Positions 1 through 64,000 of a stretch of DNA of 64,000 bases are shown here, piece after piece. Origin of the DNA: Acidimicrobiia bacterium (GTDB lineage Bacteria; Actinomycetota; Acidimicrobiia; IMCC26256; DASPTH01); assembly GCA_040880805.1 (NCBI GenBank), contig JBBDHW010000054.1:1-64000 (forward strand), in the 5' to 3' direction. The notes under the pieces were generated by a model. It had not been told where the DNA came from and searched no databases. It saw only the letters and a program-made list of their open reading frames with translations. Each line of letters begins with the position of its first letter. Positions within the stretch are counted from its first letter, which is position 1. A program made the position numbers and the translations under genes.

Positions 1-2
1 AG

Positions 3-881
3 CTGTCGGCGCCCGTGCTGCTCGAGTCGCCCACGGTGGCAGGCCTCGCACCTCGCCTCGTGAGTCAACGCGAGCGGAGCGCGCCCACCGTGGTGCAGCT
101 CCGCACCGGCTCTCCGCTCGGGCACGGAGCCGACGCCGGAACTCCCTTCTTCTGCGTCGCCGGCGGTGGCTCGCCCGCGACATCGCTCCGAGCGCTCGCC
201 GAGCTCATCGAGGATCGCCCCTGTTACGGCATCCAGGCACGCGGGCTCGAGGAGCGCGCGCTGCCGGACCGCAGCGTCGAAGCGTGCGCGCGCCGCTACC
301 TCGCCGAGATCCGCGCCATCCAGCTTTCGGGGCCGTATCTCATCGGTGGGTTCTCGTTCGGCGGGCTGGTCGCGTTCGAGATGGCCTGCCAGCTGCAGGC
401 TGCGGGTGAGCAGATCACGCTGCTTGCGATCATCGACACGACCGCGCCCGGCCGGAGGCCGAACGCCGCTGCGCGCCGAGCCGAGCGGCTCGAAGGAACC
501 TCGCTCGCAGCCAAGCTCCGCAAGGTGCCGCGAGCGATCACCGGACGCGCGCAGTTGAGCTTCGAGCTCGCGAGTGCGGGGCTCCTCCGCCGTCGCCTCC
601 GTCAGTACCGAGTGTTCTTCCTGCTCTCGCGACGCGCGGGGGAGCGATATCGGCCGTCGGCGCGCTTCGACGGCCCTGCGCTCGTCGTTCACGCGAGCAT
701 CCGCGACGCCGACGAGCCCCACCTCGAGGAACCTGATCTCGGCTGGGGGCCGTTCCTGCGCGGCCGGGTAACGACGACCGAGGTCACCGGTGATCACCTC
801 GGGATCATGCGCCGACCCCACGTCGCGACGCTCGGTCGGGAGCTTGGTCGCGCGCTCGACGACCACGGGGCCGGGAGTTGA
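3..881 (+). CDS. A-T-TE NRPS-like protein, C-terminal part (carrier end plus thioesterase)
   Basis: The gene enters from the left edge, so only its 3' part is visible. The first residues (LLESPTVAGLAPRL) match the last helix of a peptidyl carrier protein. The rest is a type I thioesterase of the PF00975 kind. It has the entry motif PFFCVAGGGSP, the nucleophile elbow GGFSFGG, a likely catalytic Asp in LAIIDTTAPG and a likely His in GDHLGIMRRPH. The domain closely resembles the thioesterase of the next gene, which suggests tandem duplication. It should release an acyl or aryl group held on the carrier arm. The stop codon overlaps the next start (TTGA), so the two are probably translationally coupled. 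The substrate is unknown. Confidence 0.85.
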   Translation: MSAPVLLESPTVAGLAPRLVSQRERSAPTVVQLRTGSPLGHGADAGTPFFCVAGGGSPATSLRALAELIEDRPCYGIQARGLEERALPDRSVEACARRYLAEIRAIQLSGPYLIGGFSFGGLVAFEMACQLQAAGEQITLLAIIDTTAPGRRPNAAARRAERLEGTSLAAKLRKVPRAITGRAQLSFELASAGLLRRRLRQYRVFFLLSRRAGERYRPSARFDGPALVVHASIRDADEPHLEEPDLGWGPFLRGRVTTTEVTGDHLGIMRRPHVATLGRELGRALDDHGAGS

Positions 882-3565
882 CGGTGGAAGCGCCGCGGCA
901 CGTCATCGAGACTGCGCCGTGGCAGCGCACCGTCATGTTTCCCGAACGCCGGGATCGGTCGCTGCGGGGGGCGCTACGTACCCTCGCCGACACGATTCCC
1001 GACGAAGTGGCGCTCCGGGAAGACGACCGAACGGTCACCTACGCGGAACTGGCGTGGATGACGGACGCAGTTGCGCATGCAGTGTACGAACCCGTCGGCT
1101 CCGGGCCGGTGACCGTGATCGTCGGTCACGGGATCAACGCCGTGGTGATGACCTACGGCGTGATCGCGGCGGGCCAGACGATGGTGCCGCTCGACGGAGA
1201 GGATCCCGTCGACCGGCTCGCGCTCGTGCACCGCGAGACCGGCGCGAGCGTCACCGTCACCGATCGTGCCCACCTCGAGACCGCGAAGTCGGCGATTGGC
1301 GGGCCGCTCATCGTGCTCGAGGACGTGCTCGCTCGCGGTCAGCAATCCTCGGCGCTGCCAGACCCCGATCCCTACGACCTGGCGTTGGTGCTGTTCACGT
1401 CGGGCTCGACCGGAACCCCAAAGGGTGTGATGCGCGACCACGCGACGATCCTGCAACACGGAATGTCGTCGACATACATGAACGGGATCGTCCCCGGCGA
1501 TGCGATCTCCTTCATCGGTTCGTTCGCGTTCATCGGTGCGTACAGGTCCTCGCTCGGCGTGCTGCTCGGCGGCGCGACGCTCTGCATGCACGACTACCGG
1601 ACCGATGGCCTCCGGAACCTCCCCGACTGGGTAGTCGCCAACCGCATCGCGGTGATGCAGTTCGCGCCCTCGGTACTGCGCGCGCTGACCGACGCGGCCA
1701 CCGCGAGCGGCGCGCCCCGTATGGACTGCGTCCGCCTCGTCACACTCGGCGGTGAGGCGCTCTACGGGCGCGACATTCTTCGCGCGCGGCCGATCTTCGG
1801 ACCCAACACGGTGTTTTGCAATCGCTTCGGTTCCAGCGAGACCGCTTTGATAGCTGGCTGGACCATCCCCCTCGACATCGATCTCGACGAAGACAGCACC
1901 CTGCCGATCGGTGAGCCGGAGCCCTGGACCGAGTTGCGGATCGTGGACGAGGACGGGCAACCGGTGGCAGATGGCGAGCCGGGCTTGGCCGACGCGATCA
2001 GCGATCACGCTTCGCTCGGCTACTGGCGTGATCCGGAGCTCACCGCCCAGAGGTTCTGGACCCTCCCTGACGGCCGGCGCGGCTTCCATACCAGCGACCG
2101 CGTCCGCATGCGTCCCGACGGTCTCCTCGAGCATCTTGGGCGCGCCGACGACCGCGTGAAGGTCCGCGGCGCGATGGTCAGTCCGAGCGAGGTCGAGCGC
2201 TTGCTCGTGCGACTTCACGATGTCGTGCACGCCGCGGTGGTACCGGCGCCCGCGCGCGACGGTGGCACGCGCCTCGTCGGGTACGTCGTCCCCGAGGTCG
2301 GTGCAACACCGAGCGCGTGGCAGCTCCGACGCGACCTCGCGGGAGGGATGCCGACGACGATGGTGCCCAGCGCGATCGTGCTGCTCGACGAATTGCCGCG
2401 AACCCCACGCGGCAAGGTCGATCGCCGTGGACTTCGTCCGCCGCCCGACATCGCGCGCCGTCCGTACCGCGCGCCGGTCGGCCGTGAGCAGATCCTCGCC
2501 GACCTGCTGGGCAGTGTGCTCGCGGTGGAGCACGTGGGGCTCGACGACGACTTCTTCGACCTCGGCGGCGACTCGCTCGCCGCGATCGAGCTCATGTCCG
2601 CGATCGACGAGCAGTTCGGGATCGACCTACCGCCGTCGACGTTGCTCGAGGCGCCGACCACTGCCGAGCTCGCGCCCCTGCTCAACCATCGGCGCGCGCG
2701 CGGCTCCTCCACGGTGGTCGCGCTCCAGACCGGTCCTCCGTTCGGGCCCAGAGCCGGCACCGGCACCAGGACGCCCTTCTTCTGCGTCGCGGGTGCCGGT
2801 TCACCCGCGACGTCGTTGCGCGCGCTCGCGCACGCGCTTCCCGGCGATCGCCCGTGCTACGGCATCCAAGCGCGCGGACTCGAGGAACGTGCGCGCCCCG
2901 ATCGGAGCGTCGAGGCGTGCGCGCGCCGGTACCTGGCCGACCTGCGCGCGGTCCAGCCCAGCGGGCCGTATCTACTCGGGGGACACTCGTTCGGCGGGCT
3001 CGTCGCATTCGAGATGGCGTGCCGGCTCGAGGCGGCCGGCGAGCAGGTCGCGCTGCTGACGATGCTCGACGCCCTCCCGCCGGGCTCCCGCCCTCCGATC
3101 CCTTCTGTCACCGAACGCTTGCAACGCCCCCGCGAGGAGAAGACCCGCGCTCTGCGCGTGCAGGAGCTCGCCAAGTCGGCGATGGGTCACGCGCAGGTGG
3201 AAGTCGAGCTCGCGTGGGCAGGATTGGTCCCGCGGCGGCTTCGGCAGTACCGCGTGTTCTTCCTGCTTGCGCGTCGGATGACGCGCAAGCATCGAACGCA
3301 GTCGACCTTCACCGGACCGATGCTGCTCGTCCACGCCACGGTCCCCGACCCCAACCTGCCGAGCCTCGGTTCCCCCAGCTCGGCATGGGCACCGTTCGTC
3401 CGCGGACCGATCACTTCGATCGCGATCGCAGGGACGCACACCGGAATCATGCGCCGTCCGCACGTCGCCGAGCTGGCGAGCACGATCGACGCCGCGCTCG
3501 ACGCTGCCGACCACGCCCAACCCTCAACAACCTTCGGCGCCGCGCATCCGCTCGCGTCAACGTAG
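878..3565 (+). CDS. A-T-TE NRPS-like synthetase (adenylation, carrier, thioesterase)
   Basis: This 895-residue enzyme has three domains and no condensation domain. The adenylation domain shows VLFTSGSTGTPKGVM (about 171-185), NRFGSSET, LGYWRDPELT and the C-terminal lysine motif LPRTPRGKVD (about 507-516). The carrier motif FFDLGGDSL has its phosphopantetheine Ser at about 566. The thioesterase elbow GGHSFGG has its Ser at about 704. The FDxS region that binds the alpha-amino group in amino-acid activators reads SFAFIGAYR here, so the substrate is probably not an alpha-amino acid. The start is TTG at 878 inside a TTGA overlap with the preceding gene; GTG at 884 is an alternative. The P450 ten bases downstream is probably co-transcribed and may tailor the product. 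Confidence 0.9.
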   Translation: MTVEAPRHVIETAPWQRTVMFPERRDRSLRGALRTLADTIPDEVALREDDRTVTYAELAWMTDAVAHAVYEPVGSGPVTVIVGHGINAVVMTYGVIAAGQTMVPLDGEDPVDRLALVHRETGASVTVTDRAHLETAKSAIGGPLIVLEDVLARGQQSSALPDPDPYDLALVLFTSGSTGTPKGVMRDHATILQHGMSSTYMNGIVPGDAISFIGSFAFIGAYRSSLGVLLGGATLCMHDYRTDGLRNLPDWVVANRIAVMQFAPSVLRALTDAATASGAPRMDCVRLVTLGGEALYGRDILRARPIFGPNTVFCNRFGSSETALIAGWTIPLDIDLDEDSTLPIGEPEPWTELRIVDEDGQPVADGEPGLADAISDHASLGYWRDPELTAQRFWTLPDGRRGFHTSDRVRMRPDGLLEHLGRADDRVKVRGAMVSPSEVERLLVRLHDVVHAAVVPAPARDGGTRLVGYVVPEVGATPSAWQLRRDLAGGMPTTMVPSAIVLLDELPRTPRGKVDRRGLRPPPDIARRPYRAPVGREQILADLLGSVLAVEHVGLDDDFFDLGGDSLAAIELMSAIDEQFGIDLPPSTLLEAPTTAELAPLLNHRRARGSSTVVALQTGPPFGPRAGTGTRTPFFCVAGAGSPATSLRALAHALPGDRPCYGIQARGLEERARPDRSVEACARRYLADLRAVQPSGPYLLGGHSFGGLVAFEMACRLEAAGEQVALLTMLDALPPGSRPPIPSVTERLQRPREEKTRALRVQELAKSAMGHAQVEVELAWAGLVPRRLRQYRVFFLLARRMTRKHRTQSTFTGPMLLVHATVPDPNLPSLGSPSSAWAPFVRGPITSIAIAGTHTGIMRRPHVAELASTIDAALDAADHAQPSTTFGAAHPLAST

Positions 3566-3575
3566 GCTCACGCGT

Positions 3576-4766
3576 GTGACGGAGAGCACACTCGAGTACC
3601 CGCCGTTCGAGTATCGGCCGTTCGGGCGCGACACGTGGCGTGATCCGTACCCGCTCTACCGCCGCCTGCGCGACGAGGACCCCGTGCACCGGACGTCTCG
3701 CGGCTACTGGGTGCTCACGCGGTTCCAGCACGTGTTCGACGCCGCGCGCGACACCGGCACGTTCTCGTCCGCGCACGGGCTCACCTTCGACGACGAGGGC
3801 GCCAACCTCGGTGTTCAGACGATGGTGTTCATGGACCCGCCCGACCACACGCGGTACCGGCGGCTCGTGAGCCGTGGCTTCACGCCGCGCAACGTCGCAG
3901 CGCTCGAACCCGCGCTGCGCGCGCAGGTGCGCTCTCACGTGCAGGCGCTGCGGGAGGGCAGGCGCGGCGACTTCATTACCGGCCTGGCGCGTCCGATCCC
4001 GAGCTGGGTGGTGGCGCATTACCTCGGCGTACCCGAGGAAGATCGCTTCCGCTTCGACGAGTGGACCCAGGCGATCGTGCAGGCGAGCTACGACGCGGGC
4101 ATGACCGCGGCCACCGCCGTCGCCGACCTGTCCGCCTACTTCATGGGACTGATCGAGGTGAAGCGCCGCTCGCCGGCCGACGACGTCGTGTCCGACCTGA
4201 TCCGCGCCGACAACGAGGGGCACGGCATCGGGCTCGAGGGAATCCTCGGCATGGCGTTCGTGATGATCGCCGGCGGCAACGACACCACCACCGGGCTGCT
4301 CGGCGGCGCTGCCGAGCTGCTCACCACCTATCCCGACCAGCGGCAGCGCCTGCTCGATGACCCGTCGTTGATCCCGAACGCGGTCGACGAGCTGCTCCGG
4401 CTCACATCACCGGTGCAAGGGTTGTGCCGCGTGGTATTGCGCGACGCGGAGATCGACGGCACCGCGATCGCTTCGGGCGACCGGGTGCTGCTGTGTTACG
4501 CGTCGGCCAACCGCGACGAGCGCGAGTTCGGTGACGACGCGGCAGAGCTCGACGTCGGTCGTTCGATCGAGCGGTTCGTCGCGTTCAGCGTTGGCTCGCA
4601 TTTCTGTCTCGGCGCTGCCGCGACCCGGTTACAGGGAAGCGTCGTACTCGAAGAGCTGCTGCGCGCGTGCCCCGCCTTTACTGTCGACGCCGACGCGGGT
4701 GTGTTCGCCGACGGTGGCTTCACCCGTCGCTACGAGTCGCTGCCGTTCGATGCCGGCGCGCCGTAG
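3576..4766 (+). CDS. Cytochrome P450
   Basis: A soluble bacterial P450 of 396 residues with GTG start. It has the oxygen-activation motif AGGNDTT (232-238) in helix I, the ExxR pair (E272, R275) and the heme-ligand loop FSVGSHFCLG with Cys344. There is no membrane anchor, so it is cytoplasmic and needs separate ferredoxin and reductase partners; none is encoded nearby. It begins ten bases after the A-T-TE gene and is probably in the same transcript, so hydroxylation of that pathway's product is a reasonable but unproven role. The opposing P450 ends 24 bases downstream, so the two genes converge. Confidence 0.93.
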   Translation: MTESTLEYPPFEYRPFGRDTWRDPYPLYRRLRDEDPVHRTSRGYWVLTRFQHVFDAARDTGTFSSAHGLTFDDEGANLGVQTMVFMDPPDHTRYRRLVSRGFTPRNVAALEPALRAQVRSHVQALREGRRGDFITGLARPIPSWVVAHYLGVPEEDRFRFDEWTQAIVQASYDAGMTAATAVADLSAYFMGLIEVKRRSPADDVVSDLIRADNEGHGIGLEGILGMAFVMIAGGNDTTTGLLGGAAELLTTYPDQRQRLLDDPSLIPNAVDELLRLTSPVQGLCRVVLRDAEIDGTAIASGDRVLLCYASANRDEREFGDDAAELDVGRSIERFVAFSVGSHFCLGAAATRLQGSVVLEELLRACPAFTVDADAGVFADGGFTRRYESLPFDAGAP

Positions 4767-4790
4767 CCATACCGAATCGCTGAGATCGGT

Positions 4791-6014
4791 TCAGATGGGC
4801 CAGGAAAGCATCAGGTCCTTGACCGACCGGAGGCCGGGGGGATACACGAGCTCTTCGTGGCCGGGCTTCAACCCGTACACCGGGATGCGGCGGTGCCACT
4901 CGCGCAGCGTGAGGCGCAGCTCGCGGCGGGCGAGGTGCGAACCGAGGCACCGGTGGATGCCGGCGCCGAAGGCGATATGCGGGTTCGATTCCCGGTCGAA
5001 ACGCACCTCGAACCCGTCGGGGAACTCGGCAGGGTCGACGTTGGCCGTGCCGTAGCCGGGGAGCACCATCGTGCCCGCCTCGATCGCGAAACCGCACACC
5101 TCGGTGTCCTTCAGCGCCTTCCGCGGTACGCCGCCGGGGACGGGCGTCTCCCACCGGAGGAGCTCCTCGACCGCGTTCGGGATGATCGACGCGTCGTCGA
5201 CGATCAGCTGTCGCTGCTCGGGATGCTGGGCCAGGTACGCGAAGAAGCACGTGAGCGAGTCGCTCACGGTGTCGAGGCCGGCGATGAGGAAGAGGAAGCA
5301 GATGTCGAGGATGTCCTCGCGGGTGAGCCGGTCGCCGTCGACGTCGGCCTGCAGGAAGTGGGTGAGGATGTCGTCCTGCGGGTTCCGCTCGCGGTCGTCG
5401 AGGAACTGCCCGAAGTACTCGTAGATCTCCTTGCCGGTCTCCTTCTGCTTGGCGAGCATCTCCTCGAGGGTGAGGTCGACGCCGGCGACGCGCAGGATGC
5501 CGTCACGGAGCCGCAGGAACGTGTCGAGCTCTTCCCACGGCAGGCCCATCAAACCGAGGAACACGGCCGAAGGGAACAGCTCCGCGAACTCGTCGGTGAA
5601 GTTGCACTCGCCGCGGTCGATGAACTTGTCGATGAAGTAGTTGATCCGCTGCGTGAGATCGGCCTCGGCTGCGTCCATTACCTTCGGGGCGAACAGCGGG
5701 TCGAGCAGCTTCCGGAACTTCGAATGCTCGGGCGGATCGATCTGCAACGGGATCATCGGGCGGATGTTGCCGAGCTCCATGGTGCCGGCACTGGAGAAGT
5801 TCTGCCGGTCGCCGAGCACCGTGACCACGGCCTCGCGACTGACGGCCTGGACGAAGCCCGGGAACGGACACGAGATCCCGCCACTCTCCTCGAGCAACTG
5901 GAGGTAGCCGGGCTGCGGCCCCGACCGGTCGGCGGCCGACATCATCTCGTTTCGATACAGACCGACCATTGTCGCGGTCTCGTCGCTCATCGGGTCGGTC
6001 GCCTCGTCAGTCAT
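4791..6014 (-). CDS. Cytochrome P450
   Basis: This 407-residue P450 reads toward the previous one. It carries IAGLDTV in helix I (244-250), the ExxR pair E284/R287 and the heme loop FGAGIHRCLG with Cys356. The frame stays open upstream to 6128, but ATG at 6014 is preferred because a GGAG ribosome site lies about ten bases before it and the extra residues do not look like P450 sequence. The protein is soluble with no signal or anchor. It is not closely similar to the convergent P450 and appears to be a single-gene unit. The substrate cannot be inferred. Confidence 0.92.
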   Translation of the reverse strand: MTDEATDPMSDETATMVGLYRNEMMSAADRSGPQPGYLQLLEESGGISCPFPGFVQAVSREAVVTVLGDRQNFSSAGTMELGNIRPMIPLQIDPPEHSKFRKLLDPLFAPKVMDAAEADLTQRINYFIDKFIDRGECNFTDEFAELFPSAVFLGLMGLPWEELDTFLRLRDGILRVAGVDLTLEEMLAKQKETGKEIYEYFGQFLDDRERNPQDDILTHFLQADVDGDRLTREDILDICFLFLIAGLDTVSDSLTCFFAYLAQHPEQRQLIVDDASIIPNAVEELLRWETPVPGGVPRKALKDTEVCGFAIEAGTMVLPGYGTANVDPAEFPDGFEVRFDRESNPHIAFGAGIHRCLGSHLARRELRLTLREWHRRIPVYGLKPGHEELVYPPGLRSVKDLMLSWPI

Positions 6015-6223
6015 CGGCCCCCACTCCTCAACATCACTCGATCCATTCCGGGTGCCCAGGATACGGGCACTCGGCGGTACCGTCGCACCCGCTGGACTGC
6101 AGGTTCGGACGGGCGGGAGACCGTGCAAGACGACGAGTGCTCTCGAGCGCGGCGACCGGATACACGCGAGCGAGTGAGGTGCTCCGGTGAGCCCCGTTCG
6201 GGCTCACCGCTATCGTGACCGCC

Positions 6224-7126
6224 ATGAATCGCTGGGGCCGAGCGGCGCGGTCCCTCGTCCGGCGCCCCCAGCTCTTCGGCCGGCTCGGGCTCTACGCAGG
6301 CAACGACGACAGCGCGGGAGTCGCCTGGGCGCTCCGGCGACTCCTCAGTCCGGCGAGTCGGCACCGGCTTGCAGCAACGCTGCTGTTCGACGCCACGGTC
6401 ATCATGGACTTCGAGGCCGGCGGGTTCCGCTGGCTGGTCCCGACCGGCGACGAGATCACCGCGGAGCTGCTGGCCCACGGCGAATACTCCGCGACCGCGG
6501 TCCGTTCCCTCACGCGATGGGTCCGGGCCCACCCGCGCACACGCGGTTCGCTCGTGATCGAGGTCGGCGCCAACGTCGGCACGAGCACATTGCCGCTCAC
6601 GCGGGAGGGTTGGAACGTGCTCGCCATCGAGCCGGTGCCCACCACCTTCTCGTTCCTCGAGACAAACGTCGAACGCAACGGTCTCTCGGATCAGGTCACC
6701 TGCGTGCAGGCCGCGGTCGCCGAGCACGACGGAGAGGTCTTGATGCAGGTCTCACGCGCCCACGGCGCGAGCCGTGTCGTGGACCACGGGCCCGGCGCCA
6801 TCCCAGTCCCCGCTCGGCGTCTCGACGGTTTGCTCGCAAGCTGCGGCGTGCCCGAGACGGACGTCGCGTTCGTTTGGTGCGACGCGGAGGGGAGCGAGGC
6901 GGCGGTCGTCGCGAGCGGAATGGCACTGTGGGCGGCCGGTGTTCCGCTGTACGCCGAGATCGACTCGACGACCGACGCCGCGGCCGTCCAGCACGTCTTC
7001 TCACATTTCGTCGTCGCACACGATGAGATGCCGTACACCGCCGTCGCTCGACCCGTCGGCGAGCTCGCCGAGCACATCTCCCGCCTCGAGCGCCAGGACA
7101 ACGTGTTGCTCCTCCCCGCCGGCTGA
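6224..7126 (+). CDS. FkbM-family SAM-dependent methyltransferase
   Basis: About 300 residues with the FkbM-type core: the SAM-binding loop VIEVGANVGTSTLPL, then LAIEPVPTTF and VERNGL. Members of the family O-methylate sugars, polyketides or other small molecules; the target here is unknown. I chose ATG 6224; GTG 6215 in the same frame is possible, and neither has a clear ribosome site. The protein lacks a signal peptide. It stands alone between a P450 reading away from it and a toxin-antitoxin pair reading toward it, so context says little about its pathway. Confidence 0.82.
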   Translation: MNRWGRAARSLVRRPQLFGRLGLYAGNDDSAGVAWALRRLLSPASRHRLAATLLFDATVIMDFEAGGFRWLVPTGDEITAELLAHGEYSATAVRSLTRWVRAHPRTRGSLVIEVGANVGTSTLPLTREGWNVLAIEPVPTTFSFLETNVERNGLSDQVTCVQAAVAEHDGEVLMQVSRAHGASRVVDHGPGAIPVPARRLDGLLASCGVPETDVAFVWCDAEGSEAAVVASGMALWAAGVPLYAEIDSTTDAAAVQHVFSHFVVAHDEMPYTAVARPVGELAEHISRLERQDNVLLLPAG

Positions 7127-7211
7127 AGGGGGCTCCTCTCCGCGACGCGACAGCGCTGGCGAGTTCCCGTCCGCAGATAACACCAGACGGCCCGGCGCCG
7201 GGCTCGAGTCT

Positions 7212-7640
7212 TCAGTCGGCGGCGTCGATCGGATTGGCGACGTGCAAGCCGCGACGACCGGCGGCGCCGCACAGATCCGAGTCCGCGCTGGTCAGCAGAT
7301 CTGCACCGAGCTGCAGCGCCGCGGCGAGGTGGATCGCGTCGTACCCGCGGAGACCCTCCTGCTCCGCGAGATCCCCGGCCGCGTCCACGAGTTCTGCTGT
7401 GATTTCCACAATCGTGAACTGCTGCCACAGGCCCGCGAGCTCGGTTGTCGTGCGTCGCACTTGCGCGCGAGAGAGTCGCCCTCCGCGATCGGCGGCCGCC
7501 AGCGCGGCGCGCGCCTCGACGTGCAAGACGCGGGCAGCGGCAACGACGTCAGCGCTGTCCCAGATGACGGCGGCGCTCGCTGACCCCGGTTCTTCGATCA
7601 GCAACTTCAGCAGCGTCGAGGTATCGACGTACGTGATCAC
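7212..7640 (-). CDS. vapC: PIN-domain toxin, VapC-like ribonuclease
   Basis: A 142-residue PIN-domain protein. The acidic residues of the metal site are visible in order: YVDTST near the N terminus, HVEARAAL, GYDAIHLA and TSADSDL. VapC proteins cleave tRNA or rRNA when freed from their antitoxin. GTG at 7640 overlaps the stop of the upstream antitoxin gene by four bases (GTGA), the usual coupling in such pairs. The length is normal and all acidic positions are kept, so the toxin is probably functional. Confidence 0.88.
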   Translation of the reverse strand: MITYVDTSTLLKLLIEEPGSASAAVIWDSADVVAAARVLHVEARAALAAADRGGRLSRAQVRRTTTELAGLWQQFTIVEITAELVDAAGDLAEQEGLRGYDAIHLAAALQLGADLLTSADSDLCGAAGRRGLHVANPIDAAD

Positions 7641-7924
7641 CGCCGCTGTTCACGCACCAGATCACTGATCGTCGTTGTGGCACGGACACGACGCGCCGGT
7701 CGGTGTCGCGTGCTGTCCTTGGGTGCCTGTACGACACCCGCCGCAACGAGCGCGGCCAAGCGATCAGTGCCCACATCTATTGACGTGAGCCGAGCCACCG
7801 GGCGGCCGTGATCCGTCACCACGACCTGATCACCAGCACGCACTCTCTCGAGATAGCGGCTCAAGTTGTTCTTCAACTCCCTCACCCCGACCTCGACCGA
7901 CACACCACTTGTAGCTACCGTCAT
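7637..7924 (-). CDS. Phd/YefM-type antitoxin paired with the VapC-like toxin
   Basis: A 95-residue antitoxin. Its N-terminal half has the Phd/YefM DNA-binding pattern: VGVRELKNNLSRYLERV followed by GDQVVVTDHGRPVARL. The C-terminal tail is basic and probably disordered until it wraps the toxin. It should neutralise the downstream PIN protein and repress its own promoter. A TACACT element lies only six bases before the ATG, so the transcript may be leaderless. Near-palindromic repeats flank the start codon. Confidence 0.85.
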   Translation of the reverse strand: MTVATSGVSVEVGVRELKNNLSRYLERVRAGDQVVVTDHGRPVARLTSIDVGTDRLAALVAAGVVQAPKDSTRHRPARRVRATTTISDLVREQRR

Positions 7925-7941
7925 GCATTAAGTGTAGCCAC
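7911..7941. promoter_or_regulatory. Putative autoregulatory operator of the toxin-antitoxin pair
   Basis: GTAGCTAC, a perfect 8-base palindrome, occupies 7911-7918. GTAGCCAC, which differs at one base, occupies 7934-7941. The two lie 23 bases apart and straddle the antitoxin start codon and its TACACT element. Paired short palindromes are typical operators for Phd/YefM proteins. The assignment is inferred from position and symmetry only. Confidence 0.35.
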
Positions 7942-8063
7942 AATCCGAGCGGATACACGAGCTGGCCTCGAGCAAGTGACGGGCGATCCGACGACGGGCC
8001 TTCGTAGACGCCATCCGTGATACATCGGCTTTCCAACGAGCGAGGCTCCGCTGGAAGCCGAAG

Positions 8064-8138
8064 TGGAGACGATGGGACTCGAACCCACGACCCCCTGCTT
8101 GCAAAGCAGGTGCTCTAGCCGGACTGAGCTACGTCCCC
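8064..8138 (-). tRNA. tRNA-Ala (anticodon TGC)
   Basis: A 75-base tRNA on the minus strand. The acceptor stem GGGGACG pairs with CGTCTCC and is followed by discriminator A. The anticodon stem CCTGC/GCAGG encloses loop TTTGCAA with anticodon TGC, and the T arm contains GGTTCGAGTCCC. No CCA is encoded. It begins 37 bases after the stop of the YjbR-like gene and has no obvious promoter of its own, so read-through from that operon is possible. Confidence 0.95.
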
Positions 8139-8175
8139 AGAAGACCCGCAAGCGTAGCGCCGGCAGTGTGCAAGT

Positions 8176-8520
8176 TCAGCCGTCCTTACCGCGGTCATCG
8201 AGCGTCGCCGCCACCCGCTTCGGTGCCTTGCGCAGCCATGCCTCCATGATCAGCTCGCGCACGCGCGCAGGTTTCGCGCCCTCGAGGTCGACCCGCAGGC
8301 ACAGGCTTTTCCCGGTCCACCACTCCTCGAACGCGTCTGGATCCTCGGCGACACATGCCCTCGTCTCGTCGTCATCGACGGCGAGGTGGAGGGAGCGCTC
8401 ATCGGGCGTGGCGGACGCGAACCGCTTGCCGCGCACTTTGAACGACGTCCAGTCATCGTGCGGTTCGTCGGCCGACTCGGGAAGAAACCGAACGAGCTTC
8501 GTGACGGAGTCGAGCCTCAC
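8176..8520 (-). CDS. MmcQ/YjbR-family protein
   Basis: A 114-residue protein of the YjbR/MmcQ type (PF04237, CyaY-like fold). Typical features are FKVRGKRFAS near residue 30, the acidic SLHLAVDDDE and a C-terminal VRELIMEAWLRKAPKR segment. Members are presumed DNA- or ligand-binding proteins without an established general function. GTG at 8520 overlaps the preceding stop in a GTGA junction, so it is translated from the operon that also holds the VOC protein and the M3 peptidase. Confidence 0.8.
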   Translation of the reverse strand: MRLDSVTKLVRFLPESADEPHDDWTSFKVRGKRFASATPDERSLHLAVDDDETRACVAEDPDAFEEWWTGKSLCLRVDLEGAKPARVRELIMEAWLRKAPKRVAATLDDRGKDG

Positions 8521-8987
8521 GACCCTGACCCGTCACCGAGGGTGTGCGGGATCCATTCTTGGGGATCGACGTCGGCGACGGACTGCGTGAACGTCCAGGC
8601 GTGACGGCCGACGTCGCGCGCCGAGTACTGCCGCTCACCGAATCCGTAGGTCTCCACTGGCAGCAGGATCTCGGCCCCGCAGCCCATCGCGTGGTCGTGA
8701 TGCCGGTCGACGTCCTCGACCTGCACCATCAGGGTGTGGCTGAGCTCGTCGGGGCGGGGCGCCCGGAACGTCAAGCGCTCAGCCGTTCCATGACCAGTTC
8801 GCGGGCCGCGTACGAAGATCGAACCGCCACCCACGTCGAGCTGCGCGGTGAAGTCATCGGGTGGTCCCCAGCGAAGACGCTCGCTGAAGCCGAAGACCTC
8901 GCAGAGCCACTCGACCGCCGCGGCGACGTCGTCGTACACGAGGCTCGGCACGATCGGCCCGGGCGGTGCCGACCGGTTCTCGATCAC
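8517..8987 (-). CDS. VOC/glyoxalase-superfamily protein
   Basis: A 156-residue vicinal-oxygen-chelate protein. IVPSLVYDDVAAAVEWLCEV and FGFSERLRW form the first beta-alpha-beta module; HTLMVQVEDVDRHHDHA and RQYSARDVGRHAWTF form the second. Relatives include bleomycin-resistance-like proteins, glyoxalases and dioxygenases, so the activity cannot be fixed. The start is GTG at 8987, giving a GTGA overlap with the peptidase stop. The frame remains open further upstream, but that stretch lies inside the peptidase gene and is not coding in this frame. Confidence 0.82.
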   Translation of the reverse strand: MIENRSAPPGPIVPSLVYDDVAAAVEWLCEVFGFSERLRWGPPDDFTAQLDVGGGSIFVRGPRTGHGTAERLTFRAPRPDELSHTLMVQVEDVDRHHDHAMGCGAEILLPVETYGFGERQYSARDVGRHAWTFTQSVADVDPQEWIPHTLGDGSGS

Positions 8988-10831
8988 GGTTCCCCCGTTG
9001 CGTCCCGATCGGCAGGACGTGCGCCGGTCGCCAAAGCCGCCGCGGCGCGCGCGTGTTCGTCGACGTGGCCTCGCACCACGTCGAGGCTCGCGGCCCAGAA
9101 GGCGCCGTCGTGTACGTCGACGCCGAACCGTGCCGCGAGCGCGGCCGCGTCGGCCATCCCCGTCGCGGACAACAGCGCGTCGTATCCGTTGCGGAAGCGT
9201 TCGGGATCGTCGACGTAGCGCGCGTAGAGACCGATGCCGAAGAGGAGCCCGAAGGTATACGGCCAGTTGTAGAACGGCGTGAAATAGTGCGGCTTCACCG
9301 CCCACATGTACGCATGACGAGCGTCCGGGTCGAGGCCGTCGCCGTACGCACACTCCTGCGCGTCGAGCATCGTGGTGCACAGTTCCGACACCGAGAGGGC
9401 AGTGCGTTGCCGGCGCCGGCACAGCTCGCTCTCGAAGAGGAACCGGCTGTGGATGTCGACGACGACCTGCGTGGCCCCGACGAGGTACGTGTCGAGCAGC
9501 GCCAACCGCTCGGTCACGTCGGTCGTGTGGGCGAGTGCAGTCTCGAAGAGCAGCGTCTCGCAGAAGATCGACGCGGTCTCCGCGAGCGCCATCGGCGTGG
9601 TGCGTTGGATGGGCGTGCGGTCGGCGAGCGCGACGTTGTGGTACGCGTGACCCAGCTCGTGCGCGAGCGTCGACACCGAGTCGTGACTGCCGTCGAAGTT
9701 CATCATCACGCGACTGACATCGTCACCCACCGACATGCAGTACGCGCCGCCGCGCTTGCCGTCGCGGATCTCGGCGTCGACCCACCGCTCCGAGAACGCG
9801 CGTTGCGCCAGTGCCGCGAGCTGCGGCGAGTAGCCATCGAACGCGGCGTGAACCAACTCGGTCGCCCGGGGCCATGCGACCTCCCCCGCGTCACCGAGCG
9901 GTGCGAACAGATCCCACCACGGGAGCCCGCCGTCGTGGCCGAGCACACGTGCCTTGGTGCGCAGGTAGCCGCGAAAGCTCGGGAGCGAGGCGACAACGGC
10001 TTCCGTCATCGCGTCGAGCGTGCTGCGGTCGACATTGTTGAACCTGAGCGCAGGCTCGAGATCGTCGGCGTACTCGCGGCGCTTGTTCAGCACCGCCAGC
10101 GCTCCCTTGGCGCCGTTGAGCGCCGCCGCGAGCGGCACCGCAGCACTCTCCCACGCGGCCAGTTCGCCCTCGTACGCGGCGCGCCGGCGTGCCCCGTCGG
10201 GATGCGTCGCGAGCCCTCGGGCCAAGGCCATGGGCGCCCGTTCGACCGTGCCGCCAGGCACTGCGATCTCGACGACGAGCTGCGAGGACACATCGCCATG
10301 CAGCCGTTGCCACGCGAGCACGCCCGACGGCCCGAGCTCTGCGGCGAGCGATTCCTCCGCCTCGCCCATCTGGAACTGCGCGTCGGCGGCCGCTTTCTCG
10401 AGCGCGAACACATGATCGGCCGCCGCGTCGCCGCCGGCCGCAAGTTGCTCGACGCCGAGCGCTGCCAGCCACGCGCCCAAACGCTTGCTCAGCGGTCCGA
10501 GCGCAGCCGTGCGGGTCTGCAACTCGACGGACAGCGCCATGGCGCGCTCGTTCCGGCTGTCGGTCGTCACCAGCCCGTGGAGGTACGCGCTGACTGGCCG
10601 GAGCTCCGTGTGAGCTTCGTTCGTCGCGTTCAGGACCTCGTCGAGGGCGGCGATGTCGGCGGCGGTCGGCTCGCGGCACTCCACGTTTCGGATGCCGAGC
10701 TCGTCGTAGAGCGCGCCGAGCCGGTCGACGTTCGCGAAGATGCTCTCGAGTGCGTCGGTGAACGCGCGATCGTCGAGGGCGGGAAAGATTGGCGTGAGGT
10801 CCCAGCGCGGCGCTGGATCGGTCTCAGCCAC
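8984..10831 (-). CDS. M3-family zinc oligopeptidase
   Basis: A 615-residue metallopeptidase of family M3 (oligoendopeptidase F / thimet type). The zinc site HELGH is at 391-395, and the third ligand Glu lies in MALAETASIFCE a short way downstream. The N-terminal half is the helical lobe that limits substrates to short peptides. There is no signal peptide, so it acts in the cytoplasm. GTG at 10831 overlaps the 3' end of the upstream P450 gene by eight bases. Its length is normal for the family and the motifs are intact. Confidence 0.93.
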   Translation of the reverse strand: MAETDPAPRWDLTPIFPALDDRAFTDALESIFANVDRLGALYDELGIRNVECREPTAADIAALDEVLNATNEAHTELRPVSAYLHGLVTTDSRNERAMALSVELQTRTAALGPLSKRLGAWLAALGVEQLAAGGDAAADHVFALEKAAADAQFQMGEAEESLAAELGPSGVLAWQRLHGDVSSQLVVEIAVPGGTVERAPMALARGLATHPDGARRRAAYEGELAAWESAAVPLAAALNGAKGALAVLNKRREYADDLEPALRFNNVDRSTLDAMTEAVVASLPSFRGYLRTKARVLGHDGGLPWWDLFAPLGDAGEVAWPRATELVHAAFDGYSPQLAALAQRAFSERWVDAEIRDGKRGGAYCMSVGDDVSRVMMNFDGSHDSVSTLAHELGHAYHNVALADRTPIQRTTPMALAETASIFCETLLFETALAHTTDVTERLALLDTYLVGATQVVVDIHSRFLFESELCRRRQRTALSVSELCTTMLDAQECAYGDGLDPDARHAYMWAVKPHYFTPFYNWPYTFGLLFGIGLYARYVDDPERFRNGYDALLSATGMADAAALAARFGVDVHDGAFWAASLDVVRGHVDEHARAAAALATGARPADRDATGEP

Positions 10832-12110
10832 GCGAGGGCTCTACCGGCGGAAACTCTACCGGCGGAAACTCGACGGGCCGAAACTCGACGGGCCGAAACT
10901 CGACGGGCCGAAACTCGACGGGAAGGTGCGCGACCTCACAGCTGCCCACGGCGGTCTTCAGGCGCACGCCGGTTCCGAGACGAGGTTGGACCCAGCGCGT
11001 GGTCACGGCGCGCAGCACCTCCTGGATCTCCATTCGGGCCAGCGCGGCCCCGATGCAGTAGTGCCGTCCGATCCCGAAGATGAGCTGCGGTTGCGGAAGC
11101 CGACGGGTCACGTCGAAGCGATCGGGATCCTCGTACACATCGGGGTCGCGGTGCGCGGCGTCGAGGTACGCGGTCACCAGCGTTCCCGCGGGAACCGCAA
11201 CACCGAGCAGCTCCGCGTCGTGTTCGTTGAAGTGCTTACCGTGGCGGATCACCGGTTCGAAGCGCGCGCACTCCTCGACCGCTCGCTCGACGAGCTCACC
11301 GTCGTCCGCGACGAGCCGCCACTGCTCAGGGTGCTCGCAGAGGAGCCAGACCACGAGACCCATCGAATGCGTGGTGTTGTCGACCGACGCACTCAGCACC
11401 TCGGTGAGGAGCGATCGCGCATCCCCGTGCGTCAGGACACCGTCCTCGATACCCCTCACGAGAGCACTCGTGATGTCGTCTCCCGGTGCGCGTTGCTTGG
11501 ATTCGAGGAGGTCGTCGGCGAAGTGCCGCAGGACCCGGAGCGCCTCGCGCACGTCGTCCATGACCGCGGGGTCGCCGGAGAACGCCTGCAGCGCGATCGC
11601 CGACCAGTGCGCGAGCTCCGGCCCGCGCTCGACGTCGCATCCGACCATCCAGCAGAAGATCGTCGGTGGGATCCGAGTCGCGACGTCGGTCATGAACTCG
11701 CAGCCCCCCGCGTGGGCCACGCTGTCGAGGAGCTCGCTGACCAGGTTCGCGGTGTGCTCACGGAGTGTCTCGATCCGTCGCGGAGTGAACCAGGGCATCA
11801 CGACGCGGCGCAGATCCTGGTGGTCGCGGCCTTCCGAGCCGAGCAGGGTCCGAGGACCTTCCACCGCACCACCTTCGCGACTGGCTTCGCGACTGGCTTC
11901 GCGACCGGCATCGGGAGCCGCACGGCGCATCATCTCGAAGATGCCCGGCCGGAACGCGGCGTCGAGCAGCAGCGCGTTGCATCCGGCATACGAGAGCACG
12001 CCGAGCCCGGTCGGTGTGCGGACGATCCACGACTCCTCACGCGCGGTTCGCAACTGCCCGTGGGGATCGGCGGCGAAGGCGTCGGTCGTGTGGTCGAGGA
12101 ACGGCAGCAC
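10824..12110 (-). CDS. Cytochrome P450 with a repeat-encoded C-terminal tail
   Basis: About 428 residues from GTG at 12110. Helix I shows ASVDNTT, and the heme loop is FGIGRHYCIGAALARME. Two oddities stand out. A REAS/REAS/REGG insert near residue 75 comes from a 12-base tandem repeat. After the normal P450 end, a tail of PVEFR/PVEFP units comes from a 15-base repeat and runs into the start of the peptidase gene. The open frame continues upstream of 12110 into the next gene's territory and was not used. The tail is unlike any P450 domain I know and may be a recent expansion. Confidence 0.88.
   Translation of the reverse strand: MLPFLDHTTDAFAADPHGQLRTAREESWIVRTPTGLGVLSYAGCNALLLDAAFRPGIFEMMRRAAPDAGREASREASREGGAVEGPRTLLGSEGRDHQDLRRVVMPWFTPRRIETLREHTANLVSELLDSVAHAGGCEFMTDVATRIPPTIFCWMVGCDVERGPELAHWSAIALQAFSGDPAVMDDVREALRVLRHFADDLLESKQRAPGDDITSALVRGIEDGVLTHGDARSLLTEVLSASVDNTTHSMGLVVWLLCEHPEQWRLVADDGELVERAVEECARFEPVIRHGKHFNEHDAELLGVAVPAGTLVTAYLDAAHRDPDVYEDPDRFDVTRRLPQPQLIFGIGRHYCIGAALARMEIQEVLRAVTTRWVQPRLGTGVRLKTAVGSCEVAHLPVEFRPVEFRPVEFRPVEFPPVEFPPVEPSRG
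10839..10922. repeat. 15-base tandem repeat, five full copies plus a partial sixth
   Basis: Two copies of CTCTACCGGCGGAAA are followed by three of CTCGACGGGCCGAAA and a partial CTCGACGGG. On the minus strand the unit is a multiple of three and encodes the PVEF(R/P) tail of the P450, so copy-number changes would keep the frame. Confidence 0.95.
11873..11908. repeat. 12-base tandem repeat, three copies
   Basis: CTTCGCGACTGG occurs twice, followed by CTTCGCGACCGG. On the minus strand it encodes repeated REAS-like tetrapeptides in a surface-loop position of the P450. The unit is a multiple of three, so the frame is kept. Confidence 0.9.
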
Positions 12111-12191
12111 GCGGCAGCAGCGTATCGGGCAGCTATGACGGCCGGCCCGGGGTGGTTTACGCTTGCGCCAGCCAGAGAGACGGGGGAAGCA

Positions 12192-13361
12192 ATGAGCGCT
12201 CAGCGACCGGTCATCATCTCGTGCGACGGCCACGCCACGGGGCGTCCCGAGGACTATGTGCCCTATATCGAACCCGCGTACCACGAGCAGTACGACGAGT
12301 TCGTTCGCGTGCTCGAAGCGGCACGAGCGGCGCGTACGAAGGCCACCGAAGAGGATCGCTCGTTGTTCTCCAAGGAGGGCTCCGAAGCATTCGAGGCCGA
12401 GACCGGCAACGCTCGGGACGGCGAGTGGAACTCACCGCTGCGCACCGAGGTGCTCGAGGGTGAAGGCGTCGTCGCCGAAGTGCTGTTTCCCAACGGTGGC
12501 GTGCCGTTCGGGGGGTTCGGCGAGTCGGCCCAGCACGAGCTCCGTGGTGCGGGCAACCGCGCGTACGACCGCTGGCTGCTCGACTTCGCGAACGACACAC
12601 CCGGTCGGCGCGCCGCGCTCGCGATGGTCACCGTGCACGATCTCGATGCAACCGTCGCCGAGATCAAGTGGGCGCGTGAGAACGGGATGAAGGGCGTGAT
12701 CATCCCCACCCTTCCGGGTGAGGGGCTGCCTCCGTACTACGACGAGTGCTACGACCCGCTGTGGGCAGCGTGCCAAGACTACGACATGCCGGCGCACATC
12801 CATGGCGGGAGCGGCACACCGAACTACGGCGACTATGGCGCCGTGAGCATGTTGATCTATGCCACGGAGACCGTGTACTTCGCGCACCGCCCGCTGTGGT
12901 TCCTGATCTGGGGTGGTGTCTTCGAACGGTTCCCGCGCATGAAGTTCGTGTTCACCGAATCGCGCTCCGACTGGGTACCGAGCACGCTCACGTACCTCGA
13001 TGGCATCTACTCGCAGCGGTTCTTCAGCCATATTCGCCAAACGGTGAAGCTGAAGCCGAGCGAGTACTGGGAGCGGCAGTGCTACGTGGCCGCGTCGTTC
13101 ATGGGTCCCGACGAGTCGGCGATGCGCCACGAGATCGGCCTCGAGAAGCTGATGTGGGGCGCCGACTACCCGCACGTCGAGGGCACGTGGCCGCGCACTC
13201 GCAAGTCGCTCGCGCGGTGCTTCCATGGTGTCCCGCTCGACGAAGCACGCGCGATCCTCACCGACAATCCGGCGAAGCTCTACGGGTTCGACGTCGACGC
13301 ACTGCAGCCCGTCGCCGACCGCGTCTGCCCCTCCGTGCAGGAGTTGACCGGCGTCGCCTGA
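12192..13361 (+). CDS. PF04909-type amidohydrolase (TIM-barrel metal-dependent hydrolase)
   Basis: A 389-residue amidohydrolase-2 protein. The N-terminal metal motif is CDGH (D12, H14). A central AHIHGGSGT is followed by FERFPRMKFVFTESRSDW, and the C-terminal metal Asp lies in GADYPHVEG (D325). The family includes decarboxylases and hydrolases acting on aromatic or cyclic compounds; I cannot fix the substrate. ATG at 12192 is preceded by GGGGGAAG. The frame is open for 1.4 kb upstream, but that stretch is antisense to the P450 and peptidase. It is divergent from the P450, with about 80 bases between them. Confidence 0.9.
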   Translation: MSAQRPVIISCDGHATGRPEDYVPYIEPAYHEQYDEFVRVLEAARAARTKATEEDRSLFSKEGSEAFEAETGNARDGEWNSPLRTEVLEGEGVVAEVLFPNGGVPFGGFGESAQHELRGAGNRAYDRWLLDFANDTPGRRAALAMVTVHDLDATVAEIKWARENGMKGVIIPTLPGEGLPPYYDECYDPLWAACQDYDMPAHIHGGSGTPNYGDYGAVSMLIYATETVYFAHRPLWFLIWGGVFERFPRMKFVFTESRSDWVPSTLTYLDGIYSQRFFSHIRQTVKLKPSEYWERQCYVAASFMGPDESAMRHEIGLEKLMWGADYPHVEGTWPRTRKSLARCFHGVPLDEARAILTDNPAKLYGFDVDALQPVADRVCPSVQELTGVA

Positions 13362-13403
13362 GAAGCCTCGTCCTTCTCGCGCATTGCCAGACGAGCCTCG
13401 CTC

Positions 13404-14204
13404 CTACAACGGATGCGTGGGGCCGTCGACCGCGTTGCTGTCGATGTTGATGGTCACGCCGCCCCAGGTCTCGTTGTGGCCACCCTTGAACTGGTGCACG
13501 CGCTGGTGGTTCGCCCACAAGCTGTCTGACAGCGGGCAGGTCGACGTGTTGAACCCGAAGATGTTCGGCGTGTTGTTCCACGCCGCGATCCAGATCGCGT
13601 TGAGCTTGTACGTCGCGGTCGGATATCCGGCGGCTGAGTCGACGATGCCGGAGCAGAGGCTGCTGTACAGGCCGGCGAGGTACCCCCGGGTGTTGAGCCC
13701 TCGAGTCCAACCGTTGTCGAACGCCAGGATCGCCTTCGTGCAAGCGGCGTTCTTCGGGTAGGCCTCGAGGTCGTAGTAGACCGGAGTGAGCCAACCGAAG
13801 CCGAGCGAGGACAAGCGGGTGGCCGCGGCCAGCCCTTCGTTGTATCCGGCGGTGAATGCGGCAGACTCAGTGGCCGGGAGCTTCGTCACGCTGCTCAGCG
13901 CGGTGCACGGTGCCTGCGGGCCGACCCAGAGCGGCAACAGCTTCCAACCGTACTCCTCCACCAGGCTGATCCACCGAGCGGTGAGGTTGGGTTGCGCGCA
14001 TCCTCGGTTCGCGCCGCCGACGTAGACGCCGATGCTGGTGAACGGCGAGAACGTCCACCAGTTCTGCATGGTCGCGGACGACGGCGCCGCGCACGCATCG
14101 AATCCCTGTGGCGGGGTGGGTGGCGAGGTTCGCGGCTTCGGCGGGAAGCAACCCGCGAGCGCGAGTGCCAGCACCACCGCGAGCAGCGGCAGTGCGCGCT
14201 TCAC
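13404..14204 (-). CDS. Lipoprotein with a DUF1906 glycoside-hydrolase-like domain
   Basis: About 266 residues from GTG at 14204. The N terminus is a lipoprotein signal: a short KR start, a hydrophobic run and the lipobox LALAGC. After a Pro/Thr-rich linker comes a domain resembling DUF1906 (PF08924, Rv2525c-like). It starts with FDACAAPSSATMQNW and contains GVYVGGANRGC, VYYDLEAYP and a late WGGVTINIDSN. The family has a GH25-like barrel and is linked to the cell envelope. A GTGA overlap couples it to the preceding lipoprotein gene. Confidence 0.8.
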   Translation of the reverse strand: MKRALPLLAVVLALALAGCFPPKPRTSPPTPPQGFDACAAPSSATMQNWWTFSPFTSIGVYVGGANRGCAQPNLTARWISLVEEYGWKLLPLWVGPQAPCTALSSVTKLPATESAAFTAGYNEGLAAATRLSSLGFGWLTPVYYDLEAYPKNAACTKAILAFDNGWTRGLNTRGYLAGLYSSLCSGIVDSAAGYPTATYKLNAIWIAAWNNTPNIFGFNTSTCPLSDSLWANHQRVHQFKGGHNETWGGVTINIDSNAVDGPTHPL

Positions 14205-14737
14205 GCTGCCGCTTTGAAGGTTTGGAGGAGCTGTTGCCCCGCGGCTTCGTCGTTGAACGAGATGGTGACGGCGACACCCGCGCCGGGGAGCGCGGCGCGC
14301 ACCTCGTGCTCGATCGCGGCGCGCGGATCCGTCGCGACTGCGAGGCCGTGCGCGTTGGCCGTACCGACGGTGTCGGCGGCCGTTACCGTCGCACCGTCGA
14401 GGGGTTCGACGAGCACGGCCTCGGACCGCCCGAACACATTCGCCGGGCACTGCATGTCCTCGCCCGGATGACCGAGGTAGACCGCGTGCACGTCGAAGCG
14501 CACGCAGGTGCTGGGGTCGGCGTCAAGGTCGTAGACCGGCCAGTCGCCCGGAACCGTGAACTCGACGCCGCGGTACCGCACCGTCTGCGTACCCGCAGCC
14601 GCCGTGGGCTCCGCTTGTGGGCGTGCGTTGCGAGCGCTGACCTCGGGACCCGCCGAGCCGCAGCCGAACGCCGCGACCGCGACGAACGCGGCCAACGCGA
14701 CAGTGACCCATCGGGGATTCCTCAACGTGCGGTTCAT
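14201..14737 (-). CDS. Small predicted lipoprotein of unknown function
   Basis: A 178-residue protein with a signal sequence of Arg-rich start and hydrophobic core, ending in the lipobox VAAFGC. The mature part begins with a short flexible linker and then YRGVEFTVPGDWPVYDL, a pattern seen in exported proteins of unknown role. Two cysteines (STCVRF and DMQCPAN) could form a disulphide. ATG at 14737 follows a GGAGAG ribosome site. It is coupled to the DUF1906 lipoprotein by a GTGA overlap, so the two probably act together at the envelope. I do not recognise a named family. Confidence 0.72.
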   Translation of the reverse strand: MNRTLRNPRWVTVALAAFVAVAAFGCGSAGPEVSARNARPQAEPTAAAGTQTVRYRGVEFTVPGDWPVYDLDADPSTCVRFDVHAVYLGHPGEDMQCPANVFGRSEAVLVEPLDGATVTAADTVGTANAHGLAVATDPRAAIEHEVRAALPGAGVAVTISFNDEAAGQQLLQTFKAAA

Positions 14738-14786
14738 TTGGGCTCTCCTCAGCGCTCGCGCTGGCCAACGAGGATACAGCGTGCGT

Positions 14787-15782
14787 TCAGGCGACCGCGA
14801 CCCCCTCGAACACGGCTGCCTTCACACCCCGTCGCGCGAGTTCGGCAAGGAACGGCGCCGGCTTGACCGCGGTTCCGAGCCCGAACGCCCCGGGCACCGC
14901 CTCACCTACGTCGGGGAGCGCGCCCGCCAGCCACGCCGTCGCGACGCCGAGCACAGTGCCTGCCGCGACCGCCGTGCGCTCGATCACGCCGTAGACGACC
15001 GTTGCCCGCTCGCGACCCCGCCATCCCCAAACCTCTGCGCGTACCGCTCCGAACCCCGCAGCCGGATCGCGGCGGCCCGGCGGCGTGAAGCGCCGCACCA
15101 CGGGAACACCAAGGCGCACCGTCACGCGTGCCACGCCGGGAGATGCGGCCGCGAGCAGTTCGACGCCAGTCGCGACAAGCTCGCACTCGCGCGCACCGAC
15201 CGGGTCCGGGAACCAGATGAGCTCGGCGCTGCGGTGACGGCCGATCTCGACGGGTCGGTCGCGCCACTCGACGCTCGGCTCGCGTTGCGTGCGACGCGCG
15301 AGGCCCGCGCACGCGGGGCCACCGATGCCGAAGCGGGCGACGTGGACCTCGTCGACTGAGTCGAGCACTCCCGCCGCGTGTCGCACCAGCACGTCGGCCA
15401 GCCCGGGTGCGAGACCACAACCGGCGACGACGAGTGTGCCCCGAGCGCGCGCCGGCTCGTCGAGCGCAAGCAGCGCGGTGAGCGCAGCATCGTGGTCCGC
15501 AACCGAGGCGAACGGCACCCCGCGTTCGACCGCCGCGCGCGCGAGCGCGGCGTCCGCACCTGCGGGCACCGCCGAGGCGATCGCCTCGATCGACGGTGGG
15601 AACACCGCCTCGTCGGAGAGCACCCATGCGTCGGCACCGTCGTGCAACGCGTCGGCGACGGCACGGGCGCGCGCCTCGGTTCGAGCTGCAACCACGACGC
15701 GGTCGATGCCAGGCGTGTCGAGCAATTGACGCGCCGCGCGCACACCGGTCTCGCCGAGACCGGCGACCAACACGGAGGTCAC
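14787..15782 (-). CDS. Saccharopine dehydrogenase-like NAD(P)-binding protein
   Basis: About 331 residues from GTG at 15782. The Rossmann start SVLVAGLGETGVRAARQLLD is followed by VVVAARTEARARAVADAL, the pattern of saccharopine-dehydrogenase-like or trans-acting reductases. Residues 95-130 (VVAGCGLAPGLADVLVRHA) match the linker of that family. The substrate is unknown. The start overlaps the stop of the 45-codon gene (GTGA), placing it third in a tightly packed operon behind a methyltransferase. Confidence 0.75.
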   Translation of the reverse strand: MTSVLVAGLGETGVRAARQLLDTPGIDRVVVAARTEARARAVADALHDGADAWVLSDEAVFPPSIEAIASAVPAGADAALARAAVERGVPFASVADHDAALTALLALDEPARARGTLVVAGCGLAPGLADVLVRHAAGVLDSVDEVHVARFGIGGPACAGLARRTQREPSVEWRDRPVEIGRHRSAELIWFPDPVGARECELVATGVELLAAASPGVARVTVRLGVPVVRRFTPPGRRDPAAGFGAVRAEVWGWRGRERATVVYGVIERTAVAAGTVLGVATAWLAGALPDVGEAVPGAFGLGTAVKPAPFLAELARRGVKAAVFEGVAVA

Positions 15783-15916
15783 CGGAAGTCGGGTCCCTGC
15801 AGCTCCCGCCAACCGCCGCTCGTGGGCGGCACCCGGCCTTTCCCCCGTACCTTCACGACGACGCTCACCGCGACCGCGATCGCCCCAACCAAGAGGCCGC
15901 GCTGGTAGGCCTTCAT
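15779..15916 (-). CDS. 45-residue single-pass membrane peptide
   Basis: A very short gene wedged between the methyltransferase and the reductase-like gene. ATG at 15916 shares a base with the upstream stop (ATGA), and its own stop overlaps the next start (GTGA). The peptide has a short basic start, a hydrophobic segment at about residues 8-22 and a basic, proline-rich tail ending GPDFR. The double coupling and the clean transmembrane profile support a real gene. I know no family for it. Confidence 0.6.
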   Translation of the reverse strand: MKAYQRGLLVGAIAVAVSVVVKVRGKGRVPPTSGGWRELQGPDFR

Positions 15917-16542
15917 CAGACGCGGGAGTCTACCGACCTGCCCCAGACCGCGAACAGGGGGTCCCCCCGATGGGCGGGCGGTGTCCGGCGATCGATGGCC
16001 GGCTCCGCGAAGCCGCCGGACCGGCGGAAGTACTCGGCCACGATGACACAGTGCTCCTCGTCCGACGCGGCGAGCCAGCCGCGGATCGCCTTGGTCGGGA
16101 AGCACCGATTCGAGAAGGTGCACACGAAAGGGCCACCCGGGCGGAGCACGCGGGCCACGTCGCGGAACACCTCGATCGGGCGAACGAGATAGTCGACCGA
16201 CACGCAGCACACCACCGCGTCGAACGACGCGTCGGAGAACGGCAACTCGGGCTGCGCGTTGAGGTCGTGCACGATGCGCGCCGCAGCCTGCGGGTTCTCG
16301 GCCAGCTCCGAGGGATTCATGCCGAGCACGGTGAGCCGAGCGGGCGCATTGCTGAAGTGGGACACCCACGAGCTCATGAGATCGAGCACCTCGCCGTTGA
16401 TCCCCAGCTCGTCGTAGAGCGCACCTACCGCGGCGATCGCGCTGTCGTCGATATGGGTGACGAGGCGTGGCCACGAGTAGAAGTGCGCGTCGTTGCTCGC
16501 GTCGGCTCGGTCGAAAAAACCGGGTGGGGACGGCTCGTTCAC
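15916..16542 (-). CDS. Class I SAM-dependent methyltransferase
   Basis: A 208-residue methyltransferase-like protein. The glycine-rich first loop is degenerate (EVLDLMSSWVSHF), but LTVLGMNPSEL, LPFSDASFDAVVCC, VFRDVARVLRPGGPFV and FSNRCFPTKA match methylases of the UbiE/Methyltransf_11 kind. GTG at 16542 begins a minus-strand operon continuing into the 45-residue membrane peptide and the reductase-like gene. The substrate is unknown. It diverges from the RsmC-like gene, with 26 bases between the starts. Confidence 0.8.
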   Translation of the reverse strand: MNEPSPPGFFDRADASNDAHFYSWPRLVTHIDDSAIAAVGALYDELGINGEVLDLMSSWVSHFSNAPARLTVLGMNPSELAENPQAAARIVHDLNAQPELPFSDASFDAVVCCVSVDYLVRPIEVFRDVARVLRPGGPFVCTFSNRCFPTKAIRGWLAASDEEHCVIVAEYFRRSGGFAEPAIDRRTPPAHRGDPLFAVWGRSVDSRV

Positions 16543-16568
16543 CTGAGATTGGGCAGACTGGTGGCACG

Positions 16569-17183
16569 ATGTCCCACTATTTCGACAAGCGTCCCGACGT
16601 CGGCTCCGATCGCGCCACGGTAACGCTCGCCGTGGACGACCGGGTGCTCACGCTCGCCACCGACCGTGGGGTGTTCTCGCGCGGTCAGATCGACGCGGGC
16701 ACCGCCGTGCTGCTGCGGAAGGGGCCGGCGGCGCCCACCGGCCGGCTGCTCGACCTCGGCTGCGGGTACGGACCGCTCGCGCTGGCGCTCGCCGCTCAGT
16801 CCCCTGATGCCGAGGTGTGGGCGGTCGACGTCAACGAGCGCGCCCTCGAATTGGTTGCGGAGAACGCGGCGGCGAACGAGCTCACGAACATCACGGTCGC
16901 GGCAGCCGACGCGGTGCCCGACGAGCTCACGTTCGACGCCATTTACAGCAACCCGCCGGTTCGCATCGGCAAGGAGGCGTTGCACGACCTCCTCAGGTCG
17001 TGGTTGGGGCGGCTGACCAGCTCGGGCGCGGCGTATCTTGTGGTGCAACGGCACCTCGGGGCGGACTCGTTGCACGCATGGCTCGAACGCGAGGACTACC
17101 CCACGAGCCGCCTCGCGTCGAGCAAGGGATACCGCGTCTTGGAAGTCCACCGGCTCCGTGCCGGAACGGCGGAGGGCCGATAA
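16569..17183 (+). CDS. RsmC-like 16S rRNA guanine methyltransferase
   Basis: A 204-residue protein matching the C-terminal catalytic domain of RsmC/RlmG. It has FSRGQIDAGTAVLL near residue 37, the SAM loop LLDLGCGYGPLAL, AVDVNERALEL and the catalytic NPPVR motif. The N-terminal dimerisation half of E. coli RsmC is absent, as is usual in Actinobacteria. It is expected to methylate a guanine in rRNA. The SpoU methyltransferase follows 14 bases downstream, so the two RNA-modifying enzymes are probably one transcript. Confidence 0.85.
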   Translation: MSHYFDKRPDVGSDRATVTLAVDDRVLTLATDRGVFSRGQIDAGTAVLLRKGPAAPTGRLLDLGCGYGPLALALAAQSPDAEVWAVDVNERALELVAENAAANELTNITVAAADAVPDELTFDAIYSNPPVRIGKEALHDLLRSWLGRLTSSGAAYLVVQRHLGADSLHAWLEREDYPTSRLASSKGYRVLEVHRLRAGTAEGR

Positions 17184-17197
17184 GGGGTGGAGAGTCG

Positions 17198-17725
17198 GTG
17201 AAGCAGCTCAGGAGCGTCGAGCAAAAGCGCCTGCACCGCTCGTGGCAGCGTCGCACCGAGCAACGCGTCGCGCTGTTGCTCGACGGCGTGCAGGACCCGT
17301 TCAACGTGGGAAGCATCGTGCGCACGGCTGCCGCGCTCCGCGTGGAGCGCCTGTATCTCTCCGCGCACGCAACCACACCCGCGCACCCGAAGGTCGGGAA
17401 GACCGCGCTCGGCACCGAGCGCTACCTCGAGTGGACGGAGTACGACCGAGTTGCCGGCGCGGCGGCGGCCGCGCGCGAAGACGGGTTCGTGATCGTCGGT
17501 CTGGAGCTCGCCGACGAGGCGGTGCCGTTCTTCGAGCTCGACCTCGCCGGTGACGTGTGCATCGCGCTCGGGAACGAGAGCAACGGTCTCGACGATGCGG
17601 CGCTCGAGTGTTGTGACGCCGTTGGCTACATTCCCCAACTCGGCCGTGTCGGTTCGCTCAACGTGGCCGCTGCGACCGCCGTCGCGTTGTACGAGGCGCG
17701 CCGGCAGGGCTGGCAGACGAGTTGA
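17198..17725 (+). CDS. TrmH/SpoU-family RNA 2'-O-methyltransferase
   Basis: A 175-residue SPOUT enzyme. Motif 1 is LDGVQDPFNVGSIVRTA, motif 2 is ALGNESNGL and motif 3 is IPQLGRVGSLNVAAATAVAL; together they form the knotted SAM site. It should 2'-O-methylate a tRNA or rRNA ribose. GTG at 17198 follows AGGGGTGGAG. It lacks the N-terminal RNA-binding extension of larger RlmB proteins. The stop overlaps the next start in a TTGA junction. Confidence 0.88.
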   Translation: MKQLRSVEQKRLHRSWQRRTEQRVALLLDGVQDPFNVGSIVRTAAALRVERLYLSAHATTPAHPKVGKTALGTERYLEWTEYDRVAGAAAAAREDGFVIVGLELADEAVPFFELDLAGDVCIALGNESNGLDDAALECCDAVGYIPQLGRVGSLNVAAATAVALYEARRQGWQTS

Positions 17726-19293
17726 CGCCTGGCCTCGCTCATCAGGACCCAGCCGAGGTGGTTGCGTACAAGCGCGCCCGGTGGTGGGGAGACACGACCG
17801 TCGGTGACTACGTCGCCCGGTGGGCAGGCGAGCAGCCGGATGCCACCGCGTTCGCGGCCGGGAACCACAGGATGTCCTGGGCCGAGTACGACACGCGCAC
17901 GACTCGACTCGGTGGAGCGTTGATGGCCACCGGGATGCGACGCGACGCGCGTGTGGCGGTGCTGCTCCCCGACGGTGCCGCCGTCCACGTTGCGTTCGTC
18001 GCCGCCGAGCGCGCGGGCCTCACCGTGGTCGGTATCGGCCACCGCGCCGGCGAGGCCGAGCTCCGCCACCTACTTGGGGCGACCGGCGCGGAGGCGATCG
18101 TCGTGCATGCCGACGACGAGAATCGTGTGCCGGCTGCGACCGACCTCGCCCGGCTCGTCGTCGACCGTGACGGCCGGTGCGAGTACGCCACACCGAGCGT
18201 CGACGCACAAGCCCTGGCTACGAGGAGCCTGGGCGCGGATGAGCTGTTCCTCGTGAATTCCACGTCGGGCACGACCGGGCTCCCCAAGTGCGTGATGCAC
18301 AACCAGAACCGGTGGATGTACTTCCACCAGCTCGCGGCCGCCGCCGGAAAGTTCACGAGCGACGACGTATTCTTCAGCGCGCTCCCCGCGCCGTTCGGGT
18401 TCGGGTTGTGGACCTCGCACGTCACGCCCACGGTGCTCGGGTGCACCACCGTCGTCCAGGAACGCTTCGACGCCGACGAAGCGCTGCGCGCGATCGAGCG
18501 CGAGCACGTCAGCGTGCTCGCGTGTGTGAGCACGCAGTTCCTGATGATGCTGAACTCGCCCGAGCTCGAACGACTCGACCTCAGCTCACTGCGATGCATG
18601 TTCACGGGTGGGGAAGCCGTTCCCGAGGAGCGCGCCGCGCGCTTCGAGGACGTCACCGGTGCGCGGGTTCTGCAGTTCTACGGTTCGAACGAGACTGGCG
18701 CGCTCAGCCGCACGACTATGGACGACGACCGCGAGCACCGGTTGCACACGGCGGGGCGGGTCATTCCCGAGATGCAGGTGCGGCTGATCGACGACGACGG
18801 GCGCGACATCACCGAGCCCGACGTTCCCGGCAACCCGGTCTGCAAGGGCCCCGCGACGTGCTTCGGCTACCTCGACGACGACCGCGCCAACGACGAGCTC
18901 TTCACCAACGACGGGTGGATGCGAATCGGTGACGTGTGCGAGATCGACGCCGACGGCTACCTGCGCGTGGTCGGCCGCACCTCCGACATCATCATCCGGG
19001 GTGGCAAGAACCTCAGTGCGCCCGCGATCGAGGCCGCGGCGGCTGAGCACCCGGCGATCGCGGTCGCGGCGGTCGTGGCGATGCCCGACGAGATCTTCGG
19101 CGAGCGGGTCTGTCTGTACGCGGAGCTCCGAACCGACACCGCGCTCGAGCTCGCCGACGTCGTGGAGTTCCTCGCCGAGCGCGGTGTGTCGCGCGAATGG
19201 CTCCCCGAACGGCTCGTGGTGCTCGACGCGCTCCCCCGCGCGTCCGGAGGCAAGGTCGCCAAAGGCGAGCTCCGCGCCCGGCGGGGCAGGTAG
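17722..19293 (+). CDS. AMP-dependent acyl-CoA synthetase
   Basis: A 523-residue ANL-family ligase. The P-loop is NSTSGTTGLPKCVM, followed by QFYGSNETGALSRT, the hinge GRTSDIIIRGGKN and the catalytic-lysine motif LPRASGGKVAKGEL. It should activate a carboxylic acid to its CoA thioester. TTG at 17722 overlaps the SpoU stop (TTGA), so this metabolic gene appears translationally linked to RNA-methylation genes. GTG at 17758 is a possible alternative start. The acyl substrate cannot be read from sequence. Confidence 0.88.
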   Translation: MTPGLAHQDPAEVVAYKRARWWGDTTVGDYVARWAGEQPDATAFAAGNHRMSWAEYDTRTTRLGGALMATGMRRDARVAVLLPDGAAVHVAFVAAERAGLTVVGIGHRAGEAELRHLLGATGAEAIVVHADDENRVPAATDLARLVVDRDGRCEYATPSVDAQALATRSLGADELFLVNSTSGTTGLPKCVMHNQNRWMYFHQLAAAAGKFTSDDVFFSALPAPFGFGLWTSHVTPTVLGCTTVVQERFDADEALRAIEREHVSVLACVSTQFLMMLNSPELERLDLSSLRCMFTGGEAVPEERAARFEDVTGARVLQFYGSNETGALSRTTMDDDREHRLHTAGRVIPEMQVRLIDDDGRDITEPDVPGNPVCKGPATCFGYLDDDRANDELFTNDGWMRIGDVCEIDADGYLRVVGRTSDIIIRGGKNLSAPAIEAAAAEHPAIAVAAVVAMPDEIFGERVCLYAELRTDTALELADVVEFLAERGVSREWLPERLVVLDALPRASGGKVAKGELRARRGR

Positions 19294-19427
19294 GTCCGCA
19301 CCGCGCGAGAGTCCGCCGTCTCTGAATCCAGCCCAAGGATGATCCGATCCACTACCTCGCCCTACTTGTCGGGACGCTGCTCACACTGACGAGCGGTTGG
19401 TGTCTGTCGTCGACACTCGACTCTCGT

Positions 19428-21254
19428 TTGGAGAGGCTGCTCGCGACGCTCGTGGCTGCCGTAGCTCAGATCGTGGCCACGCTGCTGTTCGCGGGGCTCG
19501 TGCTCCGCTCTCTGTCGACGGCGACCGTCCTCCTCGTGAACGGTGTCGTGACCGGCGCGGCGATCTCCATCGCGGCGCGCTCCGCCGACCTTCCGCGGCG
19601 CGTGTACCGCGAGTGGGCGGCGATGCGCAACGTCAGGGTGAGGCCCACCTCTCTTCGCGACGCCTGGGCGTGGGTGCTCGGCGTGGCGGTCGTCATCGAG
19701 ACGGCGTACCTCGCGCTCGCCGCGTATGTGTTGCCGTCCGCGGCCTGGGACGCCATGACGTATCACCTCGTCGCGGTCGCATCGTGGATCCGCGGCGACA
19801 GAATCTTGATCACGCCACTGCGGTTGTTTGCGAACGTCTATCCGATGAATGGCGAGCTGACCTTTCTCTGGGTGGCATCACTGACCCGGAGCGACTTGCT
19901 CGTCGACTTGCCCCAGCTCGCGTTCGCGATCATCGGCGCGATCGCGGTGGCCGCCATCGCGCGCACGGTTGGCGTGTCGAAGTCCGGCGCCATTGTGGCG
20001 GCAAGCCTGTACCTGCTCACGCCGATCGTGCTCGCTCAAGCCACCAGTGATTATGTCGATCTCGTGCTACCCGGCTTGTTCCTCGCCGGCTTCGCGTTTC
20101 TCCTGCGCTACCTGCTCGCGGAGAACCAGGACGGTGACATGCAAGCCGCTCTCGCGCGTCGCCCTGCCACCCAACTGGTCTTCGCAGGTGTCGCGTGCGG
20201 ACTGGCAGTTGGCTCCAAGTCGACCGGCGCGCTGTACGGCGCAGTGGCGGCGCTCGTCCTGGTCGGCAATCTCGTGTGGTGGCGGCGCCGGCGGCAACTG
20301 TCGTGGCGCGCGTGCGGCATTCGGTTGACGGCGTTCCTGTTGCCGATCGTCGCGCTGGGGTCGTTCTGGTACGTACGCACCTGGGTCGAATACGGAACTC
20401 CCACCTACCCGTACAGCGTCTCGGTGGCAGGCGTCGAAGTGTTCAGCGGCGTCGACCCGTCGTCGGTGAACGTGCCTCCGGACGCGATCCGCAAGTATTC
20501 GGGCCCTCTTCGCACACTCGCGTCGTGGGCTCACCTGACCAGTGGCTACACGTACGACCAGCGGCTCGACGGCTTGGGTCCGCAGTGGCTCCTCTTGGAA
20601 TTGCCTGCGCTCGTGCTCTTCGCGGTCTACTGCGCGTTGCGCCGACGGTTGCTCTTCTTCAACTTCGTGTTGCCGTTCACGGTGATCGTTGCGCTGACGC
20701 CGTCGAATTGGTGGTCGCGGCTCACCGTGCTCCTCGTTGCCCCCGGAGCCGTTGCCCTGGTGTTCCTCATCGAGCAGATACGGCGACGGTCGATTGTCCT
20801 CCTGCTGGAGGCAGCCACCATTGTGCTGGTCGTGGCAGGCTGTGCGCTCTCCGCCAAACGCATCACGGTCCTCCAGCACTCGTTCCCGGCGGCAACCGTG
20901 CTCCCCGATGCAACCAAACCTCGGAGCGAGCGGACGCTGGGCAAGCTCGTCTTGCCGGAGTACGGATGGACCGACACCGTGCCCCGCAACTCGCGCATCG
21001 GCGTCGATCCGATCGACGTGCCGAACAACTTCCTGTTCCCGCTGTTCGGCACCGACTTCCGAAATGAAGTGATCGCGCTCTCGACTCGAGATCTCACCTC
21101 CGACTCTCTGCGAACCACGTTGCAGCGCTCACACATCGACTACTTCGTCACGCGCAAACACAGCCCACGCGACGACATCGCGAAGGCGAATCCCCAAGCA
21201 TTGGAGCCGGTCTCGGCGGTTGGCGACCTGCGGGTGTACCGGGTACGCGTCTAG
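19428..21254 (+). CDS. Polytopic membrane glycosyltransferase-like protein (GT-C fold)
   Basis: About 608 residues with many hydrophobic helices. An early DAMTYHLVAVASWI loop, followed by NVYPMNGELTFLW, resembles the acidic first loop of GT39/GT83-type enzymes that use polyprenyl-phosphate sugars. A soluble C-terminal part follows the last helix near residue 470. The first usable codon is TTG 19428. The frame is open back to 19326 and reads a membrane-like segment (HYLALLVGTLLTL), but no ATG, GTG or TTG lies there, so the true 5' end is uncertain. Role: probable envelope glycan assembly. Confidence 0.7.
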   Translation: MERLLATLVAAVAQIVATLLFAGLVLRSLSTATVLLVNGVVTGAAISIAARSADLPRRVYREWAAMRNVRVRPTSLRDAWAWVLGVAVVIETAYLALAAYVLPSAAWDAMTYHLVAVASWIRGDRILITPLRLFANVYPMNGELTFLWVASLTRSDLLVDLPQLAFAIIGAIAVAAIARTVGVSKSGAIVAASLYLLTPIVLAQATSDYVDLVLPGLFLAGFAFLLRYLLAENQDGDMQAALARRPATQLVFAGVACGLAVGSKSTGALYGAVAALVLVGNLVWWRRRRQLSWRACGIRLTAFLLPIVALGSFWYVRTWVEYGTPTYPYSVSVAGVEVFSGVDPSSVNVPPDAIRKYSGPLRTLASWAHLTSGYTYDQRLDGLGPQWLLLELPALVLFAVYCALRRRLLFFNFVLPFTVIVALTPSNWWSRLTVLLVAPGAVALVFLIEQIRRRSIVLLLEAATIVLVVAGCALSAKRITVLQHSFPAATVLPDATKPRSERTLGKLVLPEYGWTDTVPRNSRIGVDPIDVPNNFLFPLFGTDFRNEVIALSTRDLTSDSLRTTLQRSHIDYFVTRKHSPRDDIAKANPQALEPVSAVGDLRVYRVRV

Positions 21255-21350
21255 TCGGCTGCTCGATCTACCCCGCCGCTCGCCGCGCTTGTCGGCTGGG
21301 CGCAGCCGTCGTCGTATCCTTGCGGTTCACGAACGACCGGGGGGCAAGCG

Positions 21351-24050
21351 ATGCCGGCACGGGAAACGGTAAGCCCACGAATCGGCGACCTTGCCGCGTC
21401 GCTCGGGTGGGATCGCAATCACCTGCTGCCCCACGTGGACTTCACGATCCCGGAGGCGATGACCGAGATCGCCCGTCAAATCCCCGACCGGATCGCGATC
21501 GAGACCGGCGACGAGCGCGTCACCTACGCCGACGTCGTGGCACGCGCCAACCAGGTCGCCAACGCTCTCCTCGACCGCGAGCCCGACCCCACCACGCCCA
21601 TCGCGCTGCTCTGCGGTCACGGCGTCGAGCCCATCGTCGCCATCTGCGGCGTGCTCCACGCCGGGCTCATCGGCGCGCCGACCGACGCACGCGAACCTGC
21701 AGAGCGTCTCCAACGTCTGATCGACGCGAGCGGCGCCCAGCTCGTGGTCACCGCCCGCGAGCACGTCGAGCTCGCGAGCGGCCTCGTCGGGAACGACAAG
21801 GTCGTCGTGCTCGACGAGATCGACCCTTACGGCACCGATGCACCAAGCGTCGAGGTCCCCGACGACCACCCGGGGCTCGTGCTGTTCACATCAGGCTCCA
21901 CCGGCATACCCAAGGGCGTGATCGGCGGCCACCGCGACATCGTGGCGCGCTCGGTCCGCACGGGCGTGCGCGACGGCGTGAGGCTCGGCGAACGGCACGC
22001 GCTCACCACGTCGTTCGGCTTCACCGCGGCCGAGTTCCGCATCTTCGCGGTGTTCCTCAATGGCGCGACGTTGTGCACGTACGACCTCCGCACCCGCGGC
22101 CCGCGCGAGCTCCCGGACTGGGTGCGCCGGGAGCAGATCGCCGTGGTCTCGTTCGTGCCGTCCACCCTGCGGACGCTCGCCGACGTCATACCGCCGGGCA
22201 CGATGGGCTGCGTCCGCAAGGTCGGGTTCAGTGCGGAGACGCTGTACTTCCGCGACGTCCGCATCGCCCGCCCGTTGTTCGGCCCGGACACCGTCCTGCG
22301 CAACTCCCTCGGGTCGACGGAGGCGGGTTCGCTCGCGCGTTACGACATTCCGGCCGACGCCGACTCCCAAGAGGGCCCCGTACCCGTGGGCACCGTTGCC
22401 GACGACGTCGAGGTGCGCGTCGTCGACGAGGACGACCAGCCGGTAGCCGACGGCGAGATCGGCCGCCTCGTCGTCCTGCGCTGGGGCCGCTTGGCGCTCG
22501 GCTACTGGAACGATCCGGAGCTGACCCGCCGGTACTTCTTCAACGAGCCCGACGGCCGTCGCGGCTTCCGTACGCCCGATTCCGGTCGCTGGCGCGACGA
22601 CGGGCTGCTCGAGCACGTCGGCCGCATGGACTCGCGCGTGAAGGTGCACGGTGCGATGGTCGCGACGAGCGAGGTCGAGGTGGCGCTCATCTCCCTGCCC
22701 GACGTGGCCGACGCCGCGGTGATCGCGGTTCCGGGTGACGACGGCGGAACGCGACTCGTCGCCTACGTGGTCGCACGCCGCGGTGCCGCACTGAGCGCCT
22801 GGAAGCTCCGGCGCGACCTCGCGGAGCGCCTTTCGAGCACGTCGGTGCCCAGCGCGTTCGTCGCCGTCGACGTCCTGCCCCGGACCGTGCGCGACAAGAT
22901 CGACCGGACGGCGCTGCCGGCGCCGCCACCCACCGTGCGGCCGCGGCCCTACCGCGAGCCCACCAGCGACGGCCAGGACCTCGCCGCCATCTTCGCGGGC
23001 ATCCTGGGTGTCGAGCGGGTGGGTCTCGACGACGACTTCTTCGACCTCGGTGGCGATTCGCTGGGGGTTGTCGAGCTCCTCGCCGCGATCGCCGAGCGTT
23101 TCTCGGTCGACATCCCCGCGTCCACCATCCTGGAGGCGCCCACGGTCGCGAAGCTGTCGCTACGACTGTCGTACCGACGACCGTCCGACGCGTCACCGGT
23201 GGTCACGTTGCGGTCGGACGCTCCGGGTAGCCCCTTCTTCTGTGTCGCCGGCGCGGGATCGCCCGCGATCGGGCTGCGCGGTCTGTCTCGAGCGATGAGC
23301 AACCACAACTTCTCCGCGATCCAGGCGCGAGGCCTCGAGGAACGCGCTATCCCCGATCACAGCATTCGTGCCGCCGCCCGTCGCAACATCGCGGCGATGC
23401 GCGCAGCACAACCGACCGGGCCGTACGCCATTGGCGGCTACTCCTACGGTGGTCTCGTCGCGTTCGAGATGGCGTGCCAGCTGCGAGCAGCACGCCAAGA
23501 CGTGTCGCTCCTCGTGGTCCTCGACACGAGCGCGCCGATCAGCGTGCACAGCGTCACGAACCGCGTGCGGGCCCGCAGCACCGCGCTGAAAGCCGCCGCG
23601 CCGTCTCCACCCTTGCGGCGTGCCGCGGTGGTCGCCGTTCGCGGCGCCCGGTTCGCGGTCAAGTCCGCGTATGCGCACGCCGAGCGACGGATCTCGCTCA
23701 CGAGCGCGGGCTGGCTGCCGCGCCGCGGCTACCACCAGTACAACTTGTTCCTGCGGCTCAACGCTCGCATGGCACACGAGTACAAGCCGTCCGGCATCTT
23801 CGACGGTCCGGCGCTGATCGTGCGTGGCGACATCCCCGACGGTATTCCGGCCGGCTTGGAGTTGGAGGAGAAGCCGGACCCGGGGCGTCGAGCGCTACCC
23901 GACCTCGGGTGGTCGAAGCTCGTCACCGGTCCGATCACCGTCGCCGAAGTGTCCGCCGACCACCAGGGCCTCACGCGAGAACCCGCGGTAAACCAGGTTG
24001 CTGCACACATCGCCGCCGCGGTCGGCTCACAGGGAGAGCACTATGGATGA
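21351..24050 (+). CDS. A-T-TE NRPS-like synthetase (third copy)
   Basis: An 899-residue paralog of the gene at 878. The A domain has VLFTSGSTGIPKGVI, RNSLGSTEAGS, LGYWNDPELT and LPRTVRDKIDR. The carrier motif FFDLGGDSL has its Ser at about 570, and the thioesterase elbow GGYSYGG has its Ser at about 698. The amino-group-binding region reads SFGFTAAEF, again without the usual Asp. ATG at 21351 follows a run of six G. It heads an operon of seven genes in which an alpha/beta hydrolase, a thiolase-like protein, an acyl-CoA ligase and an exporter follow almost without gaps. The product is unknown. Confidence 0.9.
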   Translation: MPARETVSPRIGDLAASLGWDRNHLLPHVDFTIPEAMTEIARQIPDRIAIETGDERVTYADVVARANQVANALLDREPDPTTPIALLCGHGVEPIVAICGVLHAGLIGAPTDAREPAERLQRLIDASGAQLVVTAREHVELASGLVGNDKVVVLDEIDPYGTDAPSVEVPDDHPGLVLFTSGSTGIPKGVIGGHRDIVARSVRTGVRDGVRLGERHALTTSFGFTAAEFRIFAVFLNGATLCTYDLRTRGPRELPDWVRREQIAVVSFVPSTLRTLADVIPPGTMGCVRKVGFSAETLYFRDVRIARPLFGPDTVLRNSLGSTEAGSLARYDIPADADSQEGPVPVGTVADDVEVRVVDEDDQPVADGEIGRLVVLRWGRLALGYWNDPELTRRYFFNEPDGRRGFRTPDSGRWRDDGLLEHVGRMDSRVKVHGAMVATSEVEVALISLPDVADAAVIAVPGDDGGTRLVAYVVARRGAALSAWKLRRDLAERLSSTSVPSAFVAVDVLPRTVRDKIDRTALPAPPPTVRPRPYREPTSDGQDLAAIFAGILGVERVGLDDDFFDLGGDSLGVVELLAAIAERFSVDIPASTILEAPTVAKLSLRLSYRRPSDASPVVTLRSDAPGSPFFCVAGAGSPAIGLRGLSRAMSNHNFSAIQARGLEERAIPDHSIRAAARRNIAAMRAAQPTGPYAIGGYSYGGLVAFEMACQLRAARQDVSLLVVLDTSAPISVHSVTNRVRARSTALKAAAPSPPLRRAAVVAVRGARFAVKSAYAHAERRISLTSAGWLPRRGYHQYNLFLRLNARMAHEYKPSGIFDGPALIVRGDIPDGIPAGLELEEKPDPGRRALPDLGWSKLVTGPITVAEVSADHQGLTREPAVNQVAAHIAAAVGSQGEHYG

Positions 24051-26055
24051 CCCATTCTTCGGGCCCGCGTTTGTCGATGTCGACGAGTGGCGCGACACGC
24101 CGGTGCGGCACCGTCACGTGCACGGCGGCTTCGACGGCACCGACACCCGCTTCTCCTTCTACTTCCCACCGGCCGAACAGTGGGAGGGCCGGCTGCTCCA
24201 GACCCTCGAAGGTGGCAACGGCGGTCACGAGAACACCGCCGCTTCGCCGTTCGGGCACGGCGCCGGGGGTGGGATCGGCTTCGCTTTGGCGAGCGGCTGC
24301 TATCTGGTCGAGTCCAACCAGGGACACTTCGGCGACGACATGCGGATCCTGCTCCGCGAGCCGACCGTCGGCGCCTACCGCGCCAGCGCTCAGTCGGCGC
24401 GCTACTCGTGGGTGATCGCGGAGGAGATGTACGGCTCCGCGCCACACCACGGCTACGTCTTCGGCGGCAGCGGTGGCTCCGCGCGGTGTCTGCTCTGCCT
24501 CGAGAACTGCCCCGACGTGTGGCAGGGCGCGGTGCCGTTCATCATGGGCCACTCCACCTCGTGGTCGTTGGGGTTCTCCGTGCAAGCTCATGCCGCGCGC
24601 GTGCTCGGTACGAAGATGGCCGACGTGATCGACGCGGTCGAGCCCGGCGGGAGCGGCACGCCGTTCGACGACCTGAGCACCGAACAGCGCGAGGCACTCG
24701 CCGCCATGTACCGCGCCGGCTTCCCGCGCGGCGCCGAGGCGTCGTTCGGTACGTCGGGTTACGCGGGAACGTTCGCGTCGCACATCTCCGCGCTCGAGAA
24801 ACACGACCCCACGTACATCGACGACTTCTGGAGCGTGCCCGGGTACATGGGCGCCGACGGCCAGCTCGCCACGAGCCTCATCGAGGAGAAGACCACCGTC
24901 ACTCGCGTCGTGACCGCGGCGGACCTCGCGGCCACCGGTGATCCGCGCGGCCGCATGCTCCTGATGTTCTCCGGCTCCGTGCCCGAACGGCAAGCGGGTG
25001 GCGGCGCGGGTGACGCGCGGGCAGGCGTGGTGCTCGACGGGATGGAACCCTCGGTGATGGTGGGCGCGGCCATGCAGTTCGTGACCGGGAACGCCGCCGG
25101 CCGCAAGCTGTTCTGCACCGGCGCGGTGGGCGACATGCTGCTCGGCGGTGCGGGGACCGGTGAGCGCTTCGAGGGCGTGGCACCCGGCGACGAGGTGCTC
25201 GTCGACAACCGCGAGTACCTCGCGTACACCTACTTCCACCGGCACCAGGTAGACGCGAACGCGCCCGAGTACGCACAATTCCGCGTCGACGGCCGCCCGT
25301 TGTACCCGCAGCGGGAGAAGAACTTCGCGCGTTCGGGGCTCCTGTCGGGTGGGACGCCGCGCGGTACCTTCACCGGCAAGATGATCGTGGTGCAGAACGC
25401 GCACGACGCCGCCTGCTGGCCGAACGCGGCGATCTCGTACCGCCGCGCGGTGGAGCGCAACGTGGGCGCTGCTCTCAGCGACCATTACCGCCTGTGGTTC
25501 AACGAGCACGCCGCGCACCTGCCGGCCTCGTTCAACCCCGTCGGTGAGCCGCCGGTACCCACGACACGGCTGATCGACTACGGCGGATCGCTCGAACAGG
25601 CGCTGCGCGACCTCATGGAGTGGGTCGAGGACGGCACCCCACCGCCGGCCGAGACCGGCTACATCCTCGACACCGATCAGCGCCTCACGCTCGCGCCCTC
25701 GGCCGCCGAGCGCGGCGGCGTACAGCCGGTCGTGCGCGCGTCGGCGAACGGGGCCGTGGGGGCGAACGTGGCGGTCGGCGAGCCGGTCACGCTCGCAGTC
25801 GTTGCCGACGCGCCTCCGGGTGGCGGCACGATCATCCGCGCCGAGTGGGACTTCGACGGCACCGGTGCGTTCGGGTTCGTGCACGACGAGGTCGACGGTT
25901 CGCGCGCGTCTCTGCAGCTCGCGACCACACACGCGTTCGACGCGCCGGGCACCTACTTCCCGTCGGTGCGCGTCACCGCGCACCGCGACGGCAACGTCGA
26001 CGCTCCGCACTGCCGCCTGGTGAACCTCGGACGCGTCCGCGTCGTCGTGCGCTGA
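24043..26055 (+). CDS. Alpha/beta hydrolase-like protein with C-terminal PKD domain
   Basis: About 670 residues. The N-terminal three quarters resembles tannase-like alpha/beta hydrolases: HGGFDGTDTRFSFYFPP near residue 27, a nucleophile elbow GGSGGS with Ser143, and a late EHAAHLPAS that could hold the catalytic His. The last 100 residues form a PKD-like beta-sandwich (EWDFDGTGAFGF, HAFDAPGTYFPSVRVTAHRDG). There is no signal peptide, unusual for a PKD protein. ATG at 24043 overlaps the A-T-TE stop by eight bases. A close paralog lies at 54602-56587. The likely role is hydrolysis of an ester or thioester in this pathway. Confidence 0.75.
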   Translation: MDDPFFGPAFVDVDEWRDTPVRHRHVHGGFDGTDTRFSFYFPPAEQWEGRLLQTLEGGNGGHENTAASPFGHGAGGGIGFALASGCYLVESNQGHFGDDMRILLREPTVGAYRASAQSARYSWVIAEEMYGSAPHHGYVFGGSGGSARCLLCLENCPDVWQGAVPFIMGHSTSWSLGFSVQAHAARVLGTKMADVIDAVEPGGSGTPFDDLSTEQREALAAMYRAGFPRGAEASFGTSGYAGTFASHISALEKHDPTYIDDFWSVPGYMGADGQLATSLIEEKTTVTRVVTAADLAATGDPRGRMLLMFSGSVPERQAGGGAGDARAGVVLDGMEPSVMVGAAMQFVTGNAAGRKLFCTGAVGDMLLGGAGTGERFEGVAPGDEVLVDNREYLAYTYFHRHQVDANAPEYAQFRVDGRPLYPQREKNFARSGLLSGGTPRGTFTGKMIVVQNAHDAACWPNAAISYRRAVERNVGAALSDHYRLWFNEHAAHLPASFNPVGEPPVPTTRLIDYGGSLEQALRDLMEWVEDGTPPPAETGYILDTDQRLTLAPSAAERGGVQPVVRASANGAVGANVAVGEPVTLAVVADAPPGGGTIIRAEWDFDGTGAFGFVHDEVDGSRASLQLATTHAFDAPGTYFPSVRVTAHRDGNVDAPHCRLVNLGRVRVVVR

Positions 26056-26057
26056 TC

Positions 26058-27218
26058 GTGGCGCGCCCGCTTCGTCGCCCTGCGTTTCTCGGCAACACTG
26101 CGATTACGGGTGTGGGGTTCACCGAGCTCACGAAGGCATCAGGCCGCAGCGTGCTCGACCTCGCCAGCGAAGCGTGTGCGCGCGCGATCGCCGACTCGGG
26201 ACTGTCTGCGCACGAAGTCGACGGTGTCGCGAGCTTCCGTTTCCTCGAGGACTCGGTGCCGGCGCAGGCCGTCGCCACCGCGCTCGGCGCGCCGGGGAGC
26301 AACTGGCTGCTCGACCTCAACCTGGGCGGGCAGGCCCCGTGCTACCTGGTCACGCAAGCGGCGATGGCGGTGCACCTCGGTCTGGCGCGCCACGTCGTCG
26401 TGTACCGGGCGCTCAACGGTCGGAGCGGTGCCCGCGTCGGGACCAACCGCGCCCCGGGTCCCGCCACCGACTTCCGCTACCCGGTCGGACTCACCGCGTA
26501 CGTGCACTACGTCTCGCTGTGGGCGCGTCGCTTCCTGATCGAGACCGGACAATCCGAGGTCGACCTCGCTGCGGTTGCCGTCGCGCAGCGCGCCTGGGCC
26601 GAGCAGAACGACCGCGCATATCTGCGCGCGCCGCACTCGGTCGAAGCGCACCTCGCGGCCCCGTACGTTGCCGAGCCGTTCCGCGTGCCCGACTGCACGA
26701 TCGAGGTCGATGGTGCCTGCGCGATGGTGGTTACCAATCTTGACGCCGCGCGCGACCTGGCGCGTCCACCCGTGGTGTTGGAGGGAACGGCCTACGCCGC
26801 CGGCCGCGGCGCCGGTCTCGACATGGGCGACTCGCTGTTCTGGGAGGACCTGTCGCGCAACTACACGTCGCTGCTCGCCGACGACCTCTGGGGTTCGGCA
26901 GGGCTCACGCCGTCCGACGTCGATCTCGCCCAGATCTACGACTGCTTCACGAGCACGGTGCTGATGGGGCTCGAGGGGCTCGGCCTCGCCGAGCGCGGCG
27001 GTGCGGGCGACTTCGTGAGGCGCGGCGCGCTGCCGGTGAACACCAACGGGGGCCTGCTCTCGGAGGGCTACCTGCACGGCATGAACAGCGTCGCCGAGGC
27101 GGTGCTGCAACTGCAGGGCCGCGGCGGGTCGCGCACCGTGGAAGGCGCGGAGACGTGCGTGGTCACGTCGGGCGCGCTGATGGACGGCTCCGCGCTCGTC
27201 CTGGCCATCGATCGATGA
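26058..27218 (+). CDS. Thiolase-like protein (lipid-transfer/SCP2 type)
   Basis: A 386-residue thiolase-fold protein. AITGVGFTELTKASGRSVLDL starts the fold, IADSGLSAHEVDGVASF follows, and YLHGMNSVAEAV holds the conserved late His. A Cys in LGGQAPCYL lies where thiolases keep the nucleophile, but the usual SACASG context is missing. It resembles the thiolase half of Ltp/ChsH2-type retro-aldolase pairs, and the next gene is the expected DUF35 partner. GTG at 26058 comes three bases after the previous stop. It may cleave or form a C-C bond on a CoA thioester. Confidence 0.82.
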   Translation: MARPLRRPAFLGNTAITGVGFTELTKASGRSVLDLASEACARAIADSGLSAHEVDGVASFRFLEDSVPAQAVATALGAPGSNWLLDLNLGGQAPCYLVTQAAMAVHLGLARHVVVYRALNGRSGARVGTNRAPGPATDFRYPVGLTAYVHYVSLWARRFLIETGQSEVDLAAVAVAQRAWAEQNDRAYLRAPHSVEAHLAAPYVAEPFRVPDCTIEVDGACAMVVTNLDAARDLARPPVVLEGTAYAAGRGAGLDMGDSLFWEDLSRNYTSLLADDLWGSAGLTPSDVDLAQIYDCFTSTVLMGLEGLGLAERGGAGDFVRRGALPVNTNGGLLSEGYLHGMNSVAEAVLQLQGRGGSRTVEGAETCVVTSGALMDGSALVLAIDR

Positions 27219-27607
27219 TTCCTCCTGCCCGCGACGTCGACGCGGCCGAGTTCTGGTCCGCGCTGGAAGAAGGGCAACTGCTGGTGTCGGTGTGCGGCGC
27301 GTGCGGCAACCGCTGGCTGCCGCCGCTCGCCACCTGTCCTCGCTGCGCGTCGCGCGAGGTGACGAGCGCGCCGTCTGCCACGACCGGCGCGCTCTACTCG
27401 TGGACTGTGATCCACATGGCGGCCGATCCCGCGTACGCGGCGGAAACCCCGTACACCGTCGGCCTGGTCGAGCTCGACGACGGCGCTCGCCTGTACGGGC
27501 GCGTCGTCGGTGTCGACCACGACGCCCTGCGCGACGGCTTGCGGCTTCGAGTCGAGATCGACACAGCTCGTGGCCGACCGATCTGGCACTTCGAACGCGA
27601 ACCATGA
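27215..27607 (+). CDS. DUF35 zinc-ribbon/OB-fold protein
   Basis: A 130-residue DUF35 protein. The rubredoxin-like zinc ribbon is CGACGNRWLPPLATCPRC, followed by an OB fold starting GALYSWTVIH. Such proteins bind acyl-CoA and partner with thiolase-like proteins, as in steroid side-chain aldolases. The ATGA overlap with the thiolase-like gene supports a heteromeric complex. Confidence 0.88.
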   Translation: MIPPARDVDAAEFWSALEEGQLLVSVCGACGNRWLPPLATCPRCASREVTSAPSATTGALYSWTVIHMAADPAYAAETPYTVGLVELDDGARLYGRVVGVDHDALRDGLRLRVEIDTARGRPIWHFEREP

Positions 27608-29154
27608 TCAGCGAGGCGCGCGCACAGCAGTACGTCGAGCAGGGCTGGTGGGATGGGTCGACGCTCGCGGCACGCGTGCACCAGTTCGCCCTGGACCAAC
27701 CCGAGTCGATCGCCGTCGTCGACGAGACCACCGATTCGCGTGTCACGTACAGCCAGCTCTGGGACGACGCGTGCAGGGTCGCCGCGTTCCTCGGTGAGCA
27801 CCGCGTGTGGCCCGGCGACGTGGTGTCGGTACAACTGCCCAACTGGTACGAGACCGTGGCCGTCGACCTCGGCGTGCTCGCACACGGCGCGGTGCTCAAC
27901 CCGCTGCTGCCGAACTACCGAGCGCGTGAACTGCACCACATCCTCGGCACCGCGCGCACGAAATTGCTCTTCACCCCGGATGAGTTCCGCGGCTTCGACC
28001 ACGCCGCGCTCGGCCGCCACCTGCACGAGTCGCTCGACACGCTGGGCACCCATGTGATCGTGCGCGGTCGCGGTGACTTCTGGCAGCACGTACTCGGACG
28101 GCCGTCCGAGCACGTCGAGCCGTCGGCCGATCCCGCCGCGCTCTCCGAGGTGATCTTCACTTCCGGCACCGAGGCAACGCCGAAGGGCGTGATGCACACC
28201 GAGCACACCACGAACTGCAACGTGCGCTCGGCGTACGCGGTGAACAAGCTCACCGCTGACGACGTCGTGTGGGTGCCGAGCCCGATCGGTCACTCGACCG
28301 GCCTCAACTTCGGTGTCCGCCTCGCCCTCTATTTCGGGATGAAGCTGGTGCTCCAGGACCGTTGGGACGCGGACCGGGCCGTCGAGCTGATCGAACGGGA
28401 GCGGTGCTCGTACACGCTCGCGGCCACCACGTTCCTCACCGACCTCGTGAACGCGGCGGCGCGTTCGGATCGCGACGTGTCGACGCTCACCCGTTTCGGC
28501 TGCGGGGGCGCGCCGGTCCCGCCCGAGATCGTGCGCGCGGGCGCCGACACGGGCATCAACGTGCTGCGCATCTACGGATTGACCGAAGCGTTGGTCGTGA
28601 GCTGGAACCGCGCCGGTTCGCCCCTCGAGAAGCGCATGCACACCGACGGGTTGGCGTTGCCCGAGGTGGAGCTCGAGGTTCGTGAGGGCGAAGTAATGGT
28701 GCGCGGCCCGAACGTGTGCGTCGGCCTGTTCGACGACCCCGAGCGCGAGCGGAACATCTTCACCGACGACGAGTGGCTGCACACCGGCGACGCCGGCGTG
28801 CTCGACGACGAGGGCTACCTCTCGATCGTCGGGCGCAAGAAGGAAATCATCATCCGCGGCGGTCTCAACATCGCGCCGCGCGAGATCGAAGACCTGCTCT
28901 GCGAGATGCCCGAGGTGCGCGCCGCCGCGGTGATCGGCGTCCCCGACGAACGGCTCGGCGAAATCACCTGCGCGTGCGTCGTCGTCAACGGGCCACTCGA
29001 GCTCGACGTCGTCGTCGCGTTCCTCACCGACCGCGACCTCGCGACGTACAAGCTGCCGCAGATGTTGCGGATCGTGACCGCGCTGCCCACGACGCCTTCC
29101 GGCAAGATTCGCAAGAACGAGCTCCGTGACCAGATCCTCGAGGAGACAGCATGA
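27604..29154 (+). CDS. Acyl-CoA ligase (AMP-binding)
   Basis: A 516-residue ANL ligase with IFTSGTEATPKGVMHTEH as P-loop, LRIYGLTEALVVSWN, GRKKEIIIRGGLNIAPREIE and the lysine motif LPTTPSGKIRKNEL. It should form a CoA thioester that feeds the thiolase-like and hydratase neighbours. ATG at 27604 is joined to the DUF35 stop by ATGA. Relatives occur as cyclohexanecarboxylate- or aryl-CoA ligases, so a cyclic or aromatic acid is plausible but unproven. Confidence 0.9.
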   Translation: MISEARAQQYVEQGWWDGSTLAARVHQFALDQPESIAVVDETTDSRVTYSQLWDDACRVAAFLGEHRVWPGDVVSVQLPNWYETVAVDLGVLAHGAVLNPLLPNYRARELHHILGTARTKLLFTPDEFRGFDHAALGRHLHESLDTLGTHVIVRGRGDFWQHVLGRPSEHVEPSADPAALSEVIFTSGTEATPKGVMHTEHTTNCNVRSAYAVNKLTADDVVWVPSPIGHSTGLNFGVRLALYFGMKLVLQDRWDADRAVELIERERCSYTLAATTFLTDLVNAAARSDRDVSTLTRFGCGGAPVPPEIVRAGADTGINVLRIYGLTEALVVSWNRAGSPLEKRMHTDGLALPEVELEVREGEVMVRGPNVCVGLFDDPERERNIFTDDEWLHTGDAGVLDDEGYLSIVGRKKEIIIRGGLNIAPREIEDLLCEMPEVRAAAVIGVPDERLGEITCACVVVNGPLELDVVVAFLTDRDLATYKLPQMLRIVTALPTTPSGKIRKNELRDQILEETA

Positions 29155-29966
29155 GCGCACCGCCGGACCAGACCCGATCGGTGCAGGTCGAAGACGTTCC
29201 GCTTCCCCACGGCGTCGCCCGGGTGTTGACGCTGAAGCGCCCCGACGCGCGCAATCCACTCGACTACGAAACCGTGACGCGCCTGCGCGCGCTCGCGGAA
29301 GAGGCCGACGCCGATCCGCTCGCACGCGTGGTGATCGTCACCGGCAGCGGCTCCGCGTTCTCGGCCGGTGGCGATTTGCGCGCCTACATCGAGCTCTACC
29401 GAGCCGAGTTCGCGTTTCGCGCGTTCCTCGACGAGTTCCGTCTGCTGAACGCGCGCATGGAGCACGGCCGCTTCGTGAGCATCGCGATGGTCAACGGCGC
29501 GTGCGTGGCCGGCGGGTTGGAGCTCGCGCTCGCCTGCGACCTGATCACCGTGGCCGACGGCGCTCCGATCGGCGACGGTCACCTCGCAACCGGCCAGATC
29601 GACGGCGCGGGAGGAAGCCAGCGGCTGGTGCGGGCCATCGGGATGCAGCGCGCCACGCAGCTCCTGCTCACCGGTCGTCTGTGGACCGGCGTTGAGGCCG
29701 CAGCCGCGGGTCTGGCGGTCTTCAGCGTCCCGGCCGCCGAGCTCCGCGAGCGGACGCTGGCGCTCGCCGCCGAGCTCGCGGCCCACAGCCCGATCGCGGT
29801 GAAGCACATGAAGACGCTCCTCGGCTACTCCGACCACCTCCCGTTCGAAGACGCCCTCTCCGCAGAACAGGAGCTGGTGCTGGGATACGCGACGCAGTCG
29901 CACGACGCGACCGAGGGCCTGCTCGCCTTCCTCGAGCGGCGGCCGGCGCGGTACACGGGCTCATGA
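29151..29966 (+). CDS. Enoyl-CoA hydratase/isomerase family protein
   Basis: A 271-residue crotonase-fold protein. Oxyanion-hole segments GSAFSAGGDLRAY and NGACVAGGLELALACD are clear, and the Glu in GGLE matches one catalytic Glu. The second (the PE of GQPE) is replaced in GDGHLATGQIDGAGGSQRL, so the chemistry may be isomerase- or lyase-like rather than plain hydration. It is coupled on both sides by ATGA overlaps. Confidence 0.88.
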   Translation: MSAPPDQTRSVQVEDVPLPHGVARVLTLKRPDARNPLDYETVTRLRALAEEADADPLARVVIVTGSGSAFSAGGDLRAYIELYRAEFAFRAFLDEFRLLNARMEHGRFVSIAMVNGACVAGGLELALACDLITVADGAPIGDGHLATGQIDGAGGSQRLVRAIGMQRATQLLLTGRLWTGVEAAAAGLAVFSVPAAELRERTLALAAELAAHSPIAVKHMKTLLGYSDHLPFEDALSAEQELVLGYATQSHDATEGLLAFLERRPARYTGS

Positions 29967-31381
29967 CCGAGAAGTCTGGACGGATCGACCGTTCCACGCT
30001 GCTCGCGCTGGTGGCAATGGCGCTCGGTGTCTTCGTGATTGCCAATGACTTCACCGCGTTGAGCGTCGCCATCCCCACGATCGAGAGCGATCTCCACACC
30101 ACGCTCACGAAGTCGCAGTGGGTCATCAACGGCTACGCGTTGGTCTTCGGAGTGCTCATCGTCACCGGTGGCCGCCTCGCCGACCTCTTCGGCCGCAAGC
30201 GGATCTTCATGGTGGGCGCGACGATCTTCGCCGGCTTCTCGTTGCTGGCCGGGCTGATGCCGAGCGTCGTGCCGCTGATCCTGTGTCGCGGGCTGATGGG
30301 CATCGGCGGTGCGCTCATGTGGCCGGCGATCCTCGGGATGACCTACGCATTGCTTCCCGACGACAAGGCAGGCCTGGCCGGAGGACTCATCATCGGTGTC
30401 GCGGGAATCGGCAACGCGGTCGGCCCGTTGCTCGGTGGGTTCCTGACCGAGGAACTGAGTTGGCGCTGGGTGTTCTTCCTCAACCTGCCGGTCACCGCGT
30501 TCGCGGTGCTCGTCACGTACCGGTTGGTGCAGGAGAGCACGGTCGACACGACCGAACGCCACATCGACTACGTAGGAATCGCGGTCCTGTCCTCGGGAAT
30601 CGTGGCAATCCTGCTCGCGCTCGACCAGGGTCCCGACGAGGGATTCGGCGACCCGGCGATCCTCGCGCTCTTCACCGCGGGCGCGGTGCTACTCGGCTCG
30701 TTCGCCGCCGTCGAACGCCGCCAGGGCGCGGGCGCGCTGGTGCCGAGCGATGTGTTGCGCAACCGCGTGTTCACCGCGTCATGTGCCGCGGTGCTCTTGA
30801 TGTCGGCGATCTTCTTCGCCTCACTGCTCTACCTGCCACAGTTCATGGAGAAGGTTCTCGACTTCTCGGCGCTGCGGTCCGGCGCGGGGCTCCTGCCCCT
30901 GATGGTCGTGTTCGCGATCACGTCGTTCGTGGCCGGACCGCTCTACGGCCGACTGGGCGCGCGCGCGGTCGTATCTGTCGGAGCGGCGTGTCTCGGGATC
31001 GGCATCTTTCTGTTGTCGCTCGTGGACGACGGCTCTTCGTACGCCTCGCTCGTGCCCGGCATGATCGTGCTCGGTGTCGGTGTCGGGCTCTTCTACTCGT
31101 CGATCACGACCGTGGCGGTCACCTCACTCGACCCTTCGCGATCGAGCCTGGCGGGCGGGATCGTGTACATGTGCCAGATCGCGGGCGGCGCCGTCGGCCT
31201 CGGGTTGAACACCGCGATCGTCACGTCGGCATCGAGCCTCAGCGACGGCATCAGCGTCGCCTTCAAGGTCGACGCCGGACTCGCGGTACTGGGCTTCCTC
31301 GTCGTGCTCTCCGTGATCGGCCGCCACGAAGAGGTCACACCGCGCAGCGCGCTCCGCCACCACCACCGCGCCCACGCGTAG
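29963..31381 (+). CDS. DHA2-type MFS transporter (probable drug or metabolite exporter)
   Basis: A 472-residue transporter with about 14 hydrophobic helices. SQWVINGYALVFGVLIVTGG and GRLADLFGRKRIFMVG are the DHA2 (EmrB/QacA) signatures of helix 2 and loop 2-3. It should export a small molecule with protons. It is the last gene of the operon and is joined to the hydratase gene by ATGA. An exporter behind an A-T-TE synthetase suggests that the operon makes something secreted, or protects against its substrate. Confidence 0.9.
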   Translation: MTEKSGRIDRSTLLALVAMALGVFVIANDFTALSVAIPTIESDLHTTLTKSQWVINGYALVFGVLIVTGGRLADLFGRKRIFMVGATIFAGFSLLAGLMPSVVPLILCRGLMGIGGALMWPAILGMTYALLPDDKAGLAGGLIIGVAGIGNAVGPLLGGFLTEELSWRWVFFLNLPVTAFAVLVTYRLVQESTVDTTERHIDYVGIAVLSSGIVAILLALDQGPDEGFGDPAILALFTAGAVLLGSFAAVERRQGAGALVPSDVLRNRVFTASCAAVLLMSAIFFASLLYLPQFMEKVLDFSALRSGAGLLPLMVVFAITSFVAGPLYGRLGARAVVSVGAACLGIGIFLLSLVDDGSSYASLVPGMIVLGVGVGLFYSSITTVAVTSLDPSRSSLAGGIVYMCQIAGGAVGLGLNTAIVTSASSLSDGISVAFKVDAGLAVLGFLVVLSVIGRHEEVTPRSALRHHHRAHA

Positions 31382-31389
31382 CGGCGCGG

Positions 31390-31637
31390 TCACGTTGCGG
31401 GGAGGATGCCCGTCCAGGTGCCGATCTCCTTCCAGGGGTTCCCGCACGCGAAGTTGACCGTGCCGGAGTCCTTAGATTCGCAGCGGACGCACCCGGGGCG
31501 TCTCCATCGAAGAAACGAGTCGTGACATTGGTGCTCGGGGCGTTCGCGCACGCGTTCCCGTCGGAATGCAGGTACGCCCCCTGATCGCCCCCGTTGTACC
31601 CCATCCGCCCCGACCGCCACCACGGCCCCAGCAGCAA
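31390..31637 (-). pseudogene. Possible remnant of a small exported protein, frameshifted
   Basis: Two overlapping minus-strand frames each look protein-like in different halves. The upstream frame reads GYNGGDQGAYLHSDGNAC and TRFFDGDAPG; the other reads ESKDSGTVNFACGNPWKEI and ends at a stop near 31390. A single frameshift near 31470-31500 would join them into a roughly 80-residue product. There is no clear start or signal. The call rests on composition only and is weak. Confidence 0.3.
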
Positions 31638-31646
31638 CGCTCTCGC

Positions 31647-32834
31647 TCAGGCGACCTTCATGAGACGGGCGAGGTTTCCGCCCATGACCAGTTCCTGGTC
31701 CTCGATGGGCATCGTGGCGATGTCATCCGAGAAGCCGAGCGGGTCACGGAGACCCTCGGGATGCGGGAAGTCGGAGCCGAACATGCTGTTGGCACTGCCG
31801 AGCATCGAGATGAGCTCGACCGGGTTCGCGTCACGGAAGATGTGGATCCAGAAGTTGCGCCGCAGGACCTCGAGCGGATCCTCGTCGAACAGGACGGGCG
31901 CGCGCTCGTACGCGTCGGCGAACTGGCGAAGCATCGGGCGGGTCCATTCGTTGAAGTGCTCGACGATCACGACCTTCAGGCGCGGGAAGCGAGTGAGCAT
32001 GCCGTGCCCGATCATCGATGCGATGAGATCGCTCGTCTGCGAGCGTGGCGTCGCCAACGCGCGAACCGCCGACGCGCCGAAAGGCCTCTCGAAGTAGCCG
32101 CCGGCCTCGGGCGTGCCGTCGAGCTCGGCGAGGTCGACGGGGTAGCGCCGGTTCACGGTGTTGTGCAGCCCTACGACGATGTCGTGCTCCTGCATGGCCT
32201 CCCAGAAGGGGTCGAACTCCGGCAGTGCGAACGAGCGCGGCCCCGTGGGCCCGAACACCGGGGCCGGCCGGATGTAGACGATCCTGGCTCCGCGCTCGAC
32301 CACCCACTCGAGCTCCTTGATCGCCCGATCGACGATCGCCATACCGATCGCCGGTGTGGGGAAGATCGTGTCCTCGTAGCCGAACGTCCAGTGCTCGTAC
32401 ATCCACTCGTTGAGCGCGTGCAGGACGGCGTGAGTCGCGAGCGGGTCTTCGGGCATCGCCTGCTCGATGACGCTGGCGAGCGTCGGCCACATCAGCGACC
32501 GGGTGATGCCGAACTCCTGCATCAGCTTGTACCGAGGCTCGACATCGAAGAAGGCGTCGAGGCCGGCGATCGAGCGGCGGTTGAGTGGGTCGTCCTGTTG
32601 GCCACCGGGGGGCGCTACCCGCGCAAAGGTCGGATTCGGAATGGCGCGGCTGATCCGGTCCTTCACGGCGAGCTTCGTGCGACGGTCGTACTCGACGTAC
32701 TTGATGATGCCTTCGTATTCGGGCGGGATGAACTTCGTGAAGGCGTCGGGGTTCTCGTACATGTGGTTGTCGGAGTCGAAGACCGGGTAGTCCAGGTTCC
32801 GGTCCCGTACGAAGAACAGCTCGTCATCGCTCAT
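31647..32834 (-). CDS. PF04909-type amidohydrolase
   Basis: About 395 residues. The N-terminal metal motif is DSDNH (D22, H24), a central GLHNTVNRRYP follows, and GSDFPHPEGL carries the late Asp. ATG at 32834 is chosen because a strong GAGGAGGG lies just upstream; GTG 32858 in the same frame would give a GTGA overlap with the preceding gene. It is the second gene of a two-gene unit with another amidohydrolase. The two are clearly different in sequence, so they may act in sequence or as a heteromer. Confidence 0.88.
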   Translation of the reverse strand: MSDDELFFVRDRNLDYPVFDSDNHMYENPDAFTKFIPPEYEGIIKYVEYDRRTKLAVKDRISRAIPNPTFARVAPPGGQQDDPLNRRSIAGLDAFFDVEPRYKLMQEFGITRSLMWPTLASVIEQAMPEDPLATHAVLHALNEWMYEHWTFGYEDTIFPTPAIGMAIVDRAIKELEWVVERGARIVYIRPAPVFGPTGPRSFALPEFDPFWEAMQEHDIVVGLHNTVNRRYPVDLAELDGTPEAGGYFERPFGASAVRALATPRSQTSDLIASMIGHGMLTRFPRLKVVIVEHFNEWTRPMLRQFADAYERAPVLFDEDPLEVLRRNFWIHIFRDANPVELISMLGSANSMFGSDFPHPEGLRDPLGFSDDIATMPIEDQELVMGGNLARLMKVA

Positions 32835-32854
32835 CGCATCCCTCCTCGCCGTCG

Positions 32855-34021
32855 TCACGCTGGTACCGCTGCCGCCTCGCCGAGTTCGAAGGCGACGCGG
32901 TCGAACTGCGGCGCCAGGGCCGCGAGGTCGAGGTGGTACACCTCAGCGGCGTTCTCGTAGAGCACCTTCCGGGCGTCCGCCTCGGTCACGGTCGGCATCG
33001 CGGCGAGCAGCCGCGCGTTCTCGATCACTCGAGGGAAGATGGACTCCGGGTGCGGGTAATCGACGCCGAACATCGCGTTGTCGCTGTGGATCCGGAATCG
33101 CTCCCCGGCACCGCGGGCGCCGCTCAGGTCACCGGCCGACAGCTGCGCGGGGTGAAACGGCGAGATGCCCGCGTAGCAGTTCGACTCCCAGTACTCGCTG
33201 GGCAGCCGAGAGTACGGCTTGGCCTGGCGGAGCGACTCCGCGAAGTCCGTCCAGTCGTCGGCCATGCGCTCTCGCCCGTCCAGCATCTCGATCATCGGCG
33301 CGATCCACCACGCCTCGGTCTCGATGAAGGCGATCTTCAGATCCGGGAAGCGATCGAACACGCCACCCAGGATGAGCTGCCACAGCGATCGGCCCGAGAA
33401 GAACGAGTGCTCGGCGGCGAGCACCATGAACGCGGCGAAGATCTGGGGCTGGTAGTCCGGTGCGCCGGTGCCGCCGTGCTGGCTGAGCGGCAGGCAGACG
33501 TCCTGGCACGCAGCCCAGATCGGGTCGAGCGCGGGATCGAAGAAAAACTTCGAGCCCGGGTAGAGGGGAGGCATCAGGATGCCGACGAGGCCCTGCTCCT
33601 TGGCCCAACGGATGTCCTTCACGGCCTGGTCGACGTCGTCGAAGGACACCAGCGCCTGCCCGTGCAACCGGTCCGGCGCCTCGGAGCAGAAGTCGATCAC
33701 CCAGCGATTGAACGCCATGTTGGCCTGACGGGTCTGCTCCGGGTCGGGCGCGAAATCGACGCGCCCGGCCGCGAACGGCGCACCATTCGTGAAGAGGATC
33801 TCGGCCGCCACTCCCTGGGTCTCGAGGTCGGCGAGCCGCCGCTTGGGGTTCCACTGCGCGTCCTCGCCGAACTCGGGTCGAACGAACCCGTCGGGCATGC
33901 CCTCGAAGCTCTTGACCCAGTCGTCGAACGCGTCGCGCCACTTCGGGTCGATGTAGTCGCGGTAGCCCTCACGCGGCGCCTTGACATGGCCGTCGACCGA
34001 GATAATCGCCACTCGCCCCAT
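32855..34021 (-). CDS. PF04909-type amidohydrolase
   Basis: About 388 residues from ATG 34021, which follows GAGGGG. It has SVDGH (D10, H12) near the N terminus, LPLSQHGGTGAPDY in the centre and FGVDYPHPES near the C terminus. It resembles the gene at 12192 more than its own neighbour in the N-terminal region (both start with VAIISVDGH-like strands). An inverted repeat, CTGCC-N6-GGCAG, lies at 34111-34126 upstream and could be an operator. The substrate is unknown. Confidence 0.88.
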   Translation of the reverse strand: MGRVAIISVDGHVKAPREGYRDYIDPKWRDAFDDWVKSFEGMPDGFVRPEFGEDAQWNPKRRLADLETQGVAAEILFTNGAPFAAGRVDFAPDPEQTRQANMAFNRWVIDFCSEAPDRLHGQALVSFDDVDQAVKDIRWAKEQGLVGILMPPLYPGSKFFFDPALDPIWAACQDVCLPLSQHGGTGAPDYQPQIFAAFMVLAAEHSFFSGRSLWQLILGGVFDRFPDLKIAFIETEAWWIAPMIEMLDGRERMADDWTDFAESLRQAKPYSRLPSEYWESNCYAGISPFHPAQLSAGDLSGARGAGERFRIHSDNAMFGVDYPHPESIFPRVIENARLLAAMPTVTEADARKVLYENAAEVYHLDLAALAPQFDRVAFELGEAAAVPA

Positions 34022-34239
34022 CGCCCACCCCTCGACCATCGAACACGAACACGCAACCCCGGACAGGGGCAGTATGACGCCCGGCGGGCGCGGCGGCAAC
34101 AACAGGGCGCTGCCACAAGCGGCAGTGTCTGGGTGGCGAGCACTGACCGATCGACGCGAGAGTGACGTTCGAGGGCTTCGGTCCGTCCGGCAAGTCGGGT
34201 CGTCCTGCCTGCCCCGCGCGCGTCACACCAGGTTCATGA

Positions 34240-35569
34240 TCGCTACGCATAGCCGCACCCCACAGTTCGTCGGGCGCGCTGAATGCGCACGCTCGGATTG
34301 CGAACGACGTGTTCGTGGCTGCGACCGAAGCCGGTCATCAACGCGTCGCCACGGTCGCAGCCGGAACGGCTGCGTACGCGCTCGGCCTCCAAGCGCGATT
34401 CGACGACGCCGATGCGCTCTTCGTTCGAAGCGTGGAGCTGGCAGAGCAGGACGCGAACTCTTACCGGCTGGCATGGTCGCGAGCGCAACGCGGCGTGATC
34501 CTCGGGCTCTCGGGCCGTCTCGCCGACGCGTTCACCTCTCTCGAGCTCGCGCTCGACACCAGCGTCTGGGCTCCGGACGCGCTCGCCTTCGAGGACCTCG
34601 TGCAGTGCTGTTGGCTCGCTGGGCGGCTGGAGACCGGCCTCGCGTGGCTCGAGCGCTCGCTCGTGCGGCGAACGCTGCACGGGAGTCGACGGCGGGCGTG
34701 GGCGTTGGCGATCGGTGCTCGGATCTCCGGGGCAGGCCAACCGCGGTCGCGGCCAGCTCGACGCCGCGGTCGCCACGTATGAGGGCCGGGAGATCATGGC
34801 CTGGAGTTGTTGGTGTCTGTGGTCTGAAGGCGCGCTCGCCTGGTCGCAGGGAGACTCCGTGGGCGCGTTGCGCGCCTTTGACGAAGCCCTCGCGCGGATC
34901 CGGCGGCTCGGCGCCGTCGCGCTCGAAGCCCTGTGCCTCACAGACGTGTCCGAAGTCGTCGCCGATATTGGTGACGATCGGCGCGGCGGCCAGATTGCGG
35001 CGCGCGCGCTCGTCCTGGCGGACGCGGCGGCGGGATCGCTGCCGGAGCATCTTGCGCATCTCTCCGTGGCGTGGAGCGAGATCGCCTTCCGCCGACCGGA
35101 AGCGGCCATCGAGCCGGCGCAGCAGGCAGCACAGAAGCTCCGTGAGGCCGGTTATCGGCTGCACGCGGCCATTGCCCTCGATGTCGAGGCGCGCGCGTTG
35201 GAGGCAGTGGAGCGAACGGCGGCGATCAGCGTTGCCGGTGCCGCCGCCGAGGCGTTCCATTCTTGTGGTGCGAGCTGGCGCCGTGATCGGGTCCTCGGGC
35301 GACTTACGCGACTCGGGAGTCGCGGACGGCGGACGGCGGCATCAGTGCGCGGACCGGACACGCTGACGGAACGCGAGCGCGAGGTCGCGCATCTCGCTGC
35401 GCGTGGTTTCACGGCGAAGGAGATCAGCGAGCGGCTGTACATCGGCCGCCGCACCGTCGAAACCCACCTCCAGATCATCTACGCGAAGCTTGGCGTCGGT
35501 TCCAAGCGCGAACTCGTGGGGCACGCGGAGCGGTTCCGCGATGCGGCGTCGCCCTGGCCGGTTCCGTAG
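34240..35569 (+). pseudogene. Truncated, frameshifted LuxR-type TPR regulator
   Basis: The 3' part of a large transcriptional regulator. One frame (to about 34735) encodes helical TPR-like repeats: ARIANDVFVAATEAGHQRVA, QARFDDADALFVRSVELA. A second frame continues them (QLDAAVATYEGREIMAW) and ends in a LuxR helix-turn-helix, LTEREREVAHLAARGFTAKE then GRRTVETHLQIIYAKLGV. The switch lies near 34725-34740. No start codon or ATPase domain is present upstream (a TGA at 34237 closes the frame). The DNA-binding end could still be made from GTG 34715, but the gene as a whole looks dead. Confidence 0.72.
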
Positions 35570-35645
35570 TCGGTTCCGTAGTTGGTACGGGTGTCGCGGA
35601 GCCCTCCTACTCGTACGCTCGTCGCACCATTGCGAGGAGGTCCCG

Positions 35646-36422
35646 ATGAGCTTGTATGAGGAGCTTGGTGGTGACGAGGCGATCAGCGCGGCACTCGACG
35701 CCTTCTACGTGAAGATCTTCGCCGACCCACGCGTCAGCGGGTACTTCGTGGATGTCGACATGCCGAAGCTCAAGGGCCACGCTCGCGCGTTCCTCGCACT
35801 GGCTTTCGGCGGTCCTGACCGGTACATGGGCCGCGACCTCCGAACGGTGCACGAGCGTCCGCGCTCCATGGGGCTCGATGATTCGGACACCGACGTGTTC
35901 TTTTCGCACTTTCGCGAGGTGCTCGAAGAGTTCGGCGTAGACGAGGGACGGATCGCCGCCGTCATGGACATCGCCGAGGGCGGTAGGAGCGAGGTGCTCG
36001 CCGTGATCGGACGGCCTCGAACGTTACGAGGGCACCCGACTCGGCGCGCAGGAACTACTCGCCCAACTGGGCCACCTGGTCGACGACCAGCGGTGCGGCG
36101 ACCGTGCGCCGACTCGGCCGACCGCGACCAGCGGTACACGAAGGTGCGCGGCCCCGCCTCGAGCGTGCCGACGAGGCCGTGGACCGACGCGACTCCATCG
36201 AGGCCCGCGCGCATCAGAGCACCCTTCGGAGGGTCGGGCCATCGACGGGTTCAACAAGACCGCGATGGAACGCGATCCGTCGACGGCCGAGGAGCAGGCG
36301 TATCCACTCGCGTTCCTCAACAGCGACGCCGCGGGGCACCTGAACGGACAGGTGGTCAGCGTCGACTACGGCTACACGCGAGCTCTTCGGCGACGCTCAC
36401 GGCTGCGGTGCCGGCTTGCTGA
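35646..36422 (+). CDS. Truncated haemoglobin (group I type) with a read-through tail
   Basis: The first 120 residues are a truncated globin: SLYEELGGDEAISAALDAFY, FFVDVD-like YFVDVDMPKLKGHARAF and the haem His in RTVHERPRS. ATG at 35646 follows GAGGAGG. Such proteins bind O2 or NO and end near residue 120-135. Here no stop comes at the expected place (about 36005). The frame runs on for about 140 Arg-rich residues of non-protein-like sequence to 36422, through DNA that holds an SDR fragment in another frame. The globin core looks intact; the tail is probably an artefact of a rearrangement or deletion. Confidence 0.75.
   Translation: MSLYEELGGDEAISAALDAFYVKIFADPRVSGYFVDVDMPKLKGHARAFLALAFGGPDRYMGRDLRTVHERPRSMGLDDSDTDVFFSHFREVLEEFGVDEGRIAAVMDIAEGGRSEVLAVIGRPRTLRGHPTRRAGTTRPTGPPGRRPAVRRPCADSADRDQRYTKVRGPASSVPTRPWTDATPSRPARIRAPFGGSGHRRVQQDRDGTRSVDGRGAGVSTRVPQQRRRGAPERTGGQRRLRLHASSSATLTAAVPAC
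36238..36390 (+). pseudogene. C-terminal fragment of a short-chain dehydrogenase
   Basis: In the frame starting at 36238 the peptide IDGFNKTAMERDPSTAEEQ continues as AYPLAFLNSDAAGHLNGQ and VVSVDYGY. This is the standard SDR ending (EEQAYPLxFLNSDAA-xxxNG-xxxVDxG). No SDR sequence precedes it. It lies on the opposite strand to, and points at, the SDR gene at 36372-37172, which lacks just this part. Confidence 0.75.
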
Positions 36423-37172
36423 CGAGTGGTTCGCGACCAGCGGGCACTCGACAACACCGAGCAGGCCGCACTTGTTGTTCGAAGCGGGCTTGGCGGACGC
36501 GCACAACAGGTCTCCGAACATCTGCCACCCGGGCGTCGCGTCCATCAGCGGCGTCCTGGTCGGGCCGGGCGCGGTCGCATTGATCCGGATCCCCTGCTTG
36601 CCGAACGGAACGGCGCAGAGCTGCACGTAGACATCGATCGCCTGCTTCGAGAAGACGTAGTTCGCCTCGGCCTGCGTCACTGCGTCTTCTTCGTCGGCAT
36701 CGAGATGCTCGACGCACCAGTCACGCGCCGTTGCGAAGTCCGGCGTCGAGAGGAACCCGACGAGCTCGTCGATCCGTTGCTCCCAACCCAGGCCGCCGAT
36801 CGACGAGATGAAGGCGATCGCGGATCCGGCCGGCATGAGCTCGTTCGCCGCGCGCTCGACGAGGTGGCGCGCGCCCACGAAGTTGATCAGCATCACGTCG
36901 ACGGGAGAAAACGGCGATCCCGAGACACCCGCGCACGAGAAGAGCGCGTCGATCGGGCCGCCGATCGTGGCCAGCACGGCGTCGATCGAGCCGGGCTCAC
37001 GCAGGTCGAGCGTCCAGGCGCCGTCGACCGGGAGCGAGACTTCGGCGACGTCGGCGACGTGCACCTCGCCGCCCAGCTCCGACACGAGTCGCGCGATGGC
37101 CGCGCCCATTCCTGAGGCACCGCCGACCACGAGCACTCGCTTGCCCTCGTACCGGAACTTCTCGACGCCCAT
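36372..37172 (-). CDS. Short-chain dehydrogenase/reductase with replaced C terminus
   Basis: Residues 1-221 form an SDR like 3-alpha-hydroxysteroid dehydrogenases: cofactor loop GGASGMGAAIA, CAGVSG, the catalytic Ser in FISSIGG, Tyr172 and Lys176 in NYVFSK, and NATAPGPTRTPLMDATPGW. After QMFGD (about 36512) homology stops. The last 45 residues are unlike SDRs, while the missing ending sits on the other strand at 36238-36390. The catalytic residues remain, but the C-terminal substrate lid and dimer contact are lost, so activity is doubtful. ATG 37172 follows GGGAGGG, and the gene is 25 bases behind the LLM oxidoreductase. Confidence 0.8.
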   Translation of the reverse strand: MGVEKFRYEGKRVLVVGGASGMGAAIARLVSELGGEVHVADVAEVSLPVDGAWTLDLREPGSIDAVLATIGGPIDALFSCAGVSGSPFSPVDVMLINFVGARHLVERAANELMPAGSAIAFISSIGGLGWEQRIDELVGFLSTPDFATARDWCVEHLDADEEDAVTQAEANYVFSKQAIDVYVQLCAVPFGKQGIRINATAPGPTRTPLMDATPGWQMFGDLLCASAKPASNNKCGLLGVVECPLVANHSSASRHRSRERRRRARV

Positions 37173-37197
37173 TCGACCCTCCCGTCGTCGTCTCGGT

Positions 37198-38022
37198 TCA
37201 GGACAGCAGCGCGGCAGCGACCTTCTGCTGGCCCCGCATCCACGTGTCGATGTCGCCGCGGTCGGGCGCGACGAGCAGCGATCCCACGCCCGCCTCCCGG
37301 AACGCCGCCCCCAGGTCGCGCATGGCGCCGGGCTCCATCGACGTCACGTCCCACGCGACGCGCAAGGAGATCACGAAGTCGTCGTCGGGTCGGTGCTCGC
37401 GGAGCTGCTTCACGATCGTCGCCATCTCGTCGGGGCTCGGGCCCATCGCGTGGTAGCCGTCGTTGCGCAACGCTCGCTCGACCGCGGTCGGCGCGGCGCC
37501 GCCGATCCAGATCGGGATCCGGTGCGCGGGTGGTGGGAGGACGCGGATCTGGTCGAAGCTCGGGTAGTACTCGCCCTCGAAGTCCGCGGTGCTGTTCTCC
37601 CAGACCAACCGGAACATGCGGATCAGCTCGTCGAGGCGCGCGCCGCGGTGATCGAAGTGACCGCCGAGTGCGTCGTACTCGCGCTTCGACCAGCCGATAC
37701 CCAAGCCGACCGTAAGGCGGCCATTGCTCATCGTGTCGAGCGACGCGAGCGAATTCGCCAACGCGAGCGGGCTCGAGTACTGCGGACCGACGAGCACGCT
37801 CGTGCCGAGACCAATGGTCTCGGTGACCGCGGCCGCGAACGCGAGTGTCTGGAGCGGGTCGAGGATGTAGGGCGCCGGGTACGGCTGCTCCTTCGGGATC
37901 ACGAGGTGGTCGCTCACGCACACGGCGTCGAAGCCCTGTTGCTCGGCTTCGCGAGCGGCGCGCTGCGCACCTCCCGCCACGATCGCCTTGCCGAACTGCG
38001 GGAGGTGGATTCCGACCTTCAT
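37198..38022 (-). CDS. LLM-class F420-dependent oxidoreductase
   Basis: A 274-residue luciferase-like monooxygenase-fold protein (PF00296). MKVGIHLPQFG begins the barrel, FDAVCVSDHLVIP follows, and SNGRLTVGLGIGWSKREY and IPIWIGGAAPTAVERA match actinobacterial F420-dependent members. It probably transfers hydride between F420 and a ketone, alcohol or enone. It is the first gene of a unit with the SDR and diverges from the amidohydrolase at 38162. The shared intergenic region holds the palindrome assigned to the TetR regulon. Confidence 0.87.
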   Translation of the reverse strand: MKVGIHLPQFGKAIVAGGAQRAAREAEQQGFDAVCVSDHLVIPKEQPYPAPYILDPLQTLAFAAAVTETIGLGTSVLVGPQYSSPLALANSLASLDTMSNGRLTVGLGIGWSKREYDALGGHFDHRGARLDELIRMFRLVWENSTADFEGEYYPSFDQIRVLPPPAHRIPIWIGGAAPTAVERALRNDGYHAMGPSPDEMATIVKQLREHRPDDDFVISLRVAWDVTSMEPGAMRDLGAAFREAGVGSLLVAPDRGDIDTWMRGQQKVAAALLS

Positions 38023-38073
38023 GGGTGTGAACCTATGCGTGACGCCCGGCCGCGGCCGCTGCTGGTGGACAAC

Positions 38074-38095
38074 CGAGCCCGGCAGGCCGGGCTCG
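38074..38095. repeat. Perfect 10-base inverted repeat in a divergent promoter region
   Basis: CGAGCCCGGC at 38074-38083 is followed by AG and the exact reverse complement GCCGGGCTCG at 38086-38095. It lies between two gene starts pointing away from each other, so a terminator is unlikely, and there is no T-run. It may be an operator or a structure in the leader of one gene. Confidence 0.6.
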
Positions 38096-38118
38096 AAGGC
38101 GCTACGGTAGCGTCCAAA

Positions 38119-38134
38119 TGAGGCCGGCGCCTCA
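38119..38134. promoter_or_regulatory. Operator-like palindrome TGAGGC-CGGC-GCCTCA
   Basis: Perfect six-base arms around a four-base spacer, 27 bases before the amidohydrolase ATG at 38162. TACGGT at 38103-38108 could be its -10 element, putting the palindrome just after the start of transcription. The same arm and spacing pattern recurs at 46509, 46561, 47763 and 48647. Confidence 0.6.
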
Positions 38135-38161
38135 AATCAGGATCGACCGGAGGGAGCCAGC

Positions 38162-39403
38162 ATGTTCGAGCAGCATCTCGACTATCCGGTATTCGACGCC
38201 GACAACCACCTCTTCGACAGCGTGATGCTGTGGCGCGGATACGCCGAGTCGAAGTACTCGGAGCTCTTCGAGGACGACATCTGGCTGTCGGACCGCGAGC
38301 GGTTCCTGTCGAGTGCGATCGGTCGCCGAGCGAGCCGGTTCGGAGAAGGCAACGAGGTGCAGGCCCTGGAGGAGTCGGCCGTCTTCCGCCCGGGCGCCAG
38401 CCTCAACAAGCTGAACCCGTACAAGAACGCCAACTCGCCGGAAGAGCGTGAGGCGATCATCAAGGAGTTTCAGGCGCTCGCGCCCGGCTTCCAGAACCGC
38501 GACCGCCGCCTCGAGGTCATGGACATCCAGGGCATCGAGGGGGCGATCATGTTCCCGCAGGCCGACGCGCTCGTGATCCACAGCGCGTTCTCGGAGAGCG
38601 CGGAGAGGAGCATGGCCGCGGTGCGTGCGTACAACCGCTGGGTCGACGCGGAGTGGGGCTTCAGCTACCAGCACCGCATCTTCGTGCCTGCCGCGATCTC
38701 ACTCATGGACGTGGACCTCGCCCTCGCCGAGGTCGACTGGGCACTCGAGCACGGCGCGCGCGGGTTCCTACTGCCGCCGGGGCCGCTGCACGGCCGATCG
38801 CCGGCCGACCCGATGTACGACCCATTCTGGGCACGCCTGAACGAGGCGAAGGTCGGGGCGATGATCCACCTCAACTACACCGACTACGCGCAGCAGGGCG
38901 CGCGGTTCAGCGAGGACCCCGACTCCCACTTCATCGACGGCAACAAGTCGTTCACCGCGTTCCAGTGGTTCTCGTACTGGGGAGACCGCCCGGTCATGGA
39001 GACCACAGCCGCGCTGATCTTCCACGGGCTCTTCGAGCGCTTCCCTGACGTGCGGATCGCGCTCTCGGAGCAGGGCACGGTGTGGCTCCCCTATACGCTG
39101 CGCAAGATGGACCACGCGTTCATGATGGGGCGCAAGGGAACGTTCGACGCGATCAAGTCTCGGCCGAGCGATACGTTCCGCAAGCACTTCCTCGTCGCGC
39201 CGTACCCCGAGGAGATCGTCTCGCGGCCGATGGAGGTCGTCGGGGACACATGCCTGACGTTCGGATCCGACTTCCCGCACGGTGAGGGACTTGCGGACCC
39301 CGCCGAGTATGCGAACGCAATCCTCGGCGACCTCACAGAGGAGCAGCGCCGCAAGATCATGCGCGACAACCTCGCGAACTTCCTCTTGCCCGCGGGTGCG
39401 TGA
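38162..39403 (+). CDS. PF04909-type amidohydrolase
   Basis: A 413-residue amidohydrolase with DADNH (D14, H16) at the N terminus, GAMIHLNYTDYA in the centre, FERFPDVRIALSEQGTVWLP, and FGSDFPHGEG near the C terminus. ATG 38162 follows GGAGGGAG. It diverges from the LLM/SDR unit, and a palindrome shared with other promoters here lies just upstream. Residues 100-160 (LAPGFQNRDRRLEVMDIQGI) are typical of the subgroup found in actinobacterial aromatic and terpenoid catabolic clusters. The substrate is unknown. Confidence 0.9.
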   Translation: MFEQHLDYPVFDADNHLFDSVMLWRGYAESKYSELFEDDIWLSDRERFLSSAIGRRASRFGEGNEVQALEESAVFRPGASLNKLNPYKNANSPEEREAIIKEFQALAPGFQNRDRRLEVMDIQGIEGAIMFPQADALVIHSAFSESAERSMAAVRAYNRWVDAEWGFSYQHRIFVPAAISLMDVDLALAEVDWALEHGARGFLLPPGPLHGRSPADPMYDPFWARLNEAKVGAMIHLNYTDYAQQGARFSEDPDSHFIDGNKSFTAFQWFSYWGDRPVMETTAALIFHGLFERFPDVRIALSEQGTVWLPYTLRKMDHAFMMGRKGTFDAIKSRPSDTFRKHFLVAPYPEEIVSRPMEVVGDTCLTFGSDFPHGEGLADPAEYANAILGDLTEEQRRKIMRDNLANFLLPAGA

Positions 39404-39454
39404 CGACGTCGCCCGCCTGAACGATCCAACCGGTGCCGGCGTCACCCGGGGCGG

Positions 39455-39988
39455 TTACGGGTTTTCGTCGAGGCCTCCGGTGTCGAGGCCGCCGGACAAC
39501 GACGGCCGCTCGACGAAGAAGTTGGTCGACCAGGAGTCCTCACCGACACGTCGCCCCGCGCCGTCGACGATCACGATCGTCGCAGCATGGAGCCCGTACA
39601 GGTCGTTCACGGGAAACGGACCGTTGAACGGCAGCACCGGAACGGTCACGTTGTGTCCTCGCGTCACGAAGATGAAGTGCGCCGCCAGGTACAACTCATC
39701 GGGACAGCCCGGGGTTGCCTTGCACGTGTCATCGGCCAAGCTCTCCAACGACTCGCCAGGTGCCATGGGCTGCTGGTCGACGAAGACCGCGAAGCGCTGC
39801 CGCGGCGCCAACGGCCGCGCGTCCCAGGTGATGCGCGCCGGCGCCTCCGTCGTGGTCAGGTCGCGTGGGCGCACGACTTGCACGCGATCGGATTGCTTCA
39901 CCGCCAGCCCCTGGGTGCTGCACCCGAACGCGACGATGCCGACTGCGAGCGCGGGCAGGAGGACCCGTCGTCCGCGCCCGCGTCTCAT
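39455..39988 (-). CDS. Small predicted lipoprotein at the end of the ABC importer operon
   Basis: A 177-residue protein with signal sequence (RRGRGRRVLLPALAVGIVAF) and lipobox FGCS. The mature part is a single beta-rich domain (ARITWDARPLAPRQRFAVFV) with a Cys pair in DDTCKATPGCPDE. ATG 39988 overlaps the LivHMG stop (ATGA), so it is probably made with the transporter and may be an envelope accessory. I know no family for it. Confidence 0.68.
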   Translation of the reverse strand: MRRGRGRRVLLPALAVGIVAFGCSTQGLAVKQSDRVQVVRPRDLTTTEAPARITWDARPLAPRQRFAVFVDQQPMAPGESLESLADDTCKATPGCPDELYLAAHFIFVTRGHNVTVPVLPFNGPFPVNDLYGLHAATIVIVDGAGRRVGEDSWSTNFFVERPSLSGGLDTGGLDENP

Positions 39989-42801
39989 GTGGCGGCCCGC
40001 ATCGTCGAGCGGTCGATCGCGCTGGTGTCCGCGCCCAGATAGGACTCGATGACGCGCGGGTTGGAGCGGATCTCTGCTGCATCGCCGACCGCGATCACCT
40101 GACCCGACTCCATGGCCACGACGCGGTCGCACAGCCCGAGGACGAGCGGGATGTCGTGCTCGATGAGGACGATGGTCAGATCGAGCTGTTCCTTCAAGGG
40201 CGTCAGGATCTCGCCGAGCATCTCCGTCTCGCGCTGGGCCATGCCCGACGACGGCTCGTCCAGCAACAGCAACTGCGGATCAAGAGTGATCATGCACGTG
40301 AGGTCGACCACGCGCCGCGTCCCCGTCGAAAGCTCCGCGACCGGACGGTCACGCCACCGGTCGAGTCCCATCATCGCGGCCAGCTCCCGCGCGCGTTGCC
40401 GCTTCCCTCGCCGCGTTGTGTTGAAGCCGGCGAACGACCGGACGAAGCGCGTCGGGTCCTCGCGCTCGAGCGCGAGCTCGATGCAGTCGAGCACCGAAAG
40501 TGTCGGGAACAGCGCGGCATCCTGGAACGAGCGGATGAGCCCGAGCTGGGCACGGGACGACGGGCTCAGGCCGGTGATGTCGCGTCCGAGGAATTCGACG
40601 GTGCCGCTGTTCGCGCGCGTGAAGCCACTGATCAGCTCGAAGAGCGTGGTCTTCCCGGCGCCGTTGGGACCGATCAGGCCGAGTGTCTCACCAGCGTGGA
40701 CCTCGAGGTCGACACCGCTCACCGCGACGACCCCGCCGTACGCCTTGGTGACCTCTCGGGTGCTGAGGATCACGTCGCCAGGCGCGTACGAACGAGACGG
40801 CGTAGTCGGGAGTGCGAGCTGCACCTCGATGTCGGGGGGCTGGGTGGAGCGCCTGTCCTCGTCCCACTCGACCGCGGGATCGAGCCCGTGACGACGCGCG
40901 ATCGCGTCGGCGATCCGCTTCCGGACGTTGCCGACTCCGACCGCGAAGCCGCCCGGGTATTGCACGATGATGATCAACCACCCGGCCGCGGTCGCGAGGA
41001 GCTGGAGCGAGTCCAGCGGCGCGATGTGGAAGATGTTGGGGATCTCGGGGATCCCCACGATGAACAACGAGCCCATCAACGGGCCGATGAGCAACCCGAG
41101 GCCGCCGAGCACCGCCACGGCGGCTGCCTCGATGCTGCGCTGCACTCCAAATGCTTCCGAGGTGAGCAGGCTGATGCCACCTCCGTAGACAGCGCCGCCG
41201 AGTCCCGCGAGGAACCCGGCGACGCCGAACGCCTGGAGCTTGACCGACGTCGGGTTGACGCCGAACGCGCGGGCGGCGTCCTCGTTGTCGCGGACTGCGC
41301 GCATGCGGAGGCCGAGGCCTCCCGTCCAGACATTGCGAGCGAAGAACACCGCGACGAGGAGGACGACGAGGCCGAGCAAGTAGTACGACTTCGCCGTTCG
41401 GATCGTGTAGCCGGCAATGGTGCGGTCACCGTGTGACTTGCCCGCGCCCAACAGCCACGGTTGCTGCAACGCCCACGTCGTGCAGACGACTGCGAAGCCG
41501 AGCGTGGTCACCGCGAGCATCGGCCCCCGGATCCGGAGCGCGGGCAGTCCGATCAGCAGCGCCGCTCCCGCGGCGGCGACTCCCCCGGCGACGAAGCCGA
41601 GGACGAAGGTGCCGGTCGCGTCCGTGACGTAGTACGAGATCGCTCCGCCGATTCCCGCGAGCGCGAACTGCCCGAGTGAGAGTTGACCGCTGAGACCGGC
41701 GACGACTCCGACGGAGAGCCCGACAATGGTCATCACTTCGATCATCGTGAACGAGGTCGCACTCGAGTTACTGATGACGAGCGGCAACGCGAGCCCGGCC
41801 GCGAGCAGGACCGTGAACACGACCCAGCGGAGGTTCCGGATCCAGAAGATGTCCCGGTAGCTGTCGGGCAACGGCGCCCACTCGCGGATCGCCGTCCAGG
41901 TGCCTTTCGCGTCGCGCCGGTCGTACCGGGCGCGCTGGATCAGCAACGTGCCAAGGATGATGACGAAGAGCACCGCCTCCACGAGCGAACCGTTGGGATA
42001 GTTCCAGAGCAGGAGGCCCTCGATCACGCCCACGCCGACCCCCGCGATCATCGCGACCCAGAGGTTGGTCATGCGGGCGATCACCGCGGCGGTCAGGGCG
42101 CGGAGCAGGAGCCCCGGCCCGAGGAAGTCGCCGCTCGCGAACCCGCGCGTCGGCAGGATCAGGATCGCGGTGTAGGCGGCGACGACGCCCGAGAGCGCCC
42201 ACGCGAGCGACACCATGCCGCCCGCGTTCACCCCGACGAGCTCGGCCGCCTCCTGGTTGGTCGACGACGCGCGCATCGCGAGGCCGAACCATCCGCGCCG
42301 GAAGTAGTACACGAGCGCGGCCACGACGATCGGCGTGAAGATGAGCATCCCCGAATACGCCTGCGTCACGCGCAACGGGCCGACGTCGAAGTCGGGCATG
42401 CCCGGTGGCAGCGGGAATTGGGCGCCCACGCCCACACTCGAGTTGATGATCCCCGCGAGGATCAGGATCACCGATCCGAGCCCGAGCGTCGCGACGACTC
42501 CGACGACCGTCGGCGTGTTCCGCAGCCGTCGCATGACGCCCGCTTCGCATCCCGCGCCCAGCAGACCCGAGGCGATCAGCGCGACAGGCACTGCGATCCA
42601 GTAGTTGACGTTCCACTCGACCACAGCGACGCCCGCGATCGCGGCGCCGAACGCGCCGATCGCCCCCTGGGCGAAGTTGATGATGCGGCTGGCCCGGTAG
42701 ACGAGGACGAGGCCGACGGCGATCATGCCGTAGACCATCCCCGTGATGGCCCCGAGCAGGAGCGACGGGCCGGTCACCTCGAAGTGCGTGAACCAGTCCA
42801 T
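39985..42801 (-). CDS. Fused branched-chain-type ABC importer: LivH-LivM-LivG in one chain
   Basis: A 938-residue triple fusion. Residues 1-290 are a LivH-type permease (GMVYGMIAVGLVLVYRASRI, NFAQGAIGAFGA). Residues about 335-640 are a LivM-type permease (VVAGLSGQLSLGQFALAGIG, MRAVRDNEDAARAFGVNP). Residues about 676-925 are a LivG-type ATPase with Walker A GPNGAGKTT (about 711-719), signature LSTGTRR and Walker B LLLLDEPSSG. These are normally three proteins. ATG 42801 shares a base with the stop of the MFS-LivF gene. With that gene and the binding protein it would form a complete importer. Confidence 0.92.
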   Translation of the reverse strand: MDWFTHFEVTGPSLLLGAITGMVYGMIAVGLVLVYRASRIINFAQGAIGAFGAAIAGVAVVEWNVNYWIAVPVALIASGLLGAGCEAGVMRRLRNTPTVVGVVATLGLGSVILILAGIINSSVGVGAQFPLPPGMPDFDVGPLRVTQAYSGMLIFTPIVVAALVYYFRRGWFGLAMRASSTNQEAAELVGVNAGGMVSLAWALSGVVAAYTAILILPTRGFASGDFLGPGLLLRALTAAVIARMTNLWVAMIAGVGVGVIEGLLLWNYPNGSLVEAVLFVIILGTLLIQRARYDRRDAKGTWTAIREWAPLPDSYRDIFWIRNLRWVVFTVLLAAGLALPLVISNSSATSFTMIEVMTIVGLSVGVVAGLSGQLSLGQFALAGIGGAISYYVTDATGTFVLGFVAGGVAAAGAALLIGLPALRIRGPMLAVTTLGFAVVCTTWALQQPWLLGAGKSHGDRTIAGYTIRTAKSYYLLGLVVLLVAVFFARNVWTGGLGLRMRAVRDNEDAARAFGVNPTSVKLQAFGVAGFLAGLGGAVYGGGISLLTSEAFGVQRSIEAAAVAVLGGLGLLIGPLMGSLFIVGIPEIPNIFHIAPLDSLQLLATAAGWLIIIVQYPGGFAVGVGNVRKRIADAIARRHGLDPAVEWDEDRRSTQPPDIEVQLALPTTPSRSYAPGDVILSTREVTKAYGGVVAVSGVDLEVHAGETLGLIGPNGAGKTTLFELISGFTRANSGTVEFLGRDITGLSPSSRAQLGLIRSFQDAALFPTLSVLDCIELALEREDPTRFVRSFAGFNTTRRGKRQRARELAAMMGLDRWRDRPVAELSTGTRRVVDLTCMITLDPQLLLLDEPSSGMAQRETEMLGEILTPLKEQLDLTIVLIEHDIPLVLGLCDRVVAMESGQVIAVGDAAEIRSNPRVIESYLGADTSAIDRSTMRAAT

Positions 42802-45053
42802 CAACTCCCGCCGGCGTTCGACCCGTCCGCGGGCCCCGGGGCCATCGTCCCGATCCCCTTGGACGCACCCTCGAGGAACACCGACCGCAGGAGATCGGGT
42901 CGTGCGACGAGGTCACGGGCGTCGCCGTCGAAGCGCATCTGGCCGCGCTCCATGAAGTAGGCGTGATCGACGAGCGTGAGCGCGATGTTGACCGACTGCT
43001 CGACGACGACGACCGCGGTGCCGGTCGCGTTGATCCGCCTCACCATCTCGATGAGCTGACCGACGATGAGCGGCGCGAGACCGAGGGAGAGCTCGTCGAT
43101 CAGCAAGAGCCGAGGTTGGAGGATGAAGGCTCGCCCCAAGGCGAGCATCTGCTGTTCCCCGCCCGACAGCGTGTCGGCGCCCTGGTTCCGGCGCGCCGTG
43201 AGGGCCGGGAACGCGTCGAACGTCGCGTCGATGCCGCGCTCGACCGCCTTCGACGACCTCCGCAGCGTGAACGCGCACATGCGCAGGTTCTCGACGACCG
43301 ACATGCCCGGGAAGACCGATCGGCCTCCCGGCATCTGTGCGATCCCGTGACGGACGCGCCGAGCCGGATCGACGTAGGTGATGTCGGCACCCCGGAAGTG
43401 GACGGTTCCCCGCGTCGGCTTCCCGATGCCGGAGATCACCTTCAGCAACGTCGACTTCCCGGCGCCGTTCGTGCCGAGCAGGGCGACGATCTCGCCGTCG
43501 TCGACGGTGAAGTCGACGCCGAACAGCACCTGGAGCTTGCCGTAGCTGAAGTCGAGGTTGCGGACGCCGAGGAGCGGGAAGTGCTGCCCGCTCGAGACGC
43601 GTACGAGCAGTTCCTCGCGCTCCGTCTCCTTCTCGACCAGCCGCGCCACGTCACCAGCCATCTCGCGGCTCGAGACGCGCGTCGCGCCGGACACCCCGAG
43701 GTAGTTAAGCGCGAAGAACACCATGGCGGTCGTGATCCCGTAATGGTCTGACAGCTGCCCCGCGAGCACGCCACCGGCGAGTGCCGCCGACGCGATCAGC
43801 AGCCCGGCGATCGCAGCAGTATGGGAGCGGAGACGAGGATCCACCACCGAGAGCCACACGAGGTAGGCGACGGCGACGCTGAAGTAGAGCCCGAGATACG
43901 CGAGCGCGAGCGTCACGATCGTGACGACCTCGTTCGCCCAGAACGCCATGACAACGAGGCTCACTGCGCCCAGGAGCGCGAGGCGCGCAACAGCCGTGAG
44001 CAGCTTCGCGGGCGACGCCCGGAACCATGCGTCTCCCCGCGCCCGCAGGACGAACAACGGGATCATCCCGATCGTGCCGAGGAGCACGAAGAGCCACTGC
44101 CGGTCCGTGAACTCCCACTGGTAGCGCGCTACCACGAACTGCGATACGAACGCCTGCATCGGAACGGCGATCGTGCCGGCAAGCACGAATACGATCGGCA
44201 TCGACGCGCCGGACCGAGCCGCCAACGTGGCGCGCATCTGCTCGCCGAACTTGACCGCGACGTCGGCTTCGGAGAGCTCGGCGTGCTCGCTGCCACGTTC
44301 ACCGACGCGCTCACGAACGATGCTGCCGATGCGGTCGACGTCGTAAGTCCCGACACCGGGGTCGCGGATACCGAGGGACGCGAGCGCGGCGACGGTCGCG
44401 ACGCCGGCAAGGACCATCAGGCATCCACGCCACGTGAGGCCGAAGCGATCGAATCCCACCAAGATCGCTACGTTGGCGATCACGGTGCCCGCCGCCAACC
44501 CGAACACCAGAAGCGTGATGACGCGCGCACGGACGTCAGGCGGATACGCATCCATCACCAACGAGAACGCCGCGGTGAAGATGCAGCCGGCGCCGGCGGC
44601 CGTGATCGCCACTGCGGCGACGAGTCCGACTTCGTTGGTGGCGAACGACGCAAACCACATTCCTCCGGCGAGCGCGACGCTGCCGACGAGGAGCACTCGA
44701 CCGCGAATCACGTGGTGCGACATGACCCTTGCACCGACGAGCGCCGCGACCGCGAACGCGGCGACGAAGACCGGGATGATGAGCGAGTTCAGGAGCCCGG
44801 GGTACTCGTAGCCGAGCGGATCGAGGCCGAGCGTGTCCGCGATCGACGAGTCGAAACGCAACAGGAGGAACGTCAGGAACATCACCGGGACGATCACGAG
44901 CGTCGCCCGGATGACCGTCGCCGGCGTCGCACCCGCGCGCCGGATCCCATCGCGAAGCTTTGGCACCGCCTCGTTGCTGCCGAACCCGAGCGCGGCGAGG
45001 CTGCGCCCGGTCAGCTCGTGCGCTTCTTGTTCGATTAGTTCGATGCTGTCCAA
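42801..45053 (-). CDS. MFS-like membrane domain fused to a LivF-type ABC ATPase
   Basis: A 750-residue fusion. Residues about 45-480 form an MFS-like bundle: many helices, a GARVMSHHVIRGRVLL loop and MDAYPPDVRARVITL. From about 492 comes a LivF ATPase: LDFSYGKLQVLFGVDF, Walker A GTNGAGKST (about 527), LSGGEQQMLALGR and LLLIDELSLGLAP. The natural partner of LivG is thus tied to a different transporter fold. TTG 45053 is the only start. It lies between the binding-protein gene (17 bases upstream) and LivHMG, so all four genes form one operon. Confidence 0.9.
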   Translation of the reverse strand: MDSIELIEQEAHELTGRSLAALGFGSNEAVPKLRDGIRRAGATPATVIRATLVIVPVMFLTFLLLRFDSSIADTLGLDPLGYEYPGLLNSLIIPVFVAAFAVAALVGARVMSHHVIRGRVLLVGSVALAGGMWFASFATNEVGLVAAVAITAAGAGCIFTAAFSLVMDAYPPDVRARVITLLVFGLAAGTVIANVAILVGFDRFGLTWRGCLMVLAGVATVAALASLGIRDPGVGTYDVDRIGSIVRERVGERGSEHAELSEADVAVKFGEQMRATLAARSGASMPIVFVLAGTIAVPMQAFVSQFVVARYQWEFTDRQWLFVLLGTIGMIPLFVLRARGDAWFRASPAKLLTAVARLALLGAVSLVVMAFWANEVVTIVTLALAYLGLYFSVAVAYLVWLSVVDPRLRSHTAAIAGLLIASAALAGGVLAGQLSDHYGITTAMVFFALNYLGVSGATRVSSREMAGDVARLVEKETEREELLVRVSSGQHFPLLGVRNLDFSYGKLQVLFGVDFTVDDGEIVALLGTNGAGKSTLLKVISGIGKPTRGTVHFRGADITYVDPARRVRHGIAQMPGGRSVFPGMSVVENLRMCAFTLRRSSKAVERGIDATFDAFPALTARRNQGADTLSGGEQQMLALGRAFILQPRLLLIDELSLGLAPLIVGQLIEMVRRINATGTAVVVVEQSVNIALTLVDHAYFMERGQMRFDGDARDLVARPDLLRSVFLEGASKGIGTMAPGPADGSNAGGS

Positions 45054-45069
45054 TGCGACGCCTTCGGCG

Positions 45070-46464
45070 TCACGTTCCGTCGAGCGGAACCGGCTTCGTC
45101 CCCGGGATCTTTACGAAGGTCTTGGTGGCAGGGTCGTACTGCAACATCTGGACCTCGTCGATGTTCCCGCCGTTCACCTTCGCGCCGAACTTAAGGTCGC
45201 CGTTGTACGTGGTCGTCGCCTTGAACTTCGTGCCCTGCGCGTCGATGCCCTTGCGAAGGGTCGCCGGCTTGACGTCCTTCGCCTTGCCGAGGCTCGCCTG
45301 CAACAGGTTGAGGAAGTCGCAGTACCCCGACACGCCGGTCAACGTCGTGGTCGACGGCGCCGTCCAGGTTGCGCACTCGGTGATCGCCGGGTTCGCCGGC
45401 AGCGCCTGCTGCGCCTGGAGCGGGAGGTCCGTGATCTGCCACGAGACCGCGATCGCCTTCGTCTTCATCGCCTCGGCGCCGAGCTGTGCCTTGAGCGCGA
45501 GCGCATCCGACGTGTTGAGGCCATACGCAGGATAGAAGCCCTGGCTATTGGCGGACGTGAGGAACGCGACGGTGGTCGCACCACCCGGAGTAAAGATGAC
45601 CACGTTCACGCCATCGTTCTTGAACTTCAAGATCGCCGCGTTCATCGTCACCGTGGTGTTCGACAGATCGCTCGCGCTCGCGGTCTGGTGGTACGAAGCG
45701 ACCTCGTACGGGATCTTGAGCTTCTTCAGGGCGGGACCGTAGGCCTTGTTCGCGACGTAGTCGCCCTGCCCGGTGCCGTCGTCCGCGGCCATGATCCCGA
45801 CCTTGGCGTCCTTCGGGAACAGACCCGCCTTGTTCCACAACGTGACCAGCTGGTTGAAGCGGCAGGACGCAACGCCGTTCACGTAGTAGAGGTACGGCGC
45901 GCCCTTCTTCAGGTCGTCACAGGTGGGCTGGTACTTCCCACCGGAGACGAAGAACGGCAGCTTGGCCTTCGTGAAGCACTCGACGCCCACGTGGTTCTCG
46001 TAGGACCCCGCTGAGAACACGGCGAACACCTTGACGTCCTGCGTGAAGGCCGTGCACTCCTGCTGTGACTGCTGGCCCCAGTCGGGAGTCGACGCGGGAT
46101 AGCGGTACGTGACGAGATTCACGTCGCATCCCGCGAGCCCACCCGCGGCGTTGAGCTGTGTGACGCCCGCCTTGAGGCCGTCGACGATCGCCTGGTCAGC
46201 CGGCACGTTCGAGGTGTCCGCGCCGATGGCGTTCTGCGCGACCGACGCGGCGTTGCTGAAGTACGACACCCCGAGATTCACCTTGCCCGAGGGATCCGCG
46301 CACTTCGTCGCCGCCGTGGACGAACTGCCGTCTGCCGCCGTTGCGACCGACTGCCAGACGAACACGACCGCGAGCGCGGTCGCTGCGACCAGCAGCCCTT
46401 TCGTCACTCGATGAACGCGCCGCGCGGGGCGCTGCGAACGAACGACCGACGCTTGCACCGACAT
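45070..46464 (-). CDS. ABC transporter substrate-binding protein (LivK-like)
   Basis: A 464-residue type I periplasmic binding protein. A membrane or signal segment (GLLVAATALAVVFVWQSVA) spans about residues 23-42. The mature part begins KVNLGVSYFSNAAS, with two lobes recognisable at VGIMAADDGTGQGDY and VNVVIFTPGGATTVAFL. Unlike amino-acid binders it is long and Thr/Ala-rich. ATG 46464 follows a G-rich ribosome site. It is the first gene of the importer operon, behind a promoter flanked by two palindromes. Confidence 0.9.
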   Translation of the reverse strand: MSVQASVVRSQRPARRVHRVTKGLLVAATALAVVFVWQSVATAADGSSSTAATKCADPSGKVNLGVSYFSNAASVAQNAIGADTSNVPADQAIVDGLKAGVTQLNAAGGLAGCDVNLVTYRYPASTPDWGQQSQQECTAFTQDVKVFAVFSAGSYENHVGVECFTKAKLPFFVSGGKYQPTCDDLKKGAPYLYYVNGVASCRFNQLVTLWNKAGLFPKDAKVGIMAADDGTGQGDYVANKAYGPALKKLKIPYEVASYHQTASASDLSNTTVTMNAAILKFKNDGVNVVIFTPGGATTVAFLTSANSQGFYPAYGLNTSDALALKAQLGAEAMKTKAIAVSWQITDLPLQAQQALPANPAITECATWTAPSTTTLTGVSGYCDFLNLLQASLGKAKDVKPATLRKGIDAQGTKFKATTTYNGDLKFGAKVNGGNIDEVQMLQYDPATKTFVKIPGTKPVPLDGT

Positions 46465-46508
46465 CGCTTCCCCCCAATGGCCAGCTCGGCTGGATGCCTC
46501 TCCAGATG

Positions 46509-46524
46509 TGAGGCATGTGCCTCA
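46509..46524. promoter_or_regulatory. Operator-like palindrome TGAGGC-ATGT-GCCTCA
   Basis: Perfect arms, four-base spacer, between the -10 element and the start codon of the binding-protein gene. A repressor bound here would block early elongation. The arms are identical to those of the site at 38119. Confidence 0.65.
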
Positions 46525-46535
46525 ACACAGGGCGG

Positions 46536-46564
46536 ACATTAGCGGGCACTGGCTTGGATGTCAG
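46536..46564 (-). promoter_or_regulatory. Predicted promoter of the ABC importer operon
   Basis: On the minus strand CTGACA (46564-46559) and TAATGT (46541-46536) are separated by 17 bases. The -35 hexamer overlaps the palindrome at 46561-46576, and the palindrome at 46509-46524 lies just past the expected start site. The arrangement fits a repressed promoter. Confidence 0.5.
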
Positions 46565-46576
46565 GTCGGAGCCTCA
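46561..46576. promoter_or_regulatory. Second operator-like site TCAGGT-CGGA-GCCTCA
   Basis: An imperfect copy of the palindrome. It begins 52 bases from the first site, close to five helical turns, so both could be bound on one face of the DNA. It covers part of the predicted -35 element. Confidence 0.5.
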
Positions 46577-46610
46577 ATGTGCTCGCCCCGGGTCACCGCG
46601 TTCGGCCGCG

Positions 46611-47726
46611 TCAGCACTTCTTCGGCCAGTTGTAGATGCGACGCGCGTTGCCGTTCGTCATGAGGTCGACCTCGTCGTCGGGCACCTCGTGCATCATGCG
46701 CTTCATGACGTCCTGCGAGTGCGGCCACGGCGTCTCGACGTGTGGGAAGTCGCTCTCCCACATGATGCGGGCCACGCCGATGTGGTGACGTAGCTCGATG
46801 CCGATCTGGTCGTCGACGAACGTGCCGAGGATGTTGCGCTTGAAGATGTCGCTCGGAAGCAGGTCGTCGAGGCGCGACCAGTGCCGATGCCGCTCCCACA
46901 TCCGGTCGCAGCGCTCGAGCTGTGCGGGGATCCACCCGAGTCCGCCCTCGGAGAAGCAGAACTGCAGCTTCGGGTAGTCGCGCAGCGTCGGGCTCTCGAT
47001 CAGGTTCACCATGCCGATCGCCGCGGTGACCTGGGCGAGCATGATCGAGACGTGGAACTTCGACCCTGACGGGAACGGGATGTTGCCCGCCGTGCCGATG
47101 TGGCAGTTCACGACCATGCCGGTCTCGGAGAGCGCCTCCCACAGCGGGTTCCACTCACCGTTCCAGAGGTTCCCGAGCCCGAGGCCGCCCGGGTCCTCCG
47201 GGAACGTGATGCAGCGCGCCCCCTTGACCGCGGTGCGTCGCACCTCGTCGGCGCAGAGCTGCACATCCCACAGCGGCATCACCATCATCGGGATGTAGAG
47301 GTCCGGCGCCGCAGAGCACCACCCCTCGAAGACCCAGTCGTTGTAGGCCCGGCAGAGGAGCAGCGCGAGATCCTTGTCTTGGAACATCATCAGACCGCTG
47401 CCCGAGAAGCCGAGCAGCGAGGGAAAGCAGATGCTGCCGACCACACCGTCGACCGCGAGATCCTTGGCCCGCTGCGTCGGGTTGTAACAGGCCTCGATCA
47501 TCTCGGCGTAGCTCACCGGATCGAGGTCCCACTGTTCCTGGGGGCGACCCGCGACCGCGTTGAGCCCCATCGTCGGCTGCTGCATGCCGTTCACAATCCA
47601 TGCTTCGCCGTTGTCGGTCGCCACGACGTGCGGGGCGTCGTCCTGGTACTTCGCCGGCAGGCGGTCCGTCCAGACGTTGGGCGGCTCGATGATGTGGTCG
47701 TCGACGCTGATCAGCTCGTACCGCAT
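46611..47726 (-). CDS. PF04909-type amidohydrolase
   Basis: A 371-residue amidohydrolase with SVDDHIIEPP (D9, H11), a central MVVNCHIGTAGN, FCFSEGGLGWIP and a late ESDFPHVETPWP. This matches the actinobacterial subgroup whose members start RYELISVDDHIIEP. ATG 47726 follows AGGAG. A palindrome-like site at 47763 lies 37 bases upstream, and the TetR gene is next to it. A role in the catabolic pathway controlled by that regulator is likely; the substrate is unknown. Confidence 0.9.
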   Translation of the reverse strand: MRYELISVDDHIIEPPNVWTDRLPAKYQDDAPHVVATDNGEAWIVNGMQQPTMGLNAVAGRPQEQWDLDPVSYAEMIEACYNPTQRAKDLAVDGVVGSICFPSLLGFSGSGLMMFQDKDLALLLCRAYNDWVFEGWCSAAPDLYIPMMVMPLWDVQLCADEVRRTAVKGARCITFPEDPGGLGLGNLWNGEWNPLWEALSETGMVVNCHIGTAGNIPFPSGSKFHVSIMLAQVTAAIGMVNLIESPTLRDYPKLQFCFSEGGLGWIPAQLERCDRMWERHRHWSRLDDLLPSDIFKRNILGTFVDDQIGIELRHHIGVARIMWESDFPHVETPWPHSQDVMKRMMHEVPDDEVDLMTNGNARRIYNWPKKC

Positions 47727-47762
47727 GGCTGCTCCTGGGCTCCGGTCCGCTGCTGCAGGTTA

Positions 47763-47778
47763 TCAGTCACTGGACTCA
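47763..47778. promoter_or_regulatory. Variant operator-like site TCAGTC-ACTG-GACTCA
   Basis: It keeps the arm length and four-base spacer of the other sites but has T for G at the fifth position of the arm, and A for C on the other side. It lies upstream of the amidohydrolase at 46611-47726. It is a weaker candidate than the other sites. Confidence 0.35.
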
Positions 47779-47845
47779 AAAAGACGAGGCGGTCCCGCGT
47801 GCGTACGCCTTCGCCGGCAGACGGCGCGGCTGGTGCCCCCGTCGG

Positions 47846-48553
47846 TCAGTCGAGCAGAGGTGCCGCGAGCCCGGCCGCCATCATCTCGACGATCTCGTCC
47901 GCCACCGCGGTGAGGCGGGTGCTGTCGGACGCGTCGCCGAAGCGCTTGTGGGTCGCGAGCGCGGTGATCGCGAACGTGATGAGGAGGCCGTAGCGCAGGT
48001 CGAAAACATCGTCGGAGACGTAGCGGTCGGCCTCGCGAATCCGGCGGCGGATCTCGTTGTGCGCGCCCATGAACGGCTCGGCTGCGAGCGAGCTCTCGTT
48101 CGCGATCCCGCCGACGTCGATCACGAGCCGGGCGAGAAACGGCAGGAAGTAGTTGTCGGGATCGGCAATCGACTCGACATATGGCTCCACGAGGATGCGC
48201 AAGAGCAACTTGGGAGAATCGGGCTCGCCCGACTCGTCGTGAGCCTCGAGCGATGCCGTCCTCCGGGTATCGAGCTGCTCGCTTCGATAGGCGTAGATCG
48301 CGCTGACCAGCGCGGCACGGTCGCCGAAGTGGTACTGCACCGCGGTCTTGTTGCGTTGCCCAGCAGCCTCGCCGATCGCCCGGAGTGATGCTCCCTCGAT
48401 GCCGCGCTCGGCGAACATCCGCTCGGCGAGCAGGATCAGGCGCTCCCGGGTGGCTCGACCGCTCGCGTTCCCGCGGTCCAGTGTCTGCGCGGGTGGGCGC
48501 ACGATCACGAGTGCGGGAGGCGCGTCGTCGCTGAGTGGCTGCCTCGTCACCAC
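47846..48553 (-). CDS. TetR-family transcriptional regulator
   Basis: A 235-residue regulator. After a 30-residue N-terminal extension, the helix-turn-helix spans about 43-90 (AERMFAERGIEGASLRAIGE, NKTAVQYHFGDRAALVSAIY). The ligand domain is long and unrelated to regulators I can name. GTG 48553 diverges from the CoA-transferase at 48710. The palindrome at 48647, and copies at nearby promoters, make it the best candidate for the common repressor. The inducer is probably a CoA thioester or substrate of the catabolic genes. Confidence 0.88.
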   Translation of the reverse strand: MVTRQPLSDDAPPALVIVRPPAQTLDRGNASGRATRERLILLAERMFAERGIEGASLRAIGEAAGQRNKTAVQYHFGDRAALVSAIYAYRSEQLDTRRTASLEAHDESGEPDSPKLLLRILVEPYVESIADPDNYFLPFLARLVIDVGGIANESSLAAEPFMGAHNEIRRRIREADRYVSDDVFDLRYGLLITFAITALATHKRFGDASDSTRLTAVADEIVEMMAAGLAAPLLD

Positions 48554-48602
48554 TGCATTGTGCCATTACGGGCGGCCGACACCCGGATGACGAGTGGCCG
48601 CA

Positions 48603-48631
48603 TTGCACGCTTCGACACCGCGCCGTATATT
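48603..48631 (+). promoter_or_regulatory. Predicted promoter of the CoA-transferase operon
   Basis: TTGCAC at 48603-48608 and TATATT at 48626-48631 with a 17-base spacer. TATATT is the most AT-rich -10-like element in this high-GC region. The palindrome at 48647 begins 15 bases further on. Confidence 0.5.
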
Positions 48632-48646
48632 GCGGAGTTGCCAGAT

Positions 48647-48662
48647 TCAGGCGTTGGCCTGA
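48647..48662. promoter_or_regulatory. Operator-like palindrome TCAGGC-GTTG-GCCTGA
   Basis: Perfect six-base arms around four bases, in the region between the TetR gene and the divergent CoA-transferase. It lies downstream of the predicted -10, as at the importer promoter. The partial symmetry extends into the flanks (GAT and TTC). Confidence 0.65.
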
Positions 48663-48709
48663 TTCCGGGGTCGCCGCGCGTGGGGAGGACGATTGAGGCG
48701 CGAAGCACC

Positions 48710-49918
48710 ATGACCGGCCTGCTCGAGGGTGTGAACGTCGTCGAGACCGGCGTGCTGATGACCGTCGACTTCCTCGGCCGGTTGCTCGGTGACGAGGGTG
48801 CGGACGTCGTGAAGGTCGAGACGCCGCAGTTGGGCGACTACCTGCGCAACATCATGATGCGGTTCGCGCCCGACTGGTCGACGTTCCACCTGACGCTCAA
48901 CCGCAACAAGCGGAGCCTCACGTGCGACGCGCGCACGCCCGAAGGCCGGGAGGTGCTCGCGCGACTGCTCGCGCGCGCCGACATCTTCATCACCGGCAAC
49001 ATCGGTGATACCAACCGCAAACTCGGGCTCGACTACGACTCCGTGCGCGCGATCCGTCCGGAGATCGTGTACTGCCAGGCGACCGGGTTCGGCGCGAGCG
49101 GGCCGTACGCCGAAGTACCGACGCACGGGCAGATGATGGACGCACTCGGCGGTGGAGCGGCCCAGATGGCGCTCGACGACAACGGATTCGTCACCCCCAT
49201 CGGCGATGCGATCGGCGGGAGTGGTGGCGTCGTGATCGGCCCGCTGTACGCGGCGTTCGGTGTTGCCGCCGGGCTCGCACGCGCGCGGACGACAGGCGAA
49301 GGCTGCTACATCGACGTCTCGTGCGCCGACGCCGTGCTCGCGGCCAAGTGGCTCGGTGCCATCCCGATGCTCAACCCGGAGAAGCTCGACCAGTCATGGG
49401 GCGGCGGGGGTGGCGGGGGCGCGTCTGCGAAGTACCAGCACTACGAGACATCCGACGGCAAGTTCGTGCTGTTCTGCGCGATCGAGCCGAAGTTCTGGGA
49501 CCACTGGTGCCGCGCGGTCGGGCGCGAGGACCTGCTCACGTCGCACCGCGACGACCTCGTGGTCGACTTCGGCGGCGGCGAGGACGACCTTCGTCGAGAG
49601 ATCCAGCGCGTTTTCCACACGCGCACGCAGGCCGAGTGGATGCAGGTCGCCGTCGACGCCGACATCGCGATGGGTCCGGCACTCCGATTCGACGAGATCC
49701 AGGACGATCCGCATCTCGCGGCGCGCGATCAGTTAGTGGTGGAACACCATCCGTTGTTCGGCGAGGTCATCACACTCGGCAATCCGATCGTGGTGCCGGG
49801 CAAGACCTTCAGCGTCCGTTCCGCGCCCGCGCTCGGCCAACACACCGACGAAGTGCTTGCCGAGCTCGGGTACTCGGAGCCCGAACGCGACGCGCTTCAT
49901 GGCGCAGGAGCTGTGTGA
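48710..49918 (+). CDS. Class III CoA-transferase (CaiB/BaiF family)
   Basis: About 402 residues. MTGLLEGVNVVETGVLM, FLGRLLGDEGADVVKVE, LTLNRNKRSLTCDARTPEG and ADIFITGN are the N-terminal CaiB motifs; DAVLAAKWLGAIPML lies in the centre. Where formyl-CoA transferase has its catalytic Asp, this protein reads PTHGQMMDALGG, without Asp. ATG 48710 is used because conserved sequence begins there, although the frame is open to 48560. It probably moves CoA between carboxylic acids. It leads the plus-strand catabolic genes and diverges from the TetR gene. Confidence 0.88.
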   Translation: MTGLLEGVNVVETGVLMTVDFLGRLLGDEGADVVKVETPQLGDYLRNIMMRFAPDWSTFHLTLNRNKRSLTCDARTPEGREVLARLLARADIFITGNIGDTNRKLGLDYDSVRAIRPEIVYCQATGFGASGPYAEVPTHGQMMDALGGGAAQMALDDNGFVTPIGDAIGGSGGVVIGPLYAAFGVAAGLARARTTGEGCYIDVSCADAVLAAKWLGAIPMLNPEKLDQSWGGGGGGGASAKYQHYETSDGKFVLFCAIEPKFWDHWCRAVGREDLLTSHRDDLVVDFGGGEDDLRREIQRVFHTRTQAEWMQVAVDADIAMGPALRFDEIQDDPHLAARDQLVVEHHPLFGEVITLGNPIVVPGKTFSVRSAPALGQHTDEVLAELGYSEPERDALHGAGAV

Positions 49919-49948
49919 CCCGCGCCGCTACGACGAGAGGAGTCGCCC

Positions 49949-51124
49949 ATGCGTGACTACGAGATCGTGTCGACGGACTCACACCTCGAGGTGTCGCCCG
50001 ACCAGTGGCGACCCTACGTGGATCCCGAGTTCCGGGAGTACGTGCCGAAGGTCGTGGAGCTGCCGGGCGGCGGCGACGCGTGGCTCATGCCCGGAAAGAG
50101 CCAGCCGGTACCACTCGGGTTGAACTTCTCCGCAGGACGCGGCTGGGAGAACCTCAAGGTTTCCGGCCTCTCTTATTCCGAAGAGCTTGTGGGAGCGGGC
50201 GACGCGAAGCAGCGGCTCGCAGAGATGGACCAGGACGGCGTCGACGCCGAGATCCTGTTCCCCGCCGTCTCGGGTCAGCGCACACTCGACATCGCAGCGA
50301 TCCCTCCCGAGGCCTACATCGCGGTCGCGCGTGGGTACAACGACTGGCTCTCGCAGGAGTACACCGTCGAAGACGTCGACCGACTCCTCGGGCTCGCGAT
50401 CCTGCCGTGCGCCACGATCGATGACTCGATCGCGGAGCTCGAGCGTGTGGCGACGATGCCCGGCGTCCGCGGCGTCGTGCTGCACCAGTGGCCCAACGGA
50501 TCGCCCGTGCCGAAGCCCGAGGAAGACGACCGGTTCTGGGCTCGCGCGATCGAGCTCGAGGTGCCGCTCACCGCGCACGTCGGCTTCGGTGGCGGCGCGA
50601 TGGCGGAGGAACAGGCGCGCGCCGAAGCGGCGGCCGGTGGCGCCACGCTCATCAACTTCGCGCCGATGACCATGATGCTGTCGAAGACCGTGACGCGCGG
50701 CGGTCTCGTCGTCCAGTTCATCCAGTACGGCACGCTCGACCGATTCCCCGACCTGCAGGTGTTCTTCGCCGAGACCCAGATCGGCTGGATCCCGGAGTTC
50801 AAGGAGGACGCCGACGAGAACTGGCGCCGGCACAAGTACTGGAGCGGCGCCGACCGGTGGGCACACGAGCCGAGCTGGTACATGGACCACCACTTCCACT
50901 GGGGCTTCCAGGTGGACCGCTTTGGCTTGAAGGTGCGCCACGACATCGGGGTCGATCGCATCCAGTGGTCCACCGACTTCCCACACGTGCAGTGCGACTG
51001 GCCGGAGTCGCGCCGGATCGTCGCCGAACAGTTCGCCGACATCCCCGACGACGAGACGCGCATGATCGTCTGCGACAACGCGGTGCAGTACTTCCACCTC
51101 GACCGCGAGCCGGCCTGGAGCTGA
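49949..51124 (+). CDS. PF04909-type amidohydrolase
   Basis: A 391-residue amidohydrolase. STDSHLEV (D10, H12) opens the protein, LTAHVGFGGGAMAEEQARAE lies in the centre, and WSTDFPHVQCDWP near the C terminus has the late Asp. ATG 49949 follows GAGAGGAG. It sits between two CoA-transferase genes (4 bases before the next start), so its substrate is probably an acid made available as a CoA thioester, or a product of one. Confidence 0.9.
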   Translation: MRDYEIVSTDSHLEVSPDQWRPYVDPEFREYVPKVVELPGGGDAWLMPGKSQPVPLGLNFSAGRGWENLKVSGLSYSEELVGAGDAKQRLAEMDQDGVDAEILFPAVSGQRTLDIAAIPPEAYIAVARGYNDWLSQEYTVEDVDRLLGLAILPCATIDDSIAELERVATMPGVRGVVLHQWPNGSPVPKPEEDDRFWARAIELEVPLTAHVGFGGGAMAEEQARAEAAAGGATLINFAPMTMMLSKTVTRGGLVVQFIQYGTLDRFPDLQVFFAETQIGWIPEFKEDADENWRRHKYWSGADRWAHEPSWYMDHHFHWGFQVDRFGLKVRHDIGVDRIQWSTDFPHVQCDWPESRRIVAEQFADIPDDETRMIVCDNAVQYFHLDREPAWS

Positions 51125-51128
51125 TCGG

Positions 51129-53444
51129 ATGGCCGGGCCCATCGAAGGACTGCGCGTCGTCGACTGCTCACGCGGCACGGCGGGCCCGCGCGCGACGGGC
51201 ATCCTCGCCGACTACGGCGCCGACGTCGTCTGGGTCGAGCCACCGGGCGGAGATCCGTGCCGCGACCAAGTGCCGGCATCGGCGGCGGTGTTCAACCGCG
51301 GGAAGCGCAGCATCGAGCTCGACGTGACGGATCCGGACGCGCGCGCACAGTTGCTCGCTTTGATCGACCGTGCCGAGGTGTTCGTCGAGAGTTGGCGGCC
51401 CGGCGTCGCCCAGCAACTCGGCCTCGACTACGAGACGCTGCACGAACGCAACCCCGCTCTCGTCTACGTGTCGATCTCGGGCTTCGGCGAAGGCGATGGT
51501 GACGACGAGCTCCCGGGATACGAACCAATCGTCCAGGCCGTGCTCGGCAGCATGGCCGAGCAGGTCGGCCACCGCGAAGCGCCGATCTTCCTCGGGTTCC
51601 CGTTCGCGTCGGCCGGCGCGGCGTCGCTTGCGGTCATCGGCGCGCTCGCCGCGCTGCGTCGCGCGCGCGAAGACGGTCACGGCCGGCACGTCTCGACGTC
51701 ATTGTTCGACGGCGCACTCGCCTACCACTCGATGCTGTGGGGCGAGACCGACGCGTCGGTCGAGGCGTTGACGAACGCGCCACTCGTCATGACCGCGCCC
51801 CCCGCGATCCGGCTCCTCACGCGCTCTTTCGAATGCGCCGACGGTGAGTACCTCGGCATCCACACCGGCGCGGTCGGCGCGTTCGGGCGGGCGATGAAGG
51901 TGCTCGGCCTCGATGACCGCATCCCGCCGAGCGAGGACGGCATGGACATCGGCGTGCCGCTCACTCCCGAGCAGGTGCCGATCCTCTACAACGAGACCGT
52001 CGACATCTTCAAGACGCGACCGCGAGCGGAGTGGGTGGAGCGGTTCCTCGAGGCCGACGTGTGCGCGGTCGAGCACCTCCGGCCGACCGAGGTGTACGAC
52101 ACGCCACAGGCGCGGCACAACGAGATGGTCGTCACCGTCAACGACCCGGTGCTCGGCCCGGTCGAGCAGGTCGCGCCGGCCGCCAAGTTCACCGCGACCC
52201 CCGGTGACGTACGAGGCGCCGCACCCAGTGTCGGTGAGCACACCGTCGAGGTTCTTGGGACGATGGCTGGGTGGCCGGACCCGGCGGACAAGCCGCCCGC
52301 GGGCGCGATCGACACCAGGCCGCTCCTCGAAGGCTTGCGGATCCTCGACCTTGGCGCGTACTACGCCGGCCCTTACTCATCGCGGCTCCTTGCCGATCTC
52401 GGTGCCGAGGTGCTGAAGGTGGAGCCGCTTCTCGGCGACCAGCTCCGCGGGATCGAACGGCCCTTCTTCTCCGCGCAGGCGGGGAAGCGCGCAATGGCGG
52501 CCAACCTCAAAGACCCCGCGCTCACTGGAGTGGCTCAGGAACTACTACGGAGCGCCGATGTCGTGCACCACAACCTGCGCCCCGGTGCAGCAGAGCGCCT
52601 CGGCCTCGACTACGCATCGGTCAGCGAAGTGAACGGCGGCATCATCTACCTCCACGCGCCCGGGTGGGGATCCACCGGTCCGTTCACAATGCGACAGAGC
52701 TTCGCACCGATGCAGTCGGGTTATGTCGGCGTCACCTACGAGATTGCGGGTCGCTTCAACCCACCGATGCCGCCGACCGCAAACGAGGATCCTGGAAACG
52801 GGCTGTTGGGCGCGATCGCAATTCTCCTCGCGTTATTGCACCGCGATCGCACCGGTGACGGACAAGCGGTCGAGAACGCGCAGCTGAACGCGACCATGAC
52901 GCACATGGCCCACGTCGTCCGAACGGTCGACGGCGATGTGATCGGCGCGGATCAGCTGGATCCGCTGCAGTTCGGTTTCGGGCCGTTCGAACGGTTATAC
53001 GAGACCGCCGACGGCTGGGTCTGCGTCGTGGCGTACACCGATGCGGATCGCGAAGCGCTGTTGAAGATCCTCGGCGTCGACCGGGTTGCAAGCGACGATC
53101 ACCAGGCCGACCTCATCGCCGCCGCGTTCGCAGAGCGAGAAACCGCGGTCGCCGTCGACGAAGTTGGCAACACCGGAGTTGCAATCGTCGAGCCGGCAGG
53201 TCGATCGATGCACCGCCTCATGAACGACTCCGAACAGCGACGCATCGGTCGCGTCGCCGAAGTCGCGCATCCCGCGAAAGGGAACGTGCGGGAGCTCCAC
53301 GTATTGCTCCGGGTCAGCGACGCAGAGCAAGTCCCGCATCGGCTTGCACCGGAACTTGGCGAGCACACCGACGAGGTGCTCCGTGAACTGGGATGCGACG
53401 CCGACGAGATCGCGTCGCTGCGCGCGAGCGGGGCCGTGCGGTGA
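51129..53444 (+). CDS. Tandem class III CoA-transferase (two CaiB domains in one chain)
   Basis: A 771-residue fusion of two CaiB-type units. The first begins GPIEGLRVVDCSRGTAGPRA, the second (about residue 398) GLRILDLGAYYAGPYSS. The usual catalytic Asp is Glu132 in the first unit (GYEPIVQA), and no acidic residue is evident in the second (QSFAPMQSGYVG). CaiB enzymes are interlaced dimers, so a fused pair could be a pseudo-dimer. ATG 51129 comes four bases after the amidohydrolase stop, and the stop overlaps the next gene (GTGA). Confidence 0.88.
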   Translation: MAGPIEGLRVVDCSRGTAGPRATGILADYGADVVWVEPPGGDPCRDQVPASAAVFNRGKRSIELDVTDPDARAQLLALIDRAEVFVESWRPGVAQQLGLDYETLHERNPALVYVSISGFGEGDGDDELPGYEPIVQAVLGSMAEQVGHREAPIFLGFPFASAGAASLAVIGALAALRRAREDGHGRHVSTSLFDGALAYHSMLWGETDASVEALTNAPLVMTAPPAIRLLTRSFECADGEYLGIHTGAVGAFGRAMKVLGLDDRIPPSEDGMDIGVPLTPEQVPILYNETVDIFKTRPRAEWVERFLEADVCAVEHLRPTEVYDTPQARHNEMVVTVNDPVLGPVEQVAPAAKFTATPGDVRGAAPSVGEHTVEVLGTMAGWPDPADKPPAGAIDTRPLLEGLRILDLGAYYAGPYSSRLLADLGAEVLKVEPLLGDQLRGIERPFFSAQAGKRAMAANLKDPALTGVAQELLRSADVVHHNLRPGAAERLGLDYASVSEVNGGIIYLHAPGWGSTGPFTMRQSFAPMQSGYVGVTYEIAGRFNPPMPPTANEDPGNGLLGAIAILLALLHRDRTGDGQAVENAQLNATMTHMAHVVRTVDGDVIGADQLDPLQFGFGPFERLYETADGWVCVVAYTDADREALLKILGVDRVASDDHQADLIAAAFAERETAVAVDEVGNTGVAIVEPAGRSMHRLMNDSEQRRIGRVAEVAHPAKGNVRELHVLLRVSDAEQVPHRLAPELGEHTDEVLRELGCDADEIASLRASGAVR

Positions 53445-54590
53445 CCGGCCCCCTCGACGGCTTCAAGGTGCTCGAGATCGGCGGGCCACCCGGCGCGTTC
53501 GCAGGCATGATGCTCGCTGACCACGGCGCCGACGTGTTGAAGATCAGCCGGCCCGGCGGTGGTGGCTCGATTGGCGCCGGCATCAGACATTCGGTGGACC
53601 CGATGGGTCGCGGACGGCGTTCTGTGGCGATCGACCTTCGCCACGACCAGGGTCCCGAGACACTCCTCCGCCTCGTCCGCGAGGCGGACGCGTTGATCGA
53701 AGGATTTCGACCGGGGGTCATGGAGCGGCTCGGAATCGGGCCGGCAGCATGCTTGGCTGAGTCGCCGCACCTGGTCTACGCGCGACTGACGGGGTGGGGA
53801 CAGGACGGTCCGTGGGCACAGCACGCGGGACACGACGTTGACTACGTCGCGCTCAGCGGCACGCTCGACGCAATCGGGGAACGCGGTGGACCACCGATCA
53901 TGCCGCTCAACCTCCTTGGCGACTGGGCGGGCGGATTGCTCTGCGCGTTCGGCGTCGTCAGCGCGCTGCACCTAGCCGCGCGCACAGGCCGCGGTGTGGT
54001 CGTCGATGCCGCGATGCTCGACACCGCGGCGCTCCTCGCTGCGGTGCCTCACGCGATGTCGAGTCGCGGCGCGTGGCGCGAAGGTCGCGCAGCGAACATT
54101 GGTCGACGGTGGGCATCCGTACTACTCGATTTACCGCACGAAGGACGACGGGCACATCGCAGTCGGCGCGATCGAGCCGCAGTTCTACGCGCAGCTGATC
54201 GAGCGTCTGGGCCTCTCCGAGGCCGACCTCCCGCACCAGATGGACGCAACGCGGTGGGACGAGACGCGCACTGCGATCGCCGAAGCATTCGCGACAAGGA
54301 CTCGCGACGAATGGTGTGACGTCATGCAGGGCGCCAACGCATGCTGCGCGCCGGTCCTCGACTTTGCGGAGGCGCGCGATCACCCGCACAACGTCGCCCG
54401 AGGTGTCTTCGTCGACTTCGGCGGCGTGGTTCAACCTGCTCCCGCGCCACGCTTCGACGGCGCGGTCTCAGTCATCCGGTCGTGGACTGAATGCGATGTC
54501 CCCGACGAGCAGGTGCTCTCCGACTGGGGTCTCGAGACGGATGAAGTCACGGAACTGTTGGCCTGCGGCGCGGTCGCGGTGTCGGCATAG
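53441..54590 (+). pseudogene. Alpha-methylacyl-CoA racemase-like gene with one frameshift
   Basis: The first frame (53441-54098) encodes a CaiB/Amacr protein: LDGFKVLEIGGPPGAFAGMM, RSVAIDLRHDQGPETLLRL, and the active-site-like GHDVDYVALSG. A second frame carries it on (LVDGGHPYYSIYRTKDDGHI, VGAIEPQFYAQLIERL) to 54590. Deleting the A at about 54098 restores AAN-LVDGGHPYY and gives about 382 residues, the usual racemase length. It racemises 2-methylacyl-CoA esters if functional. GTG 53441 overlaps the previous stop. This may be a sequencing error rather than decay, since the rest is well conserved. Confidence 0.82.
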
Positions 54591-54601
54591 AGGAGGGAAA
54601 C

Positions 54602-56587
54602 ATGGAGTCCGTCGAGCGCTACTCACCTGTCGACTCGTTCTTCGGGAAGCCCTATGTCGACGTCGACGAGGAGCGCGAACAACCGCTGCCGCACCGCTAC
54701 CTGCACGGCGGGTTCGAAGGCACCGACACGCGCTTCTCCTTCTATTTCCCACCGCGAGGGCAGTGCGAGGGTCGGATGGTTCAGACGTTCGGCGGCGCGT
54801 CCGGCGGTAACGAGATGTCCGCACAGACCGTCGGGATGTTGAACGCACATCACATCGCGTTCTCGAACGGCGCGTACCTCATCGAGTCGAACCAGGGGCA
54901 CATCGGACCGAGCATGGAGGGGCTCGACGGAGACCTCTCCATCCTGTGTGGGCGCGCCGACGTCGAGACGGCGCGGTTGTCGCACGCGGTCGCCGAGGAG
55001 CTCTACGGAGCCCAGCCGCACCACAGCTACTGCTACGGCGGGAGCGGAGGCGGCAACTTCACCATCTGGGCGATGGAGCGTGCTCCTGATCTCTACGACG
55101 GTGGCGTCCCGTTCATGTTCGGCGGTTCATCGTTCTCGATGACACTCAACGCGGTGCGCGTCCTCGATCCCGTGATCGAGTCGGTGATCGACGCGATGGC
55201 GCCCGGAGGCAGCGGCAACCCGTTCGAGGGCCTGAGCACCTTGCAGCGCGAGGCCCTCGCAGCGCTGTACCGGGGCGGCTTCCAGAGGGGCGCCGAGCAC
55301 CAGCTCCGGTTGCCCATGCCCGAGATCGGATGGCCTGGCATGCGCGGTGTGGACGCCATGCGGCTCGCCGATCCGGAGTACTTCGAGGCCTTCTGGACCG
55401 AGCCCGGATACGCCGGAGCCGATGGTGTGCTCGAAGCAGAGATCATCCACGAGAAGACCGCCGTCGACGCGGTTGTGACTGCGGAGGAGATGGCGTCGGC
55501 GAACAGGGACGGGTCAGTGGCCGGCGGGCCGATGATGTCGATGCTCCTCCAGATGCTCGGCTTGAGCGGCGACGTGCCGCTCGGAATCCGCGTCGCCGGG
55601 CTCGACGCCGCCACGCTCACCGGCGCGAAGGTCACCGTTGACGCGGGCGGTGCCGCTGGGCGCGAGTGGTACTGCTTCATGGTCGTCGGCGACGTATTGA
55701 TCCCCACCGGGGAGGGTTCCTTCTTCGATCCAGCCCTCGTCGCGGACATCGCGCAGGGCGACGCGATCACCGTCGACAACCGCGACTTCCTGGCGTACTG
55801 CTACTCGGACCGGCACGAAGCACGGGACCCGTTGTCATTCGCGCAGTTCACCGTTGTCGGAACACCCATTTACCCGCAGCGTCCCGAAGTTCCGAGCCAC
55901 CTCGCTTGGACGGGCGCCTTCGGCGGCAAGATGATCCTTCAGCAACACCTGATGGATCGTCCGTGCTGGCCTCCGGTAGCCATCCGCTACCACCGTTCGG
56001 TCCTGGAGCACCTTGGCGACGGAACAGACGACCAGTTTCGGATCTGGTGGACCGACAAGGCTCAGCATGTGCCGCCGGCACCCGGCACGCCGGACGCGAC
56101 GCTCTCCATTTGGTACGTCGGAATCGTCAGTCAGGGCGTTCGGGACGTGATCGCGTGGGCAGAGGACGAGACACCTCCCGGTCGCACGATGGACTACGAC
56201 TACGTCGACGGCCAGGTGCTCCTGCCGACGGCCGCGGACGATCGCGGCGGTATCCAGCCCGTCGTGACCGCCACCGCCAACGGCGCCGTTGTCGCGAAGG
56301 CCGCGCCGGGCGAGGACGTCGAGCTCGCGTTCACAGCGGAGGTTCCCACCGGTTGGGGAACGGTGATCGCGGCCGAATGGGACTTCGACGGAAGCGGCGC
56401 GTTCGCGAACCCGGTCGAGGGGATCGATGGACGAGGGCGAGTCGTGGAACGGTCGGTGTCACATCGCTTCGACGTCGCCGGTACGCACTTCGCGACGGTA
56501 CGAGTGACGTCGCACCGCGACGGCGACGTCGCGGCACGAACCGAACGAATCGAGAATCTGGCGCGTGTGCGCATCGTCGTCGCCTGA
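54602..56587 (+). CDS. Alpha/beta hydrolase-like protein with C-terminal PKD domain (paralog)
   Basis: A 661-residue paralog of the protein at 24043: the same HGGFEGTDTRFSFYFPP near residue 36, elbow YGGSGGGN (Ser148) and a late KAQHVPPAPG for the catalytic His. The PKD-like tail reads EWDFDGSGAFANP and HRFDVAGTHFATVRVTSHRDG. No signal peptide is present. ATG 54602 follows GAGGAGGGA, and the gene sits in the CoA-transferase region, 44 bases before an ABC binding protein. It probably opens an ester, lactone or related bond of the imported compound. Confidence 0.75.
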   Translation: MESVERYSPVDSFFGKPYVDVDEEREQPLPHRYLHGGFEGTDTRFSFYFPPRGQCEGRMVQTFGGASGGNEMSAQTVGMLNAHHIAFSNGAYLIESNQGHIGPSMEGLDGDLSILCGRADVETARLSHAVAEELYGAQPHHSYCYGGSGGGNFTIWAMERAPDLYDGGVPFMFGGSSFSMTLNAVRVLDPVIESVIDAMAPGGSGNPFEGLSTLQREALAALYRGGFQRGAEHQLRLPMPEIGWPGMRGVDAMRLADPEYFEAFWTEPGYAGADGVLEAEIIHEKTAVDAVVTAEEMASANRDGSVAGGPMMSMLLQMLGLSGDVPLGIRVAGLDAATLTGAKVTVDAGGAAGREWYCFMVVGDVLIPTGEGSFFDPALVADIAQGDAITVDNRDFLAYCYSDRHEARDPLSFAQFTVVGTPIYPQRPEVPSHLAWTGAFGGKMILQQHLMDRPCWPPVAIRYHRSVLEHLGDGTDDQFRIWWTDKAQHVPPAPGTPDATLSIWYVGIVSQGVRDVIAWAEDETPPGRTMDYDYVDGQVLLPTAADDRGGIQPVVTATANGAVVAKAAPGEDVELAFTAEVPTGWGTVIAAEWDFDGSGAFANPVEGIDGRGRVVERSVSHRFDVAGTHFATVRVTSHRDGDVAARTERIENLARVRIVVA

Positions 56588-56630
56588 CGACGAACGACGC
56601 TGCTCGCACGAACAAGGGGGAAGAACCGCC

Positions 56631-58244
56631 ATGCGGCATCGACGGTCACATCATCGAAGGCTCGGTCTGGTGGTCGGGTTGGCGCTCACGGTTTCGGCCG
56701 GAGTCCTGGCTCCGCCGGGGGCGTCCGCCGCAAGCCAGAAGTACGGCTATCCGACGATCGGAGCCAAGGCCGCATTGGCCAACCCGAACTGTGACGCCGA
56801 GGCCGAGCGCGTCAAGCAACCATTCCCGCCGCAGAAGTACGCGGGGATCGTCGGCGGATTTCCCTGCGTCACCGCATTTCCGAACAGCGCCGACAACGGT
56901 GGTGCAACCTCACCCGGCGTGGCCGGCGACACGGTGAAGGTCGTCTACTTCAACAGCACCACCGACCAGGGTGGGATGAACGCCGCCGACAGCTTCCGCG
57001 ACTGGGTCGACACGTACGCGAGCCTCCACACCGAGACCTATGGACGCAAGATCGAGGTCACCGATCTACGCGCGTCCGGTACCAGCGAGGCAGAGCAGCG
57101 CGCCGACGCGATTCGCGTAGCGCAACTCAAGCCCTTCATCGTGGTCGACGGCCCCGGGTCCGGCGGCGTCTTCTTCGACGCCGACCTCGCCAAACGCAAG
57201 ATCATCAGCTTCGGATATTCCGTGACCCCCGAGAGCGGCGAGAAGCAGCAGCCGTACCGATACGGACTCAACCCCGACGCCGACGCGCTCCAAGCGAACG
57301 TGGCCTCCGTCGCCGTTCCCCTCGTCGGCCAGAACGCGAAGTGGGCCGGTGACGATCTGAAGTCGCGAACGCGGAAGTTCGCGGTCGTTGCTCCGGACTC
57401 GATCGGGGGCGGCAAGGTGTTCGTCGAGCAGTTCAAGAAGGTCGGCGGTCAGGCGACCGCCTTCGAGTACCCGTACACGCCGTCGTCCTTCGTGTCGTCC
57501 CCGGACTCGTACGCCGAGCAGATCCCCACGATCATCAGCAGGATGCGTTCGGCCGGAGTCACGACCGTCGTGACCTTCGGCGACCTGAACTTCCTGCCCG
57601 TGATCACCAAGACGGCGACCGCCCAGGACTTCTTCCCCGAGTGGCTGATGACGGGGTTCCAGTACCAGGACATCGACGCCTTCAGCCGAGCCACCTCGCC
57701 ACTCTCGTCAACCAAGGTTGACCAGACGCAATGGGCGCACGCCTTCGGGATGGGCACGCTCGGCCCGGACACGAGCGCGTCGAGCAGGCTCAAGGCATGG
57801 TACGAGTACTACTGGGGCACCGACCGACCGAACTTCGGCCTTGGTCGTGAATCCGGCCCGGTGTCCGCGATCTACGACGGCATCGCGCTCGCGGGACCCG
57901 ACCTCACGCCACAACGCTTCCAGACCGCGCTCTTCAAAGATCCCTACAACTTCTACGGCAAGAAGTACCTGCCATGGACGAGCTACCAGCAGGGTGGCCT
58001 GACCGGTCGGCTCCTGTGGTGGGATCCGACTGCGCAGGGCGCGTCGAATGCCGTGGGTCTGCCTGGTACGGGGAAATACCAGTACCTCTTCGACGCCGAC
58101 GCGTTCCTGCCCGGACGGTTCCCGAAGAAGCTTCCGCCGTACTTCGATCCCAACAAGAGCGTGCTCGTTCTCAATGCCGAGATCGTCGGTCCCTTGTACC
58201 CCTGTGACGGCTGTCCGAGCCAGACAGGTCAGCCGGCTGCATAG
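56631..58244 (+). CDS. Second ABC transporter substrate-binding protein
   Basis: A 537-residue exported binding protein. The signal peptide is RRLGLVVGLALTVSAGVL followed by PPGASA. The mature protein contains VKVVYFNSTTDQGGMNAADS and TDLRASGTSEAEQ, a type I periplasmic-binding fold, but is much longer than LivK. It is not closely similar to the other binding protein. No permease is next to it, so it may share the fused importer at 39985-45053. ATG 56631 follows AAGGGGGAAG. Confidence 0.82.
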   Translation: MRHRRSHHRRLGLVVGLALTVSAGVLAPPGASAASQKYGYPTIGAKAALANPNCDAEAERVKQPFPPQKYAGIVGGFPCVTAFPNSADNGGATSPGVAGDTVKVVYFNSTTDQGGMNAADSFRDWVDTYASLHTETYGRKIEVTDLRASGTSEAEQRADAIRVAQLKPFIVVDGPGSGGVFFDADLAKRKIISFGYSVTPESGEKQQPYRYGLNPDADALQANVASVAVPLVGQNAKWAGDDLKSRTRKFAVVAPDSIGGGKVFVEQFKKVGGQATAFEYPYTPSSFVSSPDSYAEQIPTIISRMRSAGVTTVVTFGDLNFLPVITKTATAQDFFPEWLMTGFQYQDIDAFSRATSPLSSTKVDQTQWAHAFGMGTLGPDTSASSRLKAWYEYYWGTDRPNFGLGRESGPVSAIYDGIALAGPDLTPQRFQTALFKDPYNFYGKKYLPWTSYQQGGLTGRLLWWDPTAQGASNAVGLPGTGKYQYLFDADAFLPGRFPKKLPPYFDPNKSVLVLNAEIVGPLYPCDGCPSQTGQPAA

Positions 58245-58303
58245 CGAGGACTTTCTCGTTCAGCAAGCGACGCGAAGTCGTCCACTGTTCCGGGAGGAAT
58301 CAC

Positions 58304-58840
58304 ATGAACCGCGTGGAGACCGAGATCGCGCTGAACCGCGATCGCGCATGGCTGCTCGAGACGTTCACGACGACGGACGAGGAGTTGCTCCTCAGTCCGG
58401 TGACGGAGAGCGAGTACGAGCCTGACTTCTGGTGGGCGCCGAAGGACCACTTCGCGCATCTCGTCCGCGGCGAGCGTTCGTTCTGTCGCATCGTCACCGC
58501 CTTCGCGGATGGGCACCCGAGCCCGCTGAAGGCAGTGGCGCCCAACATGGGCGCCAGCGGTGAGTCGCCGATGGACTACGTGAACCGCGGCAATGACGAG
58601 TTCACGAAAGCGCATCGGCACCTCTCGCTCGCAGAGCTGATTCGCCTCGGCGAAGAGGCGAGGTCGGACACGTTCGCGCTGCTCACACGTCTCACCGATG
58701 ACCAATTCGAGATGCAAATCCCCGGCGCGCCTTGGAGTGGCGGAACAGTCGGCGCGGTACTGGCGCACAACAGCGGCGACCACGCGCGCACACACTGGGC
58801 CTGGATCGAACAGGGTTGGAAGACCCTCGCACACAACTGA
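58304..58840 (+). CDS. DinB-like/maleylpyruvate isomerase-like protein
   Basis: A 178-residue four-helix protein of the DinB/YfiT kind. The metal His residues are likely in PKDHFAHLVRGE and HNSGDHARTHWAW. Actinobacterial members include mycothiol-dependent isomerases and transferases. ATG 58304 follows GGGAGGAA. It lies between the second binding protein and a tandem CoA-transferase, so a small-molecule or thiol-transfer step in the same pathway is possible. Confidence 0.75.
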   Translation: MNRVETEIALNRDRAWLLETFTTTDEELLLSPVTESEYEPDFWWAPKDHFAHLVRGERSFCRIVTAFADGHPSPLKAVAPNMGASGESPMDYVNRGNDEFTKAHRHLSLAELIRLGEEARSDTFALLTRLTDDQFEMQIPGAPWSGGTVGAVLAHNSGDHARTHWAWIEQGWKTLAHN

Positions 58841-58873
58841 AGATGGTCAGGACTGACGCGCGGAAGGGACATC

Positions 58874-61222
58874 GTGCCGACGATCTTTGAAGGCCTGCGC
58901 GTCCTCGACCTGACGCACGGTCAGCCCGGCGCCGTCACGACGATGGTCCTCGCCGACAACGGCGCGACGGTCACACGGATCGAGCCGCCCGACGGCGTTG
59001 GCTACCGCGGCGACCCGAGCCGAAGCGCGCCCGGTCGTCCGCAGTGGCACCGCGGCAAGCGTTTCGAGCGGGTCGACCTTACGGAGCCTGCGGGCATCGA
59101 CCGCGCACGCGCGCTGATCGCCGAGAGCGACGTGCTCGTCGAGGCATTTCGCCCCGGCGTCCTCGAGCGGCTCGGTATCGGTTGGGCGGTGCAGCGCGAG
59201 CTCAACTCCGCGCTCGTGAGCTGTTCGATCACTGCGTTCGGATCCGAGGGCCCGCTTCGTGACGTGCCGGGCTACGAGGCGATCGTGCACGCGGTCGCCG
59301 GCAGGCTGACCGAGTCGGGCGCGGGACGCGGCCGTCCCGGCTACATCGCGGTGCCGTACCTGTCGTTCGCATCATCGCAGTCCGCGCTGCAGGGAATCTG
59401 CGCCGCGCTCCTCGTTCGCCAGGCAACCGGGATCGGCCAGCGGGTCGAGACAAGCCTGCTCGCGAACCTCACGCCCTACGACATCCTCGACGGCGCGCGC
59501 CATGCGCTCGCCGCTCCAGCCGATGCCACCCCGTCGCCGCTTCCGGCAGCGGCGGCCCCGTCGACCGCGGCACCATTCAGCCTCGCCTACCTCACCTCAC
59601 GCACGGCGGACGGGCACTGGATCCAGTGGGCGAACATGGCGCCGCACCTGTTCTGGGCCGAGGCCGACCTGCTCGGGTTCGGCGATCGTCGGACCGACCC
59701 CGCGTACGCGGCAATGCCGAACGGTGGGAGCGACGCCGTACGCATGGCGGTATGGGACGCGGTGCTCGCAGCCACCGCCGAACTGACCGCGGACGATCTC
59801 ATTGACCGGGTACTCGCGGGTGGCGCGGTCGGCGCGGAGATCATGCGCACGACGCAGGAGGGAATGGACCATCCGCAGGCCCGGCACAACGGCGACGTCG
59901 TCGTCGTCGTCGACCCCGACCTCGGTCGCACGGAGCAGCTCGGCCCCGTCGCCACGTTCTCCTTCACACCGTCGGCGATCGCGGTCGGGCCGCGAGCCGA
60001 CGCGACCTGGCCCACCGCGCGCCGCGGCGAGCTGCCTGCGCGTGGCCCGCTCAGCGGGATCACGATCGTCGAGGCCGCGGTGATGTACGCGGGCCCTTAT
60101 GGACCGTCGGTGCTGGCCGATTACGGCGCGCGCGTGATCAAGCTCGAGCCGCTCACCGGCGATCCGATGGGGTTCTATTACGGCGACGGGCCGGCCAAGG
60201 TGATGTACGGCAAGGAGCGCGTGTCGCTGGACCTCAAGCAGCCTGAGGCGCAGGCCATCGCGCAACGGATCATCGCGAGCGCCGACGTCTTCGTCCACAA
60301 CTACCGCCCCGGTGTGCCGGAGCGCCTCGGGATCGACGAACCGACGGTGCGCGCACTGAACCCGCGCCTGGTCTATTTGTACGCGGGCGCGTACGGCGCC
60401 GACGGGCCCTACTCGGCGCTCCCCGCGTACCACCCGTCGGCCGGCGCAATGTGCGGGAACGCGGTCCTCCAAGCCGGTACGGGGATGCCGCCCGGGCCGG
60501 ATGCCGAGCTGTCCGACGAAGAGACGAAGCAGGTCTCGTTGCACCTGTCGAGCGCCAACGAGGGCAACCCCGACCCGAACGCGGCAATGGCGGTCGCGAC
60601 CGCCATCCTGCTCGCGCTCGTGGCGCGCGTGCGTCACGGCGAGGGCCAGTCGATCCAGACCACGATGCTCAGCGCGAACGCCTACGCGATGTCCGACGAC
60701 TGGATCCGCTACGCGGGCAAGCCAGACCGCATTGAGCCCGACGCCGAGCTCAATGGTGTTGGTCCGACGTACCGCCTGTACGAGACGGCGGATGGCTGGG
60801 TGTTCTTCGCGTGCACGAACGAAAGCGAATGGGCGCGGTTCGTCGACACGGTGCCGGGCGCGCCGCGAGTACCTGACGCTGACGCGCTCAGCGCGCTGTT
60901 CCGCACGCGCACCACCGACGAATGGCAGCGCGACATGGTCGCGGCCGGCGTCGCCTGCGTGCGCGCCGACTCGCCGGGCTACGGGTGGTTCCTGCGCGAC
61001 CACCCCCAGGCCGCCGCCGCCGGCCTTCTCGCCGACGTCCAGCATCCCACGACCGGCCCCCACCGCCGACAGTCCCCGATGGCGACCCTCTCACTCACAC
61101 CGGGACGCGCGCGGTCGTCGGAGCTTCTCGGTGCCAGCACGCGCCGCGTGCTCGCGGAGATCGGCTACACCGACGATGAGATCGACCGGCTCGCGCGCGA
61201 CGCGATCGTCGGCCTCAAGTGA
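58874..61222 (+). CDS. Tandem class III CoA-transferase (two CaiB domains)
   Basis: A 782-residue fusion like that at 51129. The first unit begins FEGLRVLDLTHGQPGAV and the second (about residue 390) GPLSGITIVEAAVMYAGPYG. The first-unit catalytic Asp position is Glu135 (GYEAIVHA); the second has AYHPSAGAMCG. Late in the second unit AMAVATAILLALVARVRHGE is typical of CaiB. GTG 58874 follows GGAAGGGA. The pair of fused genes in one locus suggests that they act on related acyl groups. Confidence 0.88.
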   Translation: MPTIFEGLRVLDLTHGQPGAVTTMVLADNGATVTRIEPPDGVGYRGDPSRSAPGRPQWHRGKRFERVDLTEPAGIDRARALIAESDVLVEAFRPGVLERLGIGWAVQRELNSALVSCSITAFGSEGPLRDVPGYEAIVHAVAGRLTESGAGRGRPGYIAVPYLSFASSQSALQGICAALLVRQATGIGQRVETSLLANLTPYDILDGARHALAAPADATPSPLPAAAAPSTAAPFSLAYLTSRTADGHWIQWANMAPHLFWAEADLLGFGDRRTDPAYAAMPNGGSDAVRMAVWDAVLAATAELTADDLIDRVLAGGAVGAEIMRTTQEGMDHPQARHNGDVVVVVDPDLGRTEQLGPVATFSFTPSAIAVGPRADATWPTARRGELPARGPLSGITIVEAAVMYAGPYGPSVLADYGARVIKLEPLTGDPMGFYYGDGPAKVMYGKERVSLDLKQPEAQAIAQRIIASADVFVHNYRPGVPERLGIDEPTVRALNPRLVYLYAGAYGADGPYSALPAYHPSAGAMCGNAVLQAGTGMPPGPDAELSDEETKQVSLHLSSANEGNPDPNAAMAVATAILLALVARVRHGEGQSIQTTMLSANAYAMSDDWIRYAGKPDRIEPDAELNGVGPTYRLYETADGWVFFACTNESEWARFVDTVPGAPRVPDADALSALFRTRTTDEWQRDMVAAGVACVRADSPGYGWFLRDHPQAAAAGLLADVQHPTTGPHRRQSPMATLSLTPGRARSSELLGASTRRVLAEIGYTDDEIDRLARDAIVGLK

Positions 61223-61394
61223 TCCCGCGCTGAACGAGTTGAGGTGCGGAGTCAACAGAGGTCGGATCGCCGTTTGCGTGGTAACGCCGAGGTTCAGGCC
61301 TGCACGTTCGGGTGCGGATCACACTCGCCGTTCACAGGATGCAGGCGATGCGCGCTTCGAGGATCGAATCCGTCTTACTGTGTATGGTGAGCGC

Positions 61395-62438
61395 GTGTCA
61401 GGCGACGAGGTACCGCGCAAAGGCGACCTCGGATGGGGAGCGTTGGCGGGCGGGCGTGTCGTCGATGTCGATGAGTTCGCCAACTCGCGCCCCTATTTCG
61501 GTTTGCAGCGCGAGGCGGGGTACCTGTGGGGAGTGCTGCGCGACGAAGACCGGCGCCCCCTGGCGTTCATGCGCCGCCTCGCCGATCCTGATGTTGCGCC
61601 CTCCGAGGGAGCGCCACACGCGTTGGGCCCGCAACTCATACTGCAAACCGCCTGGGACGACGCTGCCGATCTGCACCTGCGCAAGGAAGCCCGACGCGGC
61701 TCGAGTGGAGACACCTTGACGCGCACACTCGACGGCCGGCACGTAGCGTGGCGCACCGCAGACGGCGACGATCTTCTCGTGCTCGGCGCGGAAAGTGCGC
61801 GCTGGGAGGAGTTGGGACTCATCGGTGTGACGGGGAAGCGCGTCGGTCCCGGGCTCCACTGGTACCTGCCAGGGCGCGACGACGCCATCTACTACCCGTC
61901 CCAGACCTGGGAAGTCACCGGTGAGGCGCTGGGGCGACCCGTATTCGGGTTCCTCTTCTACGAAGAGGCGTACATGCCGCCCGGCGGACGGCTCTACGTG
62001 CACCACGACCCGTTACTTGGACGCCAACTGCACACCACGTGGTTCAGCTGGGCAACGGAGTGGGACGACGACTCACTCGAGATCGGGCACTTTCTGTTCG
62101 GACACGACCGGTTCGCAATCGCCATTATCGGCGATCGTGACGGCAACGTCCGCACTACCGAGCACATGGAATGCGCCGTCACCCGATCCGCAGACGGCTA
62201 CTGGGCCGATCGCATCGACTACGTGCTCGATGGTGAGGCCTGGGAGCTGGTACCGGAACCTTGGGGACGTATGGTCGATCTTGGACGTCCACCTAATCCG
62301 CAACAGCTCGGAATCATGCGACGCGTCGGGGAGAAGCGCCGTCCAATCAACTGGATGGCATGGGGCGAGTCCGTCCCCACGCACGGCGATCAACGCGCCG
62401 TCAGGTCACGCCTGATCGCGAGCGCGGGACCGCAATAA
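61395..62438 (+). CDS. Uncharacterised protein with Trp-rich beta structure
   Basis: About 347 residues from GTG 61395 (GTG 61380 is also in frame). There is no signal peptide and no recognised motif. The sequence is rich in short beta strands and Trp/Tyr: REAGYLWGVLRDEDRR, GLHWYLPGRDDAIYYPSQTW and WFSWATEWDDDSLEIGHF, suggesting a lipocalin-like or jelly-roll fold for a hydrophobic ligand. The C-terminal 30 residues are basic. It follows the catabolic genes by 172 bases and precedes the IS element. I cannot name its function. Confidence 0.65.
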   Translation: MSGDEVPRKGDLGWGALAGGRVVDVDEFANSRPYFGLQREAGYLWGVLRDEDRRPLAFMRRLADPDVAPSEGAPHALGPQLILQTAWDDAADLHLRKEARRGSSGDTLTRTLDGRHVAWRTADGDDLLVLGAESARWEELGLIGVTGKRVGPGLHWYLPGRDDAIYYPSQTWEVTGEALGRPVFGFLFYEEAYMPPGGRLYVHHDPLLGRQLHTTWFSWATEWDDDSLEIGHFLFGHDRFAIAIIGDRDGNVRTTEHMECAVTRSADGYWADRIDYVLDGEAWELVPEPWGRMVDLGRPPNPQQLGIMRRVGEKRRPINWMAWGESVPTHGDQRAVRSRLIASAGPQ

Positions 62439-62469
62439 GTCCGAGGGGAGCAGCAGCAGCACTCCGTCG

Positions 62470-63286
62470 GGCTCTGTTGCATTGGGCGACCCGCGCGAAG
62501 GCGACAGTGGTGGGATGCTCCGATCTCATGCTCGTCCGGTACCGGCAGTCCCGAGTTCGGCATTCGCCGGGTTCCGGTTCCCACCCGACGTGATCGTGCT
62601 TGCGGTGCGCTGGTACTTGCGGTTCGGGCTCTCGTATCGCGATGTGGAAGAGCTCCTCGCGGAGCGCGGGATCGAGGTCGATCACGTGACCGTGTACCGG
62701 TGGGTGCAGCGCTTCACCCCGCTGCTGGTCGACGCGGCACGGCCGTGTCGCCACGCGATCGGAGATCGGTGGTACGTCGATGAGACCTATGTGAAGGTCG
62801 CGGGCCGATGGCGCTACGTCTACCGCGCCGTCGACCAGCACGGCCAGATCATCGACGTGTTCGTGTCCGCGCGCCGCGACCTCGGTGCCGCTCGCCGCTT
62901 CTTTACCGCCGCGCTCGCCGGTCACGGCGTCCCGGCTGAGGTGGTGACCGATCGGGCCTGGACGCTGCGCGCCGTCGTCGATGAGCTCATCCCGACCGCG
63001 TTCCACGACACGAGGCGATACGCGAATAATCGGATCGAGGCCGACCATGGCCAGCTCAAAGCTCGGTTACGGCCGATGCGTGGACTCAAACGCGACCACA
63101 CCGCCCGCGTGATCGTGCGCGGTCACGCGTTCATGCAGAACCTCCGACGAGGCCACTACGAACTCGGCGTCGAAGCCCGGCCGCACCGACGCGTCGCGAC
63201 GGCGTTCGCCGAACTCGCCAGAACCATCTGATCGGACACCGCACCCAGTCATCCGCGCGCACCGCCCGCCTTAACGCAACAGCGCC
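62470..63286 (+). mobile_element. IS6-family insertion sequence
   Basis: About 817 bases with terminal inverted repeats: GGGCTCTGTTGCATT on the left and, read on the minus strand, GGGCGCTGTTGCGTT on the right (13 of 15 bases match). GGCTCTGTTGC is the typical IS6 terminus. The transposase gene fills the inside. The eight bases flanking each end do not match, so no target duplication is visible; the element may have arrived by recombination. Confidence 0.85.
62515..63231 (+). CDS. IS6-family DDE transposase
   Basis: A 238-residue transposase from ATG 62515. The helix-turn-helix (LSYRDVEELLAERGIEVDH) lies near 39-57. The acidic triad is D89 in YVDETYVKV, D146 in VVTDRA and E175 in NNRIEADHGQLK. 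The C-terminal RPMRGLKRDHTARVIVRGH matches IS6/IS26-type enzymes. All three acidic residues and the length are normal, so it may be active. It catalyses copy-in transposition and cointegrate formation. Confidence 0.92.
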   Translation: MLRSHARPVPAVPSSAFAGFRFPPDVIVLAVRWYLRFGLSYRDVEELLAERGIEVDHVTVYRWVQRFTPLLVDAARPCRHAIGDRWYVDETYVKVAGRWRYVYRAVDQHGQIIDVFVSARRDLGAARRFFTAALAGHGVPAEVVTDRAWTLRAVVDELIPTAFHDTRRYANNRIEADHGQLKARLRPMRGLKRDHTARVIVRGHAFMQNLRRGHYELGVEARPHRRVATAFAELARTI

Positions 63287-63433
63287 CCCTGGACCGAGCC
63301 CGCGGCACTGTCCGCCGGAGAAATTCTCAAGACCTCGGTGCGCGGCATCAACCCAAAATTATCAGCTGAGCCACCGCCATACAGGGATACCCGGGATCAA
63401 GCCGAGCCTTCTCTCCTTCTAACAGGCGGGTTG

Positions 63434-63507
63434 TGGGGCTAGGTGGAATCGAACCACCGACCTCATCCTTATCAGGGATGCGCTCTAACCGACTGAGCTA
63501 TAGCCCC
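63434..63507 (-). tRNA. tRNA-Ile (anticodon GAT)
   Basis: A 74-base tRNA on the minus strand. GGGGCTA pairs with TAGCCCC before discriminator A. The anticodon stem CATCC/GGATG encloses CTGATAA with anticodon GAT, and the T arm has GGTTCGATTCC. It follows the DUF3566-type gene by 28 bases on the same strand, as in the gyrA-DUF3566-tRNA-Ile arrangement of many Actinobacteria. Confidence 0.95.
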
Positions 63508-63535
63508 GGAGGGTCAGCGAGCGTAGCCGCGGCGT

Positions 63536-64000
63536 CTAGAGCGCCGACTCGTCTTCCGTGATCGAGATCTCGATCCCGCCGAAGATCTCAGCGAACAGGT
63601 TGTAGAACGCGGCGGCGATCACCGTAATTACGATGAGGAGCACGACGAGTACCGCGGCGACGAGCAACGTGCCCCGCAGGATCTCGCCGTCGAGGAACGT
63701 GAAGTCTTTCGTTTGCAGCAGATCGCCGAGGAACTTCTCGACGCTCTGGATCACGCCGGCCGCGTCGCCGATCACCCACAGCGCGACGAGCGCCACCATC
63801 ACCACGGCCATGCTGCAGATGTAGAAGCACACAGAGACCTTCAGCACCGACCACAGGTCGACGCTGTTGATGGTCTGCCGGTAGCGGCGCTCGGTAGTCG
63901 GCGAGGGCGCGGCGGTGCCTTGCGGCCTCGCTTTCGCCGGCGAGGGCGCCGGGCGCGACGGCGCTGCTCGTTCCGGCGGCGGTTCCGGCTCGAGCTCCGG
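63536..64000 (-). CDS. DUF3566-type transmembrane protein (5' end outside the window)
   Basis: At least 154 residues; the start lies beyond the right edge. A Pro/Ala-rich leader (PELEPEPPPERAAPSRPAPS) precedes RYRQTINSVDLWSVLKVSV, two membrane helices (MAVVMVALVALWVIGDAAGV and VAAVLVVLLIVITVIAAAFY) and an acidic end ISITEDESAL. This matches the DUF3566 (PF12089) protein encoded after gyrA in Actinobacteria, whose role is unclear. With the adjacent tRNA-Ile it places the window near the gyrase genes and thus probably near the replication origin. Confidence 0.85.
   Translation of the reverse strand, partial: PELEPEPPPERAAPSRPAPSPAKARPQGTAAPSPTTERRYRQTINSVDLWSVLKVSVCFYICSMAVVMVALVALWVIGDAAGVIQSVEKFLGDLLQTKDFTFLDGEILRGTLLVAAVLVVLLIVITVIAAAFYNLFAEIFGGIEISITEDESAL

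Follow-up and report, generated by a model that had tools for sequence, protein, structure and literature searches.

A Spinster-like MFS domain joined to the LivF ATPase of a LIV-type importer in Acidimicrobiia and other Actinomycetota

ABC and MFS proteins, the two great superfamilies of transporters, are regarded as separate machines with different sources of power. In the window (the whole 64,000-nucleotide stretch of DNA analysed here), one open reading frame with a TTG start nevertheless encodes both an MFS domain and a LivF-type ATPase, which raises the question of what an MFS domain does on the ATPase subunit of an ABC importer. Judged from sequence, the composite importer is a real, lineage-wide kind and neither a one-off nor an assembly artefact, since the same MFS-LivF join recurs in about 130 distinct related proteins across Actinomycetota. 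As a conserved covalent link that gives each ABC importer exactly one MFS, the fusion would demonstrate that members of both superfamilies can form one complex. We found no published description of an MFS-LivF-type fusion in the open-access literature; automated databases may well list the pair of domains.

The preliminary description had read residues 45-480 as a secondary-transporter bundle and everything from 492 on as LivF, and these limits proved correct to within a few residues. Pfam places an MFS_1 match at residues 83-416 (47.1 bits against a cut-off of 33.4) and an ABC_tran match, likewise above its cut-off, at residues 512-654 (100.3 bits). An AlphaFold2 model of the full chain, computed from an alignment with 34 relatives, reached a pLDDT of 79 and predicts twelve membrane helices within residues 43-462, the last of which extends without a break across residues 440-487 in the direction of the ATPase (first strand from 495); the linker motif LVVEEL.EE is conserved among relatives. 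Folded separately (pLDDT 76), the MFS half gave moderate but consistent Foldseek matches to MFS structures, with human Spns1 having the top TM-score among the matches listed (0.75/0.79; TMq 0.75) and DgoT the best E-value, and a profile of the MFS halves of the family independently points to bacterial Spinster, SPNS1/2 and DgoT as the nearest solved sequences. The N-terminal helices thus take the predicted 12-helix MFS fold, and the case that they do not fold as MFS did not come true; nor does the feared frame break between the halves appear, either here or in the approximately 130 relatives. For the ATPase half, the top models were LivF (197.1 bits, residues 496-728) and UrtE, and its score lies below the NCBIfam LivF equivalog cut-off of 441 bits, so that it is LivF-like rather than a curated LivF equivalog. 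Among solved structures, this half is closest to the Thermotoga maritima ABC ATPase 1ji0, and the best 50 Foldseek matches of the full model were all ABC proteins. The reading of this half as carrying all motifs is right for Walker A, LSGGE, Walker B and the catalytic Glu, but the H-loop position holds Gln (E685-Q686-S687) instead of His.

The neighbouring genes encode the rest of an importer (Table 1). Immediately downstream, with a 4-nt overlap, lies a gene for a LivH-LivM-LivG fusion in which BPD_transp_2 matches in two stretches (176.8 bits) corresponding to the LivH and LivM permease domains, followed by the LivG part with BCA_ABC_TP_C at residues 679-925. A substrate-binding protein related to the one upstream of the fusion is found close to it at 39 of 58 loci. 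Farther upstream on the same strand, Pfam identifies an amidohydrolase and a TetR regulator; a CoA-transferase gene still farther away is divergent. Fused clusters contain no second LivF, the unfused LivF proteins of the genome being located in other clusters. With LivHMG and the binding protein adjoining and the fused LivF as the only one, the cluster supplies all the components of one LIV-type importer. Like the known LIV/HAAT importer (LivJ/K-LivH-LivM-LivG-LivF), it has LivH and LivM permease domains, LivG and LivF ATPases and a type I periplasmic binding protein (Peripla_BP_6); it differs in the N-terminal 12-helix MFS on LivF and in having LivH, LivM and LivG on one chain. The suggestion of an importer reorganised together with LivHMG is supported by the domains and by the same pairing at other copies.

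Table 1. Positions of the importer genes and of the parts of the fusion protein in the window, with MFS-less chains from other loci (locus given before the colon).
Feature	Position	Strand	Basis
MFS-LivF fusion protein, 750 aa	42801..45053	-	open frame, translation, Pfam, LivF HMM, AlphaFold2
MFS domain, residues 43-462, 12 predicted membrane helices, without motif A Asp and TM1 acids	43668..44927	-	Pfam MFS_1, AlphaFold2, Foldseek, motif analysis
Cytoplasmic linker, residues 463-494, reached by helix 440-487 extending TM12 (predicted)	43572..43667	-	AlphaFold2 model
LivF-type ATPase domain, residues 495-728	42870..43571	-	Pfam, LivF HMM, structure matches
Walker A GTNGAGKS, residues 527-534	43452..43475	-	sequence; all but T528 invariant in 35 relatives
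ABC signature LSGGE, residues 629-633	43155..43169	-	sequence and alignment
Walker B Asp and catalytic Glu, residues 653-654	43092..43097	-	alignment
LivH-LivM-LivG fusion, 939 aa, both ABC permease domains and partner ATPase	39985..42804	-	Pfam 2x BPD_transp_2, ABC_tran, BCA_ABC_TP_C; own HMMs
Substrate-binding protein, Peripla_BP_6, 464 aa, 16 nt upstream of the fusion	45070..46464	-	Pfam, 41.2 bits
MFS-less LivH-LivM-LivF-LivG chain	L015:5411-9367	-
MFS-less LivH-LivM-LivF-LivG chain	L016:4468-8667	-
MFS-less LivH-LivM-LivF-LivG chain	L049:3045-6989	+

The source genome (G000; 3.49 Mb, 95% complete) carries five copies of the fusion, the other four on contigs C48 (twice), C33 and C27, and each adjoins a LivHMG fusion. 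Canonical unfused LivF proteins are present as well, so that the fusion represents a choice of architecture and not a general trait of LivF in this genome. That a mis-assembly or frameshift has joined two genes is a reading with practically no probability left: the fifth copy (L011, on C48) does have an assembly gap exactly at its MFS/LivF junction, near position 7600, and its two parts were rejected as separate genes because the break is this gap, but the explanation is already refuted by the four gap-free copies in the same genome and the roughly 130 elsewhere, including one in a cultured isolate, Yinghuangia seranimata (L110). This isolate and many Acidimicrobiia MAGs were found by a search with the MFS alignment of three close relatives; the MFS half of the window copy alone, used as query in a scan of the genome contigs, gave no match, probably because this copy is too divergent, and an alignment of 11 MFS rows contained no sufficiently conserved stretch. 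A phylum-wide MFS search returned 47 matches, and those inspected lay on fused chains save for the gapped copy of the source genome and four relatives without LivF, which were rejected as fusions and are free-standing MFS proteins. Of the 58 genomes of the order, 41 matched the fusion profile strongly, as did 19 of 397 sampled Actinomycetota genomes, in the class of the window and in others. The fusion had been called unusual, which is true in general, but within this lineage it is the normal state.

Gene layouts, read with our own HMMs for MFS, LivF, LivH, LivM and LivG, fall into two dominant types: MFS-LivF with LivHMG (type A, as in the window) and LivHM with MFS-LivF-LivG (type B). One locus has all five domains in a single 1728-aa frame (LivH-LivM-MFS-LivF-LivG; L038:1374-6560, plus strand), according to translation and Pfam. 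Other stop-to-stop frames of 1700-1900 aa were rejected as single chains, most being LivHM overlapping MFS-LivF-LivG in another frame; only L038 was genuine. Single LivH-LivM-LivF-LivG chains of 1314-1399 aa that have no MFS occur as well (L015/L006, L016/L007 and L049). In a LivF tree of 60 fused rows, the gapped copy, three of these MFS-less proteins and seven canonical LivFs, all but the canonical sequences form one group (support 100/99), within which types A and B are largely apart (97/86 and 93/83); the proteins lacking MFS nest among type B. Their position is most simply explained by losses, and their presence in the same clade (L006, L007, L049) means that the MFS module is dispensable in some lineages. 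A single ancient fusion event would be the simplest reading of this tree, which does not prove one origin.

How closely the MFS is tied to the importer can be approached through the ATPase pair. Across 36 type A clusters, the H-loop His is present in every LivG (36/36), while LivF has Gln at that position in 35/36; the signature reads SGG in LivF and STG in LivG without exception (36/36 each). By the usual rule for ABC heterodimers, the residue pattern leaves one consensus site, formed by the nucleotide side of LivG (Walker A/B, His) and the signature of LivF (LSGGE/Q), and because this single site needs the LivF signature, the chain that bears the MFS is a necessary half of ATP hydrolysis. 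Pairwise identities of the MFS correlate with those of LivH (0.956) and LivM (0.954), compared with 0.82 for its own LivF, and partial correlations on log distances were 0.38 for LivH, 0.34 for LivM and -0.13 for LivF; the correlations with LivH and LivM are suggestive only, as the pairs share ancestry. Relative to LivG, the slope of divergence was 1.56 for the MFS versus 0.93 and 0.97 for LivH and LivM.

The MFS half of the window copy has lost the residues associated with coupled transport. At TM1a, the equivalent of DgoT D46, motif A (G...DR..R, between TM2 and TM3) and the equivalent of E133, it has V, L, H and A, so that the Asp of motif A is replaced by His and the two acids of proton-coupled DgoT/Spinster proteins by Leu and Ala. 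In DgoT, protonation of D46 is needed for the transport cycle, and roles have been assigned to both D46 and E133 (PMC11649914). No member of the window clade has the motif A Asp (0/12), whereas it is kept by all other type A (85/85) and type B (32/32) proteins and by all MFS that share no frame with LivF (5/5; the four free-standing proteins and, by our count, the gapped copy). Only the LivF half was used to define membership of this clade, so its match with the loss of the Asp is not circular. Among the 113 others with LivF, the Asp is retained in all except L038, the only other loss; the MFS of L038 has also lost the TM1 acid, and this loss is separate from that of the window clade. At the D46 equivalent, 11 of the 12 window-clade members are neutral, and an acid (D/E) occurs in 57/85 other type A, 31/32 type B and 5/5 of those not in frame with LivF. 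While the ATPase half of the window copy is 60-69% identical to its nearest relatives, the MFS half reaches only 24-26%. Positions such as D168, R175, W208-R209, P232, G235, R318, R409 and D468 are still invariant across the window copy and 34 relatives, which indicates that the domain remains constrained and is not decaying. The term secondary transporter used in the preliminary description thus applies to ancestry and not to a demonstrated function, since the coupling residues are absent in the window copy. MFS proteins without the motif A Asp or the TM1 acid may still be uniporters.

Our preferred explanation, held with about even confidence, is that the protein is the LivF subunit of a LIV-type (HAAT) importer with a Spinster-like MFS attached, which in the window clade would be a non-transporting module. 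The working complex would consist of the binding protein, LivH-LivM-LivG and MFS-LivF, with one MFS domain per importer, and the TM12 helix running to the ATPase could relay movement between the halves. In most relatives the MFS, with its transporter features, may itself move substrate or product. In the window clade, the fold is kept but proton-coupling and gating residues are lost, and the MFS would most likely dock LivF against LivHM and/or sense substrate and regulate the ATPase. A different reading, doubtful in our estimation, is an obligate composite in which MFS and ABC parts make up one machine, in one genome a single polypeptide; in most lineages both parts would run together on ATP and an ion gradient, for example handing over or exchanging substrate, with the window-clade MFS as a pseudo-transporter gating the importer. 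It is also possible, though rather unlikely, that in every copy, the window one included, the MFS half works as an active secondary transporter in parallel to the ABC importer, for example in product export or exchange of a counter-substrate. The motif A Asp in 117/117 type B and other type A proteins, a TM1 acid that is usually kept and the fact that the nearest solved relatives (Spinster, SPNS2, DgoT) are working transporters would fit such a role, but not the replacements at four key positions and the low MFS identity of the window copy.

The MFS might instead be a passenger, an old and harmless fusion that was tolerated and is now drifting, as it diverges faster than LivH or LivM and is missing from the LivHMFG relatives nested in the clade. 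We consider this improbable, since some 130 chains contain no broken frame, the scattered invariant positions persist even in the window copy, and the domain has been kept across several classes and two gene layouts. Very improbable is an ATP-powered MFS transporter independent of LivHM, in which the ATPase would drive the MFS directly: the single chain and the continuous TM12 helix of the AlphaFold2 model might hint at it, but LivH, LivM and LivG are present in every fused cluster visible in full, LivF without the H-loop His needs LivG, and to our knowledge MFS proteins have no counterpart of the coupling helix. Relatives with a complete, a disabled or a lost MFS offer a natural experiment, in which the role of the domain is testable by swapping or deleting it. 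Instead of a plain branched-chain amino acid, the importer probably takes up a hydrophobic catabolic compound; the recurring neighbours of the fusion (cytochrome P450, SDR, luciferase-like monooxygenase, amidohydrolase) and those of the window clade (enoyl-CoA hydratase, sulfotransferase) point weakly in this direction.

Several known systems resemble parts of this architecture. The Spinster-type MFS proteins (bacterial Spinster 6e8j, SPNS1, SPNS2) and DgoT, the best sequence matches of solved structure for the fusion MFS family, stand alone, and the window copy differs from them by the loss of the motif A Asp and the TM1 acids. SV2A and SV2B, MFS-fold proteins among both the sequence and the fold matches of the fusion MFS, are eukaryotic and have no ATPase; they are usually treated as MFS proteins without a firmly established transport role. 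In the sensor kinase-MFS family (TC 2.A.1.34, listed in PMC3924187), an MFS is likewise fused to a functional domain on the cytoplasmic side, but the partner is a sensor kinase and not a transport ATPase.

A few further genes of the window deserve mention. An open reading frame at 39455-40132 (minus strand) overlaps the end of LivHMG and has no Pfam match; with its lipoprotein-like stretch VGIVAFGCS, it is possibly a small secreted operon protein with a later start. Five genes of one sequence cluster are located within 20 kb, at 31647-32858 (-), 32855-34102 (-), 38162-39403 (+), 46611-47726 (-) and 49949-51124 (+), and Pfam assigns those at 38162 and 46611 to Amidohydro_2. A 771-aa protein encoded at 51129-53444 (+) has two stretches matching CoA-transferase family III models, apparently as tandem domains.
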